Assembly (NCBI GenBank): GCA_030263455.1
Contig: SZOZ01000003.1
Location: forward strand, 62,001-126,000
DNA: 64,000 nucleotides
From: Synechococcales cyanobacterium CNB
Lineage (GTDB): Bacteria > Planctomycetota > Phycisphaerae > Phycisphaerales > UBA1924
Direction of reading: 5' to 3'
Shown here piece by piece: positions 1 to 64,000 of the stretch (position 1 is its first letter; the number at the start of each line of letters is the position of its first letter). Made by a program: the position numbers and the translations under genes. The notes beneath the pieces are model-generated. The model saw nothing but the letters and a program-made list of their open reading frames with translations, was not told where the DNA came from and did no database searches.

Positions 1-2144
1 TCAACGCGGACCGAGCGTCCGCCGGATTCGCGCAGTGCGTCGGCGAGTGCGCGGGCCGCTTCGCCCGCCTTGGCCGAGTCCTCGTCGCGGCAGACGATCC
101 GAACCATGCGTGTTGCTGGTGGCAGGCGAGCGATGCCGCGCTGGTGGAGTTCCTCTTCGGCGAAGGCGGGGTAGTCGTGTGCGGCGGCGTGTCGGATGGG
201 CGGGGCGTTGGGCTCCCAGGTCTGTACGATCACGCGGCCCGGTCGCTCGCCGCGACCCGCGCGGCCGGCGACCTGGCTGACGAGTTGGAAGGTGCGTTCG
301 GCGGCACGGAAGTCGGGCATGGCGAGGGCGGTATCCGCGCTGACGACACCGACGAGGGTGACGCCGGGGAAGTCGAGGCCCTTGGCGATCATCTGGGTTC
401 CGAGGAGGAGTCGGACTTCGCCGCGGCCGAAGCGGGCGAGGGCGTCTGCGTAGTCGCGGCCGGAGCGCATGGAGTCGGAGTCGATGCGGAGCATGGTCCG
501 TCCGGGTTCGAGGGTTCCGGGGCCGAAGGTGCGGGCAAGTTCGTCTTCGAGGCGTTGTGTGCCCGCGCCGAGGCGTGAGACGGCCAGGCCGCACACGGGG
601 CAGACCGCGGGGACGCGCTGCTCTGCGAGGCAATGGTGGCAGCGGACCACCCCCCCCTTGGGGAGGGATCGGCCGAGGTGCAGGACCATGCCCGCGTCGC
701 AGTGGTCGCAGGTCATCACCCAGCCGCACCTGGCGTTGGGGCAGGCGAGGTAGTGGGCGAAACCGCGGCGATTGACGAGGAGGATGACCTGCCCGTTGTC
801 GCGCAGGGTCTCGGCGATGGCGTGCTGGAGCGTTGGGCCGAGGGAGGCATCGCGGTCGCCGCCGAGTTCGGCGCGGGCGCGGCGTTCTTCGCGCATGTCC
901 ACGATCTCGACGGGCGGGAGGCTGCCGGCACCGACGCGATCGGGGAGTTCCCAGAGTCGGTAGCGATCGGCCCTGGCGTTTGCCCAGCTTTCGAGCGAGG
1001 GGGTCGCGCTGCCGAGGAGGACGGGGCAGTTTTCGATCCGTCCGCGCATGACGGCGACATCGCGCGCGTTGTAGCGAGGCACCTGGTCCTGCTTGTAGGA
1101 GGCGTCGTGCTCTTCGTCGACGACGATGAGTGCGAGGCGGGAGAGCGGGGCGAAGACGGCCGACCGCGCCCCGACGACGACGCGGGCGGAGCCTGAGGCA
1201 GCGCGTGCCCAGGCGGCGTGGCGCTGGGTTGCGCTGAGGCCGGAGTGGAGCGTGACGACGCCGTGTTCGCGGAAGCGTGCTTCGAAGCGTGCCGCGGTCT
1301 GCGGGGTGAGCGAGATTTCAGGGACGAGGACGAGAGCGCTTCCTTTCATGTGGAGCACGCGGTCGATGAGGCGGAGGTAGATCTCGGTCTTGCCGCTGCC
1401 GGTGACGCCGCGGAGGAGGTGGACGCCGAACGCGTCCATGCCTGCCCCGATGCCCTGCACGATGCGATCCTGAGCCGGCGTGAGTTCGACGGGGTGGTCT
1501 GCTTCGACGTAGAGACTTCGTGGCGGGCCGGCCTCTCGGACGGTCTCGCGGTCGGCTTCGAGCAGCAGCCCGGCGCGGATGAGGCGGTTGATGGCTCCCA
1601 GGGTCTTCTCGCCGATCCGGGCGGCGAGGTTGCGCGGCGAGAGCGGGAACGCCCCGGGCGGCATCGCTCGGATGGCTTCCCAGGCGCGGCGTGCCGAGGG
1701 CGTCAAGTCGGGGGGCGTTTCCGGCGACTCGGCGGGGGTCAGTTCCGTGACGACCCTGCGTCCTGCCCGGCGTTTGACCGCGGCAGGCATCATGGTGGCG
1801 AGTGCCATGCCGAGCGGGCAGACGTAATAGCGAGACATCCATCGGCCGAGTTCGAGCATGGGTTCGGGCAGATGAGCGGTGCCCGCGGCGAGGAGGGACT
1901 TGACACGGTCGGGGGCGAACCCGTCGAGCAGTTCCTCGCCGCCTACGGCGACGACAATGCCGCCGGCAGGCTTGTCCTTTCGGCCGAGGGGGACGTTCAC
2001 GCGCTGGCCGACGATGACGACCTGCGGCGACCAGTAGGTCAGTTCGCCCGCGCCCTCGATGCCGCGCTCGACGGCGACGCGCACATAGACCCCGCCCTCG
2101 CGCGGGTGTCCGCGTTCCTCGCGTCCGAAGAGTGTCTCGGCCAT
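1..2144 (-). CDS. priA: Primosomal protein N' (PriA helicase), C-terminus cut by window edge
   Basis: Superfamily 2 DNA helicase that restarts stalled replication forks. About 714 residues are visible and no stop is reached; the frame leaves the window in a VRV(D/E) end typical of the last residues, so only a few are missing (E. coli PriA has 732). Seen: a beta-rich N-terminal DNA-binding domain, Walker A GVTGSGKTE near residue 250, the PriA-type DEEH box followed by DASYKQ near 340, and eight zinc-binding cysteines as paired motifs (ACPNARC, CDHC, CHHC, CPVC) around 465-520. The ATG at 2144 is 21 bases from the divergent carA start, so the two genes share a very short control region. Identification is secure. 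Confidence 0.93.
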   Translation of the reverse strand, partial: MAETLFGREERGHPREGGVYVRVAVERGIEGAGELTYWSPQVVIVGQRVNVPLGRKDKPAGGIVVAVGGEELLDGFAPDRVKSLLAAGTAHLPEPMLELGRWMSRYYVCPLGMALATMMPAAVKRRAGRRVVTELTPAESPETPPDLTPSARRAWEAIRAMPPGAFPLSPRNLAARIGEKTLGAINRLIRAGLLLEADRETVREAGPPRSLYVEADHPVELTPAQDRIVQGIGAGMDAFGVHLLRGVTGSGKTEIYLRLIDRVLHMKGSALVLVPEISLTPQTAARFEARFREHGVVTLHSGLSATQRHAAWARAASGSARVVVGARSAVFAPLSRLALIVVDEEHDASYKQDQVPRYNARDVAVMRGRIENCPVLLGSATPSLESWANARADRYRLWELPDRVGAGSLPPVEIVDMREERRARAELGGDRDASLGPTLQHAIAETLRDNGQVILLVNRRGFAHYLACPNARCGWVMTCDHCDAGMVLHLGRSLPKGGVVRCHHCLAEQRVPAVCPVCGLAVSRLGAGTQRLEDELARTFGPGTLEPGRTMLRIDSDSMRSGRDYADALARFGRGEVRLLLGTQMIAKGLDFPGVTLVGVVSADTALAMPDFRAAERTFQLVSQVAGRAGRGERPGRVIVQTWEPNAPPIRHAAAHDYPAFAEEELHQRGIARLPPATRMVRIVCRDEDSAKAGEAARALADALRESGGRSVRV

Positions 2145-2153
2145 GATTCTGCG

Positions 2154-2159
2154 TACACT
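2154..2159 (+). promoter_or_regulatory. Candidate -10 box (TACACT) directly before carA
   Basis: TACACT lies six bases before the carA ATG, where a -10 element would start transcription at or next to the start codon. No good -35 hexamer sits at the usual distance and there is no Shine-Dalgarno sequence before the ATG. Inference: carA may have a leaderless message. The site lies in the 21-base gap between divergent priA and carA. Confidence 0.3.
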
Positions 2160-2165
2160 CTACCG

Positions 2166-3377
2166 ATGCCGAACCAACGCCCGCGTACCGCCCGACTCGC
2201 TCTTGCCGACGGCTCGATCGTTCGTGGGCGAGCGTTCGGGGCCGCCGGTCGGGGCGTGCTGTCGGTCGCGGAGGTCGTGTTCAACACGGCGATGACGGGA
2301 TACCAGGAGTCGCTGACGGACCCCTCGTACAGCGGGCAGATCCTGGTGCAGACATTTCCGCTGATCGGCAACACGGGCGTGAACGAGCAGGACGTGGAGT
2401 CTGGGCGAGTGCAGGTGGCGGGGTTCGTGGTGCGCGAACTTGCCCGGCGGCACTCGAACTTCAGGGCCACGGACGACCTCTCGTCGTGGCTCGCGCGGCA
2501 TGGCGTGCTGGGGATGACGGACGCGGACACGCGGGCGCTGACGCGGCGGATTCGGACGCGCGGCGCGATGCCCGGCGCGATGACCGACCGCGAGGACCTG
2601 GGCGATGCCGCACTCGTGGAGGCCGCACGGACCGCGCCGTCGATGGCGGGGCAGAACCTTGTGCCGAGGGTCGGTTGCACGTCGTCGGCGAGGTGGGCGG
2701 AGACGCTGGGTGACTGGGCGCCGGAGGGCGGTGCACGCTCACCGAAGCCGTACCGGGTGCTCGCGCTGGACTGCGGGGCGAAGCGGAACATCCTGCGGCA
2801 CCTGGCGCAGCGAGGGTGCGAGGTGACGGTGGTGCCGCACGATGTTTCGCCGGAGGACGTTCGGCGGCTGCGCGCAGAGGGGAAGGCCGACGGGCTGTTC
2901 GTGTCGAACGGTCCGGGCGATCCGGCGGCGGTGGAGCGGACGATCGCGACGCTGCGCGACCTGGTGGGTCCGGACGAGCGCGATCCGATTCCGACGTTCG
3001 GCATCTGCCTCGGGCACCAGTTGCTGGCGCTCGCGCTGGGGGCGAGGACGTACAAGCTGCCGTTCGGGCACCGGGGAGCGAATCAGCCCGTGCATGACCG
3101 GCTGACGGACCGGGTGGAGATCACGAGCCAGAACCACGGCTTCGCGGTGGATGCCGAATCGTTGCGGGCGATCGGGGCGGAGGCGACGCACTGGCACCTG
3201 AACGACGGCACTGTGGCTGGTTTTCGGCTGTCGGATCGTCCGGTATTCGCGGTCCAGTACCACCCGGAGGCTTCCCCCGGCCCGCATGATGCGGCGGGGC
3301 TGTTTGATGCGTTCGTGGCCATGATGGGTTCCCATCGCCCGCCGGAGCCTGCTTCTGCGGGCATTGGCTCGGCTTGA
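2166..3377 (+). CDS. carA: Carbamoyl-phosphate synthase, small (glutaminase) subunit
   Basis: Releases ammonia from glutamine for carbamoyl phosphate synthesis, feeding arginine and pyrimidine pathways. 403 residues, close to the usual 380-400. The N-terminal CarA domain starts with LALADGSIVRG and includes GYQESLTDPSY; the C-terminal class I glutamine amidotransferase has the nucleophile Cys281 in FGICLGHQ and the His366/Glu368 pair in YHPEASPGP. The frame stays open upstream to 1218, but that part is antisense to priA, so the ATG at 2166 is chosen. There is a short extra C-terminal tail rich in Pro and Ala. The carB partner is not in the window. Confidence 0.96.
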   Translation: MPNQRPRTARLALADGSIVRGRAFGAAGRGVLSVAEVVFNTAMTGYQESLTDPSYSGQILVQTFPLIGNTGVNEQDVESGRVQVAGFVVRELARRHSNFRATDDLSSWLARHGVLGMTDADTRALTRRIRTRGAMPGAMTDREDLGDAALVEAARTAPSMAGQNLVPRVGCTSSARWAETLGDWAPEGGARSPKPYRVLALDCGAKRNILRHLAQRGCEVTVVPHDVSPEDVRRLRAEGKADGLFVSNGPGDPAAVERTIATLRDLVGPDERDPIPTFGICLGHQLLALALGARTYKLPFGHRGANQPVHDRLTDRVEITSQNHGFAVDAESLRAIGAEATHWHLNDGTVAGFRLSDRPVFAVQYHPEASPGPHDAAGLFDAFVAMMGSHRPPEPASAGIGSA

Positions 3378-3876
3378 GTGCGTGGATGGCTCGGCGTGTT
3401 AGGTATGCGACAGGATGATTGTTGAGGCTGGCCGCAGGCTGTGAAGATGGGCTAACTCTGGCCGTGGCGGAACTTTGTGGAGAATCTGAGGATACACGGA
3501 AAAATGCCCGTCCCCCTATTGCGTTGCGGGCGAAGGTGTGTATATTGCGCATAGGCCGGTGGCTCGTTCGAGATGCCGGATAGGAGAGGTTGTGTTCGCA
3601 GACTCCGATCGGGGCATCTCCCGTGTCGGAGGGGATTCGCAGGCTGGAGACTCGCGGATCTCGTCGGGGGAAGGAGACGGTTCGTTGCCCACGGTGGCTG
3701 CCCATGCCATGTTCAGTGCCGGGTCGCGCGGTGGCCGCGCGGGTTGTTTCGATAGTGGTCGTACTCCCGTCACGGTCGTTCCGTGTCGGGTTCATCGCGT
3801 GTTCCGCGTTTGCCCCGCGGAGTGATCGGGGCAAGAGTGCGTCTGGTTCCTTTGCATCGAAGAAGGAGTTTGCTCA
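3378..3876 (+). other. 499-base intergenic region and long leader of the dockerin-type gene
   Basis: No gene I can support lies here. It holds a promoter candidate at 3519-3546 and, if that is used, a leader of roughly 320 bases ending in a strong Shine-Dalgarno (AAGGAG at 3863-3868, 8 bases before the ATG). A 96-codon frame at 3590-3880 runs through the leader, but its composition is not coding-like and it overlaps the real start. I did not recognise a riboswitch fold. Confidence 0.5.
3519..3546 (+). promoter_or_regulatory. Candidate sigma-70-type promoter of the secreted dockerin-type gene
   Basis: TTGCGT (3519-3524), 16-base spacer, TATATT (3541-3546). It is the most AT-rich -10-like site in the gap upstream of the gene at 3877. 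No start-site data support it; the call rests on match and position only. Confidence 0.35.
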
Positions 3877-4923
3877 ATGAAGGCGAGAAACCTGTTTGTC
3901 TGTGCTGGGATGTGTCTGGGTCTCGCCGGCGCCGCGATCGCCGGTGACAAGCCGCAGCCCCAGGCCAAGGCCATCGACGGGATGGTCAAGCCGGTCCGCG
4001 TGGCGCCGGTCTCCCTCGTGGACGGCCAGCTGAAGATCATGGGCGAGTGGCGCGACGCCTCCTCGTTCGGCCGCGTTGATGAGGTCTGCGACCTCCTGTG
4101 GGACGCCGTCCAGCCCACCGACAACTGCGCGTCCGGCTTCCCGCCGGTCGGTGGGCCTGAGTGCGGCATCGGCGAGGGCTCCCGCTGGTACTTCGGCACC
4201 GTGTACGTGAACCCCTTCTCCGCCAACGACATGTCGGACGCGCTGGAGGACTTCTCTGCCCGCGCCGCGTGGGTGTTCTGGTGGGGCATGACCTCTCAGG
4301 CCTACGTCGCGATCCTGACCTCCGATGAGTTCATCTCGCTCGCGTGCGACCTCGCGGTTGCTGCGGCGGACGGCTGGGTCTTTGACTACGGCGTCCTGCC
4401 CCGCGGCTTCTGGTACTCCGAGTTCTCCTTCGGCGACGGCTCGCCGGACGGCTGGAACCTGGTCAAGGGCGGTGACGGCTCGAACGTCTACTTCCTGTCG
4501 GACTTCTTCGACGGCGCGTTCTTCTACCTGGCTACCTTCAACTGCCACTTCGGCCTCTGGGGCACCTCCGATGACGGCGGCCTCCCCGGGCGCCCCGGCA
4601 CCAACGACTCGCAGCAGCACGACGACGACTTCCCGACCGACGGCGTCCACACGATGCCCGATGAGTGCTACTACTACGACTTCGGAGTCTGCCCCGACCC
4701 GCTCTGCAACATGATGGCCTTCTGGGGCAACACCGGCGGCAGCGAGGACTGCTACGTCGACTGCAACAACGACGGCGCGATCAACTCGCTCGACTTCATC
4801 TGCTTCCTCAACCTCTACACCTCGAACAACCCGCTGGCCGACTGCAACGGCGACACCAACATCAACTCGCTCGACTTCATCTGCTTCCTCAACCTCTACA
4901 CCAACCCGCCCTGCACCGACTGA
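3877..4923 (+). CDS. Secreted protein with C-terminal dockerin-type EF-hand repeats
   Basis: 348 residues. Residues 1-22 form a signal peptide (MKARNLFVCAG...AIAG). The middle is acidic, aromatic- and cysteine-rich and matches no family I know. The C-terminus (about 293-345) carries two calcium-loop repeats of dockerin type (DCNNDGAINSLD and DCNGDTNINSLD, each followed by FICFLNLYT). Such tails are common in planctomycete exported proteins, where they probably serve sorting or anchoring rather than a cellulosome; that role is inference. A strong Shine-Dalgarno precedes the ATG and a perfect terminator follows, so it is a single-gene unit with signs of high expression. Specific function unknown. 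Confidence 0.85.
   Translation: MKARNLFVCAGMCLGLAGAAIAGDKPQPQAKAIDGMVKPVRVAPVSLVDGQLKIMGEWRDASSFGRVDEVCDLLWDAVQPTDNCASGFPPVGGPECGIGEGSRWYFGTVYVNPFSANDMSDALEDFSARAAWVFWWGMTSQAYVAILTSDEFISLACDLAVAAADGWVFDYGVLPRGFWYSEFSFGDGSPDGWNLVKGGDGSNVYFLSDFFDGAFFYLATFNCHFGLWGTSDDGGLPGRPGTNDSQQHDDDFPTDGVHTMPDECYYYDFGVCPDPLCNMMAFWGNTGGSEDCYVDCNNDGAINSLDFICFLNLYTSNNPLADCNGDTNINSLDFICFLNLYTNPPCTD
4780..4902 (+). repeat. Two identical 42-base direct repeats encoding the dockerin-type motif
   Basis: Bases 4780-4821 and 4861-4902 are identical over 42 positions, 81 bases (27 codons) apart. They encode INSLDFICFLNLYT twice. Identity includes all third codon positions, while the DNA between the copies differs, which points to recent duplication or gene conversion. 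Confidence 0.9.
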
Positions 4924-4975
4924 TACGGCTGCACGGCAACGCTACCTCGTTCGTACCTGACCCCTAGGTAGCATC

Positions 4976-5009
4976 AACGCCCGGGCCGAAAGGCCCGGGC
5001 GTTCTTTTT
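4976..5009 (+). terminator. Rho-independent terminator after the dockerin-type gene
   Basis: A perfect 12-bp stem (AACGCCCGGGCC, 4976-4987; GGCCCGGGCGTT, 4992-5003) with a GAAA tetraloop is followed by CTTTTT. It lies 53 bases after the stop at 4923. Confidence 0.92.
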
Positions 5010-5282
5010 GCCTGACACGGACGGATTGAGGGCTGCTCATGGCATCGGCTGGAGCACGTGTTCGTCGGGGCAAAGCCTCGTGCAGTCCGGGTCAGATTCT
5101 TGGGTGGAGCGAGACGAGGCAGAGGGGAAGCCGCCTCGGGATGGCGGGCGAGCCGAGGCGGCAGGAACTCCGTTTCCCCTGGTTCTACGCGAGTACGGCG
5201 GGATGGATTGGCGGCTGCGCACGTTGGTGCGTGCGCAACCGCGGCACACTGGCGCGTTGCGGGGTGAACCCGAGGCGTACGG
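5010..5282. other. Convergent intergenic region with two hairpins
   Basis: Between the terminator at 5009 and the 3' end of the OmpH-like gene. No gene seen. It holds a nested hairpin (AGGGGAA 5123-5129 with TTCCCCT 5174-5180, enclosing GCCGCCTCGG 5130-5139 with CCGAGGCGGC 5153-5162) and a second, 8-bp hairpin (TGCGCACG 5216-5223 with CGTGCGCA 5230-5237). The second sits just past the minus-strand gene end and could help end its transcript, although no T tract follows. Confidence 0.5.
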
Positions 5283-5945
5283 TCAGCGCCCCTCGGGAAC
5301 ATCCTCGCCGGCATTCGGCCCCACCGCGTCGGCCGCTTCGGGCAGTTGGAGGGCGTCGGCGATGGCATCGGTCAGGTCGTCGCCTGCCGGTGCACGGAGG
5401 AGCGGTCGGATCATGACTTCCTGGAGCAGGATGTTCGTGCCGACTTCGCGGAGTTCGTCGATGGCGAGGCGCGTGCTGACGACGTGGGTGTAGCCGCGTT
5501 CGGTGGCGACGCGGTTGCAGGCTTCGTGGAGTTTGCGGTAGCCGTCGGCGAGTTGGCGCGCGCTGAACTCGTCCACGTCGGCGTAGGCGCGCTGCTGGAG
5601 TTCCTGGATGGCCTGCTGCTGGGACTGGTACTGGCCGTAGACATCCTGGGCGGCGGGATCCTGCGGGGTCATGGCGATGAGGCGTGCCTCGAGGGCCTGG
5701 ATGTTCTCGCTCATGGCCTTGAGTTGGTCGTTCCATGACGAGGTGTGCTGCTCGCGTTCGAGGCGGTAGGCCTCGGTTTCCATGAGCCGTTCGAGAAGGC
5801 TGAGCGTGTCGACGGTGGCGATGCGCACTTCGGCACCGCCTGCGGGTGTCGGGGAGAGTGTGCCCGTTGCGGGTCGAAGGCCTACGGCGAGGAGCGCGGC
5901 CGCGACGATCGCGCCGCCGGTCAGGGAACGCGTGATGCTGGACAT
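5283..5945 (-). CDS. OmpH/Skp-family periplasmic protein
   Basis: 220 residues from the ATG at 5945, which begins a signal peptide (MSSITRSLTGG then an Ala/Leu core to about residue 28). The mature part opens with VRIATVDTLSLLERLM, resembling the OmpH/Skp start, and continues as a long, mostly charged helical stretch (about 45-165) with many Gln and Glu. Skp-like proteins chaperone outer-membrane proteins in the periplasm as trimers. Family assignment rests on signal peptide plus coiled-coil layout and is moderate; the longer in-frame start at 6068 would put non-signal sequence before the signal peptide and is rejected. It runs divergently from the M29 aminopeptidase. Confidence 0.65.
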   Translation of the reverse strand: MSSITRSLTGGAIVAAALLAVGLRPATGTLSPTPAGGAEVRIATVDTLSLLERLMETEAYRLEREQHTSSWNDQLKAMSENIQALEARLIAMTPQDPAAQDVYGQYQSQQQAIQELQQRAYADVDEFSARQLADGYRKLHEACNRVATERGYTHVVSTRLAIDELREVGTNILLQEVMIRPLLRAPAGDDLTDAIADALQLPEAADAVGPNAGEDVPEGR

Positions 5946-6181
5946 GGTGGCTCCGGGGTTAGAGGTTGGGGGGAGTGTAGGAGCGGAGTGGGAGCACAGG
6001 GCCAAACGGCCAAAGAGGGGGCAACAAGTAGAGCAGCAGATCATCAGATCGGCAGAGGGGGGCGACAAGGGCGGACTGGCATGGGCAGACAGACCGCGCT
6101 TTGGGTTTGTCCGCTTGTTCCGTCGGCACTTCGGCGCTTTGGGGATCTGGCTCTTTGCTACACTCGCTCCCGGAGGTTCTC

Positions 6182-7318
6182 ATGCGTGACCAGAGGCTGG
6201 ATCGGCTCGCGGACGTTCTCGTGCGCTATTCGACGCGGGTGAAGCGGGGGGACGTGGTGAGCGTGCACTCGGAGCCGGCCGCGCTGCCGCTGGTGGAGGC
6301 GGTGTTCGAGGCCGTGCTGCGGACGGGAGGGCACCCGGTCTGGGCGGCGCGGAGCGACGCTCTGGACGTTGTGTTGATGGAGCACGCGAGCGAGGAGCAG
6401 TTGGGATGGGTCTCCCCGTTCGATGCGCACCGCGTGGAGACGATGGACGTGCATATCGGGCTGTGGGCGGACGTGAACACGCGGTCGATGAGCCGATTCG
6501 AAGCGGGGCGGCTGGCGAAGCGGCAGCAGTCGCGCAAGGGGTACATGGACCGGTTCCTGACGCGGTTCGCGGAGGGGAAACTGCGGTGGGTGGGGACGCA
6601 GTACCCGACGCTCGCCAGCGCGCAGGATGCGGAGATGAGCCTGCCGCAGTACGAGCGGTTCGTGTTCGAGGCGGGGTTGCTGCACCTGCCTGACCCTGTG
6701 GCGGCGTGGACGGCGATCCACGAGCGGCAGCGGCGCGTGTGCGAGTACCTCGGCGCGAAGCGGGAACTGCGGTTCCGCGTGCCGCCGGGCGACGGGCACG
6801 ACGGGACGGACCTGCGCGTGAACGTGGACCCGTCGCGGTCGAAGTGGATCAACTGCGCCGGGCACGAGAACTTTCCCGACGGCGAGGTGTTCACGGGGCC
6901 GCAGGGGGCGGACGGGCACGTGAACTACACGTTCCCGGCGGTGTATCACGGGCGCGAAGTGGAGGGCGTGCGGCTGGCGTTCAGGGGCGGGCGCGTGGTG
7001 GATGCCTCGGCGAGGAAGAACGAGGCGTACCTGATCGCGATGCTGGACCAGGACGAGGGGGCGCGCACGCTGGGCGAGATCGCCATCGGGACGAACTACG
7101 CCATCAAGGAGTTCTCGCGCAACACGCTCTTCGACGAGAAGATCGGCGGGACGTTCCACGCGGCCGTGGGGGCGGGCTACCCGGAGAGCGGGAGCGCGAA
7201 CAAGTCCGCGTTGCATTGGGACATGGTGTGCGACCTGCGCACGGGCGGGACGATCGAGGCGGACGGGGAGGTGTTCCACAGGGACGGCACGTTCGTCATC
7301 GGGGCCTCGCGGGAGTAA
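6182..7318 (+). CDS. M29-family metallo-aminopeptidase
   Basis: 378 residues, close to the usual 370-410 of thermophilic aminopeptidase T/S type enzymes, which use two metal ions to remove N-terminal residues. Recognised by the family order: N-terminal DQRLDRLADVLVRYSTRVKRGD, then NFPDGEVFTGP, the GEIAIGTN segment, GGTFHAAVGAGYPE and the C-terminal HWDMVCDLR. The ATG at 6182 is preceded by CGGAGG (6171-6176) and a TACACT box (6159-6164), so the leader is short; the upstream in-frame start at 6101 is not needed. A remnant of a second M29 gene end lies at 10012-10089, on the other side of the 7.3-9.7 kb cassette. Confidence 0.92.
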   Translation: MRDQRLDRLADVLVRYSTRVKRGDVVSVHSEPAALPLVEAVFEAVLRTGGHPVWAARSDALDVVLMEHASEEQLGWVSPFDAHRVETMDVHIGLWADVNTRSMSRFEAGRLAKRQQSRKGYMDRFLTRFAEGKLRWVGTQYPTLASAQDAEMSLPQYERFVFEAGLLHLPDPVAAWTAIHERQRRVCEYLGAKRELRFRVPPGDGHDGTDLRVNVDPSRSKWINCAGHENFPDGEVFTGPQGADGHVNYTFPAVYHGREVEGVRLAFRGGRVVDASARKNEAYLIAMLDQDEGARTLGEIAIGTNYAIKEFSRNTLFDEKIGGTFHAAVGAGYPESGSANKSALHWDMVCDLRTGGTIEADGEVFHRDGTFVIGASRE

Positions 7319-7334
7319 CGACGTAGTTCGTAGT

Positions 7335-8531
7335 TCAGAAATCGGCTCCGGAAAGACCGTTGCGTGTCGATTCGATGTTCATTCCTGCCGCACCCCACGG
7401 GCGCTGTACAGCAAGGGCGGGGTCAAGCCGTTTCCACGCGACAAGTCTGGCTGAGAGGTCGCCGAGGCCGACCGGGGTGAACTCACTCGGAGGCACGCCC
7501 GTTGGCCCTCCGAGGTCGAAGACGAGAAGGCCCTTGTTCGAGGGATATCGAAGATGAGCCTGGAACGTAGGGTGTACGTGCTGCAATAGATGGAGAGGTT
7601 GTCCTACGGCGTCATCATCGCGCCAGAATGCGGGACGGGCGAACACCGTTGAAGTGATCTGATAATGAGATGAGATGATGAACTCGGGATAACCGCGGTA
7701 ATCACGAAGATACTCCGCTCGTCCTGGCGGCTCGATTGCGCTCCTATGAGCGCCGAAATAGTCGGGCACAACAACGCTCGTCCAGTACCAGCGTTGCGTA
7801 AGAAAGAAGGGACCGTCGATCTCAAAGTCCCTGATGCGAATCGGGTCGTACGGCTTCTTGGGTGTTCCAAAGAACGGGAAACGCTCGTGATGGTCAGCGG
7901 TGTACATCGCTAGAGCCGTGTTGAGCTGACGCCCGGTCTCGAGATTGCGGGCTAGCCGCGCGTTCTCAAGGGTGCGAGAAAGGGCCGGAAGCGCCAGGGC
8001 AATGAGCAGGCTTACAACGACGATCACGGCGAGCATCTCGAGGAGAGTGAAGCCTCCAGCGTCTTGCCGTAAAACGCTCCCGATTGCGGGCGAGGCTTCT
8101 CGCCGCCGGTCTGTCGATGCTCGCTCCTTGATGATGCTCCAGCCTGCGAAACTGATCAGCCCGAGATTGCGCAAGATGCCTGCCGCAGCCTCGGAGCGTG
8201 GTTCGGCCTTGGGTACGCCGAAACACCCACAACTCGGAGCGCCGCTGCTCGCAGCAAGGATTCCGAGAACAACTGTGAACAGCGCCAGCATCACGGTAGC
8301 CATCCACAGCCCGAGGAGGTGATGGGGGCCGACAACGACCAAGATCGCAACGCTGACTTCTAGCCCGGCTAGTGTCGCAACTGCGGCGTCGGCCACGGCA
8401 GGAGTGGATGAAAGTGGGGGGAAGAGATAGAGCAGCACGCCGGAGGCGTGCTGCGGCGTGACTGCCTTCAAGACGCCGGCTAGAGCAAACGCTGCGGCGA
8501 TAACCATCAGTATGACTGTGCGGGCTAGCAT
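7335..8531 (-). CDS. MauE-like membrane domain fused to a type IV pseudopilin
   Basis: 398 residues in one uninterrupted frame. Residues 1-135 have about four membrane helices (4-22, 50-67, 72-94, 118-134) and a CGCFG motif at 101-105, as in MauE/DoxX-type redox-associated membrane proteins; MauE is needed for disulfide-rich methylamine dehydrogenase small subunit formation. After a basic linker comes a complete prepilin start, GG|FTLLEMLAVI at 159-170, with Glu at +5, a hydrophobic helix and a pseudopilin body to the end. With four helices both ends of the MauE part would be cytoplasmic, the side where prepilin peptidase cuts, so cleavage could release the pilin. It is the last gene of the three-gene set. 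The fusion is seen directly; function is inferred. Confidence 0.75.
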   Translation of the reverse strand: MLARTVILMVIAAAFALAGVLKAVTPQHASGVLLYLFPPLSSTPAVADAAVATLAGLEVSVAILVVVGPHHLLGLWMATVMLALFTVVLGILAASSGAPSCGCFGVPKAEPRSEAAAGILRNLGLISFAGWSIIKERASTDRRREASPAIGSVLRQDAGGFTLLEMLAVIVVVSLLIALALPALSRTLENARLARNLETGRQLNTALAMYTADHHERFPFFGTPKKPYDPIRIRDFEIDGPFFLTQRWYWTSVVVPDYFGAHRSAIEPPGRAEYLRDYRGYPEFIISSHYQITSTVFARPAFWRDDDAVGQPLHLLQHVHPTFQAHLRYPSNKGLLVFDLGGPTGVPPSEFTPVGLGDLSARLVAWKRLDPALAVQRPWGAAGMNIESTRNGLSGADF

Positions 8532-8541
8532 CTCCAGGGCT

Positions 8542-9456
8542 TCACAGCTCGAACATGACTCCCCGCTCGGGGGTCGTATTCAGCACGTTCATTCTCCATA
8601 GCCACCATTCGCCTGACGGAACCTGATAGTATAGGAAGGAGAACGGGTAACGTTCCCCCGACTGAAGCTCGAGGATCACGCCGACCAAGGCGACGCGCAG
8701 GCGGCCATGGCGTTGCAAAGCCTGCATCGCGCCGCCTTCTGGGTCGGACCACCAGTTCCGGAAGCCGATCTGCGAGCGCCCCATCCAGACATCCCCAGGT
8801 AGCGTGCCTGAAAGAACGGGCAGGCGGATTTCCTGACCGAACTCGATCTGTCCGAACGCGATCGCCAAGCCGGTCCCCTCCGCCGGAAGGGCAACGGGCA
8901 TTGCCGCGCCGTTGAATCGGTCTCGGGCGACAGTCCAAAGGCGATCAAACACGGACACAATATGATCGTCGCCGGGATAGGATTCCTGAAAGAGAAACTC
9001 GTAGTCTTGCGGAACCAATTCCCGACGCATGGCGGCGGCGTCGCGGAAGACATAGCCCGAGGATTCTCGCCATGCCCTGTATGCCTCGGGAGACTGCTGG
9101 ATCAGCCGGAAGTAAATAGTGTCGCCTGTGAGATTGATGAGACGAAGCGTGTCGTTGTCAGCCGCAGCAAGGTCGTCACCGGGCGGTAGTGCGAGATTCG
9201 CGAGGTGGGGGCGAACGCTTGAGGCGGTTGGAAAGTCCCGAAAAGGCGCCATCGTAATCCGACGATAGTTTTCTTGGCCGAGATCGATCGCTTCCCGGAT
9301 CTCTCGTTCGTGCGTACGGCGTGATTCCGCAACGGCATGGCGGTGCTGGATGGCACGCAGAAACGCGATACTTGCAACGGCTAGGGCGACTAGTGCTGCT
9401 AGGAGAAGCCCCCAGCGTCGGCGATGGGTGGGTTCATTGGCCGGTTCAATGCTCAT
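8542..9456 (-). CDS. Membrane-anchored protein of unknown function
   Basis: 304 residues. A short polar N-terminus (MSIEPANEPTHRRR) precedes one membrane helix at about 15-33; the rest is soluble and probably outside the membrane by the positive-inside rule. No recognised motif; the C-terminal half is rich in beta-prone and aromatic residues (for example FSFLYYQVPSGEWWLW). It sits 12 bases after the 12-cysteine gene and 10 bases before the MauE-pseudopilin gene, so the three are almost certainly co-transcribed. I do not recognise the family. Confidence 0.8.
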   Translation of the reverse strand: MSIEPANEPTHRRRWGLLLAALVALAVASIAFLRAIQHRHAVAESRRTHEREIREAIDLGQENYRRITMAPFRDFPTASSVRPHLANLALPPGDDLAAADNDTLRLINLTGDTIYFRLIQQSPEAYRAWRESSGYVFRDAAAMRRELVPQDYEFLFQESYPGDDHIVSVFDRLWTVARDRFNGAAMPVALPAEGTGLAIAFGQIEFGQEIRLPVLSGTLPGDVWMGRSQIGFRNWWSDPEGGAMQALQRHGRLRVALVGVILELQSGERYPFSFLYYQVPSGEWWLWRMNVLNTTPERGVMFEL

Positions 9457-9468
9457 GACTCGAGCAGT

Positions 9469-9726
9469 TCACGAGGTGAAGATGCAGTGCTGGCCAGCGG
9501 GCGGATTGTCGCAATCGTACTGAAGGTTGCAGCAGGTGCATGTACGCGGACCGCCAACAGGTCCACAGCAGGCGCAGCTGCCCTGACATCCGCCAGGCGT
9601 GAATCCGCCGCATGAGTAGCCTCCACAGGAACAGGGAGCCATGAGGGAATCGCTTCCCATGACGACGGACGCGAGCAGCAGCACGATACCAACGACGAGA
9701 ATCCACCAAGCACCGAGCTTCGACAT
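9469..9726 (-). CDS. Small 12-cysteine exported or membrane-anchored protein
   Basis: 85 residues. An N-terminal hydrophobic helix (about 5-23, WWILVVGIVLLLASVV) acts as signal or anchor; the remaining 60 residues hold 12 cysteines (32, 34, 39, 47, 51, 53, 54, 63, 65, 66, 72, 81) among many Gly and Pro. It has GGGAG (in the minus-strand sense) before the ATG at 9726 and leads the three-gene unit. Twelve cysteines is also the count of the methylamine dehydrogenase small subunit, whose maturation needs MauE, but the two tryptophans of that cofactor are absent from the mature part, so it is not that enzyme. A disulfide-rich secreted peptide is the best reading. Small size lowers certainty, but composition and spacing are gene-like. 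Confidence 0.72.
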   Translation of the reverse strand: MSKLGAWWILVVGIVLLLASVVMGSDSLMAPCSCGGYSCGGFTPGGCQGSCACCGPVGGPRTCTCCNLQYDCDNPPAGQHCIFTS

Positions 9727-9746
9727 GATCGTTCTCCCAGATTGAC

Positions 9747-9752
9747 ATTATC
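9747..9752 (-). promoter_or_regulatory. Candidate -10 box of the 12-cysteine gene
   Basis: On the minus strand GATAAT occurs 20 bases before the ATG at 9726. A matching -35 at the normal distance is weak. It is the best box in the upstream AT-rich stretch. Confidence 0.25.
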
Positions 9753-9901
9753 CATGTTGCCAGAATGAGGTCATCGTATCAATAGCTTTGGGTTCTTTTC
9801 GGACGGTCAGTCGGCCAGCGGGGGCAGTTGAATGCAAACAAAACGCTAACGTATATCGGCGTATGGTACTACTGCCTGGTAGGATCGTCATATCGCGCTG
9901 A

Positions 9902-9928
9902 GGGCATCGGGGATGGTGTCCGATGCCC
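9902..9928. repeat. Perfect 9-bp inverted repeat near the cassette border
   Basis: GGGCATCGG (9902-9910), 9-base loop, CCGATGCCC (9920-9928). No T tract follows on either strand, so a terminator is unlikely. It marks the point where base composition returns to GC-rich. Confidence 0.55.
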
Positions 9929-10011
9929 CAACAGCGTGTATTCCGCGTGCAACGGCAGCAACGGTCCAGACGAGCGAGGTGGCCATCGGTTGCTCTAACT
10001 CGTGGTCTGGC

Positions 10012-10089
10012 TGGACGATCGAGGCCGAGGGCGAGGTGTTCCACGGGGACGGGCGGTTCACGCGCGACGGCTTCCCCGCGCCGGCGTGA
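10012..10089 (+). pseudogene. 3' remnant of a second M29 aminopeptidase gene
   Basis: The frame reads W-TIEAEGEVFHGDGRF and ends after 26 codons at TGA 10087-10089. It matches the C-terminus of the intact M29 gene (GTIEADGEVFHRDGTF). At DNA level 10014-10060 agrees with 7248-7294 at about 40 of 47 positions, several changes being at third codon positions, as expected for a diverged coding paralogue. The rest of that gene is missing upstream. Confidence 0.65.
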
Positions 10090-10611
10090 TCAGATCAGGC
10101 CGAAGAGGTCGAGGATGGCCGCGCCGATGCCGACGACCAGCACGGCGACGACGAGGCCGATGACGGCCCAGGCGATGACGTGGCCCGCGGTGGAGCCTTC
10201 GAGGCGTTCGAGGGGGGGGGCGAGCGTCCACTGGACAGCGCCCATCGCGCCGGATACGAGGGCGTCGGCGTCCGCGCCGCATTCGGGGCAGGGGGTGCCG
10301 TCGGGCAGCCCGGAGAGGTCGTAGCCGCAGACCGGGCAGACGGGCGGCAGGCCCTGCTCGTCGCGGCGGCGTGCGGCCTGGGCGGCGATCTCGGCGAGCA
10401 TGGCGCGGGCGCGGGCGTGGTCGGCGGCGCGGACCATGACGGAGAGGGGCGTGGCGATGCCGGCGATGGGGATGACCTGGCCGAAGCCGCCGGTGACGGT
10501 TGCCGCGACGCCCATGGCGCGGAGGGAGTGGACGAGGAGCTCGGCCTCGAACTCGACGGGCGTGTGCGCGACGGGGATCATGCGGTTTGGGTCGGGCGTG
10601 CGCCTGGGCAT
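10090..10611 (-). CDS. Zinc-ribbon membrane protein with a DUF2007-like N-terminal domain
   Basis: 173 residues from the ATG at 10611. The N-terminal part (about 12-75, VAHTPVEFEAELLVHSLRAMG) resembles the DUF2007 'putative signal transducing' fold. It is followed by a zinc ribbon CPVCGYDLSG...CPECG at about 97-117 and a C-terminal membrane helix (about 147-168). Proteins with 'CPVCGYDL' ribbons are frequent in planctomycetes; role unknown. It lies 7 bases after sppA on the same strand and is probably co-transcribed with it. A nine-G run (10212-10220) falls at Pro codons. Confidence 0.75.
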   Translation of the reverse strand: MPRRTPDPNRMIPVAHTPVEFEAELLVHSLRAMGVAATVTGGFGQVIPIAGIATPLSVMVRAADHARARAMLAEIAAQAARRRDEQGLPPVCPVCGYDLSGLPDGTPCPECGADADALVSGAMGAVQWTLAPPLERLEGSTAGHVIAWAVIGLVVAVLVVGIGAAILDLFGLI

Positions 10612-10618
10612 GGTCGGC

Positions 10619-11635
10619 TCACGGGAAGTCGGGGAGCCAGAGGTAGTACGGTCGGCCCGGTTCGACCTCGGCGGCGAGTCCCGCGCCGAGGTTGAGTTGG
10701 ACGATCGAGACGCCGGAGCGGTCGTCGGTGCGAGCGGGATGAAGGGGGGGGGCGTCGGCGAGTGAGTAGGCGGTGGCGGGCGTTCCCTTGCGGGCGTAGC
10801 CGTACTTGATGAGGCGGGCGCGGTCGACACCGGCGAGGCGCTTCGCGGTGTCGAAGGCGTCGCGGACGTCGCCCTCGGCGTCGGCGAGTCCGGCGGCGAC
10901 GGCGTCCGTGCCGCTGAAGATGCGGCCGTCGGTCATGGTGTCGAGGCGCGAGGCGTCGAGGCCCGGTCGTCGCTCGACGACGAGCGAACGGAAGCGGCCG
11001 TAGAACTCATCCACCATGCCTTGGAGGATGGCGTAGTGCTGCTCGCGCGGGGGTTCGAGAGGGTTGGCGAGATCCTTGTTGGGGCCGCTGGTGACGGAGC
11101 GCGAGTGGATGCCGATCTTGGCGAGTCCCTGGCTGACGTTGACGGTGGGGATGATGACGCCGATGGAACCGGTGATGGCGGTGGGGTGCGTGACGATCTC
11201 GTCGGCGGCGAGGGCGACGTAGTAGCCGCCGCTGGCCGCGACCTCGCCGAGTGAGGCGACGACGGGCTTGCCGGTCTCGTCGGCGAAGCGGCGGAGTTCG
11301 GCGTGGAGGACGTCGCTGGCGGTGACGGAGCCGCCGGGCGAGTTGATACGGACGACGACGGCGCGGACGGCGGGATCGACGGCAGCGCGGTCGAGGCGTA
11401 GGAGGAACTCGTCCACGGGGTTTTCGCCGCGGCCGAGGATGGAGAAGCGGGGCCGATCGGCAATGAGGCCGGTGAGGTCGATGAGGGCAACCTTGGTGGC
11501 GGGGTTGCCGGGGTCGGCGAGGGTGGTGTGCTCGTTGAGGCGGCCGCCTGAGCCGTCGAGGGAGACGGTGAAGGAGAGCGGCGAGCAGCCGACGAGGGCG
11601 AGCAGGCAGGCGAGCAGGGCGAGGAGGCTATGCAT
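10619..11635 (-). CDS. sppA: Signal peptide peptidase SppA-type lipoprotein
   Basis: Membrane-bound serine protease that degrades cleaved signal peptides. 338 residues from the ATG at 11635. The N-terminus is a lipoprotein signal with lipobox LVGC, so Cys17 would be lipidated. The S49 core shows RINSPGGSV (97-104), the nucleophile Ser135 in EVAASGGYY and the general base Lys187 in SGPNKDLANP; the 52-residue Ser-Lys spacing matches B. subtilis SppA. Short, single-domain form. Longer in-frame starts up to 11896 would put non-signal sequence first and are rejected. Carries a nine-G run at 10744-10752. Confidence 0.92.
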   Translation of the reverse strand: MHSLLALLACLLALVGCSPLSFTVSLDGSGGRLNEHTTLADPGNPATKVALIDLTGLIADRPRFSILGRGENPVDEFLLRLDRAAVDPAVRAVVVRINSPGGSVTASDVLHAELRRFADETGKPVVASLGEVAASGGYYVALAADEIVTHPTAITGSIGVIIPTVNVSQGLAKIGIHSRSVTSGPNKDLANPLEPPREQHYAILQGMVDEFYGRFRSLVVERRPGLDASRLDTMTDGRIFSGTDAVAAGLADAEGDVRDAFDTAKRLAGVDRARLIKYGYARKGTPATAYSLADAPPLHPARTDDRSGVSIVQLNLGAGLAAEVEPGRPYYLWLPDFP

Positions 11636-11894
11636 CGGGGGAGTGTACAACCGAGGCGGGCGGTGCCTTGGGAGAACGCGGAGGTAGCGGAGAGGAATGC
11701 GGAGAACGCGGAGGGGGAGATTGGGGAGGGGGACGGGCGCGAGACGGAGCGGGGACTGAAGTCCCCGGCTCAGATAATCCTGGCTCTGGAGTCCATGACA
11801 TCGTGGAACCCATCGAAGCAGACCCAGTTCTTCTCTCCGCGACCTCCGTGCTCCTCCCCGCATCCTTCGCGTTCTGCTTCCGTAGGCTCCCGGC

Positions 11895-12854
11895 ATGGGC
11901 GGGCACGTGCCGGTGATGGTGGCGGAGGTGATGGGGCTGCTCGGGCTTCGGCCGGGGGAGGTCTACGCGGACTGCACGGCCGGGCTTGGGGGGCACGCGG
12001 TGGAGGCAGCGCGTCGGGTGGGGCTGCGAGGGACGGTGGTGCTCAACGATCTCGACGCGGGAAACCTTGAGCGTGCGGCGGGGGCGGTGCGGAAGGTGTG
12101 CGGGGGGGACGGGGGCGGGGTACCGCGGGTGGTGCGGTTCCAGGGCAACTTCGCCGAGTTGCCCCGGCGGATGGAAGCGGAAGGGCTGGCGGCGGACGCG
12201 GTCCTCGCGGACTTGGGGTTCGCGTCGGTTCAGGTGGAGGACGCGTCGCGGGGCTTTTCGTTCATGCGAGAGGGGCCGCTGGACATGCGGTACGACGCAT
12301 CGGTGGGGTCGTCGGCGGCGGAGCTGGTGAACGGGCTTCCGGAGGACGAGCTGGCGTCGATCCTGCGGGAATACGGGGAGGAGCGCGAGGCCGGGCGCAT
12401 CGCTCGAAAACTTGTCGCGGAGCGCGCGGTCGAGCCGATCTCCACGACGCAGCGTCTGGCCGGGATCGTGCGGTCGGTGTGCGGCCGGAGCGGTGGCGGG
12501 ATCGACCCCGCGACACGGACTTTCCAGGCGCTGCGGATCGCAGTGAATGACGAGCTGGGTTCGCTTCATGGATTGCTGCGCGCGGTCGAGCGTGCGGCAC
12601 AGTCGGTCGCGGCGGGGTCGGCGTCATGGCTTGCGCCGGGAGGTCGTGTGGCGGTGATCTCGTTCCACTCGCTCGAGGATCGGCCGGTGAAGCGGGCGTT
12701 TGCGAGCCTGGTGGATCGCGGGCTGGCGTGCTCGCTGACGCGCGGGCACGTGGGGCCTGGCGATGCGGAGGTCGAGGCGAACCCGCGGGCGCGATCGGCG
12801 AAAGTCCGGGCGATTGCGATCGGGGGCGCGGCGGGGGATGACAGGCGCAGGTAG
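11895..12854 (+). CDS. rsmH: 16S rRNA (cytosine-1402-N4) methyltransferase
   Basis: SAM-dependent methylation of C1402 in 16S rRNA. 319 residues. Seen: GHVPVMVAEV at the N-terminus, SAM motif DCTAGLGGHA, LADLGFAS, the MRYD box (GPLDMRYD) and the C-terminal ISFHSLEDRPVK with LTRG, the full RsmH signature set. First gene of a reduced dcw cluster (rsmH - LysM - ftsL-like - class B PBP); no mraZ gene is seen before it. Divergent from sppA. Confidence 0.96.
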   Translation: MGGHVPVMVAEVMGLLGLRPGEVYADCTAGLGGHAVEAARRVGLRGTVVLNDLDAGNLERAAGAVRKVCGGDGGGVPRVVRFQGNFAELPRRMEAEGLAADAVLADLGFASVQVEDASRGFSFMREGPLDMRYDASVGSSAAELVNGLPEDELASILREYGEEREAGRIARKLVAERAVEPISTTQRLAGIVRSVCGRSGGGIDPATRTFQALRIAVNDELGSLHGLLRAVERAAQSVAAGSASWLAPGGRVAVISFHSLEDRPVKRAFASLVDRGLACSLTRGHVGPGDAEVEANPRARSAKVRAIAIGGAAGDDRRR

Positions 12855-12929
12855 ACTGTCGGCCGCGTCGGGCGCCACGGATCGGCGGCCGGCGAGGATG
12901 GGTTCGGGACCGAAGGCAAGGACGCGCAC

Positions 12930-13808
12930 GTGACCAGAGAAAACAAGATCGCCCTGATCGTCGGGTTCGCCCTCGTGCTGGTGGTGGGGGTGCTCATCAG
13001 CGACCATCTGTCGCGTGCGCGGCACTTGGAGTTGAACGACCCGGCGGGTGATGATCCGGGGCTGCTTGCGCTGGGGCCTGGCGCGACGCTGCCGGATTCG
13101 GAGTGGACGCCGCCGACGCACGTGCCCGCGCCGACTCCGACGCCGGTGGTGGAAGTGCCGGCGGTCGAGCCGTTCGTGTTCGAGCAGGGGACGGGTCGCA
13201 CGGGTCTCGGCACCGCGTTGGCGCAGGGTCCGGCGACGGGCGATGAGGGGCGGTCGCTGCTGGACGTGGTGAAGGACTACGGGGGGCAGATTCGTAACGG
13301 CGTGATCCACCTGCCAGCGGCGGTGAACCACTCGTCGCAGGAGGCGAAGCCCGCGGGCACGCCGCAGTCGCCCATTGCGCCGCTGCAGGTTCACTTCGTG
13401 GCCAAGGGCGAGTCGCTGTTCGGGATTGCGAAGCGGTACTACGGCGACGGGAACCAGTGGAGGCGGATCGCGGAGCACAACCGGGGGAAGGTGTCGGCGG
13501 ACGGCACGGTGCGTGAGGGCGTTCGGCTTGAGATCCCGGGGGTGGCGGCGACGGTCGCGCCGGAGACGCCGCGGGCGAGGCCGCAGACCGAGCCGCGGCC
13601 GCGTGAGGCGACGCCGCACGTGCCCGAGCCTCAGCGTCCTGGGCCGACGACGTACACGGTGCGCAAGGGCGACACGCTGGGCGAGATCGCGCAGCGGACG
13701 CTCGGCTCGTCGCGTCGGATGTCGGACCTGCTCGCGGCGAACAAGGGGCGCATCGACGACCCGGACGACATCCGCGTGGGCATGGTGCTGACGATCCCTG
13801 CGAGGTGA
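12930..13808 (+). CDS. Membrane-anchored protein with two LysM domains
   Basis: 292 residues starting with GTG. One N-terminal membrane helix (about 7-23), then a Pro/Thr-rich linker, a first LysM domain at 153-203 (VHFVAKGESLFGIAKRYYG) and a second at 241-290 (TYTVRKGDTLGEIA). LysM domains bind the GlcNAc backbone of peptidoglycan, so the protein should sit on the outer side of the cytoplasmic membrane facing the wall. It lies between rsmH and the ftsL-like gene, a place where dcw clusters usually go straight on to ftsL; this suggests a division or septal wall role (inference). Confidence 0.9.
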   Translation: MTRENKIALIVGFALVLVVGVLISDHLSRARHLELNDPAGDDPGLLALGPGATLPDSEWTPPTHVPAPTPTPVVEVPAVEPFVFEQGTGRTGLGTALAQGPATGDEGRSLLDVVKDYGGQIRNGVIHLPAAVNHSSQEAKPAGTPQSPIAPLQVHFVAKGESLFGIAKRYYGDGNQWRRIAEHNRGKVSADGTVREGVRLEIPGVAATVAPETPRARPQTEPRPREATPHVPEPQRPGPTTYTVRKGDTLGEIAQRTLGSSRRMSDLLAANKGRIDDPDDIRVGMVLTIPAR

Positions 13809-13830
13809 CGCGAGCGAACGGGGCGCGGGC

Positions 13831-14136
13831 ATGTTTGCGAAACTGGCGGCCGTGATCGTAGCGGTGGGCGTGTGTGCCTGCACGCTGCTGGCGATGCGGC
13901 AGGCGAGGCTGCAGGCGGCGCACGACCTGGCCGAGGCGCGGTTGCGCGTACGTGCGCTCGACGAACGGGTCGCGTTGAGGCGGGCGGAGATCGGTCGGCT
14001 GGTCTCACCCGAGCAGGTCCGTCGGATGGCGGAGGAGTTGGAGTCGGACTTCGGGGGGTTTGAGCCGATCCTGCCCGAGCAGACGGCATGGCTGTGGCTG
14101 GACGGGCCTGCGCTGGCACAGGGAGAGGAGCGATGA
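13831..14136 (+). CDS. FtsL-like division protein
   Basis: 101 residues: short cytoplasmic start, one membrane helix (about 5-22), then a charged heptad-like stretch (28-70) typical of FtsL leucine-zipper proteins. FtsL links FtsB and the FtsW/FtsI synthase at the septum. Sequence alone is too short to be sure; position is the main evidence, between rsmH and the class B PBP, whose ATG overlaps this stop (ATGA at 14133-14136). Confidence 0.65.
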   Translation: MFAKLAAVIVAVGVCACTLLAMRQARLQAAHDLAEARLRVRALDERVALRRAEIGRLVSPEQVRRMAEELESDFGGFEPILPEQTAWLWLDGPALAQGEER

Positions 14137-16274
14137 GGCTCGGACGAGGCAGGCCAAGCCGCGAGATGGCCGGGACGGAAAGGGCGGATCGCGTTGCGGT
14201 GGTGGTGATCGGCTTCGTCGTGCTTGCGCTGGCGGTGATGCTGTGTCGCGTGGCGCAGTTGCAGTTGCGGCCGGGCCAAGACCTGGCGATGTACGTCTCG
14301 GAGCGGCTGGCGACGAGGCCGGTCGTGGGATATCGGGGGGAGTTGCTGGATCGGCGCGGACGGCTGCTCTCGACGACGCGGATCGGGTACCGGGTGTTCG
14401 TGGATCCGACGCGGTTCGCGTCGCCGCCGGACGAGGCGATCGTCGCGCTGGCGGAGGCGACGGGTATGCCCGCAGAAGAAGTCGGACGGCGGATCGTGCG
14501 GGCGATGGCGATCAATCGGGAGCGGGCGGCTGCGCTGGAGGCGGCGCGCGGGCCTGAGGCGGAGCGGAAGGGAAGGGTAAGAGGCGTGCTGTCGGTGGTG
14601 TTTGGTGTGGGAGGTGCAGGAGAGGGGGAGACGATGTCTGAAAAGGCGCCGTCCCAAGCAGGAGAAGAGGAGGAGCAGGGGGAGGCACCGAAGCCGTTGG
14701 TTCGGTACGTGCCGATCGGGGGCGTGCTGAGCGATGCGCAGCTGGACGAGATTCGGCGTCTGGGGCTGGCGGGCGTGCACGTGGAGCGGCGTCCGGTGCG
14801 CGAATACGCGGGCGGCGAGATCGCAGCGTCGATCGTCGGCAAGGTTGGCTTTGAGCACACGGGGCTGCTCGGCGCGGAACTGACGATGGAGAAGGAGCTG
14901 GCGGCGCGCGATGGGCAAGCGAGATATGCGCGCGACGCGTGGGGTCGGCCGCTGTGGATCGAGCGTGGGCAGTGGTCGCCCGCGGAGCACGGGCGCGACC
15001 GGCGTCTGTCGATCGACGTCGAGTTGCAGCGGATTGCGACGGAGGAACTGGAGCGCGGCGTGCTCGACGCGGACGCGGCGGGCGGGCGGCTCGTGCTCGC
15101 TGACCCGGCGACGGGTGAAATCCTGGCGATGGTGGACCTGATCCGGGAGATGCCGGGGCTGGCGGAGTTCCCGTGGTGGCCGGCCAAGACTGAACCGGGC
15201 GTGCCGACGCCGCCGCGCTATGACCCGTCGGCGGGCGTGCGATACCGGACGATCCCAGCGGATCCGGGTCGGGAGGTGCATCCTGCATTGGGTCGGAACC
15301 GGTGCGTGGAGGACATCTACGAGCCGGGATCGACGTTCAAGGCGTTCGTATGGGCGGTGGTGAGCGAGGCGGGTGCGGCGAAGTACGACGAGGTGATCGA
15401 CACCGAGGGCGGGCAGTGGCGCACGTCGTACGGGCGACCGATCGCGGACGTGACACGGCGGGCGTCGATGACGTGGGAAGACGTGCTGATGAACTCGTCG
15501 AACATCGGCATGGTGAAGGTGACGGAGCGGGTCGGGCACCGGCAGTTGCGCGACGGGCTGACGCGGTTCGGGTTCGGGAGGGCGACGGGGATCGGTCTGC
15601 CGGGCGAGGCGGCAGGGATCATCACGTCCGAGCGGCAGTGGACGAAGTACACACACACGTCGGTGGCGTTCGGGCACGAAGTCGCGGTGACGCCGGTGCA
15701 GATGGTGCGGGCGTTCAGCGTGTTCGCGCGGACTGGGGAACTGGCGGCGACGCTGCCGCAGGTGAGGCTGACCGCGCCGGAGCCCGGCGATCCGGCGGTT
15801 GCGCTTCGGCAGCGTGTGCTCTCGCCGGAGGTCGCGGCGCACACGCGGATGGTTTTGCGTCGGATGGCGGAGAAAGTCGAGCAGAACATGGCGAAGGCCG
15901 ACCCGAGCGAGAGCGAGTGGCGATACCCGATGTGGGGCAAGTCGGGGACGGCCGAGATTCCGCTGGGCAAGGCGCCGGAGGGGAAGCGTCGTCCGCCTGG
16001 TTCGACGGGGTACTACGACAACCAGTACAACTCGAGTTTCGTGGCGGGCGCGCCGTACGAGCGGCCCCGGCTGGTGGCACTCGTGGTGATCGACGACCCG
16101 GGGCCGGAGACGATCCGCAAGCGGCAGCACTACGGCTCGTGGGTGGCGGGGCCCGTGGCGCGGCGGGTGCTGGAGCGGTCGCTGATCTACCTGGGTGAAC
16201 CGCGTGAGAGTTCGGGGGGAGTAGGGCTGGCGACCGCGGCGGGCGCGCAGACGAAGCCAGACCTCCCAGATTGA
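14133..16274 (+). CDS. ftsI: Class B penicillin-binding protein, FtsI/PBP2-like transpeptidase
   Basis: Cross-links peptidoglycan, most likely at the septum given its place in the cluster. 713 residues from the ATG at 14133. One membrane helix near 22-42; a pedestal/dimerisation region; then the transpeptidase with Ser400-x-x-Lys403 (GSTFK), SSN at 455-457 and KSG at 603-605. An acidic, Gly/Glu-rich insert (about residues 145-190) splits the N-terminal region and makes the protein longer than the usual 570-650. The longer in-frame start at 14088 lies inside the ftsL-like gene. FtsI versus the elongation PBP2 cannot be settled from motifs alone. Confidence 0.88.
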   Translation: MRLGRGRPSREMAGTERADRVAVVVIGFVVLALAVMLCRVAQLQLRPGQDLAMYVSERLATRPVVGYRGELLDRRGRLLSTTRIGYRVFVDPTRFASPPDEAIVALAEATGMPAEEVGRRIVRAMAINRERAAALEAARGPEAERKGRVRGVLSVVFGVGGAGEGETMSEKAPSQAGEEEEQGEAPKPLVRYVPIGGVLSDAQLDEIRRLGLAGVHVERRPVREYAGGEIAASIVGKVGFEHTGLLGAELTMEKELAARDGQARYARDAWGRPLWIERGQWSPAEHGRDRRLSIDVELQRIATEELERGVLDADAAGGRLVLADPATGEILAMVDLIREMPGLAEFPWWPAKTEPGVPTPPRYDPSAGVRYRTIPADPGREVHPALGRNRCVEDIYEPGSTFKAFVWAVVSEAGAAKYDEVIDTEGGQWRTSYGRPIADVTRRASMTWEDVLMNSSNIGMVKVTERVGHRQLRDGLTRFGFGRATGIGLPGEAAGIITSERQWTKYTHTSVAFGHEVAVTPVQMVRAFSVFARTGELAATLPQVRLTAPEPGDPAVALRQRVLSPEVAAHTRMVLRRMAEKVEQNMAKADPSESEWRYPMWGKSGTAEIPLGKAPEGKRRPPGSTGYYDNQYNSSFVAGAPYERPRLVALVVIDDPGPETIRKRQHYGSWVAGPVARRVLERSLIYLGEPRESSGGVGLATAAGAQTKPDLPD

Positions 16275-16304
16275 CAGCGACCTGATGGTGTGTGTCTCGA
16301 AGCC

Positions 16305-16334
16305 TTGTGCCGGGACGCCGCGAGGGCTTATACT
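16305..16334 (+). promoter_or_regulatory. Candidate promoter of the PEP-CTERM gene
   Basis: TTGTGC (16305-16310), 18-base spacer, TATACT (16329-16334), in the gap after the class B PBP gene. It predicts a leader of about 85 bases before the ATG at 16427. Confidence 0.4.
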
Positions 16335-16426
16335 CGGGTTGGAATCCGGGCCGCATCGGCGTGCGATGAGTCGGAGCAGCGGTGCGGCGCAAAAGCGCGG
16401 TGCGCGTGCCGATGAGGAGATGGGAC

Positions 16427-17113
16427 ATGAAGGCTTTCGCGGTTTCGTTCGTGTGCGCCGGCGTGGTGGCCGGCGCGGCGATCGCCCAGCCGTACTACGT
16501 GCGTGGGGAGTTCAACGGCTGGTCGAACAGCACCGATGCGATGACGCAGATCGGATCGAACGCCTGGAAGTACACGGTGACGGGGCTGAACCCCGGACAG
16601 GGGTACGAGTTCAAGGCGACCGTGGACGACTGGTCCATGAACGCGCCCGGGAGCAACGCGCGATACGTGGCGGATGCGAACGGAGAGTTGACGGTGTTCC
16701 TGTACGACACCAACACGCACGGCGACGGGTGGTCCCCCGAGGGCAAGTGGCGTCTCGGGTGGGCGGACTCTGGGTTGTTCGGATGGGAACTGGTCGGCGA
16801 GATGAACGGATGGGGCGGCGGGGCGGGGTGGGAGCTCGTGGATCAGGGCGGGGGCCTGCACAGCGCGGACTTCTCGCTTGGCGCGGGCACGTACGAGTTC
16901 AAGTTCCGTCGCGTGGGCGACTGGGGCTATTCGATCGGGGACGACTTCGGGAACTCGGCCGCGAACAACTCGATCACGGTCGGTGGAGCGTTGCCGGTGC
17001 GGTTCGAGTTGGATCTCGAGCACGGCCGCTGGCGTGCCTACGAGGTGCCCGCGCCGGGCGCGTTCGCGCTGCTGGGCGTGGCGGGGGTCGTGGGGATGCG
17101 CCGCCGGCGTTAA
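16427..17113 (+). CDS. Secreted protein with two glycan-binding-like repeats and a PEP-CTERM-like tail
   Basis: 228 residues from the ATG at 16427 (AGGAG upstream). Signal peptide MKAFAVSFVCAG...AIAQ (1-20). Two repeats begin with FNGWS/MNGWG-type motifs (about 27 and 128), resembling the start of CBM48/SusE-like beta-sandwich modules that bind starch-like glycans. The C-terminus VPAPGAFALLG, a hydrophobic stretch and RRRR is the planctomycete form of the PEP-CTERM signal, recognised by an exosortase. Glycan binding is inference. The upstream in-frame start at 16382 would bury the signal peptide. Confidence 0.82.
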   Translation: MKAFAVSFVCAGVVAGAAIAQPYYVRGEFNGWSNSTDAMTQIGSNAWKYTVTGLNPGQGYEFKATVDDWSMNAPGSNARYVADANGELTVFLYDTNTHGDGWSPEGKWRLGWADSGLFGWELVGEMNGWGGGAGWELVDQGGGLHSADFSLGAGTYEFKFRRVGDWGYSIGDDFGNSAANNSITVGGALPVRFELDLEHGRWRAYEVPAPGAFALLGVAGVVGMRRRR

Positions 17114-17131
17114 GCCGCGCGGAACAGATGG

Positions 17132-17176
17132 AGCATACCGAACGGGCGGCTCGCGTGGGCGGGTCGCCCGTATGCT
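17132..17176. terminator. Possible bidirectional hairpin between convergent genes
   Basis: AGCATAC (17132-17138) pairs with GTATGCT (17170-17176) and GGGCG (17144-17148) with CGCCC (17165-17169), giving a 12-bp stem with a small bulge. It lies between the convergent ends at 17113 and 17192. The downstream T content is modest. Confidence 0.35.
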
Positions 17177-17191
17177 TGTTCGCTCGTCGGC

Positions 17192-18244
17192 TTACGGCTC
17201 GACGGGGGACCGACCCGCGATGATGCGGTCCTTCGCGCCTGTGGCGACGAGGCGGTCGATGAAGTCGGCGTAGCGTCGGGAGACGGCGTCGAGGTCGTCG
17301 TCGAAGTAGGTCAGGAAGACTTCGGGGCCGGTTCGGCGCATGACGGCTGATCGAGCGGCGCGTTGGCCGAGGTGCGCCTGCACGGCACGGCGCATGCGGC
17401 CCTCGGCGGCGTCGAGGAGGAGACGGCGCATGGCATTGCGGTATCGGCCTTCATCGCCCTCGTTGAGGAAGTGGGCGAGTGCCCAGACCTGCGAGTAGTA
17501 GGTGAGCGTGCCGTCGGATGAGGCGCGGATGAGGTCTTCAGGGCGGGATTCGAGCAGCGTCTGGAGGGGGACGGTCTGGCCGCGTGCCCAGGCGGCGCGC
17601 AGGTGGTCGAAGCGCTCGATGTTCGCCCACGGGAGGAAGAGCGGCTGGTCGGGTCGCCTGGCGTCCCAGCGGAATCCCTCCATCCAGGCGGCGAGTCCCT
17701 CGTCGAGCCAGGCGGGGAGCGGCTCGGCGAAGGCGGACTGGGTGTACTGGTGCCAGCCTTCGTGGGCGGCGATGGCGAGGGTGTCGTGCAGGCCGATGTT
17801 GAAGAGGACGGCGCGGGCGTCGTCGGAGAATCCGCCGCGTTCGATGTGGAGGTAGCGTGAGGCGCGCTCCTCGCCGAGCAGGTCGCGGGTGAGGCGTGCC
17901 CATTCGGCGCGGTTGGAGAGGACGTAGAAATCCAGCCGGCGTCGAGGGGGGGGGAGCGGCGCGATTGCCGTGGTGTAGTTGGCGAGGGAGGCTTCCATGA
18001 ATCCGGGGAGGCGGTCGGCGAGGGGCGTGTCGCGCTGCGTGGTGAAGATGCGGTAGGACGGCGTGGTGATGGCCTGACCGACGCGGCCGTTGAAGGTCCA
18101 CGGCTCGACGGCGAGGGCGGGCGAGGTCGTGGACGCCGCGCCGACGACGCCGGGGGACGGAGCGGCGCGGTTGGCGCGGAGCGAGGGAGAGGACGCGCAG
18201 GCGGGGAGAAGCAGCAGGAGGCCGAGCGCGATCGCCCGGTTCAC
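17192..18244 (-). CDS. Lipoprotein zinc metallopeptidase-like protein (HExxH, peptidase MA-like)
   Basis: 350 residues, GTG start at 18244 overlapping the valS stop by four bases (GTGA), so the two are translationally linked. Lipobox LLPAC puts the lipidated Cys at 16. Residues 161-165 are HEGWH, a classic zinc motif, and DEGLA at 181-185 supplies a likely third ligand (Glu182), the pattern of peptidase MA-like gluzincins. Probable periplasmic or outer-membrane protease; substrate unknown. Contains a nine-G run (17946-17954) at Pro codons. Confidence 0.78.
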   Translation of the reverse strand: MNRAIALGLLLLLPACASSPSLRANRAAPSPGVVGAASTTSPALAVEPWTFNGRVGQAITTPSYRIFTTQRDTPLADRLPGFMEASLANYTTAIAPLPPPRRRLDFYVLSNRAEWARLTRDLLGEERASRYLHIERGGFSDDARAVLFNIGLHDTLAIAAHEGWHQYTQSAFAEPLPAWLDEGLAAWMEGFRWDARRPDQPLFLPWANIERFDHLRAAWARGQTVPLQTLLESRPEDLIRASSDGTLTYYSQVWALAHFLNEGDEGRYRNAMRRLLLDAAEGRMRRAVQAHLGQRAARSAVMRRTGPEVFLTYFDDDLDAVSRRYADFIDRLVATGAKDRIIAGRSPVEP

Positions 18245-21200
18245 GGGAGGGCCTCCAGCAAGCCGGCCGCGGCGTCGCGTTCGGCGCGGGCACGGTCGAG
18301 CTGGTCGCGGGTCTGCTGGACGAGGTGTGCCGGGGCGCGGTCGGTGTAGCCGGGGTTGGCGAGGCGTTGTTCGAGCGCGCCGATCGAGCGGTCGAGATCG
18401 GCGATGCGCTTCGAGAGGCGTTCGCGTTCCGCTCCGGCGTCCACTGCGTCGGCGAGGTCGCCGAGGCGGAGTTCGTGACCTTCGAAGCGGAACGAGACGG
18501 AGGGGCCGTCGGGCGCGTCGGCGGTGACGGTGTGGAGGCCGGCGAGCGTCTGGACGATCGGCTCCGTGCTCGCGAGGAGGCGGACGATGTCGGCGGGGGC
18601 GTGGAGGCGGATGCGGCGCTTGGGCGGGGTCTGATGCTGCGAACGTACGTCGCGGATGGCCGTGATGAGGGCGCGGATGCGTTCGAACTCGCGTTCGGCG
18701 GACTCATCGTGCAGGTCGTCGTCGAGGATGGGCCAGCCGGCGGTGGCGAGCAGGCCGCCCTTGCGTGCGGGCGCGAGCGTGACGCCTTCGAGCGGATCGG
18801 CGCCGACTGCGCTGGCGCGCTCGAAGATGGCTTCGGTGACGAAGGGGATCATCGGGTGAAGGATTCGGAGCGTGGCCTCGAAGACGTGCGCGAGGACGGA
18901 GCGCTGGGCGCGGCTCGCGGCGACGGTGGGCTTGATGGCTTCGAGGTACCAGTCGCAGAAGTCGCGCCAGAGCAGGTCGTAGGCGGCCTGTGCATATGCG
19001 GCGAACTGGTAGCCGGCGATGGCCTGCTCGCAGGCGTGGACGGCGCTATCGAGGCGAGAGAGCATCCAGCGATCGACGAGCGAGAGCGAGGCGCGGGCGA
19101 CGGATTCGCCGGTGTCGTGTTCGCCGGGTTTTTCGAGGATGCTCAGGGCGAAGCGCGAAGCGTTCCAGAGTTTGTTGCAGAAGTTGCGGCCGGCGTCGAA
19201 GCGTGTGGAGGAGTTCATGGCGAGCGGAGCGTCGGCGGTCGGTTTCGCGTGCCCGCCGGCGACGCCGTAGGAGGTGACCATCTTCTTCGAACAGGCGGGG
19301 CAGGTCTGGTGCGGCGCCGCGACGCGGTGGCCGGCGGGGGTGGTGGTCCAGGCGGGTTCGAAGGTGTGCGCGCAGTGCGGGCAGACGAGGTCCACGGGCA
19401 TGCGGACGTCCTGCGTGGCGGTAGCGGCCTGGCAGAGGACGAGGCGGAGTGCGTCCGCGCCGTGGGAGTGAACGATGTCGAGGGGGTTGACGCCGTTGCC
19501 GAGGCTTTTGCTCATGCGCTGGCCGTGGCCGTCCTGGATGATGGGGTGGATATAGACGTCGCGGAAGGGGAGTGGGCCTGTGCCAGCGCCTTCGTCAAGG
19601 AAGTAGCGGTTGAACATGACCATGCGCGAGACCCAGAGGGTGATGATGTCGCGGCCGGTGCAGAGAACGTCGGTGGGGTTGAAGGCGGGGAGAAGGGAGG
19701 GGAAATCGGCGATGCCCGTGTCGCGTGCGGCGGCGTCGGCATCGGGCCAGCCCATGGTGGAGAGCGGCCAGAGGGCAGAGGAGAACCAGGTGTCAAGGAC
19801 GTCGGGATCCTGTGTGAAGCCCGCTTCCACGAGGCGTTGTGCGTCGCGTGGGTCGGATCCGTCGTAGCACACAAAGAGGTCAAACGTGCGGTCCTTCTCC
19901 CGGTCGCGGCGCAGCACCTCCCGGGGATCGACTTCGTCGCCGGTTTCGTCTCGGGCACGGAGTGCGCCGTGCTCGTATTCACCACGCGCCAGGTGATCAA
20001 GCCCGCACGCGCCGAACTCGCCCGCCTCGGCGGAGTCGCCCCGCTTGATCGTCATCCGGCGGTGCCATACCGGGATGCGGTGTCCCCACCAGAGTTGTCG
20101 GCTGATGCACCAGTCGCGGAGGTTCTCGTGCCAGTGCTCGAAGGTTCTGGCGTAGCGGTCGGGGTGAAAGCGGAGTGTATCGTCCGACGATGAACAAATG
20201 TTCGTCGTGCGCTGGTCGGGCGCCATGGCGCGGAGGGCCGCGCCGCGGAGACTGTCGTCGGTGACCTTGACGTACCACTGGTCGCTCAGGTACGGCTCGA
20301 CGGGGACGTGGCTGCGGTATGAGTGGCCGACGGCATGGCGGTAGGGGACGGTGCGTTCGAGCAGGCCGCGGGCGTGGAACTCACGGACGACGAGGTCGCG
20401 TGCTTCTTCGCGTGACTTGCCGAGGAAGACGGCGGCGTCGCCCACATCGCTCCAGCCGTGCCTGTCGCTGATGGAGGCGTCGGGGGCCATGACGTTGATG
20501 ATGGGGAGGTCGTGGCGGCGGCCGATCTCGTAGTCGTTGGGGTCGTGGGCGGGCGTGACCTTGAGGAAGCCGGTGGCGAAGCGGGCCTTGGCGTCTTCGC
20601 TTTTCGCGTCAGCCATGACGACGTAGTCGTCTTCGACGATGGGGATGATGCGGCCGACGAGGGGGAGTTGCACGAAGAGGCCACGGAGAGGGATGGCGCG
20701 TGGGTCTTTGGGGTTCACGGCGACGGCGGTGTCGCCGAGGTAGGTTTCGGGGCGTGTGGTTGCGACGGTGAGCCAGGCGTTGTCGTCGGGTTCGTGCGCG
20801 TCCGCGCCGGGGTAGCCGCGTGCGGCGAGTTCGCCCCAGGTGACCTCCTGCGCGTCGCGCGGGTCGGCGGGGTTGGCGGGCTTGTGGACGAGGGGATAGC
20901 GAAGGTAGTAGAAGTGGCCGTCCACCTCTTCCATCTCGACCTCGTCGTCGGCGAGGGCGGTCTGCGTGACGGGATCCCAGTTGACGAGTCGCTTGCCGCG
21001 GTAGATGAGGCCGTCGCGGAAGAGGCGGAAGAAGGCCTCGCGGACGGCGCGGGCGCAGACCTCGTCCATGGTGAATCGCTGTCGCTGCCAGTCGCAGGAA
21101 CAGCCGATGCGCTTCAGTTGGTCGGTGATGGTTGCCTCGTACTCGTCCTTGAAGGCCTGGATCTTCGCGACGAACTCCTCGCGAGTGAAGTCGGTGCGGC

Positions 21201-21546
21201 GCTTGCCTTCTTCGGCCAAGACGCGCTTCTCGACGACGGTCTGCGTGGCAATGCCGGCGTGGTCGGTGCCCGGCATCCAGAGCGTCTCGAAGCCCATCAT
21301 GCGGTGGGCGCGGCAGAGGACGTCCTGCAGGGAGTTGTTCAGGGCGTGGCCGAGGTGCAGGGCGGCGGTGACGTTTGGCGGGGGGATGAGGATGCAGTAC
21401 GGGGCGGCGCGGCCTTCGAGGACGCGCCGGGGGTCGGCGTGGAACGCGGCGGCCTCGTCCCAGCGCGTGCGGATGCGGTCCTCGTGCTCGGCGGGGAGGT
21501 AGCGTGTCGGCAGCGGGGATGGGAGGGAGGCGTTCGGATCGGTCAT
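18241..21546 (-). CDS. valS: Valyl-tRNA synthetase with zinc-ribbon insertion
   Basis: Charges tRNA-Val. 1101 residues, longer than the usual 880-950. Class I motifs: HLGH in PPPNVTAALHLGHALN near residue 60 and RMSKS in GQRMSKSLGN near 675. The editing domain lies between. The C-terminus has the expected coiled-coil arm. The extra length is partly an insertion at about 719-760 with two CxxC pairs (CPHC and CPAC), which looks like a zinc ribbon placed just after the KMSKS region. Downstream lipoprotein gene overlaps by four bases. Confidence 0.96.
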   Translation of the reverse strand: MTDPNASLPSPLPTRYLPAEHEDRIRTRWDEAAAFHADPRRVLEGRAAPYCILIPPPNVTAALHLGHALNNSLQDVLCRAHRMMGFETLWMPGTDHAGIATQTVVEKRVLAEEGKRRTDFTREEFVAKIQAFKDEYEATITDQLKRIGCSCDWQRQRFTMDEVCARAVREAFFRLFRDGLIYRGKRLVNWDPVTQTALADDEVEMEEVDGHFYYLRYPLVHKPANPADPRDAQEVTWGELAARGYPGADAHEPDDNAWLTVATTRPETYLGDTAVAVNPKDPRAIPLRGLFVQLPLVGRIIPIVEDDYVVMADAKSEDAKARFATGFLKVTPAHDPNDYEIGRRHDLPIINVMAPDASISDRHGWSDVGDAAVFLGKSREEARDLVVREFHARGLLERTVPYRHAVGHSYRSHVPVEPYLSDQWYVKVTDDSLRGAALRAMAPDQRTTNICSSSDDTLRFHPDRYARTFEHWHENLRDWCISRQLWWGHRIPVWHRRMTIKRGDSAEAGEFGACGLDHLARGEYEHGALRARDETGDEVDPREVLRRDREKDRTFDLFVCYDGSDPRDAQRLVEAGFTQDPDVLDTWFSSALWPLSTMGWPDADAAARDTGIADFPSLLPAFNPTDVLCTGRDIITLWVSRMVMFNRYFLDEGAGTGPLPFRDVYIHPIIQDGHGQRMSKSLGNGVNPLDIVHSHGADALRLVLCQAATATQDVRMPVDLVCPHCAHTFEPAWTTTPAGHRVAAPHQTCPACSKKMVTSYGVAGGHAKPTADAPLAMNSSTRFDAGRNFCNKLWNASRFALSILEKPGEHDTGESVARASLSLVDRWMLSRLDSAVHACEQAIAGYQFAAYAQAAYDLLWRDFCDWYLEAIKPTVAASRAQRSVLAHVFEATLRILHPMIPFVTEAIFERASAVGADPLEGVTLAPARKGGLLATAGWPILDDDLHDESAEREFERIRALITAIRDVRSQHQTPPKRRIRLHAPADIVRLLASTEPIVQTLAGLHTVTADAPDGPSVSFRFEGHELRLGDLADAVDAGAERERLSKRIADLDRSIGALEQRLANPGYTDRAPAHLVQQTRDQLDRARAERDAAAGLLEALP

Positions 21547-21583
21547 GGAGCCAGCAGTCTAAGCGTGCCGATACGCTATCGGC

Positions 21584-22594
21584 ATGAGCGAGGCATCGGA
21601 CGACGGGGCGAGAGGCGGGCGTGGATCGTGGGTGCTGGCGGGGCTGTTCGTGCTCGCACTGGCGGTGTTCGTGACCGCGGTGGTCGTGCGGCGGCCATCG
21701 TCGGCTGGGGCGGAGGGTGATCGACCCGGTGCGGCTCGCACGGTGGAGGGCGTGCTGCGGGCGGCGGCGGACTACGTACAGGCTGGAGAACGTGCGAAAG
21801 CGGAGGCGGTGCTGTCGGCAGCGGTGCGCGAGCACCCAGCGAACCCGGACCTGCGGCTGGCGTTCGGGGAGGTACTGGTTGCGTTGGGCCGGCCGGGAGC
21901 GGCGTATAGGGAGTACGAGGCCGCGCTGGCGAGCGGCGCGGACGGCGCGGCGGTGCACTTCGCGGCGGGAACGGTGGCGAGCATGGCGGGGCTGCCGGAT
22001 CGTGCGGTGGAGCATTTCTCGGCGGCGCAGGCGGCCGACCCGACGAAGGCGGACTACCCGCTGTATCTGGCGCAGGTGCAGTTGCGACAGGGGGACGTGC
22101 AGCGTGCGAAGGTGAACCTGCTGCTGACGGCGCGGCTGGATGAGGGGCGTGCGGTGGTATGGGGGACGCTGGCGGAGATCGCGCTGCGCGAGAACAAGCC
22201 GGACCTGGCATTGCAGCACGTGGTTCGGGCGCGGGAGATCGAGCCGCGCGTGACGGCGTGGCGCGTGGTGGAGGCGCGCGCACTGAACAGACTGGGTGAG
22301 CCGGAGCGGGCGCTGCTCACGCTGCGCGGTGTCGAGGGGGCGGACGTGCGCTCGCTGCCGGTGCTGCGACTGATGGGGGAGTGCTACGGGTTGCTCGGGA
22401 GGCCCGGCGACGCTGCGCGGGAGTTTGCGCAGGCGTCGGATGCGACGCCGGGCGACGCGGAACTCGCGTTCGAGGCTGCGACGTGGCTGGAACGAGCGGA
22501 GGAGATGGACGGCGCGCTGCGGTTCGCGCGGCGTGCGGCTGAACTCGGGCACGCCGGGGCGAAGGAGATGACCGCGCGTCTTGGCGGGGGTTGA
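21584..22594 (+). CDS. Membrane-anchored tetratricopeptide-repeat protein
   Basis: 336 residues. Polar N-terminus, one membrane helix (about 17-37), then about seven TPR-like helical pairs with the small-residue pattern (AGERAKAEAVLSAAVREHP, GRPGAAYREYEAAL, GLPDRAVEHFSAAQ, QGDVQRAKVNLL). TPR arrays hold protein complexes together; the partner is unknown. Transcribed divergently from valS with a 37-base gap. Confidence 0.85.
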   Translation: MSEASDDGARGGRGSWVLAGLFVLALAVFVTAVVVRRPSSAGAEGDRPGAARTVEGVLRAAADYVQAGERAKAEAVLSAAVREHPANPDLRLAFGEVLVALGRPGAAYREYEAALASGADGAAVHFAAGTVASMAGLPDRAVEHFSAAQAADPTKADYPLYLAQVQLRQGDVQRAKVNLLLTARLDEGRAVVWGTLAEIALRENKPDLALQHVVRAREIEPRVTAWRVVEARALNRLGEPERALLTLRGVEGADVRSLPVLRLMGECYGLLGRPGDAAREFAQASDATPGDAELAFEAATWLERAEEMDGALRFARRAAELGHAGAKEMTARLGGG

Positions 22595-22615
22595 TGCTTG
22601 GGTTGCGAATCGCGG

Positions 22616-22921
22616 TCAGCCGCGGCTGCCGATGAGTTTGAGGAACTGTGCGACCTGGTATCGGCCGTAGATGGGAACGGCGATCTGCTGAGCCTTGGCG
22701 AAGGGCTTGCCGTGCTTGATGCCGGCGGCCTTGAGGAGTCTCTTGACGGTTGCCAGTTCCGCCTTTGTAGCGACGACGAGGCGTACCTCGTCGCCCTTCT
22801 TGTACCCCATGTAGCCCTCTTTGTCGAGGCGTTTGGTGTTCTGCTTGCGGACATAGCCGTTGCGCTTGTAGAAGGCGGCGAGCTGCTCGGCGACCTTGGC
22901 GGGGGGGGCCTTCTCGGCCAT
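22616..22921 (-). CDS. Small basic protein of unknown function
   Basis: 101 residues, rich in Lys and Arg, no signal peptide. Two halves: a helical basic start (AEQLAAFYKRNGYVRKQNTKR) and a part with KGDEVRLVVATKAELATVK, GIKHGKPF and a final RYQVAQFLKLIG. The second half has a look of the LAGLIDADG-type DNA-binding fold (strand, 'ELA' helix, 'Gi' turn, strand, helix), but there is no acidic catalytic motif, and this is only an impression. ATG at 22921; ends convergently with the TPR gene. Confidence 0.72.
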   Translation of the reverse strand: MAEKAPPAKVAEQLAAFYKRNGYVRKQNTKRLDKEGYMGYKKGDEVRLVVATKAELATVKRLLKAAGIKHGKPFAKAQQIAVPIYGRYQVAQFLKLIGSRG

Positions 22922-23022
22922 GGGTTCGATCCTCCTGGCCGACCGCGGGCGTCGGCGTGGCAGCCACTATAGCGGGTCGGGACCGGGCGGTGGGGGGGGC
23001 GTGCGAGGAGCCTGGGTCGGGG

Positions 23023-23772
<750 letters not shown>

Positions 23773-25284
23773 TCAGTCGCAGCCTGCTGCGAAGATGTTG
23801 AGGAAGGCGAGGACGTCGAGGGTGTTGATGACGGTGTCGCCGTTGAGGTCGGCGGCGGGGTCGCCTGCGGTCCAGGCGTTGAGGAACTGGAGGACGTCGA
23901 GGGTGTTGACCGTGCCGTCGTTGTTCCAGTCGGCGGGGCAGGCCTCGACAACATCCGCGATGAGGGCGACGTGGAACTCGGGCATGTCGGGGTCGTTGGA
24001 GGCGATGACGAGGGTGGTCTCGAAGAAGCCGACGTTTGAGGTGTCGAGCGTGACGGTGTGCTGGTTGAGCGTGCCGCCGGGGGCGTCGGCGTGCGGGCCG
24101 AAGGGGGCGGCGTAGGGGGGGGCGACGGCGAGTGTGTAGACGGCGTTCTCGATGCCGCCCTCGCCCCAGAGTTCGGTGTCGCCGGCGTTGCCGACGGTGA
24201 GGATCAGTGAGGCGTCCGTGCCCTGAGTGACGGTGCCGAAGTCGAGCAGCCCGTCCGCGACGATGCGGGCGGGGACGCGGAGGTCGAGGAAGACGGGCAG
24301 GTGGCCCGCGCCGTTGGCGACGGCCTTCAGGGCGTCGGCGATGGCGGGGCCGACCATCTCGTTGCCGTCGCTTCGCAGTACGGTGTCGAAGGATGAGCCG
24401 TCGTTGCCCCACGAGCGGTAGGAGTGGTTCGGGTCGTTCCATGTGAAGGTGGAGTAGGGCATGGCGGGGTCGCCGATGTAGTCGAGTCCCTGGCCGTCGA
24501 TGAGCGTGGCCGAGAGGAGGAGTTGGTCGTGTCGGTCGTCCATGCCGCCCGGGCCGACGGGGTCCTGGGTGTGGACGAAGCGGAAGTTGGGGTTGTTGTT
24601 CCACGAGCCGGGAGTGGCGATGGGATCAAAGAAGCGGCCGGCGTTGTTGGCCTGCGAGCCGACGAGTTCCTGATAGGCGGCCTGGTTCGAGGACTGGATG
24701 TTGAAGTCTCCGCCGAGGATGAAGTGGCGGTCTACGGGGAGGGACTCGGCGTCGGCGCGGATGGCCTGGGCTTCGAGGAGGCGTCGCTGTTGATCCTGGC
24801 TGGAGGTGCCTGCCTTCATGTGGGAGGAGTAGAGGGAGACGATGGTCGCGTCGGACTCGTAGCCGACGGGGCGCACGTCGTAGCGGTTCACGTCGCGCGG
24901 GTGGTTCGGGGGGGGGCCGCCCTCGGCGACGACGACCGAGTCGAGGAGGTGAAGTTTCGAGGTACGGTAGACGAAGGCGTTGTCGGTATCGTTGCCGTCG
25001 ATGAAGGGGGCCATCGCCCAGTCGCCTGGTGACCCGGGCGCGGTATTGAGGGCGAGGACGATGTGCGCGACGGCGGCTTCGCTGACCATCTCCTGGAGGA
25101 GGATGGCGTCGGGTGCGAAGGATCGGCCCTCGAAGACGCCGTAGACGGAGGTCTGGATGTGCGACGTGCGCCCGCCGGAGTAGTACGAGATGTTCCAGGT
25201 GGCGACGCGCAGGCCGTCGGCGGCGGATGCGCTCGAGGTACCGAGGAGTGTGAGGGCGAGAGCGGGGACAACTCGGTGGAACAT
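23773..25284 (-). CDS. Secreted endonuclease/exonuclease/phosphatase-fold protein with dockerin-type tail
   Basis: 503 residues. Signal peptide 1-21 (MFHRVVPALALTLLGTSSASA). The EEP domain runs about 24-310 with ATWN (Asn31), LLQEM (Glu65), GGDFN and a final GHLPVF, the acid/His set used for phosphodiester hydrolysis. A beta-sandwich stretch (about 320-430, starting with DGLLDFGTVTQGT) follows, then two dockerin-type EF-hand loops (DWNNDGTVNTLD, DLNGDTVINTLD). Likely an exported nuclease or phosphodiesterase; DNA, RNA or lipid phosphate are all possible substrates. A nine-G run lies at 24908-24916. Confidence 0.87.
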   Translation of the reverse strand: MFHRVVPALALTLLGTSSASAADGLRVATWNISYYSGGRTSHIQTSVYGVFEGRSFAPDAILLQEMVSEAAVAHIVLALNTAPGSPGDWAMAPFIDGNDTDNAFVYRTSKLHLLDSVVVAEGGPPPNHPRDVNRYDVRPVGYESDATIVSLYSSHMKAGTSSQDQQRRLLEAQAIRADAESLPVDRHFILGGDFNIQSSNQAAYQELVGSQANNAGRFFDPIATPGSWNNNPNFRFVHTQDPVGPGGMDDRHDQLLLSATLIDGQGLDYIGDPAMPYSTFTWNDPNHSYRSWGNDGSSFDTVLRSDGNEMVGPAIADALKAVANGAGHLPVFLDLRVPARIVADGLLDFGTVTQGTDASLILTVGNAGDTELWGEGGIENAVYTLAVAPPYAAPFGPHADAPGGTLNQHTVTLDTSNVGFFETTLVIASNDPDMPEFHVALIADVVEACPADWNNDGTVNTLDVLQFLNAWTAGDPAADLNGDTVINTLDVLAFLNIFAAGCD

Positions 25285-25418
25285 GGGAACGATGTTATCG
25301 CCGATCGATCGCATCGCAAAGGGTTTGGCTGTGGTTCTCCGGCGTGTGGGGGTTGCGGTGGAAGACGGTCGCATGACAACAGGCTCACGCGGAGGTTCGG
25401 ATCGTGCGGGCGGGCGGC

Positions 25419-26867
25419 TCAGCCGGGGCGGGTCATGCTCATGGGGTCGAGGAGGCGGTCGAGGTCGGCGTCGGGGAGGAGGTGCTGCTCGCGGGCGAGC
25501 TGGCGGACGGTCTTGCCTTCCTTGTACGCCTGCTTGGCGAGGGCGGCGGCCTTGTCGTAGCCGATGACGGGCGCGAGACTGGTGCACATGGCGAGGCTGC
25601 CCTCGATGAGTTCGCGGCAGCGGTCCTCGTCGGGTTGGAGGCCGGCGAGGAGGTTGGCCGTGAACATCGCGCAGCCGTTGGCGAGCAGGTTGATGGAGTC
25701 GAGGAGGGCATCGGCCATGACGGGCATGGCGACGTGGAGGTCGAGCAGGCCGCCGACGCCGCCGAGACCTGCGGTGGCGATGGCGGCGTCGTTGCCGATG
25801 ACGCGGCAGCAGACCATGACGAGCGACTCGCAGATGACGGGGTTCACTTTGCCGGGCATGATGGATGAGCCGGGCTGGACGGCGGGGAGGCGGAGTTCGC
25901 CGATGCCGCAGCGCGGGCCGCAGCCCATGAGCCGGACGTCGCCGGCGATCTTGCTGAGGCTGACGGCGATGGTGCGGAGGTGGCCGGAGGTCTCGACGAT
26001 GGAGTCGCGGGCGTGCTGTGCCTCGAAGTGGTTGTCTGCTTCGCGGAAGGGAACGCCGGTGAGTTCGGCGAGATCTGCGGCGACGAGACGTGCGAAGTCG
26101 GGGTGGGTGTTGATGCCGGTGCCGACGGCGGTGCCGCCGATGGCGAGTTCCGCGAGCGAATCGAGGGCGCGGCCGAGGCGATCGACGCCGTGGCGGACCT
26201 GGGCGGCGAAGCCGGAGAACTCCTGCCCGAGGCGGATGGGGGTCGCATCCTGAAGGTGGGTGCGGCCGATCTTGACGATGCCGTCCCACTCGCGGGCCTT
26301 CTTCTCGAGTTCGACGGCGAGAGCGTGCATGGCAGGAATGAGTCTGGCGGTGATCGCGAACGCGGCGGCGACGTTCATCGCGGTTGGGAAGGTGTCGTTG
26401 GAAGACTGCCCCATATTGACGTGGTCGTTGGGGTGTACGCCGCCGGCTTGGAGATAGGCGGGATCCTTCGAGGAGCCGATGGGCTTGCCCCTGGCGAGAC
26501 AGACGAGGTTTGCTACGACCTCGTTGACGTTCATGTTGGTGCTGGTGCCGGAGCCTGTCTGGAAGACGTCGACGGGGAAATGCCGTGCGAGTCCGCCGTG
26601 TTCCGCGAGGCCGCGTTCGATCTGTGCGCAGGCGGCGACGATGGACTCTGCTCGCGGTTCGTCGAGGAGTCCGAGGCGACGGTTGGCGCGTGCGCACGCG
26701 GCCTTGATGAGGGCGAAGGCGTGGATGATCTCGGCTGGAACGGGTCGGCCCGAGACCGGGAAGTTGAGGACGGCCCGCTGGGTGGAAGCGCCGTAGAGGG
26801 CATCGACGGGAACGGCCATCTCGCCCATGGTGTCCCGTTCGGTGCGCGTCGCGCTGGCTGGTGGCAT
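25419..26867 (-). CDS. fumC: Class II fumarate hydratase
   Basis: Interconverts fumarate and malate in the TCA cycle. 482 residues, usual length 460-470. Opens with ATRTERDTMGEMAVP; superfamily signature GSSIMPGKVNP; substrate-site segments TGSGTSTNMNVNEV, HVNMGQSSNDTFP and GRTHLQDATP. Homotetramer in the cytosol. Stands alone, divergent from the transglutaminase-like gene. Confidence 0.96.
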   Translation of the reverse strand: MPPASATRTERDTMGEMAVPVDALYGASTQRAVLNFPVSGRPVPAEIIHAFALIKAACARANRRLGLLDEPRAESIVAACAQIERGLAEHGGLARHFPVDVFQTGSGTSTNMNVNEVVANLVCLARGKPIGSSKDPAYLQAGGVHPNDHVNMGQSSNDTFPTAMNVAAAFAITARLIPAMHALAVELEKKAREWDGIVKIGRTHLQDATPIRLGQEFSGFAAQVRHGVDRLGRALDSLAELAIGGTAVGTGINTHPDFARLVAADLAELTGVPFREADNHFEAQHARDSIVETSGHLRTIAVSLSKIAGDVRLMGCGPRCGIGELRLPAVQPGSSIMPGKVNPVICESLVMVCCRVIGNDAAIATAGLGGVGGLLDLHVAMPVMADALLDSINLLANGCAMFTANLLAGLQPDEDRCRELIEGSLAMCTSLAPVIGYDKAAALAKQAYKEGKTVRQLAREQHLLPDADLDRLLDPMSMTRPG

Positions 26868-27021
26868 GGAGTGCTCCTTGTGCGGGATTCTAGCGGACGG
26901 TCATAGGATGTTCGTGCAGGGAAGGGCGGCGTTGGGCGTGCCGGGCCGGTGAAGGAGGAACCTCGGGCGCGCAAGGCCGTACCACTGTGAGGGCGAGGGC
27001 GGTCCAGCGAAAGGATGAGCG

Positions 27022-28446
27022 ATGAACGCAGGGCGAGTGTTGGCGGGGATGATCGCCGCGCTGATCGGGTTGGGGATGGCTGGCGAAGGCGCATGTGCGC
27101 AGGGGGGGCGCACGACACCGCGCGACCGTCAGCAGGGCCAACCGGCGCCTGCGCCGGGCGGCTCGACACCCGTGACGACGCCTGCTGGCACACAGCCGGC
27201 GGCGCAGGCGGTGCGTTTGAAGCCCAGCCCGTACATCGTGCGTGAGGAGAACCGCTCGAAGCGTTGGACGATGACGGTGGACGTGAACATCGAGGCGTGG
27301 AAGCGGTACATCGAAGGCCGGCCGCCGGAGAACGATCGGTTCACGTTCAGCAGCGCAACGATCGTGTGGCCGCTGGTTCCCGAGACGGCGTCGAGCGTGA
27401 TGGACGCGGTGGAGTCTGCGAGCGGCATCCAGCCTGCGATCAGCGGCGTGGTGAAGTTCCAGGACCGCGAGGTGACGCGCGAGACGGCGATCATCGCGGC
27501 GGACGCTGGAGGGAACGTGCTGCACTCGGGGACGTGGCGGGCCCAGTGGGTGATGCCACCTCTGGAGGGGGCGTCGCTGTACGACGGCCGGGAGATGAGC
27601 CTGCAGGTGGTGATCCCTGTGACGTCGTACCGGACGACGTTCGACGAGCGTGGGGCGCGCGCGGTGGCGTGGCCGAAGGAGGCGTGGCCGCCGGAGGCGC
27701 ACGCGACATTCGCGCCGCAGATGTTCATCGATTTCGGTCCGGACGGCCGTCCGTATGACACCGCGCCGGTATCGGACCTGGTGGCGATCTGGACCGAGGG
27801 GCGCGATCCGAAGTCGATCGCGCCGGTGACGCTGGCGAAGTGGTTCGCGGCCAAGGTGGTGGAGCACGTGCAGTTGAGCGGCGACGGGCTGGCGTTCGAC
27901 CGCACGGGGATGATCGAGGGGCTTGACTTGAAGGGCGCGCCGCTGACCGCACTGGAGAAGCGAGGGAGCGAGTACGACATGGCGTGCCTGCTGGCGGCCG
28001 TGTACCGCAAAGCGGGTCTGCCGGCGCGGATCGTGATCGGGTACGACCAGGAGTCGCGGGCCGGCAAGCAGGTCTACCTGAAGCGGCCCAAGAGCGTGCC
28101 GGACCTGCGAGCGTGGGTGGAGTTTGCGCTCTACGACGAAGCGAACGGGACGTTCGGCTGGGTTCCGGTCGACCCTGCGGCGATGCGCGGCTCGTCTTCG
28201 CGTCTGCCGCCGAACTTCATGGACCGGGACCAGCGGTATTTCGGCACGCACGACGAGCTGGACCGCGTGATTCCGTTCGCGTTCCACTTCCACCCGCCGA
28301 CGACGGTGCGTGCGTACGGGTCGCCGGGATTCTGGGGGTGGTTCGTGACGCCGGTGCCGCCGGATCGTGCGTATCAGCGACTCTCGTTCCGCGCGCACAC
28401 GACGCCTGTGCGGGCGACGCCGCCGGGGGCACGGCCCGGCAGCTGA
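27022..28446 (+). CDS. Secreted transglutaminase-like protein, catalytic residues apparently missing
   Basis: 474 residues. N-terminal signal-like stretch (to about Ala26) and a Pro/Thr/Gln-rich linker to about 65. An N-terminal beta domain (about 80-240) is followed by a transglutaminase-like core: YDMACLLAAVYRK then AGLPARIVIGY (318-341), RAWVEFAL (363-370) and GWVPVDP (379-385). In active members the first segment starts with Cys four residues before its Ala and the second reads HAWVE. Here those places hold Glu317 and Arg363, so only the Asp384-like acid remains. Probably a non-catalytic or repurposed fold. The alignment is by eye. AAAGGA precedes the ATG. Confidence 0.75.
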   Translation: MNAGRVLAGMIAALIGLGMAGEGACAQGGRTTPRDRQQGQPAPAPGGSTPVTTPAGTQPAAQAVRLKPSPYIVREENRSKRWTMTVDVNIEAWKRYIEGRPPENDRFTFSSATIVWPLVPETASSVMDAVESASGIQPAISGVVKFQDREVTRETAIIAADAGGNVLHSGTWRAQWVMPPLEGASLYDGREMSLQVVIPVTSYRTTFDERGARAVAWPKEAWPPEAHATFAPQMFIDFGPDGRPYDTAPVSDLVAIWTEGRDPKSIAPVTLAKWFAAKVVEHVQLSGDGLAFDRTGMIEGLDLKGAPLTALEKRGSEYDMACLLAAVYRKAGLPARIVIGYDQESRAGKQVYLKRPKSVPDLRAWVEFALYDEANGTFGWVPVDPAAMRGSSSRLPPNFMDRDQRYFGTHDELDRVIPFAFHFHPPTTVRAYGSPGFWGWFVTPVPPDRAYQRLSFRAHTTPVRATPPGARPGS

Positions 28447-28453
28447 CCGCGCG

Positions 28454-29239
28454 TCAGAACCTGTCCATCCAGTTGGGCTGCGGGAGATAGGTGAAGTCGT
28501 CGGTGGTGTGGGGGCGGTCGGGCGGAACGGGCAGCGCGATGCGGACGTGGCCGTCGAGGAAGCCGAGGGTCGCCTGCACGGCCTTGGGCGAGTACCAGCG
28601 CTGGCCGCGGTCGTCGCCGTCGTCGTAGTTGTAGATGGGGTGCGAGCCGACGACCCAGGTCTTCGTCGTGTCATGGACCGGCGGCATGCGTCCGCCCTTG
28701 GGAGGCACGAGGGTGGGGTAGTCGTCGCCCCAGGGGTTGGTGTCCGGGGCGTGATCGTTGAGGGTGTAGCTCGCGCCGAGCAGGTCGTACATGGATTCGC
28801 AGCGCTCGAAGCCGGGGATGGGGAGGTTCTCGGCGCCCTTGTCGGCGGGTGATCGGCAGGGCTCGACCTCGGCGACGGTGTCGGCGTCGTCGGGGGGGGG
28901 CGTCCAGTCGATGAGGTAGCGGTTGAGGGGTCGGCGTTCCGCGCCGTACTCGTCGATCTGGAGCATGGGCAGCGTGCCCTTCTTGCCGGCGAAGAGCGTG
29001 CCGATGACGGTCGGCTCGCCGTCGAAGCCGGGCACGAGCACCTGCGGCAGGTGCTCGCGGTGATCGTGGAGATACATGGCGATGGCGAGGTTGATCTGGC
29101 CGGTGCGCGAGCCGCAGAGCGTGTTGCGTGCGGTCTGCCTGGCCGCGCCGAGCGCGGGGAGCAGGATGCCGACGAGCAGGGCGATGATGGCGATGACGAC
29201 GAGCAGTTCGATGAGGGTGAAGGCGCGTGGGCGTGCCAT
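28454..29239 (-). CDS. Type II secretion/type IV pseudopilin-like protein
   Basis: 261 residues. The prepilin motif [15 protein letters not shown] lies at residues 6-19, with Glu at +5 and Ala instead of the usual Gly before the cut. The rest is a soluble domain with [18 protein letters not shown] and a final [13 protein letters not shown], the planctomycete 'DG' pseudopilin pattern. Planctomycete genomes carry many such paralogues; the job of each is unknown. Lies 29 bases after adk on the same strand. Confidence 0.85.
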
Positions 29240-29268
29240 GCCGGCATCTTACCGCGGGAGGCGCGCTG

Positions 29269-29886
29269 CTACTGGAGGGCGTTGGAGAAGTGCTTCTCCT
29301 GCACGGGGACGACGACTTCGAGGACGCGCTGGAGGACGCGGCCGGGGGAGCCCATCGCGTCAACGTCGTGGATGACGGACCTGGGGTAGTGCGCGAGGAC
29401 GGGGCGCGTCTCGGCCTCGTAGACCTCCCAGCGGCGGCGGATGACCTCCTCCTTGGCGTCGTCGGCGCGGTTCTCCTTCAGGGCGCGGCGGCGGAGGCGC
29501 TCGATCATCTTCTCCTTGTCGGAGCAGATCAGGTGCACGATGGCGAGCACGTTGATGTGCTTCTCCATCAGTTGTGCCTGGTTGACGTTGCGGGGGATGC
29601 CGTCGAGGACGAGGAGATCGACGTGCGGCTTGTAGAGGCTGAGAACGGTCTGGGCGTGGAGGTTCTCCTTCCACATGCGAACGGTGACGTCGTCGGGGAC
29701 GAGTTCGCCGCGGGAGGAGTACTCGACGAAGATTCTTCCGAGTGGGGAGTGGATGTCGAGCGTGCGGAAGACCTCGCCGCAGGAGAGGTGGTAGAAGCCG
29801 GGGATCAGGCCGAGGATCTTGCCCTGGGTGCCCTTGCCCGCGCCGGGGGCGCCGAAGAGGAGGATGGTCTGGTAGCGGTCGGGCAT
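29269..29886 (-). CDS. adk: Adenylate kinase-type nucleoside monophosphate kinase
   Basis: Balances ATP, ADP and AMP. 205 residues, a short-lid form (no zinc-binding cysteines in the lid). P-loop GAPGAGKGTQ at 13-22; NMP-binding segment SCGEVFR; DGIPRN where most enzymes have DGFPR; lid region around RRRALKENRADDAKEEV. It lies 111 bases after fusA on the same strand. A nucleoside monophosphate kinase of slightly different specificity cannot be excluded. Confidence 0.88.
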   Translation of the reverse strand: MPDRYQTILLFGAPGAGKGTQGKILGLIPGFYHLSCGEVFRTLDIHSPLGRIFVEYSSRGELVPDDVTVRMWKENLHAQTVLSLYKPHVDLLVLDGIPRNVNQAQLMEKHINVLAIVHLICSDKEKMIERLRRRALKENRADDAKEEVIRRRWEVYEAETRPVLAHYPRSVIHDVDAMGSPGRVLQRVLEVVVPVQEKHFSNALQ

Positions 29887-29997
29887 TGGGAGTCTCCGTC
29901 GCGCTGCTCCACCCTGGCACTGTTGGAGCGCGCCAGTGTACGCAGTATCGGCCTCGTGGCGTCTCTGCTTCGGCTCGGCCCGGGTAGGCCGCGTGAG

Positions 29998-32112
29998 TCA
30001 GCCTGCCGCGAGGACTTCCTTGGCCATGTTGGCGGGCATGGGCCGGTAGGCGAGGAACTCCATGGTGTTGCTGGCTCGTCCCTGGGAGAGGCCGCGGAGG
30101 ACGGTGGTGTAACCGAACATCTCGGAGAGGGGGACTTCGCAGGTGATGACCTTGACGCCGTCGCGGTCCTCGGTGTCGACGATCATGCCTCGGCGTGAGG
30201 AGATGTCGCCGGTGACGTTGCCGACGTAGTCCTCGGGGGTGAGGATGACGACCTTCATGATGGGTTCGAGGAGGAGGCTTCCGGCCTTGGCGACGGCCTC
30301 GCGGAGGGCGAGGCGTGCGGCCTGCTCGAAGGCGACCTGCGATGAGTCCACCTGGTGGTAGGAGCCGTCGATGAGTTCGACCTTGATGTTGATGAGGGGG
30401 TAGCCGGCGGTGACGCCGGAGATGGCGGTCTGGCGGATGCCGGCCTCGACGGAGGGGATGTATTCCTTGGGGACGGAGCCGCCGATGATCTTGTTGACGA
30501 AGGCGACGGAGTCTCGGAAGTCGAGTCCCTCGGCCTTGGCTTGCTCTGGGGTGCATGGTTCGAGGTTGATGATGACGTCGCCGTACTGGCCGCGCCCGCC
30601 GGTCTGCTTGACGAACCGGCCGCGGACGTTCTTGGCCGGTCCGGCGATGGCCTCTCGGTAGGAGACACGCGGCTTGCCGACCTCGACGTTGACCTTCATG
30701 TCGCGGACGAGCTTGTTCTTGATGATTTCGAGGTGGAGTTCGCCCATGCCGGCGATGATGGTCTGGCCGGTTTCCTCGTCGTAGTTGGATCGGAAGGAGG
30801 GGTCCTCGCGGCGGATGGTGACGAGAGCCTCGGAGAGTTTGCGCTTGTCGTCGGCGGTCTTCGGCTCGATGGACATGGAGATGACCGGCTCGGGGAACTC
30901 CATGCGTTCGAGGATGATCGGGTTCTCGGGGTCGCAGAGCGTGTCGCCGGTGATGGAGTCCTTGATGCCGACGACAGCGACGATGTTGCCCGCGCCGACC
31001 TCTTCGAGGGGGATGCGGTCCTTGGCGTGCATTTCGAAGATTCGGCTGGCGATCTCGCGCTTGCGGTTGACGGGGTTGAGGAGGCGCGTGCCTTTCTTGA
31101 GGACGCCGGAGTAGATTCGGACGTAGGTGAGGTCGCCGTGCGTATCGCTGACGACCTTGAAGACGAGTGCGGAGAAGGGGGCCGTGTCAGAGTGGGGGCG
31201 GGAGAGTTTCTTCTCGCGGTCGTCGGGGTCGACGCCCTCGACTTCCGGGACTTCGGTGGGATTGGGGAGGTAGTCGATGACACCGTCGAGGAGGCGCTGG
31301 ACGCCGATGTTGCGGAGGGCCGCGCCGCAGAAGACGGGGTTGCACCTGCGGGCGAGCGTGCCGGCGCGGAGGGCCTTGCGGATGTCGGCGTCGGTGATGG
31401 ATGACTCGTCCTCGAGGTATCGCTCCATGAGGGCGTCGTCGAGTTCGGCGGCCTTCTCGACGAGTTCGTGGCGCCAGAGTTCGGCGGTCTCGCGGAGGTG
31501 TTCGGGGATGTCCTTCTCGGTGACGACCGCGCCCTGCTCGTCGGCGTCGAAGTAATACGCGCGCATAGTGAGCAGGTCGATGAGGCCTTCGAGGGTCTGG
31601 CCCTGGCCGATGGGGTACTGCACGGCGATGGGGTTCGCGCCGAGGCGCTGGCGGATGGAGCGGAAGGAGAACTCGAAGTTCGCACCGAGCTTGTCCATCT
31701 TGTTGATGAAGCAGAGGCGCGGTACACGGTAGCGGTCGGCCTGGCGCCAGACGGTCTCGGACTGGGCCTCGACGCCCTCCTTGCCGTCGAAGACGGCGAC
31801 TGCGCCGTCGAGCACGCGGAGCGAACGCTCGACCTCGATGGTGAAGTCGACGTGACCGGGTGTGTCGATGAGGTTGATCTTGTACTCGACGCCGTTGCGT
31901 GTCCACGGGCAGGTGGTTGCGGCGGACTGGATGGTGATGCCGCGTTCCTGCTCTTCCTGGAGGAAGTCCATGGTCGCGGTGCCCTCGTGGACCTCGCCCA
32001 TCTTGTAGTTCTTGCCGGTGTAGAAGAGGATGCGCTCGGTGACGGTGGTCTTGCCGGCGTCGATGTGGGCGCAGATGCCGATGTTGCGGATATGGGAAAG
32101 GTCGATGGCCAT
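29998..32112 (-). CDS. fusA: Translation elongation factor G
   Basis: GTPase that translocates tRNAs and mRNA on the ribosome. 704 residues from the ATG at 32112, usual length. G1 AHIDAGKTT (15-23), switch region [13 protein letters not shown]3 DTPGH, G4 NKMD, then domains II-V ending with GRASNTMEF. The frame stays open 118 codons further upstream but that part is not EF-G. No rpsL/rpsG or tuf gene is adjacent, unlike the classic str operon; adk and a pseudopilin follow. Confidence 0.96.
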
Positions 32113-32462
32113 GGGTCGGTCTCGGTGGTTCGTTCGTGCGATCGTGGCGGGCACCGGGCGAAGCCGGCACGGGCCGTGGTGGTCTGGTGGATGGTCCCCG
32201 GCGCGGTCGTCCGTGTCGGGGTCGGGTGTCTGAGAGGTGTTGAGTCGCGGTAGGCGGCTCTCGGCGTCGGCCCCCCTCGGGCCGTCCGGGCCGCCCGCCG
32301 TCTCAGAGTGCGGCGGGGGTCGGCCCGGATTCGTCTTCCTCGTCCATGGCGCGGTCCCCTTTTCGGATCGGCCGTTTTCGGGCGCGGCTTGGGCGAACGC
32401 CTCCCGCCGCGACCACGGGCTACTCCCTGATCGGTCGATTGTTCGAGGGGCGTTGGTGGGAA
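32113..32462 (-). other. 350-base region upstream of fusA
   Basis: No clear gene or promoter boxes. On the minus strand it has a 14-codon acidic frame (32347 down to 32303, [14 protein letters not shown]) behind an AAAAGGGG stretch. A GC-rich stretch around 32270-32300 can fold. It may act as the fusA leader, but I see no known regulatory motif. Confidence 0.4.
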
Positions 32463-32612
32463 TCAAGAACCGCCGAGAAGTTCATCGATCCTTTGTCTGC
32501 GAGGGGGGTCGAGGCCGGCGAGGGGGTCAAGACGCTTGAGGGCGTCGATCTCGACGGCTCTGGCGGCCCAGCGGCGGGCGTCTTCGGTGCGGCGGAGGGC
32601 GTGGATGGTCAG
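32463..32612 (-). CDS. Possible small protein overlapping the E2 stop
   Basis: After the E2 stop (32611-32609) a frame shifted by +2 continues with strongly coding-like codons (third positions mostly C or G): [16 protein letters not shown], then [15 protein letters not shown] and [11 protein letters not shown] before TGA. There is no ATG, GTG or TTG; a CTG overlapping the E2 stop as CTGA could start a 49-residue product. Alternatives are a sequencing or real frameshift at the E2 end, or the remnant of a longer gene. Predicted to be helical and charged. No family recognised. Confidence 0.35.
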
Positions 32613-33985
32613 GCTCTGGCGGGGGTGAGGAGTTGCTCGGGCTGCTGGAGGAGTCGGACGATCTCGGCGAGGGCGAGGGCGCCGGTCGCGCCATCGACGA
32701 CGCGGTGGTCGCAGGCGAGGCTGAGGGGGAGGAGTCTGCCGACTCGGAACCAGCCGTCGCGTGTGACCATGCCCTCGTGGACGCGCCCTACGGCGAGGAT
32801 GCCGACTTCGGGGTAGTTGATGACGGGGGTGGCGAAGCGGCCGGCGTGGCTGCCGACGTTGCTGATGGTGAAGGTCGAGCCGAGGAGTTGCTCGCGGGGG
32901 ATGGAGCGTTCGCGGGCGGCGCGGGCGATGGCGTCGATCTGTCGTCCGATTTCGAGGACGCCGAGCTTGTCGGCGTCGCGGATGACGGGGACCATGAGGC
33001 CGGAGTCGGTGTCGGTGGCGATGCCGAGGTGTACTGCGCGGTGCTGGACGATCTGCTCGGCCTTGTCGTCGACGGTGGCGTTGAGCGCGCCGAACCTGCC
33101 GGCGAGGGCGCGGCAGACTGCGGAGCAGACGAAGGGGAGGAAGGAGACTTTCTCGCCGCTGGCGGCCGCGAGCCTGCGGCGGAGCGAGTCGAGTTCGGTG
33201 ACGTCGGCCTCGTCCATGACGGTGAAGTGGACGGCGGTTGAGACGCTCTCGCGCAGGCGGTTGGCGATGGTGCGGCGTACGCCGCGGAATGGGATGACGG
33301 CCGTGTCCGCGCCCGGGGGGATGGCGGGCTGCTGCGCGGGGGCGTGCGAGTGGGAGGGCGCGCGTGCGGGGGGGGGTGAAGCGGGGATGGCGGTTGTCGG
33401 GATGGGTGCGGGGCGGGTCTGCGCGGCGGCAGCGTGGCGGGAGCCGGCGGAAGTGAACGCGCGGACGTCCTTTTCGGTGACCCGGCCGCCAATGCCGGAG
33501 CCGGGCACCTGATTGATGTCGATGCCGAGTTCGCGGGCGAGGCGGCGTACGGCGGGGGTGGCGAGGGCCTTGCCGTCGCGTGGGGTCATTCCGGCGAGGT
33601 CGCCGCCGACCTGGCCGACAACGGTGCCTGCGTCCTCGCGTTCGGCTTCCGGTTCAGGCTCGGGCGTGATCGCGGGGGCGTGCTTTGACGCTGCCGGCGC
33701 GACGGGCGCGGAGCTTGACGGCGATCCATCGCCCTTATATTCGACGAGGACGGAGCCGACCTTGAGGATGTCGCCTTCCTTGCCGTGGAGTGCGGCGATG
33801 ACGCCTGCGCGTGGGCTGGGGACTTCGACGAGAGCCTTGTCGGTCTCCATCTCGGCGAGGATGTCGTGCTCGTCGACGGCCTGTCCGACCTGGACGCGCC
33901 ACTTGATGAGTTCGGCCTCGTGTACGCCCTCGCCGAGGTCGGGGAGGATGAACTGGTCCGGGTTCGCGGATTTCGTGTGGGCCAT
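32609..33985 (-). CDS. 2-oxoacid dehydrogenase E2 (dihydrolipoamide acyltransferase)
   Basis: Core of the 2-oxoacid dehydrogenase complex; moves the acyl group from lipoyl to CoA. 458 residues: lipoyl domain 11-85 with lipoylated Lys50 in METDKALVE, a Pro/Ala linker, E1/E3-binding domain 142-177 (ATPAVRRLARELGIDI), a second Ala/Pro linker and the catalytic domain with His427 and Asp431 in DHRVVDG. Last main gene of a six-gene run (two crotonases, acyl-CoA dehydrogenase, E1-alpha, E1-beta, E2), which favours a branched-chain 2-oxoacid complex, although pyruvate is not excluded. E3 is not in the window. A nine-G run (33368-33376) lies in the linker. Confidence 0.9.
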   Translation of the reverse strand: MAHTKSANPDQFILPDLGEGVHEAELIKWRVQVGQAVDEHDILAEMETDKALVEVPSPRAGVIAALHGKEGDILKVGSVLVEYKGDGSPSSSAPVAPAASKHAPAITPEPEPEAEREDAGTVVGQVGGDLAGMTPRDGKALATPAVRRLARELGIDINQVPGSGIGGRVTEKDVRAFTSAGSRHAAAAQTRPAPIPTTAIPASPPPARAPSHSHAPAQQPAIPPGADTAVIPFRGVRRTIANRLRESVSTAVHFTVMDEADVTELDSLRRRLAAASGEKVSFLPFVCSAVCRALAGRFGALNATVDDKAEQIVQHRAVHLGIATDTDSGLMVPVIRDADKLGVLEIGRQIDAIARAARERSIPREQLLGSTFTISNVGSHAGRFATPVINYPEVGILAVGRVHEGMVTRDGWFRVGRLLPLSLACDHRVVDGATGALALAEIVRLLQQPEQLLTPARA

Positions 33986-34054
33986 GCGATCTGTCCTCTG
34001 GTTCTGATCCTTGCCGCTGCGTTCGTGTGGTAGCCGCGCTCCGGGCGTTCGCGC

Positions 34055-35029
34055 TCAGTACGCGAGGCACTCCTCGATGCACTTTCGGATGCGAGGGGCT
34101 TCGGGAAGGTAGTCGAGTTCGAGTTTGTAGTAGGGCATGACGGTGTCGAAGCCTGTGCATCGCTGCACGGGGGCTTCGAGGTGGAGGAAGCAGTGCTCCT
34201 GGATGATGGTTGCGATCTCCGCGCCGAGGCCCGCGGTCTTGGGGGCCTCGTGGACGACGACACAGCGGCCGGTCTTGCGGACGCTCTCGACGATGGTGTC
34301 GGTGTCGATGGGGTAGATGGTGCGAAGGTCGACGAGTTCGACGCTGGCATCCTCGGGGAGTTCGTCCATGGCGGCGAGGCACTGGAAGACGGGTGCGCCC
34401 CAGGTGACGACGGTGACGTCGGTTCCCTCGGCGACGACCTTAGCCTGGCCGATGGGGATGGTGTAGTCGTCCTCGGGAACGTCCTCGCGGAAGCTGCGGT
34501 AGACACGCTTGGGTTCGAAGAAGACGACCGGGTCGGGGTCGCGGATCGCGCTGAGGAGGAGGCCCTTGGCGTCGTATGGCGTGCTGGGCATGACGACCTT
34601 GAGTCCCGGGTGATGGGCGTAGATGGCTTCCGGGGAATCGGAGTGGAGTTCGGGGGCGTGGATGCCGCCGCCGACGGGGACGCGGACGGTGAGGGGGATG
34701 GTGACCGCTCCGCGGCTGCGTGTGCGATAGCGAGCCGCGTGGTTGACGAGCTGGTCGTAGGCGGGTCCGAGGAACCCTTCGAACTGGATTTCGGGGACCG
34801 GCCTCATGCCTGCCATGGCGAGTCCGATGGCGGTGCCCATGATGCCGGATTCGGCGAGTGGGGTATCGGCGACGCGTTCTGGACCGAAACGTTTCTGGAG
34901 TCCTTCGGTGACACGGAAGACGCCGCCGTTGAGGCCGACGTCTTCGCCGAGGACGACGATGCGCTCGTCGCGTTCCATCTCGTGGGCGAGAGCGTGGTTG
35001 ATGGCTTGGACAAGTGTCATCTGCGCCAT
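34055..35029 (-). CDS. 2-oxoacid dehydrogenase E1 component, beta subunit
   Basis: Pairs with E1-alpha to decarboxylate the 2-oxoacid with thiamine diphosphate. 324 residues, the usual length. N-terminal MTLVQAINHALAHEM, GEDVGLNGGVFRVTEGL, PLAESGIMGTAIG, the VRVPVGGGIHAPELHSDSPE segment, and C-terminal VVHEAPKTAGLGAEI. 69 bases before E2 and 50 bases after E1-alpha. Pyruvate and branched-chain forms look alike here; operon context favours branched-chain. Confidence 0.92.
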   Translation of the reverse strand: MAQMTLVQAINHALAHEMERDERIVVLGEDVGLNGGVFRVTEGLQKRFGPERVADTPLAESGIMGTAIGLAMAGMRPVPEIQFEGFLGPAYDQLVNHAARYRTRSRGAVTIPLTVRVPVGGGIHAPELHSDSPEAIYAHHPGLKVVMPSTPYDAKGLLLSAIRDPDPVVFFEPKRVYRSFREDVPEDDYTIPIGQAKVVAEGTDVTVVTWGAPVFQCLAAMDELPEDASVELVDLRTIYPIDTDTIVESVRKTGRCVVVHEAPKTAGLGAEIATIIQEHCFLHLEAPVQRCTGFDTVMPYYKLELDYLPEAPRIRKCIEECLAY

Positions 35030-35079
35030 GGTGGTTCTCGTTCGTGGGAAGGCTCAGGGCGGAGCGAGTCGCGTGCCGC

Positions 35080-36210
35080 TCAGCGGGTGGGGGCGTTCGC
35101 CCAAGATTCGCGGTCGATCTGGGTCGGATCCTGGCCGATCGAGCTGGTCCGCAGGGTGTCGCGCTGGCGGGCGATCTCGTCGGGGAGTTCGGCGAAGGTG
35201 AAGTTGAAGATGTCGTCGGTGGTGGGCTTCTCGATCCCTTCCGCGGCGCGGACGACTTCCTGCACGATCGCCTTGGCGCGTTCCTCGGCGGCCCGCTGGC
35301 GGTCGTCGTCCCACAGGCCCTTGCTCTCGAGATACTTGCGGGTGCGGATCATCGGGTCTTTCTGCTGCCACGCGGCGACCTCCTCGGGGTCGCGGTATCG
35401 GCGGGCGTCGTCGGCGGTGGTGTGGTCGCCGAGGCGGTAGGTGACGGCCTCGATGAAACTCGGACCGCCGCCGCTGCGGGCGCGGTCGAGCGCGTCGCGA
35501 GTCTCCTTGTAGACGGCGAAGAGGTCGTTGCCGTCCACCTGGACGGTGGGCATGCCGTAGGCGAGCGCCTTCTGTGCGATGGTTTCGGAAGCGGTCTGCG
35601 TTTCGCGCGGGACGCTGATGGCCCACTGATTGTTCTGGCAGAAGAAGACGCAGGGGACCTGGAGCGTGGAGGCGAAGTTGGCGGCCTCGTGGAAGTCGCC
35701 CTCGCTGGTCGCGCCGTCGCCGAAGTAGGTGATGACGCAGCGTGGCTCGCGTCGGATTTTGTACGCCCACGCGATGCCGGTCGCGTGGAGCATCTGGGTG
35801 CCGATGGGGATGCTGATGGGGGTGACGTTGACGCCTTCGGGAATCTGGTTCCCGCGTTCATCGCCCATCCAGTGCAGGAGGATGTGCTCCATGGGGAGGC
35901 CGTGGAGGAAGAGGGCGGCGTTCTCGCGGTAGCAGGGGACGAGGAAGTCGGTTCCCTTCTTCGCGGCGAAGCCGGAGCCGAGCGCGGCGGCCTCCTGGCC
36001 CTTGTTCTGCGGGTATGTGCCCATGCGGCCTGAACGCTGGAGTTTGAAGGCGACCTCGTCGTACTGGCGGCAGATGACCATCTGCTCGTAGAGGAAGGCG
36101 ACCTGCTCGTCGGTCAGGGTGCCCGCGGCGAGCTTGGCATCGAGGCGTCCCTCCTCGTCGAGAACCTGCACGTACTCGACGCGCGCTTCGTAGACGACCT
36201 TCCTCGGCAT
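35080..36210 (-). CDS. 2-oxoacid dehydrogenase E1 component, alpha subunit
   Basis: Carries most of the thiamine-diphosphate site. 376 residues. YEARVEYVQVLDEEG start, GTYPQNKGQEAAALG, the thiamine motif GDGATSEGDFHEA with CQNNQWAISVP, and the phosphorylation-loop-like YRLGDHTTADDARRYR. This type is often annotated as pyruvate dehydrogenase alpha, but identical organisation is used for branched-chain 2-oxoacids. It follows the acyl-CoA dehydrogenase by 89 bases on the same strand. Confidence 0.92.
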   Translation of the reverse strand: MPRKVVYEARVEYVQVLDEEGRLDAKLAAGTLTDEQVAFLYEQMVICRQYDEVAFKLQRSGRMGTYPQNKGQEAAALGSGFAAKKGTDFLVPCYRENAALFLHGLPMEHILLHWMGDERGNQIPEGVNVTPISIPIGTQMLHATGIAWAYKIRREPRCVITYFGDGATSEGDFHEAANFASTLQVPCVFFCQNNQWAISVPRETQTASETIAQKALAYGMPTVQVDGNDLFAVYKETRDALDRARSGGGPSFIEAVTYRLGDHTTADDARRYRDPEEVAAWQQKDPMIRTRKYLESKGLWDDDRQRAAEERAKAIVQEVVRAAEGIEKPTTDDIFNFTFAELPDEIARQRDTLRTSSIGQDPTQIDRESWANAPTR

Positions 36211-36299
36211 CGGCGTCCTCCCGCCCGCCCGGTTCCGGGTCGGGCTGCTCTCTGGCGACAGCGTAGCGGCCCGGTGGGCCTGCGACGTGCCGGTACGGC

Positions 36300-38240
36300 T
36301 CAGCGTTGCGCGGCGTCCGCGGTCCGGGCGTGCGAGTCGCCCGGGAACAACTTGATCGACGAGTGGTCGGTCCGCCGGCCTTTCCCGCGCTGGGGCGTCG
36401 GGCTGCGCTCGGGGATGATGAAGTCCTCGGTGGGGAGAGAGTCGTTGTGGCGAAGGGCGGCGTCCGCGGCCGCGAGCATGGTCTCGTCCGCGTTGAAGTA
36501 GAGCTCGCGATAGAAGCGGTTGATCTCGATCTCGGCGAGGTCGAAGAAGTGGAGTGCGGCGGCGCGGTCGCGTTCAAAATCGAGGCCGCCGTTGCCGTCG
36601 TGGCGGCGCACGTCGCGGTCGAGTTTGCTGAGCGTGCACGCCCAGGCGTGGAGGTAGATGGCGGCGAGCGCGAGCCTTGCCTGCACGGCCTGCCGGGAGA
36701 CGACGGCGGCGTCGTAGCGTTTGCTGGTCTGCTTGAACTGGTAGGTGTGCTCGGAGATGAGGCGTGCGAGGCGCTGCGCTTGCGGGCGGAGCGAGGGATG
36801 GACGCCCTCGATGGCCGGGGCGCGTCGGCGGACGCCGAGGAAGACCTCCGCGGCGAGGGGGATGGCTGCCCTGAGGAGGGCCGGGCTGAGTTTCCTGGAG
36901 AGGGGGGCGTCGCGGATGCTGAGCATCCATTCGCCGAGTTGTTTCCCGCCGTAGGCGAAGATGAAGGACCACATGAGGTCGTTGGAGCCTTCGACGATGA
37001 TGTTGATGCGTGAATCGCGGAAGGTGCGTTCGATCTCATTCTCGGTCATGTAGGACTCGCCGCCCATGATCTGCATGGCGTCGTTGACGACGCGCCAGCC
37101 CATCTCGGAGCAGAAGACCTTGCAGGCGGCGGTCTCGACCATGATGTCCTCGTCGTGGCGGTCGAGCATGCCTGTGGTCATGTAGAGGACGGCGTCCATG
37201 GCGTAGACCATGGCGGCCATGTGTGCGATGCGCTGGCGGACGAGTTCTTTTTCCGAGAGGGGATCGCCGAACTGGTAGCGGGTCTGCGACCATCGGATGG
37301 CCTGGTTCATCGCACCGTAGGCTCCGCCGAGCATGCCGGCGCTGAGGGTGCATCGTCCGTAGTTGAGGCAGCTGAGGGCGACGTTGAGGCCGCGGCCCTC
37401 TTTGTGCAGGAGGTTGAACTTCGGCACTCGGACGTTGGAGAAGCGGATGCGTGCCTGCCAGGTTCCGCGGATGCCGCACTTGCTGCGGTTCTTCTCGAAG
37501 ATGTTGACGCCTTCCATGTCCGGCGTGCAGACGAGAGCGGTGACCTTCTCGGACCCGTCGGGCATCTTCTGGCGCGCCATGACGGTGAAGAGTCCGCTGA
37601 TCGCGGCGCTGGTCGCCCACTTCTTCTCGCCGTTGAGGATGTAGTGAGTTCCGTCGGGCGAGAGTTCGCAGGTGGTCTCCTGCCCGCCGGCGTCGCAGCC
37701 GACGTTCGGCTCGCTGAGGCAGAACGCGCTGAGCCAGTCCTTGGCGAGGCGAGGGAGCCAGAGGCGTTTCTGCTCCTCGGTGCCGAAGAGCATGATGGCC
37801 TTGCAGCCGATGGACTGGTGCGCGCTGACCAGCACGGCGGTGGAGCCGCAGTAGCGGCCGATCATCTCGAGGACGTGGTTGTAACTGGTGATGCCCATGC
37901 CCAGGCCGCCGTACTCCTTGGGGATGGTCATGCCGAGGACGCCCATGGAGAAGAGCCGGTCGATCACCCAGCGCGGGATCTCCTGCTCCTGGTCGATCTG
38001 GATGGCGGGGTGCTCGGTCTTGAGGTAGCGTTCGAGTTCGGCGAGCAACTGGTCGCAGCGAGCGGCTTCGTCCGGGCTGACTTCCGGGTAGGGGAGCACG
38101 AGGTCGTTGCGGAATCGTCCCCAGAAGAGGTTCTTGATGAAGCCCATCGAGGTCGGCTCCGGGCCGAGGAGGGCTTCCGCCTCCGCGATGAGTTTGCGGT
38201 CCTTCTCCGAGACGCCCTTCATCGACTTCAGGTCTGCCAT
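36300..38240 (-). CDS. Large acyl-CoA dehydrogenase (VLCAD/ACAD9-like size)
   Basis: FAD enzyme that forms the 2,3-double bond in acyl-CoA. 646 residues from the ATG at 38240, well over the 380-390 of short-chain enzymes. Core: IPKEYGGLGMG, FCLSEPNVGCDAGG, the GEKKWATSAA flavin-site segment, RYQFGDPLSEKE and catalytic Glu in IVEGSNDLMWSF. A C-terminal helical extension of over 150 residues resembles very-long-chain enzymes. Operon context with 2-oxoacid dehydrogenase suggests branched acyl-CoA substrates, but the size suggests longer chains; substrate is open. Confidence 0.88.
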   Translation of the reverse strand: MADLKSMKGVSEKDRKLIAEAEALLGPEPTSMGFIKNLFWGRFRNDLVLPYPEVSPDEAARCDQLLAELERYLKTEHPAIQIDQEQEIPRWVIDRLFSMGVLGMTIPKEYGGLGMGITSYNHVLEMIGRYCGSTAVLVSAHQSIGCKAIMLFGTEEQKRLWLPRLAKDWLSAFCLSEPNVGCDAGGQETTCELSPDGTHYILNGEKKWATSAAISGLFTVMARQKMPDGSEKVTALVCTPDMEGVNIFEKNRSKCGIRGTWQARIRFSNVRVPKFNLLHKEGRGLNVALSCLNYGRCTLSAGMLGGAYGAMNQAIRWSQTRYQFGDPLSEKELVRQRIAHMAAMVYAMDAVLYMTTGMLDRHDEDIMVETAACKVFCSEMGWRVVNDAMQIMGGESYMTENEIERTFRDSRINIIVEGSNDLMWSFIFAYGGKQLGEWMLSIRDAPLSRKLSPALLRAAIPLAAEVFLGVRRRAPAIEGVHPSLRPQAQRLARLISEHTYQFKQTSKRYDAAVVSRQAVQARLALAAIYLHAWACTLSKLDRDVRRHDGNGGLDFERDRAAALHFFDLAEIEINRFYRELYFNADETMLAAADAALRHNDSLPTEDFIIPERSPTPQRGKGRRTDHSSIKLFPGDSHARTADAAQR

Positions 38241-38322
38241 GGGACACCTCTGCGTCACGCGGTGAGGCCGCGTGTTTCCTCCCCCGGGTTGGCGTGAATC
38301 CTCGAACTCCGTCCCCCGGGCG

Positions 38323-39219
38323 TCATCCTTTCTTCGCCGTGCGCTCGAAGAACGCACGGATGGCTTCGACGGCGGCGGGCGTGCGACGCAGCGCCACGAG
38401 TCTCTGTCGCTCGGCGTCGAGCGCGGCCTGCCATCCCCGGGCCGTGCCGGCATCGACGGCGTCGAGCACGGCCTTGCCGGGCAGGCTCGAACCCACCTCG
38501 CCTCGGACTTCATCGGCAGCGGCGAGTACGGCGGGGGCGGTCTCGCTCCGCCCGATCCAACGAGCCGGGGCTGCGTCGCGTTTCGGCGTCTTCTGAGCGC
38601 AGACCCACGACTTGGCCGCGTCGAGCAGTTCATCCGGTGTGGCGGCGACGTCATCGAAGAGGCCTGCCTCGGCGGCTTCGTCGAAGGCCATGGTGCGGCC
38701 GGTTGCGGTTCTGCGGATCGCGTCGGCGGGGTCCATGCGAGCTGGGAGCAGGTTGGTGCCTCCCCAACCGGGGCAGAGGCCGAGGGATGCCTCGGGCAGG
38801 CCGACCTGGTATGGCTTGCCTGAGGGTGAGGGCGAGGCGACGAGGCCGTCGCAGTGCATGGCGAGTTCCAGGCCGCCGCCGAGCGCGGCACCGTTGATCG
38901 CCGCGACGGTGGGGCAGGGGAGTTGCGAGAGGATGCCGAAGACGCGCTGGCCGTAGTCGAGGTAGCGGTCGAGTTGTTCGTCGCTCAGGTCGCTGATGGC
39001 CTTGAGGTCCGCGCCGGCGACGAAGGCACGCTCGCTGGCGGAGGCAAGCACGACGGCGCGAGCGTCGACGGGGATGGTTGCGAGTGTCGCTTCGAGTCGC
39101 TGAATGAGCGCGTGGTCGAGGACGATGATGGGCCTGTCCACCTGTTCAAGCCGGATCGTGAGCACGCCTTCGTGCTCTCCGCGGTCATCGCGCTCGACTG
39201 GCAGCGGTTGGGCCGTCAT
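38323..39219 (-). CDS. Enoyl-CoA hydratase/isomerase family protein with both catalytic acids
   Basis: 298 residues from the ATG at 39219. Crotonase fold: oxyanion-hole AFVAGADLKAI, then NGAALGGGLELAMHCD with the first catalytic Glu, and LPEASLGLCPGWGGT with the second, as in true enoyl-CoA hydratases. The C-terminal ~100 residues are longer than in the minimal 260-residue enzymes. Second gene of the minus-strand run; hydrates the product of the acyl-CoA dehydrogenase that follows by 82 bases. Confidence 0.88.
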   Translation of the reverse strand: MTAQPLPVERDDRGEHEGVLTIRLEQVDRPIIVLDHALIQRLEATLATIPVDARAVVLASASERAFVAGADLKAISDLSDEQLDRYLDYGQRVFGILSQLPCPTVAAINGAALGGGLELAMHCDGLVASPSPSGKPYQVGLPEASLGLCPGWGGTNLLPARMDPADAIRRTATGRTMAFDEAAEAGLFDDVAATPDELLDAAKSWVCAQKTPKRDAAPARWIGRSETAPAVLAAADEVRGEVGSSLPGKAVLDAVDAGTARGWQAALDAERQRLVALRRTPAAVEAIRAFFERTAKKG

Positions 39220-39338
39220 TCGTCTGCTCCGACCGCCCGGCGGCTGGCCGAAGCCGACACCGGACATACCCCGATCACGTCCCGGAACAGCGGGAGTATA
39301 GCGCGCGATGGCAGCGGCGTGCTCTGGAATCGGCGTGT

Positions 39339-40100
39339 TCAGGGCTTCGTGGAGAGGCGTTGTCGGAGGCGGGACTGCGCATCCTCGGTGGCGAGCACCG
39401 AAGCCGACAACTCGGCACCTCGGCGAACGATGGTGTCGTCATCGGAGCCGTCGAGGGTGTTGAGGAGGCGCTTTGTCTCCCGGAGCGCGAGGGGGCCGGC
39501 CTTGGAGAGCCTGTCGGCAAGGTCCGCGACGGCGGTTTCGAGATCGGCGAGCGTCGGGAGGCTGCGGGTTGCGAGACCGATCGCGGCTGCCTCCTGGCCG
39601 GACATGACGCCTCCCGCGAGCAGGACGTGCCGCGCCCTGCCTGGGCCGAGGCGTTTGACGACCCAGGGCGCGACGACAGCCGGACAGACGCCGAGATCGA
39701 CTTCCGGGAATCCGAGTTTGGCGTCGTTGTGGGTGAAGACGAAGTCGCCGACGCACGCGAGTCCGCAGCCGCCGCCGATGGCAGCGCCGTTGACAGCCGC
39801 GACGATCGCCATTGGCAGTCTGCGGAGGCGGAGGGTCAGTTCGGCGAGGAGGCCGAGGAGGGTCGAGCCTGCGGCGGCGTCGCCGAGCACGGCACGGAGG
39901 TCCATGCCCGCGCAGAACGCTGGTCCGCTGCCTGTGAGCACGAGGACAGAGGGGGGGGGTAAGGTCGCGTCGATCTCGCCGACACGTGCGAGGAGGCTCT
40001 GGAGAAGAGGGACCGAGAGTGCGTTGCGCGCATCCGGCCTGTTCAGGGTGAGACGAGCGATGGCGCCGTCGATGGTCAGGGTAGTCAGCGTGTCGGTCAT
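39339..40100 (-). CDS. Enoyl-CoA hydratase, probably methylglutaconyl-CoA hydratase (LiuC-like)
   Basis: 253 residues. GTGPAFCAG-like oxyanion region (SGPAFCAGMDL), NGAAIGGGCGLACVGDF where the first Glu is Gly, and FPEVDLGVCPAVVAP with Glu133 kept. The 'GxxPAVxxP' sequence after that Glu is characteristic of the leucine-pathway hydratases. First gene of the run; the subtilase terminator lies just upstream, so its own promoter should sit in 40101-40148. A nine-G run at 39951-39959 falls at Pro codons. Confidence 0.85.
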   Translation of the reverse strand: MTDTLTTLTIDGAIARLTLNRPDARNALSVPLLQSLLARVGEIDATLPPPSVLVLTGSGPAFCAGMDLRAVLGDAAAGSTLLGLLAELTLRLRRLPMAIVAAVNGAAIGGGCGLACVGDFVFTHNDAKLGFPEVDLGVCPAVVAPWVVKRLGPGRARHVLLAGGVMSGQEAAAIGLATRSLPTLADLETAVADLADRLSKAGPLALRETKRLLNTLDGSDDDTIVRRGAELSASVLATEDAQSRLRQRLSTKP

Positions 40101-40148
40101 GGCGGCGTCGAGTGGAGGGTGCGTCTGAGGCTAGGCGACGTGCGCGAG

Positions 40149-40180
40149 AAAAACGCCCGAGCCGGTCGGCATCGGGCGTT
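40149..40180 (-). terminator. Rho-independent terminator of the giant subtilase gene
   Basis: Minus strand: AACGCCCGA, 11-base loop, TCGGGCGTT, then TTT. The 9-bp perfect stem lies at 40152-40160 and 40172-40180, 24 bases after the subtilase stop. It separates the subtilase from the crotonase run. Confidence 0.85.
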
Positions 40181-40203
40181 GAGGAGGAACAGAGGTGGGG
40201 CGG

Positions 40204-43200
40204 TCAGATCGTGCCGGTGATGCCGAGCGGGACGCCGAGCGTGCCGAACGCGCCGGGGAAGAAGGCGTCGTAGTGTCCCATGTAGGCGACGATGCCGGCG
40301 GGGCTTTTGATGGTGAGGCCGTAGAAGACGTCCTGGGTGCGCCGGTCCCCGGTGACGAAGTCGTGGACGTCGAACTCGGTGACACGCCGAGCGGGGAGGA
40401 CGCGGCGGAAGACCTCCTGCCCGAGCGGGGTGCTTGTGCCCTTGAAGTTGCCGTCGAAGCGGATGGTGATCTCGACGACCTGATCCTGCTGCGTGGGGTT
40501 GAAGAGGCGGAGGTATTCGACGACGTTGGTGTTGAAGGGATCCTGCGGCCTGAAGCCTTCGCCGAACGCCCAGAAGGTGTGGGATTGGGTAGCGAAGGTG
40601 GTGCCGTTGCCGTCGTTGAAGACGGCCGTCGGGAGCGAGAGGGAGATCGGGAGGGGTGATTCAAAGAGGATGGAGTAGGCACGTCCCTGGGGGAAACCGG
40701 GGAGAGACTGGACGTTGATCTCGCCGCGTGAGAGAGCGGGGACGTCGAGTGCGGTGCGGTAGGCGCTGCCGTTCTCGAAGAGGAAGGAGAAGACAACGGA
40801 GACGCTGGCGTTGTTTGGGTTGACGATGCCGACGCGTTCTTCGGCGGCGTTGATGCCGAACTGTCCTTCCGGGGTGACGCCGGAGGTGGCTCCGAGGCCT
40901 GGCGTTGCGGCGAAGCCCTTGGCGCCCGGGGCGTCGGTGGTGATGCCGTTGTCGTAGCTGCTGACGGCGGCGACGATGGGCGCCTGTGCCTGGATGAGCG
41001 CGCCGTAGCGACCGTTGGGGACGTTGGGGAGGGAGGAGAGGTTCCAGCCGCCGCGTCGGAAGGGGGCGAGTTCCTGGGTGAGGACGATCGGGTTTCCGCC
41101 GCCGGTTGGGAGGAGCGTGGTCTCGACCTTGATGGTGATGTCGGAGATGCTCTGGAAGATGATGATGTCGAAGATGCCGTCGGCCTTCTCGACCTCGCCG
41201 ATGGTCCAGGTCTGTGTGACGTCGGAGATGAAGGACTCGCCGACGGCGGAGCGGAGGCCGTCGAGGAGGAAGGTGTCGTAGTGGCTGAAGGTGGCGGCGA
41301 TGGGGCGCTCGGAGCGGAGCTCGATGGCGTATGGCTCGAGTGGACGGACGAGCGAGCCGCCGGGGTTGCCGAATCCGATGTCGTACATTTCCGGGGTGTT
41401 GAGCGTGATGCCGCCGCGTGACTGCGGTGCGATGACGAAGTCGGCAAGCACCTGGTCGCGTTGCCCGGTCTCGTAGCGAGCGATGGCGAAGACGCGTGTC
41501 GGCTGGTCGTGCGGGTTGAGCATGGGAACGAAGGTGTAGATGAAGGGGCTTGCGAAGCCCTCGGGGTAGTAGGAGCGGTAGGGGAGGGTCGGGGCCTGGG
41601 AGCCGTCGGAGAGGGTCTCGGTGGAGGGGTTGGCGGTGTCGGTGGTGAGGTGTCCCGCACCGGTGCCGGTGTTGACGGCGTCGTAGAGGCTCTGCGCGGC
41701 CGAGGGGGAGTTGCCGAAGAAGATGAAGTATCGCATGGTCGTGCTCTGGCCTGCGGCGATGGAGCCGAGGTCGTAGGCGAGGACCATGACGAGGTTTGCG
41801 GAGGCGCCGTCGGGATCGTTGACGCCGAAGTCGAGCACCTGGTTGGGGTCGCGGATGACGAGCGAGTTTGGATCGACGAAGGTGGCCATGGCGCGGGTGT
41901 CGGAGGCGGGTGCGCCCATCGCCATGGTGATGCCCTGATTGAAGGCGTTGGTGATGACGCTGGACCGCATGTAGGGGACGCCGTCGAGGATGTCGTTCTG
42001 CGTATTCGGCCCGCGGTTGTCGAGATTGAGGCCCTGGTTGGCGTCGATGGCTTCCATCCACGAGACGTCGGAGATGGTGGAGGGTCCGTTGTTGGTGAGG
42101 CGGACGTCGATGGCGAGGAACGCGTCGTTGGGCCCGAAGGAGATGGTGCGTTCGACGTTGAGGGACTGACGGAAGAGTCCTTGGGCGGTGGTGCGCCGGT
42201 TGAAGGCGTCGCTCTGGCTGACCATGGTCATGGGGAGGGAGGTGGGTGAGGACGAGCCGTTGTTGAGGAACTCGTACCCGCCCGCGGACATGCCGTAGAA
42301 GGAACGGAGGCCCTGGCCGTTGGTGGCGTTCCGGAGGAACTCGATGCCGTCGAAGCGGATGCCGAGGGGCGAGCCGGCGTCGTTCATGCCGAAGGTGCCG
42401 TCGTTGTCGATGCCTGCACGGACGCGCTGTCCCGCGAGGACGTGGGAGGCGTCGCTGACGCCGCCGGAGACGGCGATGGCGAGGGTGTAGTTGCCGGTGG
42501 TCTCGGCCGGGGTGCCGCTGGTGACGTTGAAGGGGTCGTAGTCGAGGTTCGAGGCTTCGCTGACGGCGATGTAGTAGGTTCCTCCCGCTGCGAAGACGAA
42601 GCCGCCGATGCTGCTGTTGAGGGTGCCGTCCGGGGTTGAACGCTTGATCTCGTTCCCGCCGGCGTCGAGGAGTCGCAGGCCGGTGGCGAGGGTGAGTTGC
42701 CCGGTGCTTGGGTCCGCGACGGAGGTCACGACGGCATTAAGCGTGGTGCCGGCATCGACGCGGAATCTGAAGAGGTCACGGTCGAGGAGACCGAATCCGC
42801 CGTCGCCGATGTAGGCGTTTCGTGTGGCGGCGCCGGTGCCGTTGATTTCGTTGAGGTTGCGAGCGGTGGTGAGGGTGTCGTTGAGTTCGAACGGGCCGAA
42901 GATGTCGTTTTCGAGCGTGAGTTCGAGCGCCCAGGAGCGGAGGACGCCGGAGTTGAGGGCGGTGGTGTCGTTGATGACGAGGGTCCACTGTCCTGCCGCG
43001 GACTCGCCGTCGAACCTGTTGAGCGCGTTGGTGGGTCGGTAGGAGCCGGAGTACGGGGTGGCAGCGGTGACGATGGACCGTGCGGCCTCATCATCGAAGA
43101 GGACGTTGTCGAAGTCCTGGCCGTTGGAGCCGTGCCGATCGAAGAGGACGACTTCCGTGCCTCGCGGGCTGATGAGCGAGATTCGGAGGTCGGAGACGAA

Positions 43201-45714
43201 GGTGTGGTCGAGGTCGAGTCGGAGGTTGACGTCGCGGATGGCGCGTGCGTCCGCGACGGTGACGGAATCGGAGGTCGTGCCCTGTGTGCCTGTCGGTGGG
43301 ACGGCGACTGGAGCGTCGAGGTTGTCCGGGATGGTGATGCGATCCTCGCCGACGAGTTCGATGCCGAGCGAGAGGTTGTAGTTGCCGGTGGACTGGGTCA
43401 CGCCGCTGGCGGCGATGGTGGGGCTGTAGTCGTCGTTGGGGAATCCGGAGACGCCGACGTAGTAGGTTCCGCCGGTGGAGACGAAGTAGTCGAGGTAGGC
43501 GTCAGGTCCGTTGAACTGGTCGTTGAAAGCGAGTTCGTTGCCGAGGGCGTCGAAGAGTCGGAGGTAGGAGTCGAACTGCGAGGGGATCTGGAGGTTTTTG
43601 GCGTCGACGCGTGCGGTGATGAGTCCGCCGCGCGGCATGGTGATGCGGAAGATGTCGACGTCGAGGCCGGCGTGGAGGCCGTCGCCGAGGAAGAGGCCGT
43701 TGAAGTTGGCCTTGCCGCTGGCGTTGAAGGAGACGGGAGTTGCGGTGGCGAGAGTGTCGTTTGGTTCGAGGCTGCCGCCGACGCCGACGACCTCGAACTC
43801 GTAGACCTCGTCGGTCCCGCCGTTGGAGTCGCCCTTGAGGAGGTTGCCGAGGAGGTCGCGGATCTTGGGGTCGCCGGGGGTGCCGGCGTGGAGGGTGAGT
43901 CGGTATTTACCGAGGAGGAGGCGTTGCTGCGGGACGTTGGTGAGGTCGAGCGAGATGTGGATGATGGCGTCGTTGTCGGGGTCGATGTCGACGGAGGAGA
44001 TGGTGATGACGGTCGAGTCGTCGCCGGTTCCGAAGAGGCCGTCGGGGCCTGCGTAGAGGAAGGAGGCGGAGTCGATGGCGAGGACGGACGCGTCGATGGA
44101 CTTGTTGAACTCGACGGTGATGGTGTCGATGGGGAGGCCTGTGGAGGGGTCGTTGCGTCCGGTGACGGGGCCCGGGTCGATGCGCTTCACGACCGGCCCG
44201 TCGATGCCGATGATGTTCAAGGCCCTGATGAGATTGAGTCGGCCGCCGGAGACAACGCGATTCTGGAGGGTTGGGAGGATGTCCACGCTGTCGATGAGTG
44301 TCTGGCGGACTTCCTGTGCGGAGGCCTGGGGACGGTGCGTCTTGAGGAGCGCGACCGCGCCGACGACCATGGGAGCGGCGAAGGAGGTGCCGGACCCGAA
44401 TCCGTACCCGCCGCCGACGGTCGTGGAATAGACCTGCACGCCGGGCGCGCCGAGGTCCACGGTCTTTGCGCCGTAGTTGGAGAAGCCGGCGAGGGCGTCG
44501 TTGTTGTCTGTGGCGGCGACGGCGATGAGACCCGGGATGTTGTAGGAGGTTGGGAAGAACGTGATGTCTGGATCGTCGTTGTCGAAGGCGCTGTTGCCGG
44601 CGGCGGCGACGAACGTGCCCCCGGCCTGGATGAACCGCTCGATGGCGTCCTTCTCGGCGTCGAAGCCCGTGGGCACGTCTGCGTAGAAGGCCTGGTCGAA
44701 GGCGCCGTAGCTGTTGTTGCTGGCGACGATGTTGTGCCCCTCGCCGATCATCATGGTGAGGTAGTCGTGCGCGCCGACGATGGCGGAGAGGAGCGCGTTT
44801 CCGTTGCTGTTGGGGATCTTGAGGGGGAGGATGGACACGTCCCATGCGACGCCCGAGATTCCGACGCCGTTGTTGCCGACCGCGCCGATAATGCCGGAGA
44901 CGAAGGTGCCGTGCCCGTACCACGGTCCGGTGTTGATGTTCTCGCTGGGGTCGTTGTCGAGGTCGCCGAAGTCCCAGCCGTTGAGGTCGTCGACGAATCC
45001 GTTGCCGTCGCTGTCCACGCCGTTCCCGCTCTCGTTGGGGTTTCGCCAGATGTTGGCGGCGAGGTCGGGGTGGCTGAAGTCGATGCCGGAGTCGATGACG
45101 GCGACGATGACGTCGCGGGATCCGATGGTGACGTCCCATGCCGCGGCCGCGCCGACGTCGGCCCCTGCGGTGCCGAACCCGCTGCCCGGGATGAACTGGC
45201 CCGTGTTGTCGAGCTGCCATTGGTTCGTGAAGAGCGGGTCGTTGGGGAGCTGCTGCTTGTGGTAGACGGCGTTGGGTTCGATGGCCTTGATGCCCTCGAC
45301 GGCGTGGAGCGCCGCCTCGATCGCCCACTGGTGCGGTCTCTGTGTGGAGTCGATCGTCGCGTATCGCCCGCGGCCGACGGACCGGATGGTCGCCTCGTCG
45401 ATCCCCATAGCGTCTGCGATGCGGCGTGCGGCGTCGATCGCGCCCTCGTCGCCGAGCGCATCGTCGAAGGTGACCATCCACGATCCTGCCTTTGCCTCGA
45501 TCGACCCCCCGCGCCAGGCGACGTGCTCGACGACGCCCACGCGGCCGTTCGCCGATGCGGGCAGCGGCCCGACGAACGGGTCGATCGCGGAGAGCAGCAC
45601 GCGCTGTTCGAGCGTGTCGATCGTCGCTCGTTCGAGCGGTGCGCCCGAGGCTCGGGCGACGGAGGCTGCGGAACGGCGGGCGTGCGCGCCCGGAACGCGG
45701 AAGATGCTCGACAT
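40204..45714 (-). CDS. Giant secreted subtilisin-like (S8) protease with P domain
   Basis: 1836 residues from the ATG at 45714. The N-terminus lacks a classic signal but has LEQRVLLSA (about 36-44), a motif typical of large exported planctomycete proteins. Catalytic triad: Asp208 in VIDSG, His268 in GHGTF, Ser444 in GTSFAAP. Then pre-peptidase C-like domains starting LEPNDTLATA (near 650) and FELNDTLTTA (near 943), with a proprotein-convertase P domain between (about 790-930, ending SWALELT). The last ~850 residues are beta-rich repeats of unknown role. The in-frame extension to 45906 is not supported. Likely degrades extracellular protein. Confidence 0.92.
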   Translation of the reverse strand: MSSIFRVPGAHARRSAASVARASGAPLERATIDTLEQRVLLSAIDPFVGPLPASANGRVGVVEHVAWRGGSIEAKAGSWMVTFDDALGDEGAIDAARRIADAMGIDEATIRSVGRGRYATIDSTQRPHQWAIEAALHAVEGIKAIEPNAVYHKQQLPNDPLFTNQWQLDNTGQFIPGSGFGTAGADVGAAAAWDVTIGSRDVIVAVIDSGIDFSHPDLAANIWRNPNESGNGVDSDGNGFVDDLNGWDFGDLDNDPSENINTGPWYGHGTFVSGIIGAVGNNGVGISGVAWDVSILPLKIPNSNGNALLSAIVGAHDYLTMMIGEGHNIVASNNSYGAFDQAFYADVPTGFDAEKDAIERFIQAGGTFVAAAGNSAFDNDDPDITFFPTSYNIPGLIAVAATDNNDALAGFSNYGAKTVDLGAPGVQVYSTTVGGGYGFGSGTSFAAPMVVGAVALLKTHRPQASAQEVRQTLIDSVDILPTLQNRVVSGGRLNLIRALNIIGIDGPVVKRIDPGPVTGRNDPSTGLPIDTITVEFNKSIDASVLAIDSASFLYAGPDGLFGTGDDSTVITISSVDIDPDNDAIIHISLDLTNVPQQRLLLGKYRLTLHAGTPGDPKIRDLLGNLLKGDSNGGTDEVYEFEVVGVGGSLEPNDTLATATPVSFNASGKANFNGLFLGDGLHAGLDVDIFRITMPRGGLITARVDAKNLQIPSQFDSYLRLFDALGNELAFNDQFNGPDAYLDYFVSTGGTYYVGVSGFPNDDYSPTIAASGVTQSTGNYNLSLGIELVGEDRITIPDNLDAPVAVPPTGTQGTTSDSVTVADARAIRDVNLRLDLDHTFVSDLRISLISPRGTEVVLFDRHGSNGQDFDNVLFDDEAARSIVTAATPYSGSYRPTNALNRFDGESAAGQWTLVINDTTALNSGVLRSWALELTLENDIFGPFELNDTLTTARNLNEINGTGAATRNAYIGDGGFGLLDRDLFRFRVDAGTTLNAVVTSVADPSTGQLTLATGLRLLDAGGNEIKRSTPDGTLNSSIGGFVFAAGGTYYIAVSEASNLDYDPFNVTSGTPAETTGNYTLAIAVSGGVSDASHVLAGQRVRAGIDNDGTFGMNDAGSPLGIRFDGIEFLRNATNGQGLRSFYGMSAGGYEFLNNGSSSPTSLPMTMVSQSDAFNRRTTAQGLFRQSLNVERTISFGPNDAFLAIDVRLTNNGPSTISDVSWMEAIDANQGLNLDNRGPNTQNDILDGVPYMRSSVITNAFNQGITMAMGAPASDTRAMATFVDPNSLVIRDPNQVLDFGVNDPDGASANLVMVLAYDLGSIAAGQSTTMRYFIFFGNSPSAAQSLYDAVNTGTGAGHLTTDTANPSTETLSDGSQAPTLPYRSYYPEGFASPFIYTFVPMLNPHDQPTRVFAIARYETGQRDQVLADFVIAPQSRGGITLNTPEMYDIGFGNPGGSLVRPLEPYAIELRSERPIAATFSHYDTFLLDGLRSAVGESFISDVTQTWTIGEVEKADGIFDIIIFQSISDITIKVETTLLPTGGGNPIVLTQELAPFRRGGWNLSSLPNVPNGRYGALIQAQAPIVAAVSSYDNGITTDAPGAKGFAATPGLGATSGVTPEGQFGINAAEERVGIVNPNNASVSVVFSFLFENGSAYRTALDVPALSRGEINVQSLPGFPQGRAYSILFESPLPISLSLPTAVFNDGNGTTFATQSHTFWAFGEGFRPQDPFNTNVVEYLRLFNPTQQDQVVEITIRFDGNFKGTSTPLGQEVFRRVLPARRVTEFDVHDFVTGDRRTQDVFYGLTIKSPAGIVAYMGHYDAFFPGAFGTLGVPLGITGTI

Positions 45715-45945
45715 CTCAGGACTCCCGAGCCTTGGGGTCAGGCCTCGCTCATGCGAATCGTTTGTCTCGGCGCTCCGCTCGAGGTGGGTCGGCGAGCGGT
45801 GGAGGCCCCGCGCACCGCGTGGGCGCAGGCCCCCGGCCGAATGCACTGTCGTGCTACAGCATATCCGCAATCGTGCTGGCGTGGTTCCTCCCACCATTAT
45901 CCACACGTTCGATCGTAGTTTGTTTGGGTATCACTCAATCGCTCC

Positions 45946-46683
45946 TCACCCCCACGCCGCTGGCAGCATCGCCCGTTCCTCCGCCCCGCCGGCAAGCCGG
46001 AGCGATGCTTGAAGTGCGCGTTCGGGCCACTCGGTGTTTTCCGTGCCGTCGATGGTGTTGAGCCAACGTTTCGTCGCGGCAAGAGCGGCCGCGGACTTGG
46101 GTATGAGCCGCTGTGCGAGTTCGAACGCGGCGGTACGAACCGAGTCGGGATCGGGCACACTGCGCCAGACCCACCCGAGGCGGGCGGCTTCGCGCCCTGA
46201 GATCAGGCCCGTATCCAGCAGCCGTTCTCGGCATAGAGCGTCGCCGACGGCGGCACGGAGGAAAGGCGCGGAAACAGCCGGTGAAACGCCGAGGCGGAGC
46301 ACGGGGTAACCGAGCCGGGCCTCGTCGTTGGCGATGACGAAGTCCGCGCCGCCGAGGAGGGCACATCCGCCGGCGACGGCTGCGCCGTGGGCGGCTGCGA
46401 CGACGGGAACGCGGCAAGCCCGGAGCGACCGGACGGCCATGGACAGTCCACGCAGCAACGATTTCATGGTGTCGCCGATCGGATCGTCCTTGCAGAGCGA
46501 GAGATCGAAGCCGGCGCAGAAGGCCTGGCCGGCACCTTGAAGGACGATGACGCGCGCAGACTGCGCCGCCTGATCGACCATTCCCGGGATCGCGTCGAGC
46601 ATCTCTGGGGTGAGGGCGTTGCGGCGGTCGGGTCGGTCGAGGGTGATGGAGGCGATCGTGCAGTCGAAGTCGAGCCGGATCAT
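45946..46683 (-). CDS. Crotonase-family protein lacking both catalytic glutamates
   Basis: 245 residues. Keeps the oxyanion-hole segment QAFCAGFDLS and the fold, but where hydratases have Glu it has AVAGGCALLGG and GYPVLRLGVSPAV (Val128 at the second position). The SPAVxxP tail groups it with LiuC-like enzymes. It starts at the HMG-CoA lyase stop (they share base 46683), so the pair is translationally coupled and a leucine-pathway role is likely. Activity may be changed or lost. Confidence 0.85.
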   Translation of the reverse strand: MIRLDFDCTIASITLDRPDRRNALTPEMLDAIPGMVDQAAQSARVIVLQGAGQAFCAGFDLSLCKDDPIGDTMKSLLRGLSMAVRSLRACRVPVVAAAHGAAVAGGCALLGGADFVIANDEARLGYPVLRLGVSPAVSAPFLRAAVGDALCRERLLDTGLISGREAARLGWVWRSVPDPDSVRTAAFELAQRLIPKSAAALAATKRWLNTIDGTENTEWPERALQASLRLAGGAEERAMLPAAWG

Positions 46684-47627
46684 CAGACGCCCCCTCGCTC
46701 GGCAAGGGCGACGAGGCGCTCGGCAAAGGCCGATGCCGCAGCGAGGCGTTCGCGGTCGACGCCGGTTACGAAACCCGCCCGCTCGACGGCGTGGATAAGG
46801 AGGACGGTGGCGATGTTGCCCGGTGCGCGTGCTTCGTCGGTGGACGCGAAGGGGCAGCCGCCGAGGCCGCCGGCGGCGGCATCAAAGGAGCGAACGCCCG
46901 CCGCCAGGGCGGTAGCGACGCACTCGGCGGCGCGTCCGGTCGTGTCGTGCAGGTGGAGCGTGAGCGGGGCTTCGCCGTCGTCGCGGAGGGAGAAGTCGCC
47001 GACGACCGTGCGCATGGCGTCGAGGACGGGCGCGAGCGATTCGGGCGTCGCCGCGCCGATGGTGTCGCCGAGGTCGATCTCATCCACGCCGGCGTCGAGG
47101 AGGATGGACGCGACTTCAGCCACTCTGGCGGGTGGAACGTCCCCTTCGAAGGGACAACGGATGATGCAGGAGACGTAGCCTCTGACGCGCAGGCCCGATC
47201 CGTGGGAGAGGGCAACGACAGGCCGGAAGCGCTCGACGCTCTCAGCGATGGTGGCGTTGACGTTCTTGCGGGTGAAGGTCTCGCTGGTGGCAGTGAAGAC
47301 GGCGACCTTGTCGATGACTCGTCGTCCTGCGTGCTCGTTGACGCGGAGGGCCGCCTGCGCCCCTCGGTCATTGGGCACGAGCGCGGAGAAGACGAGTTCC
47401 GGAGGCTTGAGGTCCGCGACGGCCTCAAAGAGCTGGACGGCATCGCCGAGTTGGGGCACCCACTTTGGGCTGACGAAACTGGTGACTTCGACCTCGTCGA
47501 CTCCCGTGAGCGTGAGGAGTTCGACGAGTCTCGCCTTGTCGTCGGTGGGGATGGCGTGCGGCTCGTTCTGGAGGCCGTCGCGGGGGGAGACATCGGTGAT
47601 CCGCACTCGCTCGCTCACGCCGGGCAT
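46683..47627 (-). CDS. Hydroxymethylglutaryl-CoA lyase
   Basis: Splits HMG-CoA into acetyl-CoA and acetoacetate, the last step of leucine degradation. 314 residues, usual length about 300. ITDVSPRDGLQNE at the N-terminus (metal Asp and Arg), EVTSFVSPKWVPQL, DTIGAATPES, LHLHDTTGRA with metal-binding His residues, and the signature GGLGGCPFA with catalytic Cys. Together with the dehydrogenase run, the LiuC-like enzymes and the carboxylase subunit at 52258 it completes most of the pathway. Confidence 0.93.
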   Translation of the reverse strand: MPGVSERVRITDVSPRDGLQNEPHAIPTDDKARLVELLTLTGVDEVEVTSFVSPKWVPQLGDAVQLFEAVADLKPPELVFSALVPNDRGAQAALRVNEHAGRRVIDKVAVFTATSETFTRKNVNATIAESVERFRPVVALSHGSGLRVRGYVSCIIRCPFEGDVPPARVAEVASILLDAGVDEIDLGDTIGAATPESLAPVLDAMRTVVGDFSLRDDGEAPLTLHLHDTTGRAAECVATALAAGVRSFDAAAGGLGGCPFASTDEARAPGNIATVLLIHAVERAGFVTGVDRERLAAASAFAERLVALAERGGV

Positions 47628-47792
47628 TGTAAAGGCCGGCGGGTCGTCGGGGGTTTATCGGCCGGTCGCGCGGGAGACGGCGCGGATCGTGCGGGCGGCC
47701 CGCTTTCCCCTGCGGCGGGGACGGGGTCGGCGGGGCGATCGCACCCCCGGCCTTGTTCCGATGCTCTGGCCATGCACTCCGGAGGCCCGACC

Positions 47793-48293
47793 ATGCGCTG
47801 CCCGTGCTGCGGATTCGGCATGTCCGAGGTCGTCTACGAGGGGGTCCACGTCCATTCGTGCGGCGGGTGCGGCGGTGAGTTCCTGGGCGGGGAGGAACTG
47901 GCACACATCGTCCGCGTGCGCGAGATGACCTTCTGCCGGGCGATCATCGACGAGATGGCCCGGCGCGAGCCGACCTTCGGCATTCCCGAGGAGGAAGAGG
48001 AGACCGGCGTGAACTGCCCCGCGTGCGGAGAGTGCATGGACGTCATCAACTACGGCGTGGACAGCGGCATCGTGGTGGACCGCTGCACGGAGTGCCAGGG
48101 CCTGTGGCTCGACAACGAGGAGCTGGAGAAGGTTCAGGCGCTCATGGAGCGCTGGCAGGACGAGGCGCCGGCGAAGATTCGCGCCGTCGCGGATGAACTG
48201 GCCTCGGGGCGCAAACGCTCGGAGGCGGGCGTGCAGGTGTCGCGCTTCGCGTTTGTCAACGCGTTGATCGACCGCATCGCACGGGCGGCATGA
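47793..48293 (+). CDS. Protein with two TFIIB-like zinc ribbons
   Basis: 166 residues. First ribbon CPCCGFGM...CGGCGGEFLGGEEL (3-34), second CPACGECM...CTECQGLWLDNEEL (about 77-112); the 'GLWLDNEE' ending is typical of the zf-TFIIB (PF13453) family. A helical C-terminus follows. GGAGG at 47781-47785 favours the ATG at 47793 over an ATG at 47772. Role unknown; often proposed to bind nucleic acid or proteins. Confidence 0.85.
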   Translation: MRCPCCGFGMSEVVYEGVHVHSCGGCGGEFLGGEELAHIVRVREMTFCRAIIDEMARREPTFGIPEEEEETGVNCPACGECMDVINYGVDSGIVVDRCTECQGLWLDNEELEKVQALMERWQDEAPAKIRAVADELASGRKRSEAGVQVSRFAFVNALIDRIARAA

Positions 48294-48305
48294 GTCCTCG
48301 CCGGC

Positions 48306-49268
48306 TCACTCGGCGCGCCTGAAGAGGTCGAGGAACCGGTCCTCGTATTCCTTGAACACGCCGAGCCGGTCGAGTTCCGCCTTGAGGTCCATCGCGAGGC
48401 GGCGGTCGGCCTGGGCGTCCTCGAAGAGTTGCTCGATGCGCTTGCGGGCGGCGGCGTCGAGGCGTTTCTTCGCAGACGGTTCGGCAGGCTCGGGCGGTTC
48501 GTCCGGCGCGTCCGCAACGGCGAACTCGCTCTCATCGTCATCTTCGCCCTCGGTCATCTTCTGCATGCGGTCGAGCATCTTGAGCAGCGCGCCCTCGACG
48601 ATCCGACCGTGCTCGGTCAGTTCCGCCATATCGATCGAGACGCCCGCCAGTTCCGAGAACGACTCGAGGACGACCCGCGCGGCCTTGGGGTTCGGGACGT
48701 TGGCGGCGTAGAAGGGGATCTCGCCGAGCAGGCAGAGCCCCGGGAGGTTGCGCTCCATGGCGGCGGCGAGGAGGACGCCGTTCAGGCCGCCGATCTGCCC
48801 GCCCTCGACGGGCTGCGCTCCGCTGCGGACGAGTTCTTCGAGGAGCAGCGGCGAGGTCGCGGCGGCGTGTACGGCGGGCTCGTCGGTCGGATGCACCTGC
48901 GAGGCCATCGAGGCGAAGGTGATGACGCGTTCGATGTCGAAGGCGGCGGCTCGTTCCAGCAGCCGCTGCGCGAACATGTACCCGCCGTGTGTGGGCTGGG
49001 CTTCGCCGAGGAAGACGATGAGCGGCCGCCCCGACGCGCCCTCCGGCGTCCGGTAGAAGACGCTGCGGGGCAGGCGCGTCTGCTCGATGATCCCCGACAC
49101 CACGTCCACCTGCCCGATGTCGAACTGTTCGGGGGCGTGAACCTCGGCGAAAGGGCGGAGTGCGAGTTGCTTGATGAGATACCCGGCGGCGATGACCGCC
49201 ACGTTGCCCATGCCGGGCCAGGCGGCGAGGAGCCAGGGACGGAGGGGAGTGGAGGGTGTCTCGGGCAT
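48306..49268 (-). CDS. PAC2-family protein
   Basis: 320 residues. N-terminal PAC2 (proteasome assembly chaperone-like, PF09754) domain with LLAAWPGMGNVAVIAAGYL and GGQIGGLNGVLLAAAMERN, then LLGEIPFYAANVPNPKAA. The C-terminal third has an acidic linker (EGEDDDESE) and a coiled coil (about 260-318). Bacterial PAC2 proteins are widespread but without a settled function; the proteasome link need not apply here. Confidence 0.8.
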   Translation of the reverse strand: MPETPSTPLRPWLLAAWPGMGNVAVIAAGYLIKQLALRPFAEVHAPEQFDIGQVDVVSGIIEQTRLPRSVFYRTPEGASGRPLIVFLGEAQPTHGGYMFAQRLLERAAAFDIERVITFASMASQVHPTDEPAVHAAATSPLLLEELVRSGAQPVEGGQIGGLNGVLLAAAMERNLPGLCLLGEIPFYAANVPNPKAARVVLESFSELAGVSIDMAELTEHGRIVEGALLKMLDRMQKMTEGEDDDESEFAVADAPDEPPEPAEPSAKKRLDAAARKRIEQLFEDAQADRRLAMDLKAELDRLGVFKEYEDRFLDLFRRAE

Positions 49269-49381
49269 GGCGGCAGTCCGAGTTGATGTGCCGCGACGTG
49301 GAACCCCCCCGCGTCGCGCGTTCGCGAAGTCTCTGGCCGAGGGTTGCGACCACTGGCCACGAGTTGGTAGGCTAGGCGCCG

Positions 49382-50251
49382 ATGCGGCAGACCATGGAGA
49401 GGATCACGACGCGAGCCAGCCATCGGAGCGTCGTCGGTGGCGGACGTCCGATCGCGTGCGCGTTCACGCTGATCGAGCTGTTGGTCGTCGTCGCGATCAT
49501 CGCCCTCCTGGTCGGCCTCCTGCTGCCAGCGCTGGCGCACGCCCGCGAAGCGGGCAGGGCGACGGTCTGCCTCGCCAACCAGAAGAGCCTGGCGACGGCG
49601 TTCGTCATGTACGCCGACGACAACGACGACGGGATCGTGTCGTCATGGACAGATCGGCGCGACCACGACCACAGTTGGGCCGACTGGCCCATGCTCCCCG
49701 ACGGCGGATACATGAGCACCTACGCCCTCCAGCAGGCGAAGGACACGGAAGGCCACAAGAGGGGCATCCGCAACGGCAAACTCTACCCCTACCTGGAGAA
49801 CGTCGAGGCGTATCACTGCCCTTCCGACCTCCGCGCGCGCGGGCGCGGCGTCGCCGGTGCGATCGCCTTCCGAACCTACTCGATGCCCAACTGGGTCAGC
49901 GGGGACGAGAAGTGGGAGTCGTACATCGGCGGGCACACGGTGACGCGCCGGATGAGCGCGGTGCAGTTCCCGACATCGAAGTTCGTTTTCATCGAAGAGT
50001 CCGATCCGCGGGGCGTGAACATGGATTCGTGGGTCATGCACCTCGACCAGGAGAAGTGGATCGACCCTCTGACCGTGTGGCACAAGGACACCAGCACGAT
50101 CGGGTACGCCGACGGTCATGCCGAGGTCCACGTGTGGCAGGATCGGCGGACCATCACCATGAGTCGGAACCAGAAGTTCGATGTTCCGTGCCCCGGCAAC
50201 GCGGACTGGGCGTACCTGGCGGGGGCGTGGATGAACACGAAGCGGAACTGA
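49382..50251 (+). CDS. Type IV pseudopilin-like protein with DG motif
   Basis: 289 residues. A 26-residue leader ends in [15 protein letters not shown], a prepilin cut site with Ala at -1, Glu at +5. The soluble part has YAPDD-like [21 protein letters not shown] and [14 protein letters not shown], the 'DGH' form common in planctomycete secretion pseudopilins. An alternative ATG at residue 5 would shorten the leader. Stands alone between the PAC2 and GH43 genes. Confidence 0.87.
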
Positions 50252-50292
50252 CGCCGGGGTCCTCCTGGCGAAGCGGAGAAGGGATGCTTCGC

Positions 50293-51384
50293 TCAGCGGC
50301 CCTCTTCGGTGAAGTCGGCCGGCGCGACCAGCGGCCGCGCCCGCACGCCCTCGAAGGTGATCGTAACGGATCGGATCGTGCCGTCGGCGTCGAAGTGCAT
50401 CTCGTCAATGCACACGACGCGGTGATGCGGGCTTGTCCTGCCCAGCGGCCGCCGGTGATACACGATGTACCACGTGTCCGATCCTGGCACGGGGATCACC
50501 GAGTGGTGTCCCGCGCCGGTCGCCACCTCCGGATCCTGCTGGAGAATCTTGCCCACTCGTCGGAAAGGCCCGATCGGAGAGTCGGCGATCGCGTACGCCA
50601 CCGAGTAGTGCGGGCCGCCCCAGCCGCCCTCGGACCACATCAGGTAGTAGCGGCCGCCGCGCTTGAAAACGAACGGCCCCTCGACGTATTGCTCCGGCGT
50701 GATCTCCTTGAAGGTCTCGCCGTCCTCGAAGGGGACGAGGCTCAGCAGGTCCGGGGCGAGTTTGACGACGTTGCACCGCCGCCAGCCGCCGTAGTACATG
50801 TAGTACTGGCCGTCGTCGTCGCGGAAGACGAACTGGTCGATCGGCTGTGCGCCGTTGTGGAAGCGGTCGATGAGCGGTCTGCCCAGGGCGTCCTTGAAGG
50901 GGCCTGCGGGGTTGTCCGCGACGGCGATGCCGATGCCGCCGATCTCTTCGTTGTTCTGGATGTCGTTGGCGGCGAAGAAGAGGTAGTAGCGGTCGTTGGC
51001 GTGGACGGCGGCTGGGGCCCAGAGGGCGTACTCGCCCCACGAGACGTCGGCAAGGTCGAGCACGCGTGGGTGCTTCGTCCAGTGCACCAGGTCGGGGGAA
51101 CTGAACGCGTCGAAGTACGTCTGCTTGTGGTACTGCGGATTAATGGGGCGTTGCCGCTGCTCTCCTGCAGCCGCCCGTTCGTCCGCGACGCTCTCTCCCC
51201 AGTCGTCGCTCCAGGTCGGATAGACCCAGTACAGGTCGCCGAAGACGACCGCCTCGGGATCCGCGTACCAGCCCTCGAAGACGGGGTTGCCGGAGAGGCC
51301 GCGTGCCTTGAGGTCGGGGTCGGCGCTCTGGGCGTTGAGCGGCGTCGCGACGAACGCGAACACGATGATCGGGGGGAGTCGCAT
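50293..51384 (-). CDS. Secreted GH43-like glycoside hydrolase
   Basis: 363 residues from the ATG at 51384, beginning a signal peptide (MRLPPIIVFAFVATPLNAQ). Five-bladed propeller of family 43 type: YADPEAV supplies the general base Asp, the LWAPAAVHANDRYYLFFA blade, and EGPFVFKR the acid Glu; further blades include YYMYYGGWRR and WYIVYHRR. Enzymes of this family cut arabinan, xylan or related side chains. Exact substrate unknown. Fits a lifestyle feeding on algal or plant polysaccharides. Confidence 0.87.
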   Translation of the reverse strand: MRLPPIIVFAFVATPLNAQSADPDLKARGLSGNPVFEGWYADPEAVVFGDLYWVYPTWSDDWGESVADERAAAGEQRQRPINPQYHKQTYFDAFSSPDLVHWTKHPRVLDLADVSWGEYALWAPAAVHANDRYYLFFAANDIQNNEEIGGIGIAVADNPAGPFKDALGRPLIDRFHNGAQPIDQFVFRDDDGQYYMYYGGWRRCNVVKLAPDLLSLVPFEDGETFKEITPEQYVEGPFVFKRGGRYYLMWSEGGWGGPHYSVAYAIADSPIGPFRRVGKILQQDPEVATGAGHHSVIPVPGSDTWYIVYHRRPLGRTSPHHRVVCIDEMHFDADGTIRSVTITFEGVRARPLVAPADFTEEGR

Positions 51385-51673
51385 TCGCACAACTTTATGC
51401 GATGATGGGGGACTTCTCCCCATGGACACCCGAGACCCTGTGGAGACCGGGCCTTGGACGACAGGACCTCATGAGCGGGCGCACTTCGATCCCACCGCAG
51501 CACACGGGACGCTCAGCACGACGCACACCGGCATCGAGCATACGGCACGCCGCGGCACCGCGCACTGACGGAGCCTCTCTCGCGCTTCTCACCGCAGGGG
51601 CGTCCCTTCGGCTCTCCGCCGGGGCCTCGACGGCATGGCGTGCGGCTTCGTCGGGTGCGGATATGATGGCGCC

Positions 51674-51910
51674 ATGCCGATCGACGCCGAGAGCCTGCTG
51701 AAGCGCATCACCCAGAAGCCGGGGCAGTGTGGGGGTCGCCCCTGCATCCGAGGGCTGCGGATCCGGGTGATGGACGTGCTCGAGATGCTGGCGGAGGGAG
51801 TCAGCGAGGACGAAATCCTCGCGGACTTCCCCGACCTGGAGCGTGACGACATCCGGGCGTGCCTGGTCTTCGCGGCGAGACGGGCCGCGCACGTGCAGGT
51901 GGCGGCGTGA
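51674..51910 (+). CDS. DUF433 antitoxin-like protein
   Basis: 78 residues: KPGQCGGRPCIRGLRIRV and GVSEDEILADFPDL are the DUF433 hallmarks, a small winged-helix DNA-binding protein found as antitoxin partner. Its TGA overlaps the GTG of the next gene (GTGA, 51907-51910), a translational coupling normal for toxin-antitoxin pairs. Probably represses its own promoter in the 290-base gap before it. Confidence 0.88.
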   Translation: MPIDAESLLKRITQKPGQCGGRPCIRGLRIRVMDVLEMLAEGVSEDEILADFPDLERDDIRACLVFAARRAAHVQVAA

Positions 51911-52251
51911 AACTCTGGCTCGATGCGCAGCTTCCACCGGCCATCGGGTCATGGATCGCTACTACGTTTGACGTGGAGTGCGAGCACGTTCGGGACACGC
52001 CCTATGCCGTGGCGGATGACGGAGCGATCTTCGAGGCGCTGCGCAAGCCCGGGCAGGTGATCGTGACGAAGGACGAGGACTTCGCGGATCTCGTCACGCG
52101 TCTGGGGCCCCCTCCGCAGGTGCTCTGGGTCAGGGTCGGCAACGTGACGAATAGAGCGCTCCGAGAGTTCTTTGGGGCGGCTCTTGAGAGAGCGCTGGGA
52201 TTGCTCGACTCGGGCGAACCACTCGTCGAAGTCCACAGGGCACCGAGATAG
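51907..52251 (+). CDS. DUF5615 PIN-like toxin
   Basis: 114 residues, GTG start overlapping the antitoxin. KLWLDAQLPPAI with a conserved Asp, DDGAIFEALRKPGQVIVTKDEDFADL and the final RVGN, as in the DUF5615 family, a small PIN-like nuclease fold with Asp residues positioned for metal binding. Predicted RNA-targeting toxin neutralised by the DUF433 protein. The next gene (minus strand) ends 6 bases later. Confidence 0.88.
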   Translation: MKLWLDAQLPPAIGSWIATTFDVECEHVRDTPYAVADDGAIFEALRKPGQVIVTKDEDFADLVTRLGPPPQVLWVRVGNVTNRALREFFGAALERALGLLDSGEPLVEVHRAPR

Positions 52252-52257
52252 AGCTCC

Positions 52258-53997
52258 TCACGTCTGCAGCACCCCCGTCCGGAACTCGCGTGAGTAGTCC
52301 CAGTTCCGCGTCGCGTCGAGGGCGGCGATGAGTTCGTCGCGGGTGCGGTGGGGCTGGATGATGCGGTCGACCCAGCCGCGGGCGGCGCCGTGGCGGATGT
52401 CCTGCTGCTCGTTGTAGGACGCGCGTACGGCGTCGAGGATCGCACGGTGGGTCTCGGGGTCGATGGTCTCACCCTTTCGTTCCCGGCTCTTCTCCTCGAT
52501 CATGGCGAGCGTGCCGGTGGCCTGGGCCGCGCCCATGACGGCGCACTTGGCGCTGGGCCATGCGAAGGAGAGGAACTGGTCGAAGGCGCGGCCGCACATG
52601 GCGTAGTTGCCCGCGCCGTAACTTCCTCCCATGATGACGACGATCTTGGGCACGACGCAGTTGCTCATGGCGTTGACGAGTTTCGCGCCGGCGCGGATGA
52701 TGCCCGCCTGCTCGCTGTCGCGCCCGACCATGAAGCCGGTGGTGTCGTGAAAGAAGACGATGGGAATCCTGCGCTGGTTGCAGTCCATAATGAAGCGGGC
52801 GGCCTTGTCGGCGGAGTCGTCGTAGATTACGCGGGGCATGTTGGTCGACTTCGACGGTCCGGCGCGGCCGCCGGGCATGGTGCGCGTGGTCAGGCGGCAC
52901 TGGTTGGCGACGATGCCGCAGGGATGCCCGCCGATGCGTGCGTAGCCGCAGACGAGCGATCGGCCGTACTCCGACTTGTATTCGTCGAAGTCGGGGGCGA
53001 GGGACTGGTGACCTTCGGTATTGGGAACCGCGTTCGAGTCGACGAAGCACGCGATGATTTCCTTCACGTCGTACTGCGCGCCGGGCTTGTCGGTGAAGAT
53101 CGAGTACACGTCCGCGGCGTCGCGGTACGACGAAGCGGTCGAGCGTGTCGCGTCGCGGCTCGTCGCCGGTGCGTACTTCGCGGCCAGCGAGCGCACGCGG
53201 ACGAGGCACGCCTCGTCGTCCGGCTCGCGGAAGTCGATGGTTCCGCTGACGCTCGCGTGCATCTCCGCGCCGCCGAGTTCCTCGTCCGAGACCTGCTGCC
53301 CGATCGCCGCCTTCACCAGGGCGGGGCCGGCGAGGTACAGGCCCGACCCCTCCGTCATCAGCAGCGTGTCGCACAGCACGGGCAGGTACCCTCCGCCGGC
53401 CACGCAGTAGCCCATGATGGCCGCGATCTGCGGAATGCCGTCCGCGCTGAGCACGGCGTTGTTGCGGAAGATGCGCCCGAAGTCGTCGGTGTCCGGGAAG
53501 ACGTCCTCCTGCATGGGCAGGTAGACGCCCGCCGAGTCGACGAGGTAGATCAGCGGCAGGCGGGCCATATGGGCGATGGTCTGGGCGCGGATGATCTTCT
53601 TGCAGGTCATCGGGAAGAATGCGCCTGCCTTCACGGTGGCGTCGTTGGCGATGATCATGTGCGGTCGGCCGTGGAGGAGGCCGATGCCGGTGACGACGCC
53701 GGCCGCGGGCGCGCCGCCGTGCTCGGCGTACATGCCGTGGGCGCACCAGAGTCCGAGTTCGGTGAAGTTGGGAGTTTCGTCGCGGTGGGGGTCGATCGCG
53801 GTCGCGGAGGCGGGGGAGGCGCCCGCCCGACCTGTGGAGGGGACATCGACAAGTCGGGCGATGCGTTCGTGTGCGGTGAGTCGGTTCTTGGCGTGCTGGC
53901 GTTCAATGGCCTTGGCGCCGCCGCCGTGGCGGATCTCGCGCTCGGTGCGGAGGAACTCGTCGGTGAGTCGGCGAAGGTCGTTGGCGGTCGCGGTCAA
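52258..53997 (-). CDS. Methylcrotonyl-CoA carboxylase-type carboxyltransferase (beta) subunit
   Basis: Transfers CO2 from biotin to methylcrotonyl-CoA (leucine pathway). 579 residues. ACC central-type carboxyltransferase: RAQTIAHMARLPLIYLVDSAG, VLSADGIPQIAAIMGYC, GGAEMHASVSGTIDF and, in the second half, FMVGRDSEQAGII and GGSYGAGNYAMCGRAF. No ATG fits; TTG at 53997 has GAGGAG 7 bases upstream, and the N-terminus then reads LTATANDLRRLTDEF. The carboxylase/biotin alpha subunit is not in the window. Propionyl- or geranyl-CoA carboxylase is less likely. Confidence 0.9.
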   Translation of the reverse strand: MTATANDLRRLTDEFLRTEREIRHGGGAKAIERQHAKNRLTAHERIARLVDVPSTGRAGASPASATAIDPHRDETPNFTELGLWCAHGMYAEHGGAPAAGVVTGIGLLHGRPHMIIANDATVKAGAFFPMTCKKIIRAQTIAHMARLPLIYLVDSAGVYLPMQEDVFPDTDDFGRIFRNNAVLSADGIPQIAAIMGYCVAGGGYLPVLCDTLLMTEGSGLYLAGPALVKAAIGQQVSDEELGGAEMHASVSGTIDFREPDDEACLVRVRSLAAKYAPATSRDATRSTASSYRDAADVYSIFTDKPGAQYDVKEIIACFVDSNAVPNTEGHQSLAPDFDEYKSEYGRSLVCGYARIGGHPCGIVANQCRLTTRTMPGGRAGPSKSTNMPRVIYDDSADKAARFIMDCNQRRIPIVFFHDTTGFMVGRDSEQAGIIRAGAKLVNAMSNCVVPKIVVIMGGSYGAGNYAMCGRAFDQFLSFAWPSAKCAVMGAAQATGTLAMIEEKSRERKGETIDPETHRAILDAVRASYNEQQDIRHGAARGWVDRIIQPHRTRDELIAALDATRNWDYSREFRTGVLQT

Positions 53998-54343
53998 GTC
54001 GCGGCTCCTCGTCGGCTGGTTCGTAGCGTAGCGGGCGTGGTCGGGAGGCCTGACATGTCGGTGAGTGCAGTCGGTGCATGGAAGGGCGGGAGCGGTTATC
54101 CACCGCGGTGCGAGCGATGCAAGAGCTTGCGGTTGCTTGACTTGCAGGAAGTTGCGAGCAGGACAGATTCCGTACATTGACAGTTCGTTCGGTCTTTGGT
54201 ACAGTCCGTCTGCCGGGCCCGCGGCCAGCACCGCCCCCGGCCGGGTGGAGTGCGACGGGCGCGACCCCGACCCGTGCTGGGACCGGCACGATGGGCACCG
54301 GCTGACTCCCGGGGCGCGGCGTGCGGCGAAAGGACGGCGGATC
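53998..54343. other. Divergent control region between the carboxyltransferase gene and recA
   Basis: 346 bases. It holds the recA promoter (54177-54205) and a GC-rich leader of about 130 bases that can fold (54210-54260). I do not see a clear LexA box of either the E. coli or the GAAC-N4-GTTC type. The carboxyltransferase promoter should also lie here, but no convincing boxes were found. Confidence 0.5.
54177..54205 (+). promoter_or_regulatory. Sigma-70-type promoter of recA
   Basis: TTGACA (54177-54182), exactly 17-base spacer, TACAGT (54200-54205). A perfect -35 at ideal spacing with a good -10; the predicted start is near 54212, giving a leader of about 130 bases to the ATG at 54344. Confidence 0.7.
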
Positions 54344-55435
<1,092 letters not shown>

Positions 55436-55466
55436 CCACGGCGCGCGGCCTGGTGGGCCGGTTCGG

Positions 55467-55496
55467 TTGTCCCGGTTGCGGGTCCGGGGCTACCCT
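55467..55496 (+). promoter_or_regulatory. Candidate promoter of tRNA-Leu
   Basis: TTGTCC (55467-55472), 18-base spacer, TACCCT (55491-55496), 14 bases before the tRNA. Weak -10, so read-through from recA is an alternative. Confidence 0.35.
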
Positions 55497-55510
55497 TCCG
55501 GCCCACCGTT

Positions 55511-55596
55511 GCGGACGTGGCGGAACTGGCAGACGCGCTAGGTTCAGGTCCTAGTGGGAGTAAAATCCCGTGGAGGTTCGACTCCTCTCGTCCGCA
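55511..55596 (+). tRNA. tRNA-Leu, anticodon CAG
   Basis: 86 bases. Acceptor GCGGACG pairs with CGTCCGC, discriminator A. Anticodon stem CTAGG/CCTAG with loop TTCAGGT, anticodon CAG (reads CUG). Long variable arm (GGGA...TCCC) of class II tRNAs, and T arm GGAGG/CCTCT with loop TTCGACT. CCA is not encoded. CTG is a frequent Leu codon in this GC-rich genome. Confidence 0.95.
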
Positions 55597-55607
55597 TGTT
55601 GACCCAG

Positions 55608-55640
55608 CCGGCCCGGGACCGTCCCGGGCCGGTTTGCTTT
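55608..55640 (+). terminator. Rho-independent terminator of tRNA-Leu
   Basis: Perfect 11-bp stem CCGGCCCGGGA (55608-55618) and TCCCGGGCCGG (55622-55632) with CCG loop, followed by TTTGCTTT. It lies 12 bases after the tRNA. Confidence 0.85.
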
Positions 55641-55682
55641 CAGGCTCGCCCACCCGCGATCGGACGGGTATGTTGCCCGACC

Positions 55683-56654
55683 ATGGCCCTCATCTATTGC
55701 GGTATCGACGAGGCGGGATATGGGCCGATGCTCGGTCCGCTCTGCGTCGGGTTCGCCGCGTTCCGCGTCGAGGGGTGGACGGTGGGGGAATCCGCCCCGG
55801 ACCTGTGGGGGGCGCTCGGGTCGGGCGTCTGCCGCGACCCGGGTGACAAGCGAGGCCGCGTCGCCGTCGCGGACTCCAAACGGCTGAAACTCTCGAACCA
55901 ATCGAAGTCGCGCCACCCACTGACGCACCTCGAGCGGGGCGTGCTCGCGTTTGCCGGCGTGGGGGGCGATGCGCCGCGCGACGACGCCGCGTTGTTCGCC
56001 GCGCTCGGGGCACGGCTGGAGGATCGTCCGTGGTACCTGGGCGAGGCGGAGCCGCTGCCGGTGTCGTGCTCGGTTGAGTCGCTCGCGTTCGCGCGCAACA
56101 CGGTCGCGCTCGCGTGCGAGTCGGCGGCGGTAGAGCCGATCGCGGTGGCGTGCATCACGGTGGGGGAGAGGGAGTTCAACGAGGAGATTCGTCGCGGGGG
56201 GAGCAAGGCGGCGGTGACGGCGTCCGCCTTCGCCCGGTACCTTCGCCGCGTGGTCGATCGCTGGGCGGACGGGCCGGACTCGGTGCGCGTGGTGTGCGAC
56301 CGGCACGGCGGACGGCGGAGTTATGCAGCGATGATCCGGTCTGCCGCGCCGGGGCGTGCCGTCGAAGTCCTTGAAGAGAGCGAACGGTGCAGCCGGTACT
56401 CGGTGGGGGGCGAGGGTCTGATCGTGCAGTTTCGGCCCGAAGCGGAGGACGCGCACCTGCCTGTCGCGCTGGCGTCGATGACGGCCAAGTTCGTCCGCGA
56501 ACTGGCGATGGCGCGGTTCAACCGCTACTGGTGCGCCCGCGTGCCGGAACTGAAGCCGACGGCGGGCTACGTGCAGGACGCCCGCCGCTGGCTCGGCGAC
56601 CTGAACGGCGTGCTCACCGAGTCCGAGCGGGAGACACTGGTGCGAATGGCGTAG
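55683..56654 (+). CDS. RNase HII-like protein
   Basis: 323 residues from the ATG at 55683; RNase HII is usually about 200-260. The N-terminus YCGIDEAGYGPMLGPL matches the GxDEAGRGPxxGP catalytic motif (Asp9, Glu10) but with Tyr for the usual Arg. VADSKRLKLS fits the 'DSK' site and CDRHGGRRSY with later LASMTAKFVRELAMARFN resembles the second half of the fold. Likely cuts RNA in RNA-DNA hybrids or is a relative with changed specificity. Insertions around 85-130 explain the size. Confidence 0.75.
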   Translation: MALIYCGIDEAGYGPMLGPLCVGFAAFRVEGWTVGESAPDLWGALGSGVCRDPGDKRGRVAVADSKRLKLSNQSKSRHPLTHLERGVLAFAGVGGDAPRDDAALFAALGARLEDRPWYLGEAEPLPVSCSVESLAFARNTVALACESAAVEPIAVACITVGEREFNEEIRRGGSKAAVTASAFARYLRRVVDRWADGPDSVRVVCDRHGGRRSYAAMIRSAAPGRAVEVLEESERCSRYSVGGEGLIVQFRPEAEDAHLPVALASMTAKFVRELAMARFNRYWCARVPELKPTAGYVQDARRWLGDLNGVLTESERETLVRMA

Positions 56655-56709
56655 CGTCTGATGCTTGATGTCTTGATGCCGCGTGGCTTGATCCCTTCCA
56701 CCAGGTCAC

Positions 56710-57816
56710 ATGCCCGACTCCCGGAACATGCTGGACCTCGCCGCCCGCCTCGCCCTGCGCGCCGCCGGCGACGTGGAGCCGAACCCGATGGTGGGCGCGG
56801 CGATCGTTCGCGACGGCGTGGTGATCGGGCTTGGGCACCACCGGCGATTCGGCGGCCTGCACGCGGAGCGAGAGGCGCTGGCGGATTGTCGTCGGCGCGG
56901 GCACGACCCGCGCGGAGCGACGGTGTTCGTGACGCTCGAACCGTGCTGCCACCACGGGAAGCAGCCGCCGTGCACGGATGCGCTGATTGAAGCCGGTGTC
57001 GCGCGCGTCGTGTTCGCGCGGCCGGACCCGCACGAGACGAGCGGCGGCGGGGCGTCGATCCTCCGCGCAGCCGGGATCGCGTGCGAGGGGGCGAGCGATT
57101 CCGCGCTCGCGGTTCGGATCGGCGATCCGTTCGTCAAACGAGTGACGACGGGGCTGCCGTGGGTCGTCGCCAAGTGGGCGCAGTCGCACGACGGGCGGCT
57201 TGGGAGCCGTCCGGGCGTGCCTCGGTGGATCTCGTGCGAGGCCTCGCGGCGGCGTGTCCACTGCCTGCGTGCGCGTGTCGATGCCATCGTGACCGGGATC
57301 GGCACGGTGGTGACCGACGACCCGATGTTGACGGCGCGGGGCGTGCGCGTGCATCGCATGGCGCGCCGGGTTGTGATCGACGCGAGGCTGGAGACGCCGC
57401 TCGGGTGCGCGCTCGTGCGGACGGCTCGGGAAGTGCCCACGACCATCGTGACGGCGGGTGAGCCGGAGGCTGCGACCCGTCGCGTGATGGAGTCGGCGGG
57501 CGTGGAGGTGACCGTGGTCGGCGGATCGGAGCGGGTCGATCTGCTGGCCACGATGCGTCTGCTCGTTGAGCGATATGGGGCGACGACCGTGCTGCTTGAG
57601 GCCGGCCCGCGTCTGCTGGCGTCGATGCTGGAGGAAGGGTTGGTGGACGTTGTCCTGACTCACACCGCTCCGCCGAACGGGGCCGATGACGCGCCGCTCA
57701 TGCAAGCGGAGGCGTGCCTGCGCGGCATGATCGGCGACGCGGGCCGGCTTGCGCTCGTGCGCACGAAGCGTGTCGGCGTGGACCTTGAGCGCTGGTACTG
57801 CGCGGTCAGGTCTTGA
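56710..57816 (+). CDS. ribD: Bifunctional riboflavin biosynthesis deaminase/reductase
   Basis: Second and third steps of riboflavin synthesis. 368 residues, usual size. Deaminase part: zinc ligands His51 (HAE), Cys79 and Cys88 in EPCCHHGKQPPC, Glu53 as proton shuttle. Reductase part from about 150: KWAQSHDGRLG, DAIVTGIGTVVTDDPMLTAR, LLEAGPRLLASMLEEGLVD. Its end overlaps the convergent YgfZ gene by 11 bases. Other rib genes are not seen here. Confidence 0.94.
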   Translation: MPDSRNMLDLAARLALRAAGDVEPNPMVGAAIVRDGVVIGLGHHRRFGGLHAEREALADCRRRGHDPRGATVFVTLEPCCHHGKQPPCTDALIEAGVARVVFARPDPHETSGGGASILRAAGIACEGASDSALAVRIGDPFVKRVTTGLPWVVAKWAQSHDGRLGSRPGVPRWISCEASRRRVHCLRARVDAIVTGIGTVVTDDPMLTARGVRVHRMARRVVIDARLETPLGCALVRTAREVPTTIVTAGEPEAATRRVMESAGVEVTVVGGSERVDLLATMRLLVERYGATTVLLEAGPRLLASMLEEGLVDVVLTHTAPPNGADDAPLMQAEACLRGMIGDAGRLALVRTKRVGVDLERWYCAVRS

Positions 57817-59011
57817 CCGATCGGTGAAACGCCAGCCCGTCCTGAACGGTCGCGCCGACGGGTTCGCCGTTCGCTTCGACGGTGAGGCGTGTGCCCGGGG
57901 CGGCGTGTGCCGAGCGCACCATCGCGAAGCAGATGGGCACTCCCCCGAGCATCGGCGAGATGGTAGAACTCGTCACTGCGCCGATGGGCTTTTCGTTCGC
58001 GTCGTCCGCGAGAACGGCGTCGCCGGTGACCGGCTGCGGCGTCTCACGGCCGTCGCCGGGTGCGTCGAACCTCAGCGCGACGAGCCGCTGCTTCGGCTGG
58101 CCGAGCGATTCCATTCGTGCCACGACCTCCTGCCCGAGATAGCAGCCTTTTCGGAAGGAGACGCGATCGTGCAGCAGGCCCGTCTCGTGCGGGAGTGAGT
58201 CCGGTCCGAAGTCGAGGTAGTAGAGGGGCGTTCCTGCCTCGATGCGGGCGACGTTGTAGGCCAGCCAGCCGATCGGGCGTACGCGCGCCCGCTCCGTGCC
58301 TGGGTCGAAGGTCTCGGGCGCGTCCCATCGCCAGCCGCCGGCGTCGAGGAGCCGATCGAAGACTCTCGTCGCGGCGCTCGTGGGGACGAAGAGTTCCAAC
58401 CCCGGCACGCCGGCGGAATCGTCGCGGAGGACGATCACGTCCGCGGCAGCGATGCGGGCGATCACTGCCTCGCCGTCTTGGAGCGACGCCGCGCGCCGCG
58501 TGCTGGCGGGTTCGGCGGCGTGGTCGATCAGTGTGGCGGCCGTGAGGCCGTGCAGGTCGAGGCGGTGGATCTCGCTTGTTGCGTCGCGGAAGGCCACGTC
58601 CTCGGTGAAGATGAAGGCGGGGAGGGTTTCGAGCGTGCGCTTGAGCGCGTGGGTGTCGAGTTCGAGGAGCGTTCGGTCTCCGAGTTCGATGACGCGGAGG
58701 TCGGCGTCGATACGCCCCTTGCGATTGAGCCAGAACGAACGGCGTGCGTGCATCGGCTGTTGGCCGCGGAGTTCCTGGGTGACCATGCGGTTGAGGAAGT
58801 CGAGACGATCCGCGCCGGTTGCTTCGATCACGGCACGGTGCGGGAGGTCGAGCAGGCCGCACGACGTGCGTATGGCGGCGTACTCGAGCGGCATCGGACC
58901 GAACGCCTGGATCACCTCGACAACGAGGACCGGGTCGCCCGGGGCGGCGTAGGGGGAGGTGAGCGGTTGCGCAGAAGCCGTGTGCGCGATGATGGGGCTT
59001 GGGTGCGACAT
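57806..59011 (-). CDS. YgfZ/GcvT-type folate-binding protein
   Basis: 401 residues from the ATG at 59011. GcvT-like fold with RTSCGLLDLPHRAVIEATGADR, LNRMVTQEL and the YgfZ signature KGCYLGQE near residue 300, whose Cys is needed for the tetrahydrofolate-dependent role in iron-sulfur cluster assembly and repair. A true GcvT would lack this motif. In-frame extension to 59119 is not supported by the family start. Confidence 0.88.
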   Translation of the reverse strand: MSHPSPIIAHTASAQPLTSPYAAPGDPVLVVEVIQAFGPMPLEYAAIRTSCGLLDLPHRAVIEATGADRLDFLNRMVTQELRGQQPMHARRSFWLNRKGRIDADLRVIELGDRTLLELDTHALKRTLETLPAFIFTEDVAFRDATSEIHRLDLHGLTAATLIDHAAEPASTRRAASLQDGEAVIARIAAADVIVLRDDSAGVPGLELFVPTSAATRVFDRLLDAGGWRWDAPETFDPGTERARVRPIGWLAYNVARIEAGTPLYYLDFGPDSLPHETGLLHDRVSFRKGCYLGQEVVARMESLGQPKQRLVALRFDAPGDGRETPQPVTGDAVLADDANEKPIGAVTSSTISPMLGGVPICFAMVRSAHAAPGTRLTVEANGEPVGATVQDGLAFHRSVKT

Positions 59012-59072
59012 GCCGTCAGACGGTAGCGCGAGGCCGGCGCGGGCGTCCGGGCAGGTCCGGCAGGGACAGGGT

Positions 59073-60242
59073 TCAGAAGTCGCGGCGGGCGAAGATGACG
59101 CACGAGAGGGCGAGGACAACGGCCTCGAAGGCGAAGGAGGTGCCGAGCACCCAGAGGGCGGAGCGTTCGCGGAGGAGTTCGGTGGTGCGCATAGCGACTT
59201 CGTGATCGCTGACCTTCACTGTCGCGGTTTGCTCATCGACGGTGGTGCGTCGTGGTTCTTCACCCGCACTCATGAGGGTGTCCAGGTCCGCCATAGAGAC
59301 GAGTGAGCGTTCGAGGAGGGCGATCGTTTCGCCGGTCTTGGGCACGATGGTCTTGGCCGTGAAGATCATTCGGGACCATTTCGCGGCCTGCGCGGCGGTC
59401 TTCTCCGCGCTCGCCCGCTTCTCGCGCAGACCCTTGAGGAACGGGTTGACGCCTGCGATCTCCTCGTCGGTGGGGTGGTAGTCCTCGGGGAGTTCCTCGC
59501 CCAGCGATCGGCGCTCGGCGATCAGGAGTTGACGTGTGTTGTCCTCGGCCTGCGCGACTTGAGTGATCAGGGCGTCGCGCTGGGCTTCCGCCATGGACCG
59601 CCACTGGACGAGCGCTCCGTCCGTGGCGTTCAGAATGAAGATGAAGAACCAGAAGAGGAGCGTGAGGAGCAGCGAGGCGATGGTGGATCGGGTGAGCAGG
59701 CCGAACAGGACGCACATGCAGAAGAGGAAGCTGAAGAAGGCGACGACGAGCGGTACGGCGAGGAGGAGTGCCGGCTCCCATTCGCCGCCGCGGACGCCGA
59801 TGACGACGAACGAGGCGAGGCTGAACACGCCGACCTGGAGGGTGACGAAGAGCAGTCCGGCGGCGTACTTTGTGAGGAAGAGCCGGACGCGTGAGATCGG
59901 CTTGGAGAGCATCATCTCGATCGAGCCATCGGCGATGAGGTCCGGGATCATCCCGGCGGTGGTGATGAGGGCGAGGATGGCGGCGATCCATGCAAGCCAG
60001 ATGTTCAGCCCGAGGTTGAGGAACATGGTCTTGTAGAGAAGAGCGGGCGGGAGGATGTCGCTGTTGAGTGGGATGAAGTCCAGCCTGAACCAGAGGATGG
60101 TGAGCCCCTGCTTGTCGATGCCGACGGCCGCGAAGGCAGCCACGACCAGCCCCGAGAGCATCAGGGTGATCCAGAAGAGTTTGCGCGAGTTGAGTTCGCG
60201 GTAGGCGTCGGCGAAGAGGGCGGCGGTCTGGCGCATCATCAT
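59073..60242 (-). CDS. ABC-2 type transporter permease
   Basis: 389 residues. Starts at the first of three tandem ATG codons (60242), overlapping the ATPase stop by four bases (ATGA). About six membrane helices: near 22-42, 68-90, 100-115, 145-165, 170-200 and the last at 365-385; a charged loop of over 100 residues (about 235-350) faces one side. IADGSIEMMLSKPISR is typical of ABC-2 permeases. Works with the ATPase to export an unknown substrate. Confidence 0.87.
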   Translation of the reverse strand: MMMRQTAALFADAYRELNSRKLFWITLMLSGLVVAAFAAVGIDKQGLTILWFRLDFIPLNSDILPPALLYKTMFLNLGLNIWLAWIAAILALITTAGMIPDLIADGSIEMMLSKPISRVRLFLTKYAAGLLFVTLQVGVFSLASFVVIGVRGGEWEPALLLAVPLVVAFFSFLFCMCVLFGLLTRSTIASLLLTLLFWFFIFILNATDGALVQWRSMAEAQRDALITQVAQAEDNTRQLLIAERRSLGEELPEDYHPTDEEIAGVNPFLKGLREKRASAEKTAAQAAKWSRMIFTAKTIVPKTGETIALLERSLVSMADLDTLMSAGEEPRRTTVDEQTATVKVSDHEVAMRTTELLRERSALWVLGTSFAFEAVVLALSCVIFARRDF

Positions 60243-61378
60243 GGCTTTCGCCCCTTGCGGGCGCGATCCGCGCCGGGCTTGAGCGTCGCGCCCGTGTTCG
60301 GGTCGGTGACGGCCTGCATGAAGAGGTCTTCGAGCGACGGGCGGTGCTGGCGGATGGAGCGGATGATCGCGCCGCGCTCGCGCAGGGCGTCGATGATCGG
60401 CTGGATCGTTGCCGGCTCGGCGGCGCCGATGCGGAGGGTGGCACGGTCGATTTCGAGCCACTCGCCCGAGGCCAGTTGGCCGTGGTAGCCGGCGCGGCGC
60501 GCCAAGGGGGAGTGCGTGGGCGGCGTGCGCCCGGCCGTTTCATCGCTCGGGGGGGGCGAGATCGTCGTGTTCTCGTCGTGGCGGATCGCTTCGGGCAGGG
60601 CGCGCTGGAAATACGCCGCTGCTGCCTCTGGTTCCGCGGCCAGTTCGATCTCGTAGCGCCGCTTGTCGGCGGTCAGTTCGTCGATGGTGCCCTGCTGCAC
60701 GACGCGACCCTGGACGAGGATCGCCACGCGGTCGCAGACCATCTCCAGTTCGGAGAGCAGGTGCGAGTTGATGAAGACGGTCCGCCCCTCGGAGCGGAGC
60801 CGCTGCACGATCTCGCGGATGTCGCGCCGTCCGACCGGGTCCACGCCGTCGGTCGGCTCGTCGAGGAGGACGACCTCGGGGGAGTTGACGAGGGATTGCG
60901 CGATGCCGATGCGTTGGCGCATGCCCTTGGAGTAGGAGCCGACCTTCTTTCCGGCCCACTCCTTCATGCCGACGAGTTCGAGGAGTTCGCCGGTGCGACG
61001 CCTCCTGTCCGCGTGCGGCACGCCGACGAGCGCACCGTAGAAGTCCACGACCTGGGAGCCTGTGAGGTACGGCGGGAATCGGTGGTGCTCGGGGAGGTAG
61101 CCGACCTTGGCGAGGGTCGGCTTGTGCCCGACCTGCTCGCCGAGCATGGTGCCGCGGCACTCGGAAGGGCGGATGACCGTCATCAGGATTTTGACGAGGG
61201 TGGACTTTCCCGCGCCGTTCGGTCCGAGCAGACCGAAGACCTCGCCGCGGCGGACCTGCATGTCGATGCCGCAGAGGGCGCGGATGCGGCCGCGGTAGGT
61301 CTTGGCCACGTGGTGCAGGTCGATGACAAGACCGTTGCTGCGCGAGGCGTGGACTGCGAGTTCGGCTGCGGCGGTCAT
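60239..61378 (-). CDS. ABC transporter ATP-binding protein (ABC-2 type)
   Basis: 379 residues. Walker A GPNGAGKST (52-60), Q-loop region, signature YSKGMRQRIGIAQ, Walker B VVLLDEPTDGVDP, H-loop NSHLL. The C-terminal ~120 residues form the accessory domain seen in NatA/CcmA-like exporters (ERGAIIRSIRQHRPSLEDLFM). Partner permease overlaps at its stop. Substrate unknown. An eight-G run occurs at 60549-60556. Confidence 0.92.
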   Translation of the reverse strand: MTAAAELAVHASRSNGLVIDLHHVAKTYRGRIRALCGIDMQVRRGEVFGLLGPNGAGKSTLVKILMTVIRPSECRGTMLGEQVGHKPTLAKVGYLPEHHRFPPYLTGSQVVDFYGALVGVPHADRRRRTGELLELVGMKEWAGKKVGSYSKGMRQRIGIAQSLVNSPEVVLLDEPTDGVDPVGRRDIREIVQRLRSEGRTVFINSHLLSELEMVCDRVAILVQGRVVQQGTIDELTADKRRYEIELAAEPEAAAAYFQRALPEAIRHDENTTISPPPSDETAGRTPPTHSPLARRAGYHGQLASGEWLEIDRATLRIGAAEPATIQPIIDALRERGAIIRSIRQHRPSLEDLFMQAVTDPNTGATLKPGADRARKGRKP

Positions 61379-61417
61379 GCGGGTTTGCTCCCCCGGCTCA
61401 TGGTTGGGCGTGGAAGG

Positions 61418-62068
61418 TTACCGCTTTCGCGCGACGACGTGGAAGACGTGCCAGCGCTTGGGTGTGCCGAAGGCGTCTGTGCCGGGCTTCTCGTCCTCGT
61501 CGAAGCGTTCGAGGTCGAAGGGGTCGAGCATCGCGAGGGCGTGTTCGTGTGTCTGATGCGAGCGGTCGGGGAGCGCGGCCCAAGTGTCGCGGTCGCCGAA
61601 CAACTGCCCGGCAAACCGTCCGCCGGGACGGATCGCGGCGACGATCGACGCCCAGAGCGCGTCGAAGGCATGCGGCGGGCAGAAGGGCAGCGAGAAACTC
61701 GCGTTCACAAGATCGCACTCGTGGAGCGTCAGGCCCTCGAACGGGGCGTGGAGCGTCGCGAGCCTGTCGCGGTGTGGGATGTCCGGGCGTTGGAGAAGCC
61801 GACGGAAGGCTTCGGAGTGGCCGTCGATGGCGAGCACGCGCCAGCCGCGCCGGAGGAGTTCCGCCGTGTCGCGTCCCTCGCCGCAGCCGAGATCAACGGC
61901 GAAGCGCGGCGCGGGCGGCGGGGGTTCACGTTCAAATCGTTCGAGCGCGAGGAGGAGGGTATCGCGCGGGGGCTTGCCTGATACGGCGTCGAAGTAGCCC
62001 GGCCAGTCGCGCTGCGCCGCGTAGGCCTGCGCAGGCAACCCCGGCGGCAGAGTCGAAGCGGGGGACAT
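61418..62068 (-). CDS. Class I SAM-dependent methyltransferase
   Basis: 216 residues from the ATG at 62068 (a GTG at 62092 in frame would overlap ubiD). SAM motif I DLGCGEGRDTAELL near 60-75, motif II VLAIDG, then ALWASIVAAIRPGGRF. Similar in layout to TehB-like small methyltransferases; substrate unknown. Divergent from ubiD, with a 40-base gap to the ABC ATPase. Confidence 0.82.
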   Translation of the reverse strand: MSPASTLPPGLPAQAYAAQRDWPGYFDAVSGKPPRDTLLLALERFEREPPPPAPRFAVDLGCGEGRDTAELLRRGWRVLAIDGHSEAFRRLLQRPDIPHRDRLATLHAPFEGLTLHECDLVNASFSLPFCPPHAFDALWASIVAAIRPGGRFAGQLFGDRDTWAALPDRSHQTHEHALAMLDPFDLERFDEDEKPGTDAFGTPKRWHVFHVVARKR

Positions 62069-62079
62069 AGGCTGGGGCG

Positions 62080-64000
62080 GTGTACCGGACACTCGGCGAG
62101 TTTACGGCTGCCCTGGAGCGAGCGGGCGAACTGGTCCGAGTTCGCGTGCCGGTCTCGCCCGTGCTGGAGATCGCGGAGATCGCCGACCGGGAGAGCAAGT
62201 CGCCCGCGCCGAACGCGCCGAGTGTGGCCGCGCGGCGGACTGACCCCGCGCACGCGCACCTCGGCGGGCGGGCGCTGCTCTTCGAGAACGTCGAGGGGTC
62301 GGACTTTCCCGTGGTCATCAACTCTTTCGGCTCCTACCGGCGCATGGAGATGGCGCTCGGTTGCGAGCGTGAAGGCGGCTTCGAGGCGATCGCCGCGCGG
62401 ATCGGCTCGCTCGTGCGTCCGCGGCCGCCGCGCGGTCTGGGCGAGGCTCTGGCGAAGGTGCGGGAGTTGTTTCCTCTGCTGCGGATCGGGCCGCGGCGAG
62501 TGGCGCGTGCCGCGTGCCAGGAGGTCGTGCTGACCGGCGATGCGATCGACCTGCGCCGGTTGCCGCTGATCCGGTGCTGGCCCCTCGACGGCGACGCGGG
62601 AGCGGTGGGCTACCCGCCGGGTGTGAACGACGGCGTGCCCGGCGTCGAAGTCGGTGAGGCGTGGGACCGCCTGTATCGCGGCCGGTACGTCACGCTCGCG
62701 GGCGTGCACACCATTCACGCCGAGGACGCCGGCAAGGCAAAGCCGCCGAGCCACAACGTCGGCATGTACCGCATGCAACTGATGGGCCGCCGACTGCTGG
62801 CGATGCACTGGCACATGCACCACGACGGGGCGCGTCACTGGCGATCGTGGAAGGAGCGCGGCGAGCGGATGCCTGTGGCGATCGCGCTGGGGGGGGAGAG
62901 CGTGCTGCCGTACGCGGCGACGTGCCCGCTGCCGCCGGGCGTCAGCGAGCTGCTGATGGCGGGGTTTCTCAACAGGGGAGGAATCCCGATGGTGCGGGCG
63001 CGAACGGTTCCGGTGCGCGTGCCGGCGAACTCGGAGATCGTCATCGAGGGATGGGTGTCGACGGAGGCGGGCTATCCGGGGTGGGATCCGCGCGACGCGG
63101 CGTGCGGGCCGCTCGGCCCCGGCGCGCTGTTCGAAGGCCCCTTCGGTGACCACACGGGGTTCTATTCGTTGCCCGATCGTTACCCGATCATGGAGGTGAC
63201 GGCGATGACGCACCGGCGCGGCGCGGTGTATCCCACGACAATCGTCGGCCCGCCGCCGCAGGAGGACTACTACCTCGGCAAGGCGACGGAGCGGATCATG
63301 CTCCCGCTGCTGCGGACGATCATCCCGGATATCGAGGACTACGACCTGCCGATGTTCGGCGCGTTCCACAACTGCGTGTTCATCCGTGTCCGCAAGCACT
63401 ACCCTTTGCACGCGCGCCGCGTGATGCACGCCGTCTGGGGCGCGGGGCAGATGTCGTGGACGAAGACCGTGTTCGTGGTTGACGCGGAGGTGGACGTGCA
63501 CGATCGGCGTGCGGTGATGGAGGCGGCGGCGCGCTGGTGCGACCCGGCGCGAGACATGGAGATCGTGCACGGGCCGCTGGACATCCTCGACCATGCCTCG
63601 CCGCACCTCGGCGCGGGGACGAAGATGGGCTTCGACTGCACGCGCAAGCGTCCGGGCGAGGAGGTGGGTGGGGTCGCGGTGGGGGAGGGGCCGATGCCGA
63701 TCGCGGAGGGGGCGAAGGCGGCGTCGATCGTCGAGCGTGTTCGGTCCGTGGGGGGTGTGCTCGACGCGCGCCTCGACGGCGACTGCCCCGGCTGGCTGCT
63801 CGTTCGCGTGGACAAGGCCGCGGACACCTCCGGGCAGGCCGGCCTTGCGCGGCGGGTAATCGAATCGGCGTTCGAGGCGGGCGCGGGGCTGGTGCGGTTC
63901 GTGGTTGTGCTCGGGCGTAGGGTCGTGATCGACGATGCCGAGGCCGCGCTGTTCCACTGGCCGGCGAACTGGGATCCGGGCCGGGACACGATCGTCCTGC
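62080..64000 (+). CDS. ubiD: UbiD-family decarboxylase, C-terminus cut by window edge
   Basis: prFMN-dependent decarboxylase of the UbiD family (4-hydroxy-3-octaprenylbenzoate or menaquinone-pathway type). GTG start at 62080; about 640 codons are visible without a stop. Seen: NSFGSYRRMEMALG, KPPSHNVGMYRMQL, MHWHMHHDGARHW, TVPVRVPANSEIVIEGW, GPFGDHTGFYS, VGPPPQEDYYLGKATERI and LFHWPANWDPGRD at the end. The Arg/Glu-rich prFMN site (GPFGDHTGFYS with the preceding EGW) is intact. Longer than E. coli UbiD (497), as in many planctomycete and archaeal members. Confidence 0.93.
   Translation, partial: MYRTLGEFTAALERAGELVRVRVPVSPVLEIAEIADRESKSPAPNAPSVAARRTDPAHAHLGGRALLFENVEGSDFPVVINSFGSYRRMEMALGCEREGGFEAIAARIGSLVRPRPPRGLGEALAKVRELFPLLRIGPRRVARAACQEVVLTGDAIDLRRLPLIRCWPLDGDAGAVGYPPGVNDGVPGVEVGEAWDRLYRGRYVTLAGVHTIHAEDAGKAKPPSHNVGMYRMQLMGRRLLAMHWHMHHDGARHWRSWKERGERMPVAIALGGESVLPYAATCPLPPGVSELLMAGFLNRGGIPMVRARTVPVRVPANSEIVIEGWVSTEAGYPGWDPRDAACGPLGPGALFEGPFGDHTGFYSLPDRYPIMEVTAMTHRRGAVYPTTIVGPPPQEDYYLGKATERIMLPLLRTIIPDIEDYDLPMFGAFHNCVFIRVRKHYPLHARRVMHAVWGAGQMSWTKTVFVVDAEVDVHDRRAVMEAAARWCDPARDMEIVHGPLDILDHASPHLGAGTKMGFDCTRKRPGEEVGGVAVGEGPMPIAEGAKAASIVERVRSVGGVLDARLDGDCPGWLLVRVDKAADTSGQAGLARRVIESAFEAGAGLVRFVVVLGRRVVIDDAEAALFHWPANWDPGRDTIVL

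Follow-up and report, generated by a model that had tools for sequence, protein, structure and literature searches.

A three-gene cassette from Synechococcales cyanobacterium CNB encodes a small cysteine-rich exported peptide, a membrane-anchored partner, and a MauE domain fused to a prepilin. It belongs to a family of units that are gained and lost whole between sister species and that recur, in the same gene order, across the family of the host. As two of the three proteins have no known family and literature searches found no described system with this gene set, it is classed here as a gene system of a new kind with a proposed mechanism. The stretch of DNA analysed (the window) is 64,000 nucleotides long and corresponds to positions 62,001–126,000 of contig SZOZ01000003.1; unless a locus is named, coordinates are window positions.

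Organisation of the cassette

Three open reading frames (ORFs) follow one another in tandem on the minus strand, with intergenic gaps of 12 and 10 nt in the ORF listing of the window. The first (9469..9726), delimited from the ORF and an alignment of relatives, encodes an 85-aa Cys-rich exported peptide with 12 cysteines. The middle gene (8542..9456) encodes a 304-aa anchored partner, which the ORF and an AlphaFold2 model resolve into an N-terminal membrane helix and a periplasmic α+β domain. The third (7335..8531), recognised by its Pfam matches and relatives, encodes the 398-aa MauE-prepilin fusion. These frames lie exactly as given in a first-pass annotation of the sequence, which had described three tightly spaced minus-strand genes. 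That annotation is also correct in calling the first product a small exported 12-Cys protein, given its length, cysteine number and likely signal peptide, and the third a fused MauE and pilin protein, as both Pfam domains score above cut-off in one frame.

The cassette is flanked on one side by an aminopeptidase-like gene of 378 aa (6182..7318, plus strand), whose 3′ end is identified by alignment as the insertion target, and on the other by a 163-aa gene of no assigned family (10090..10581, minus strand). The G+C content of the cassette region is ~57–62%, compared with ~66–75% in the flanks. The interval from the peptide gene to the right end of the insert contains a perfect inverted repeat of 9 bp, GGGCATCGG...CCGATGCCC (9900–9932), which may act as a terminator or belong to an end sequence. 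Elsewhere in the window, two more prepilin-type genes (28454–29239 and 49382–50251) stand without MauE or Cys-rich neighbours, and an exported 348-aa protein (3877–4923) ends in two dockerin-like repeats (DCNxDGxINSLDFICFLNLY).

Conservation and variation of the cassette

The fusion was used as a query against 163 genomes of the host's family. Full-length, single-frame relatives of ~400–440 codons are found in many of these genomes, often several per genome, and about 35 of 40 fusion loci repeat the order Cys-rich exported peptide, 280–315-aa protein with an N-terminal membrane helix, fusion. The identity of these relatives to the window proteins is ~15–35%, at which they are still alignable. 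An accidental gene fusion was rejected as an explanation, the fusion being conserved in ~40 loci. The middle gene is present in 51 of the 163 genomes and in 34 of 74 genera of the family; phylum-wide, convincing matches are otherwise confined to two genomes from other families of the same order.

The peptide frame is conserved as well. By one strict rule, 23 of 34 middle genes have a Cys-rich ORF with a hydrophobic N-terminus immediately upstream, compared with only 1 of 344 ordinary genes, a null against which a chance ORF was rejected. The one usable ortholog pair gives a dN/dS of ~0.09 (0.097/1.13) for this frame, and ortholog-pair dN/dS indicates purifying selection on all three cassette proteins. 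The first-pass annotation had proposed a dedicated unit around a disulfide-rich exported peptide, had looked to co-occurrence of the genes in other genomes, and had named conservation of the small frame beforehand as decisive. The recurrence of the order in the family bears out co-occurrence, the frame proves conserved by its dN/dS and invariant Cys columns, and the conserved order together with the even cysteine counts described below upholds the dedicated unit. It had also suggested a search for nearby MauD or thioredoxin-like partners; no such gene is seen beside the cassettes whose neighbours were listed.

In the host genome, which has ~14 such cassettes, 17 MauE genes score above cut-off and a prepilin motif is found no more than 3 kb from 14 of them (null 0.10, p ~9e-12; 68 prepilin motifs in 3.2 Mb). 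This genome is unusually rich in MauE, since other genomes sampled across the phylum have 0–8 matches. The parts are not always fused. One host cassette (L018) carries MauE, a 10-Cys peptide, a middle protein and a pilin as four separate genes, and unfused neighbours are also found in other genomes as a 12-Cys peptide, middle protein, MauE and pilin (L194) or as a middle protein, MauE and pilin (L186). The first-pass annotation had held that separate, unrelated MauE and pilin genes would speak against a unit. Separate they are in some cassettes, but not unrelated, and their adjacency within the same cassette supports a link between the two. Because MauE and pilin adjoin as separate genes in these other cassettes, the fusion is, on gene order, the joined form of two genes already belonging together.

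A sister type of cassette is also present in the host genome. L009 and L016 encode a C-terminally anchored protein of 350–380 aa, a Cys-rich protein of 126–128 aa, MauE and a pilin, and parts of this arrangement recur in L013, L020 and L022. L011, L014 and two units of L021 encode a pilin, a Cys-rich protein of 130–147 aa, a C-terminally anchored protein and MauE. The C-terminally anchored proteins have no family in Pfam or PADLOC. Among cassettes with a middle gene, L191, L193 and L197 have no nearby MauE and L192 no nearby pilin, so a cassette does not strictly require all four parts; the missing MauE or pilin could be supplied from elsewhere in the genome.

The Cys-rich peptide

The window peptide has a likely signal peptide at residues 1–24, cut by a simple ad hoc rule rather than a trained predictor, and a mature part of ~61 aa that holds all 12 cysteines (C32, C34, C39, C47, C51, C53, C54, C63, C65, C66, C72, C81). 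The alignment of relatives reveals dense CxC and CCCC motifs and a Cys framework that is invariant at several columns, with strong divergence of the loops around the fixed cysteines. The peptide has no family in Pfam, NCBIfam or PADLOC and only a negligible match in PHROGs (E 0.055), and its profile has no match in the PDB.

Cysteine numbers among the relatives indicate pairing. The count is even in 33 of 33 aligned mature peptides, with 8 (n = 2), 10 (n = 21) or 12 (n = 10) cysteines, a pattern of pairing that is short of proof; the signal region was removed by the simple rule, twelve of its cuts being adjusted manually, and the uncorrected rule gives 32 of 33 even. Alignment columns 19 and 53 (C32 and C51 of the window peptide) are both occupied in 16 peptides and both empty in 17 (phi 1.0). 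At least five changes of this pair map onto the fusion tree, each affecting both cysteines, mostly on weakly supported branches, with only one independent pair on starred branches. One further cysteine shifts position instead of vanishing (columns 68 vs. 104, phi −0.91). The even counts and the paired gain and loss of C32 and C51 favour disulfides rather than metal binding, and the pairing of the 8–12 cysteines into 4–6 disulfides is strongly supported by these patterns. For the peptide, AlphaFold2 gives a low-confidence model (pTM 0.43) that is too poor for testing disulfide connectivity.

The middle anchored protein

The middle protein has no family in Pfam, NCBIfam, PADLOC or PHROGs and its profile has no match in the PDB. 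Its AlphaFold2 model is confident (mean pLDDT 92.9) and consists of the membrane helix and the α+β domain. NTF2-like entries dominate the structural list from VIA, albeit weakly, with a best Z of 5.2 at 4.7 Å rmsd, and Foldseek against the PDB and viral models gives no significant match. A weak resemblance to NTF2-like or cystatin-like folds in the model is thus a lead rather than an assignment.

Pairwise distances between cassettes connect the middle protein to its neighbours. Mantel correlations are 0.62 for peptide and middle protein, 0.69 for middle protein and pilin, and 0.52 for peptide and pilin, with a lower value of 0.35 for peptide and MauE. Peptide, middle protein and pilin are therefore likely to form a matched set. 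The low MauE-peptide correlation is as expected if MauE is a generic oxidant, and would also fit a part that does not touch the peptide.

The MauE-prepilin fusion

The MauE domain (PF07291, E 6e-16) occupies residues 5–133 of the fusion (8133..8519, minus strand) and scores 59.3 bits against a cut-off of 27. A simple hydropathy rule counts four hydrophobic segments in this domain of the window protein, and likewise four in 22 of 36 fusions. A CxC motif lies between segments 3 and 4 in 35 of the 36; in the window protein it is C101-G-C103 (8223..8231, minus strand), which alignment and hydropathy place on the predicted periplasmic side. The linker from MauE to the pilin is basic, with a mean net charge of ~+3 over the 36 fusions.

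The prepilin part begins with an N_methyl match (PF07963) at residues 159–181, scoring 23.4 bits against a cut-off of 21.2. This match and the alignment predict a mature pilin of residues 161–398 (7338..8051, minus strand) following a cleavage site between G160 and F161 (G160/F161-T-L-L-E165). Among the fusions, the residue at −1 is Gly (23) or Ala (13) and the Glu at +5 is invariant; Ala at −1, found in one third of them, may slow prepilin cleavage. The pilin resembles pseudopilins in its N-terminal helix only. PHROG matches of the fusion are confined to this helix, and a single-protein scan matched ordinary pilins alone, again through the N-terminal helix, with no close relative.

Prepilin peptidase acts at the cytoplasmic face of the membrane. 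A cytoplasmic N-terminus followed by four helices is predicted to place the linker and cleavage site at this face and the CxC outside. Given this topology and the cleavage motif, prepilin peptidase probably splits the fusion, freeing the pilin and leaving MauE as a separate membrane protein. The host genome contains eight near-full-length matches to the assembly ATPase T2SSE and one to the prepilin peptidase Peptidase_A24, so the pilin could use this machinery in trans.

Gain and loss between sister species

Comparison with two congeners, G007 and G008, reveals the ends of the inserted DNA. In G007 the aminopeptidase gene and the 163-aa gene are directly adjacent with no cassette between them. 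Close to the 3′ end of the aminopeptidase gene, window and G007 are identical over the 44 nt leading up to the break (7244..7287, plus strand), beyond which they differ. An extra segment of ~2.77 kb (7288..10052), delimited by alignment and G+C, follows; it includes a new end for the aminopeptidase gene and closes with a second copy of the 44 nt (10009..10052, plus strand) that has six mismatches. Positions 10053–10089 then correspond to the displaced original 3′ end of the aminopeptidase gene, as in G007, and the last ten or so residues of the aminopeptidase are replaced in the window. In G008 both the aminopeptidase gene and the cassette are missing, and only the last codons of the former remain beside the 163-aa gene (L200, G008:C234, 811–1100).

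Two features, the insert's low G+C and the replacement of the aminopeptidase 3′ end, favour an insertion in the lineage of the window. They argue against a deletion in G007 between the two 44-nt repeats, which retains a small residual probability. By either route the unit was gained or lost whole.

Other host cassettes behave similarly. L012 is absent from both congeners; the 15-bp sequence TCGCCGACGCGTTCA flanks its insert on both sides in the host genome and is present as one copy at the empty site of G008. L018 is likewise missing from the two congeners, and G008 also lacks L017 and L023 and has 0.67 kb in place of L009. Gap size indicates that G007 has its L014, L015, L016, L020 and L023 sites filled, and G008 those of L010, L016 and one L021 unit; in G007, L078 is clearly orthologous to L017. 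These occupied and empty sites across the three genomes show that cassettes are gained and lost as whole units between sister species. Terminal repeats are evident for the window cassette (44 nt) and L012 (15 nt) and are not clear at other sites, and the unit contains neither a recombinase gene nor any other gene for mobility.

Some sites hold other genes in the congeners. At the L010 site, G007 has a PIN-like gene accompanied by small partner genes, together resembling a toxin-antitoxin system (L213, G007:C20, 643–1953), which suggests an insertion hot spot. At the L009 site, unrelated genes encode a membrane protein of 320 aa and a PhnB-like protein of 164 aa in G007 (L214, 634–3049) and a DoxX-like membrane protein in G008 (L212, 1159–1824).

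Comparison with known systems

MauE has a proposed role in the maturation of methylamine dehydrogenase (PMC7794033). The same source reports MauE and MauD homologues in candidate RiPP clusters of Streptomyces identified by decRiPPter and mentions a disulfide role of MauE as speculation (PMC7794033). The likeness to these clusters is a MauE beside a small putative peptide, which in the present cassette is conserved, Cys-rich and exported. However, the decRiPPter clusters are computational candidates in Actinobacteria for which the passages seen mention neither a prepilin nor an NTF2-like partner (PMC7794033). The present unit, by contrast, is mobile and has a conserved Cys pattern.

The mau cluster itself shares with the cassette a clear MauE domain, which makes up the first 133 residues of the fusion, and a disulfide-rich partner. 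The small subunit of methylamine dehydrogenase, which depends on MauE, is said to be disulfide-rich. Unlike the mau cluster, the cassettes have no MauD and no dehydrogenase subunits in the neighbourhoods listed, they join MauE to a prepilin or place the two genes side by side, and their peptide is short and bears no sequence relationship to the mau partner.

With type II pseudopilins and type IV pilins (PF07963, GspG, ComGC) the fusion shares the cleavage motif, the membrane helix and the Glu at +5, but its N-terminal leader is a whole MauE protein. It falls far below the cut-offs of the GspG and ComGC equivalogs (30.1 vs. 88.85 and 28.8 vs. 75 bits, respectively). The Verru_Chthon cassette (TIGR02596), which we take to be a lineage-specific multi-gene cassette with a prepilin-like member, gives a weak match to the N-terminus of protein D (26.4 bits against a cut-off of 70) through the generic pilin helix only; its remaining members are unrelated to the present cassette as far as the family scans show. 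PADLOC, which covers anti-phage defence, matches none of the three window proteins, nor any of three cassette relatives, and literature searches found no paper joining MauE with prepilin peptidase.

Proposed mechanism and alternative explanations

The gene content suggests a mobile, multi-copy family of cassettes that makes a secreted, fully disulfide-bonded mini-protein, a mechanism that we put, taken whole, at a little short of an even chance. The signal sequence would export the peptide to the periplasm, where its 8–12 cysteines would form 4–6 disulfides. MauE, by analogy with its proposed role in methylamine dehydrogenase maturation, may supply or relay the oxidising equivalents through its predicted periplasmic CxC. 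The anchored NTF2-like protein, which co-diversifies with the peptide and the pilin, may be the peptide's cognate partner in the periplasm, with folding, hand-over or self-protection as its most likely task. The pilin would be made as a tail on MauE and, going by topology and motif, cut by prepilin peptidase at G160/F161, MauE thereby acting as an oversized leader and the two proteins being released one to one. The freed pilin could then enter a pseudopilus of the host's shared type II secretion or type IV pilus machinery, which would export or present the folded peptide. MauE oxidation and pilus-like export or display, both part of the first-pass proposal, are consistent with the predicted topology, the assembly ATPases and the prepilin peptidase, with the biochemistry of MauE itself being only proposed. 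That the units form a new class of mobile peptide-secretion cassettes, each with its own disulfide-knotted mini-protein, membrane oxidant and pseudopilin, the latter two made as a polyprotein that prepilin peptidase splits, and with a shared secretion pseudopilus taking interchangeable cargo, is put forward tentatively.

Of the alternatives, antagonism of relatives and surface display are the strongest. The peptide could serve bacteriocin-like antagonism, as a released disulfide-locked toxin against close relatives with the anchored NTF2-like protein as immunity and cassette sets differing by species. The differing presence of cassettes between sister species, the diverged loops, the cognate co-diversification of peptide and middle protein, the low G+C of the insert, and the PIN-like toxin with its small partner at one orthologous site (L213) would all suit such a role. 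However, the peptide is nearly unchanged in the one same-genus ortholog pair (98% identity, dN 0.011), which does not point to an arms race; no peptidase-ABC exporter, known bacteriocin family or PADLOC match was found, and the NTF2-like match is weak, leaving antagonism somewhat unlikely. Surface display or adhesion, with the peptide as a tip domain on a pilus or pseudopilus and one binding specificity per cassette, is unlikely. It would explain why each typical cassette has a dedicated pilin with an assembly-competent Glu at +5, why both middle protein and peptide co-diversify with the pilin, and the pilus machinery genes of the host, but the likeness to pseudopilins is limited to the N-terminal helix and any filament assembly is putative.

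Two further explanations are very improbable. A Cys-rich protein that binds a metal or cofactor, like metallothionein or TTQ-bearing subunits, with MauE as its cofactor-maturation partner, would accord with the dense CxC and CCCC motifs and with the link of MauE to methylamine dehydrogenase maturation (PMC7794033). Metal binding by the peptide was rejected on the even cysteine parity, to which the loss of cysteines in pairs is added; the peptide profile matched no methylamine dehydrogenase chain among the solved structures of the PDB, and no mau genes were seen nearby. A DNA element that is purely selfish, carrying cargo without a function in the host, is just as hard to credit. Flanking repeats and empty sites in sister species would fit it, but the unit lacks a mobility gene, and the purifying selection on all three proteins and the conserved Cys pairing imply a selected function of the cargo.

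If the secretion mechanism is correct, it represents a modular logic new to the literature, in which small interchangeable cassettes plug into a shared type II/type IV machine and each brings its own oxidant and its own pilin. It bears on the chemistry of MauE, on the abundance of pseudopilins in planctomycete-type genomes, and on the folding and secretion of disulfide-rich peptides in diderm bacteria. The peptides would also provide a ready set of natural disulfide scaffolds with 4–6 bonds and variable loops.

The host genome has a single well-scoring MauE gene outside a cassette (L019, G000:C6, 4041–4529), which is possibly of the ancestral type. The genes before it encode a repeated (H)DFGxIxD motif that recalls DUF1573 proteins.
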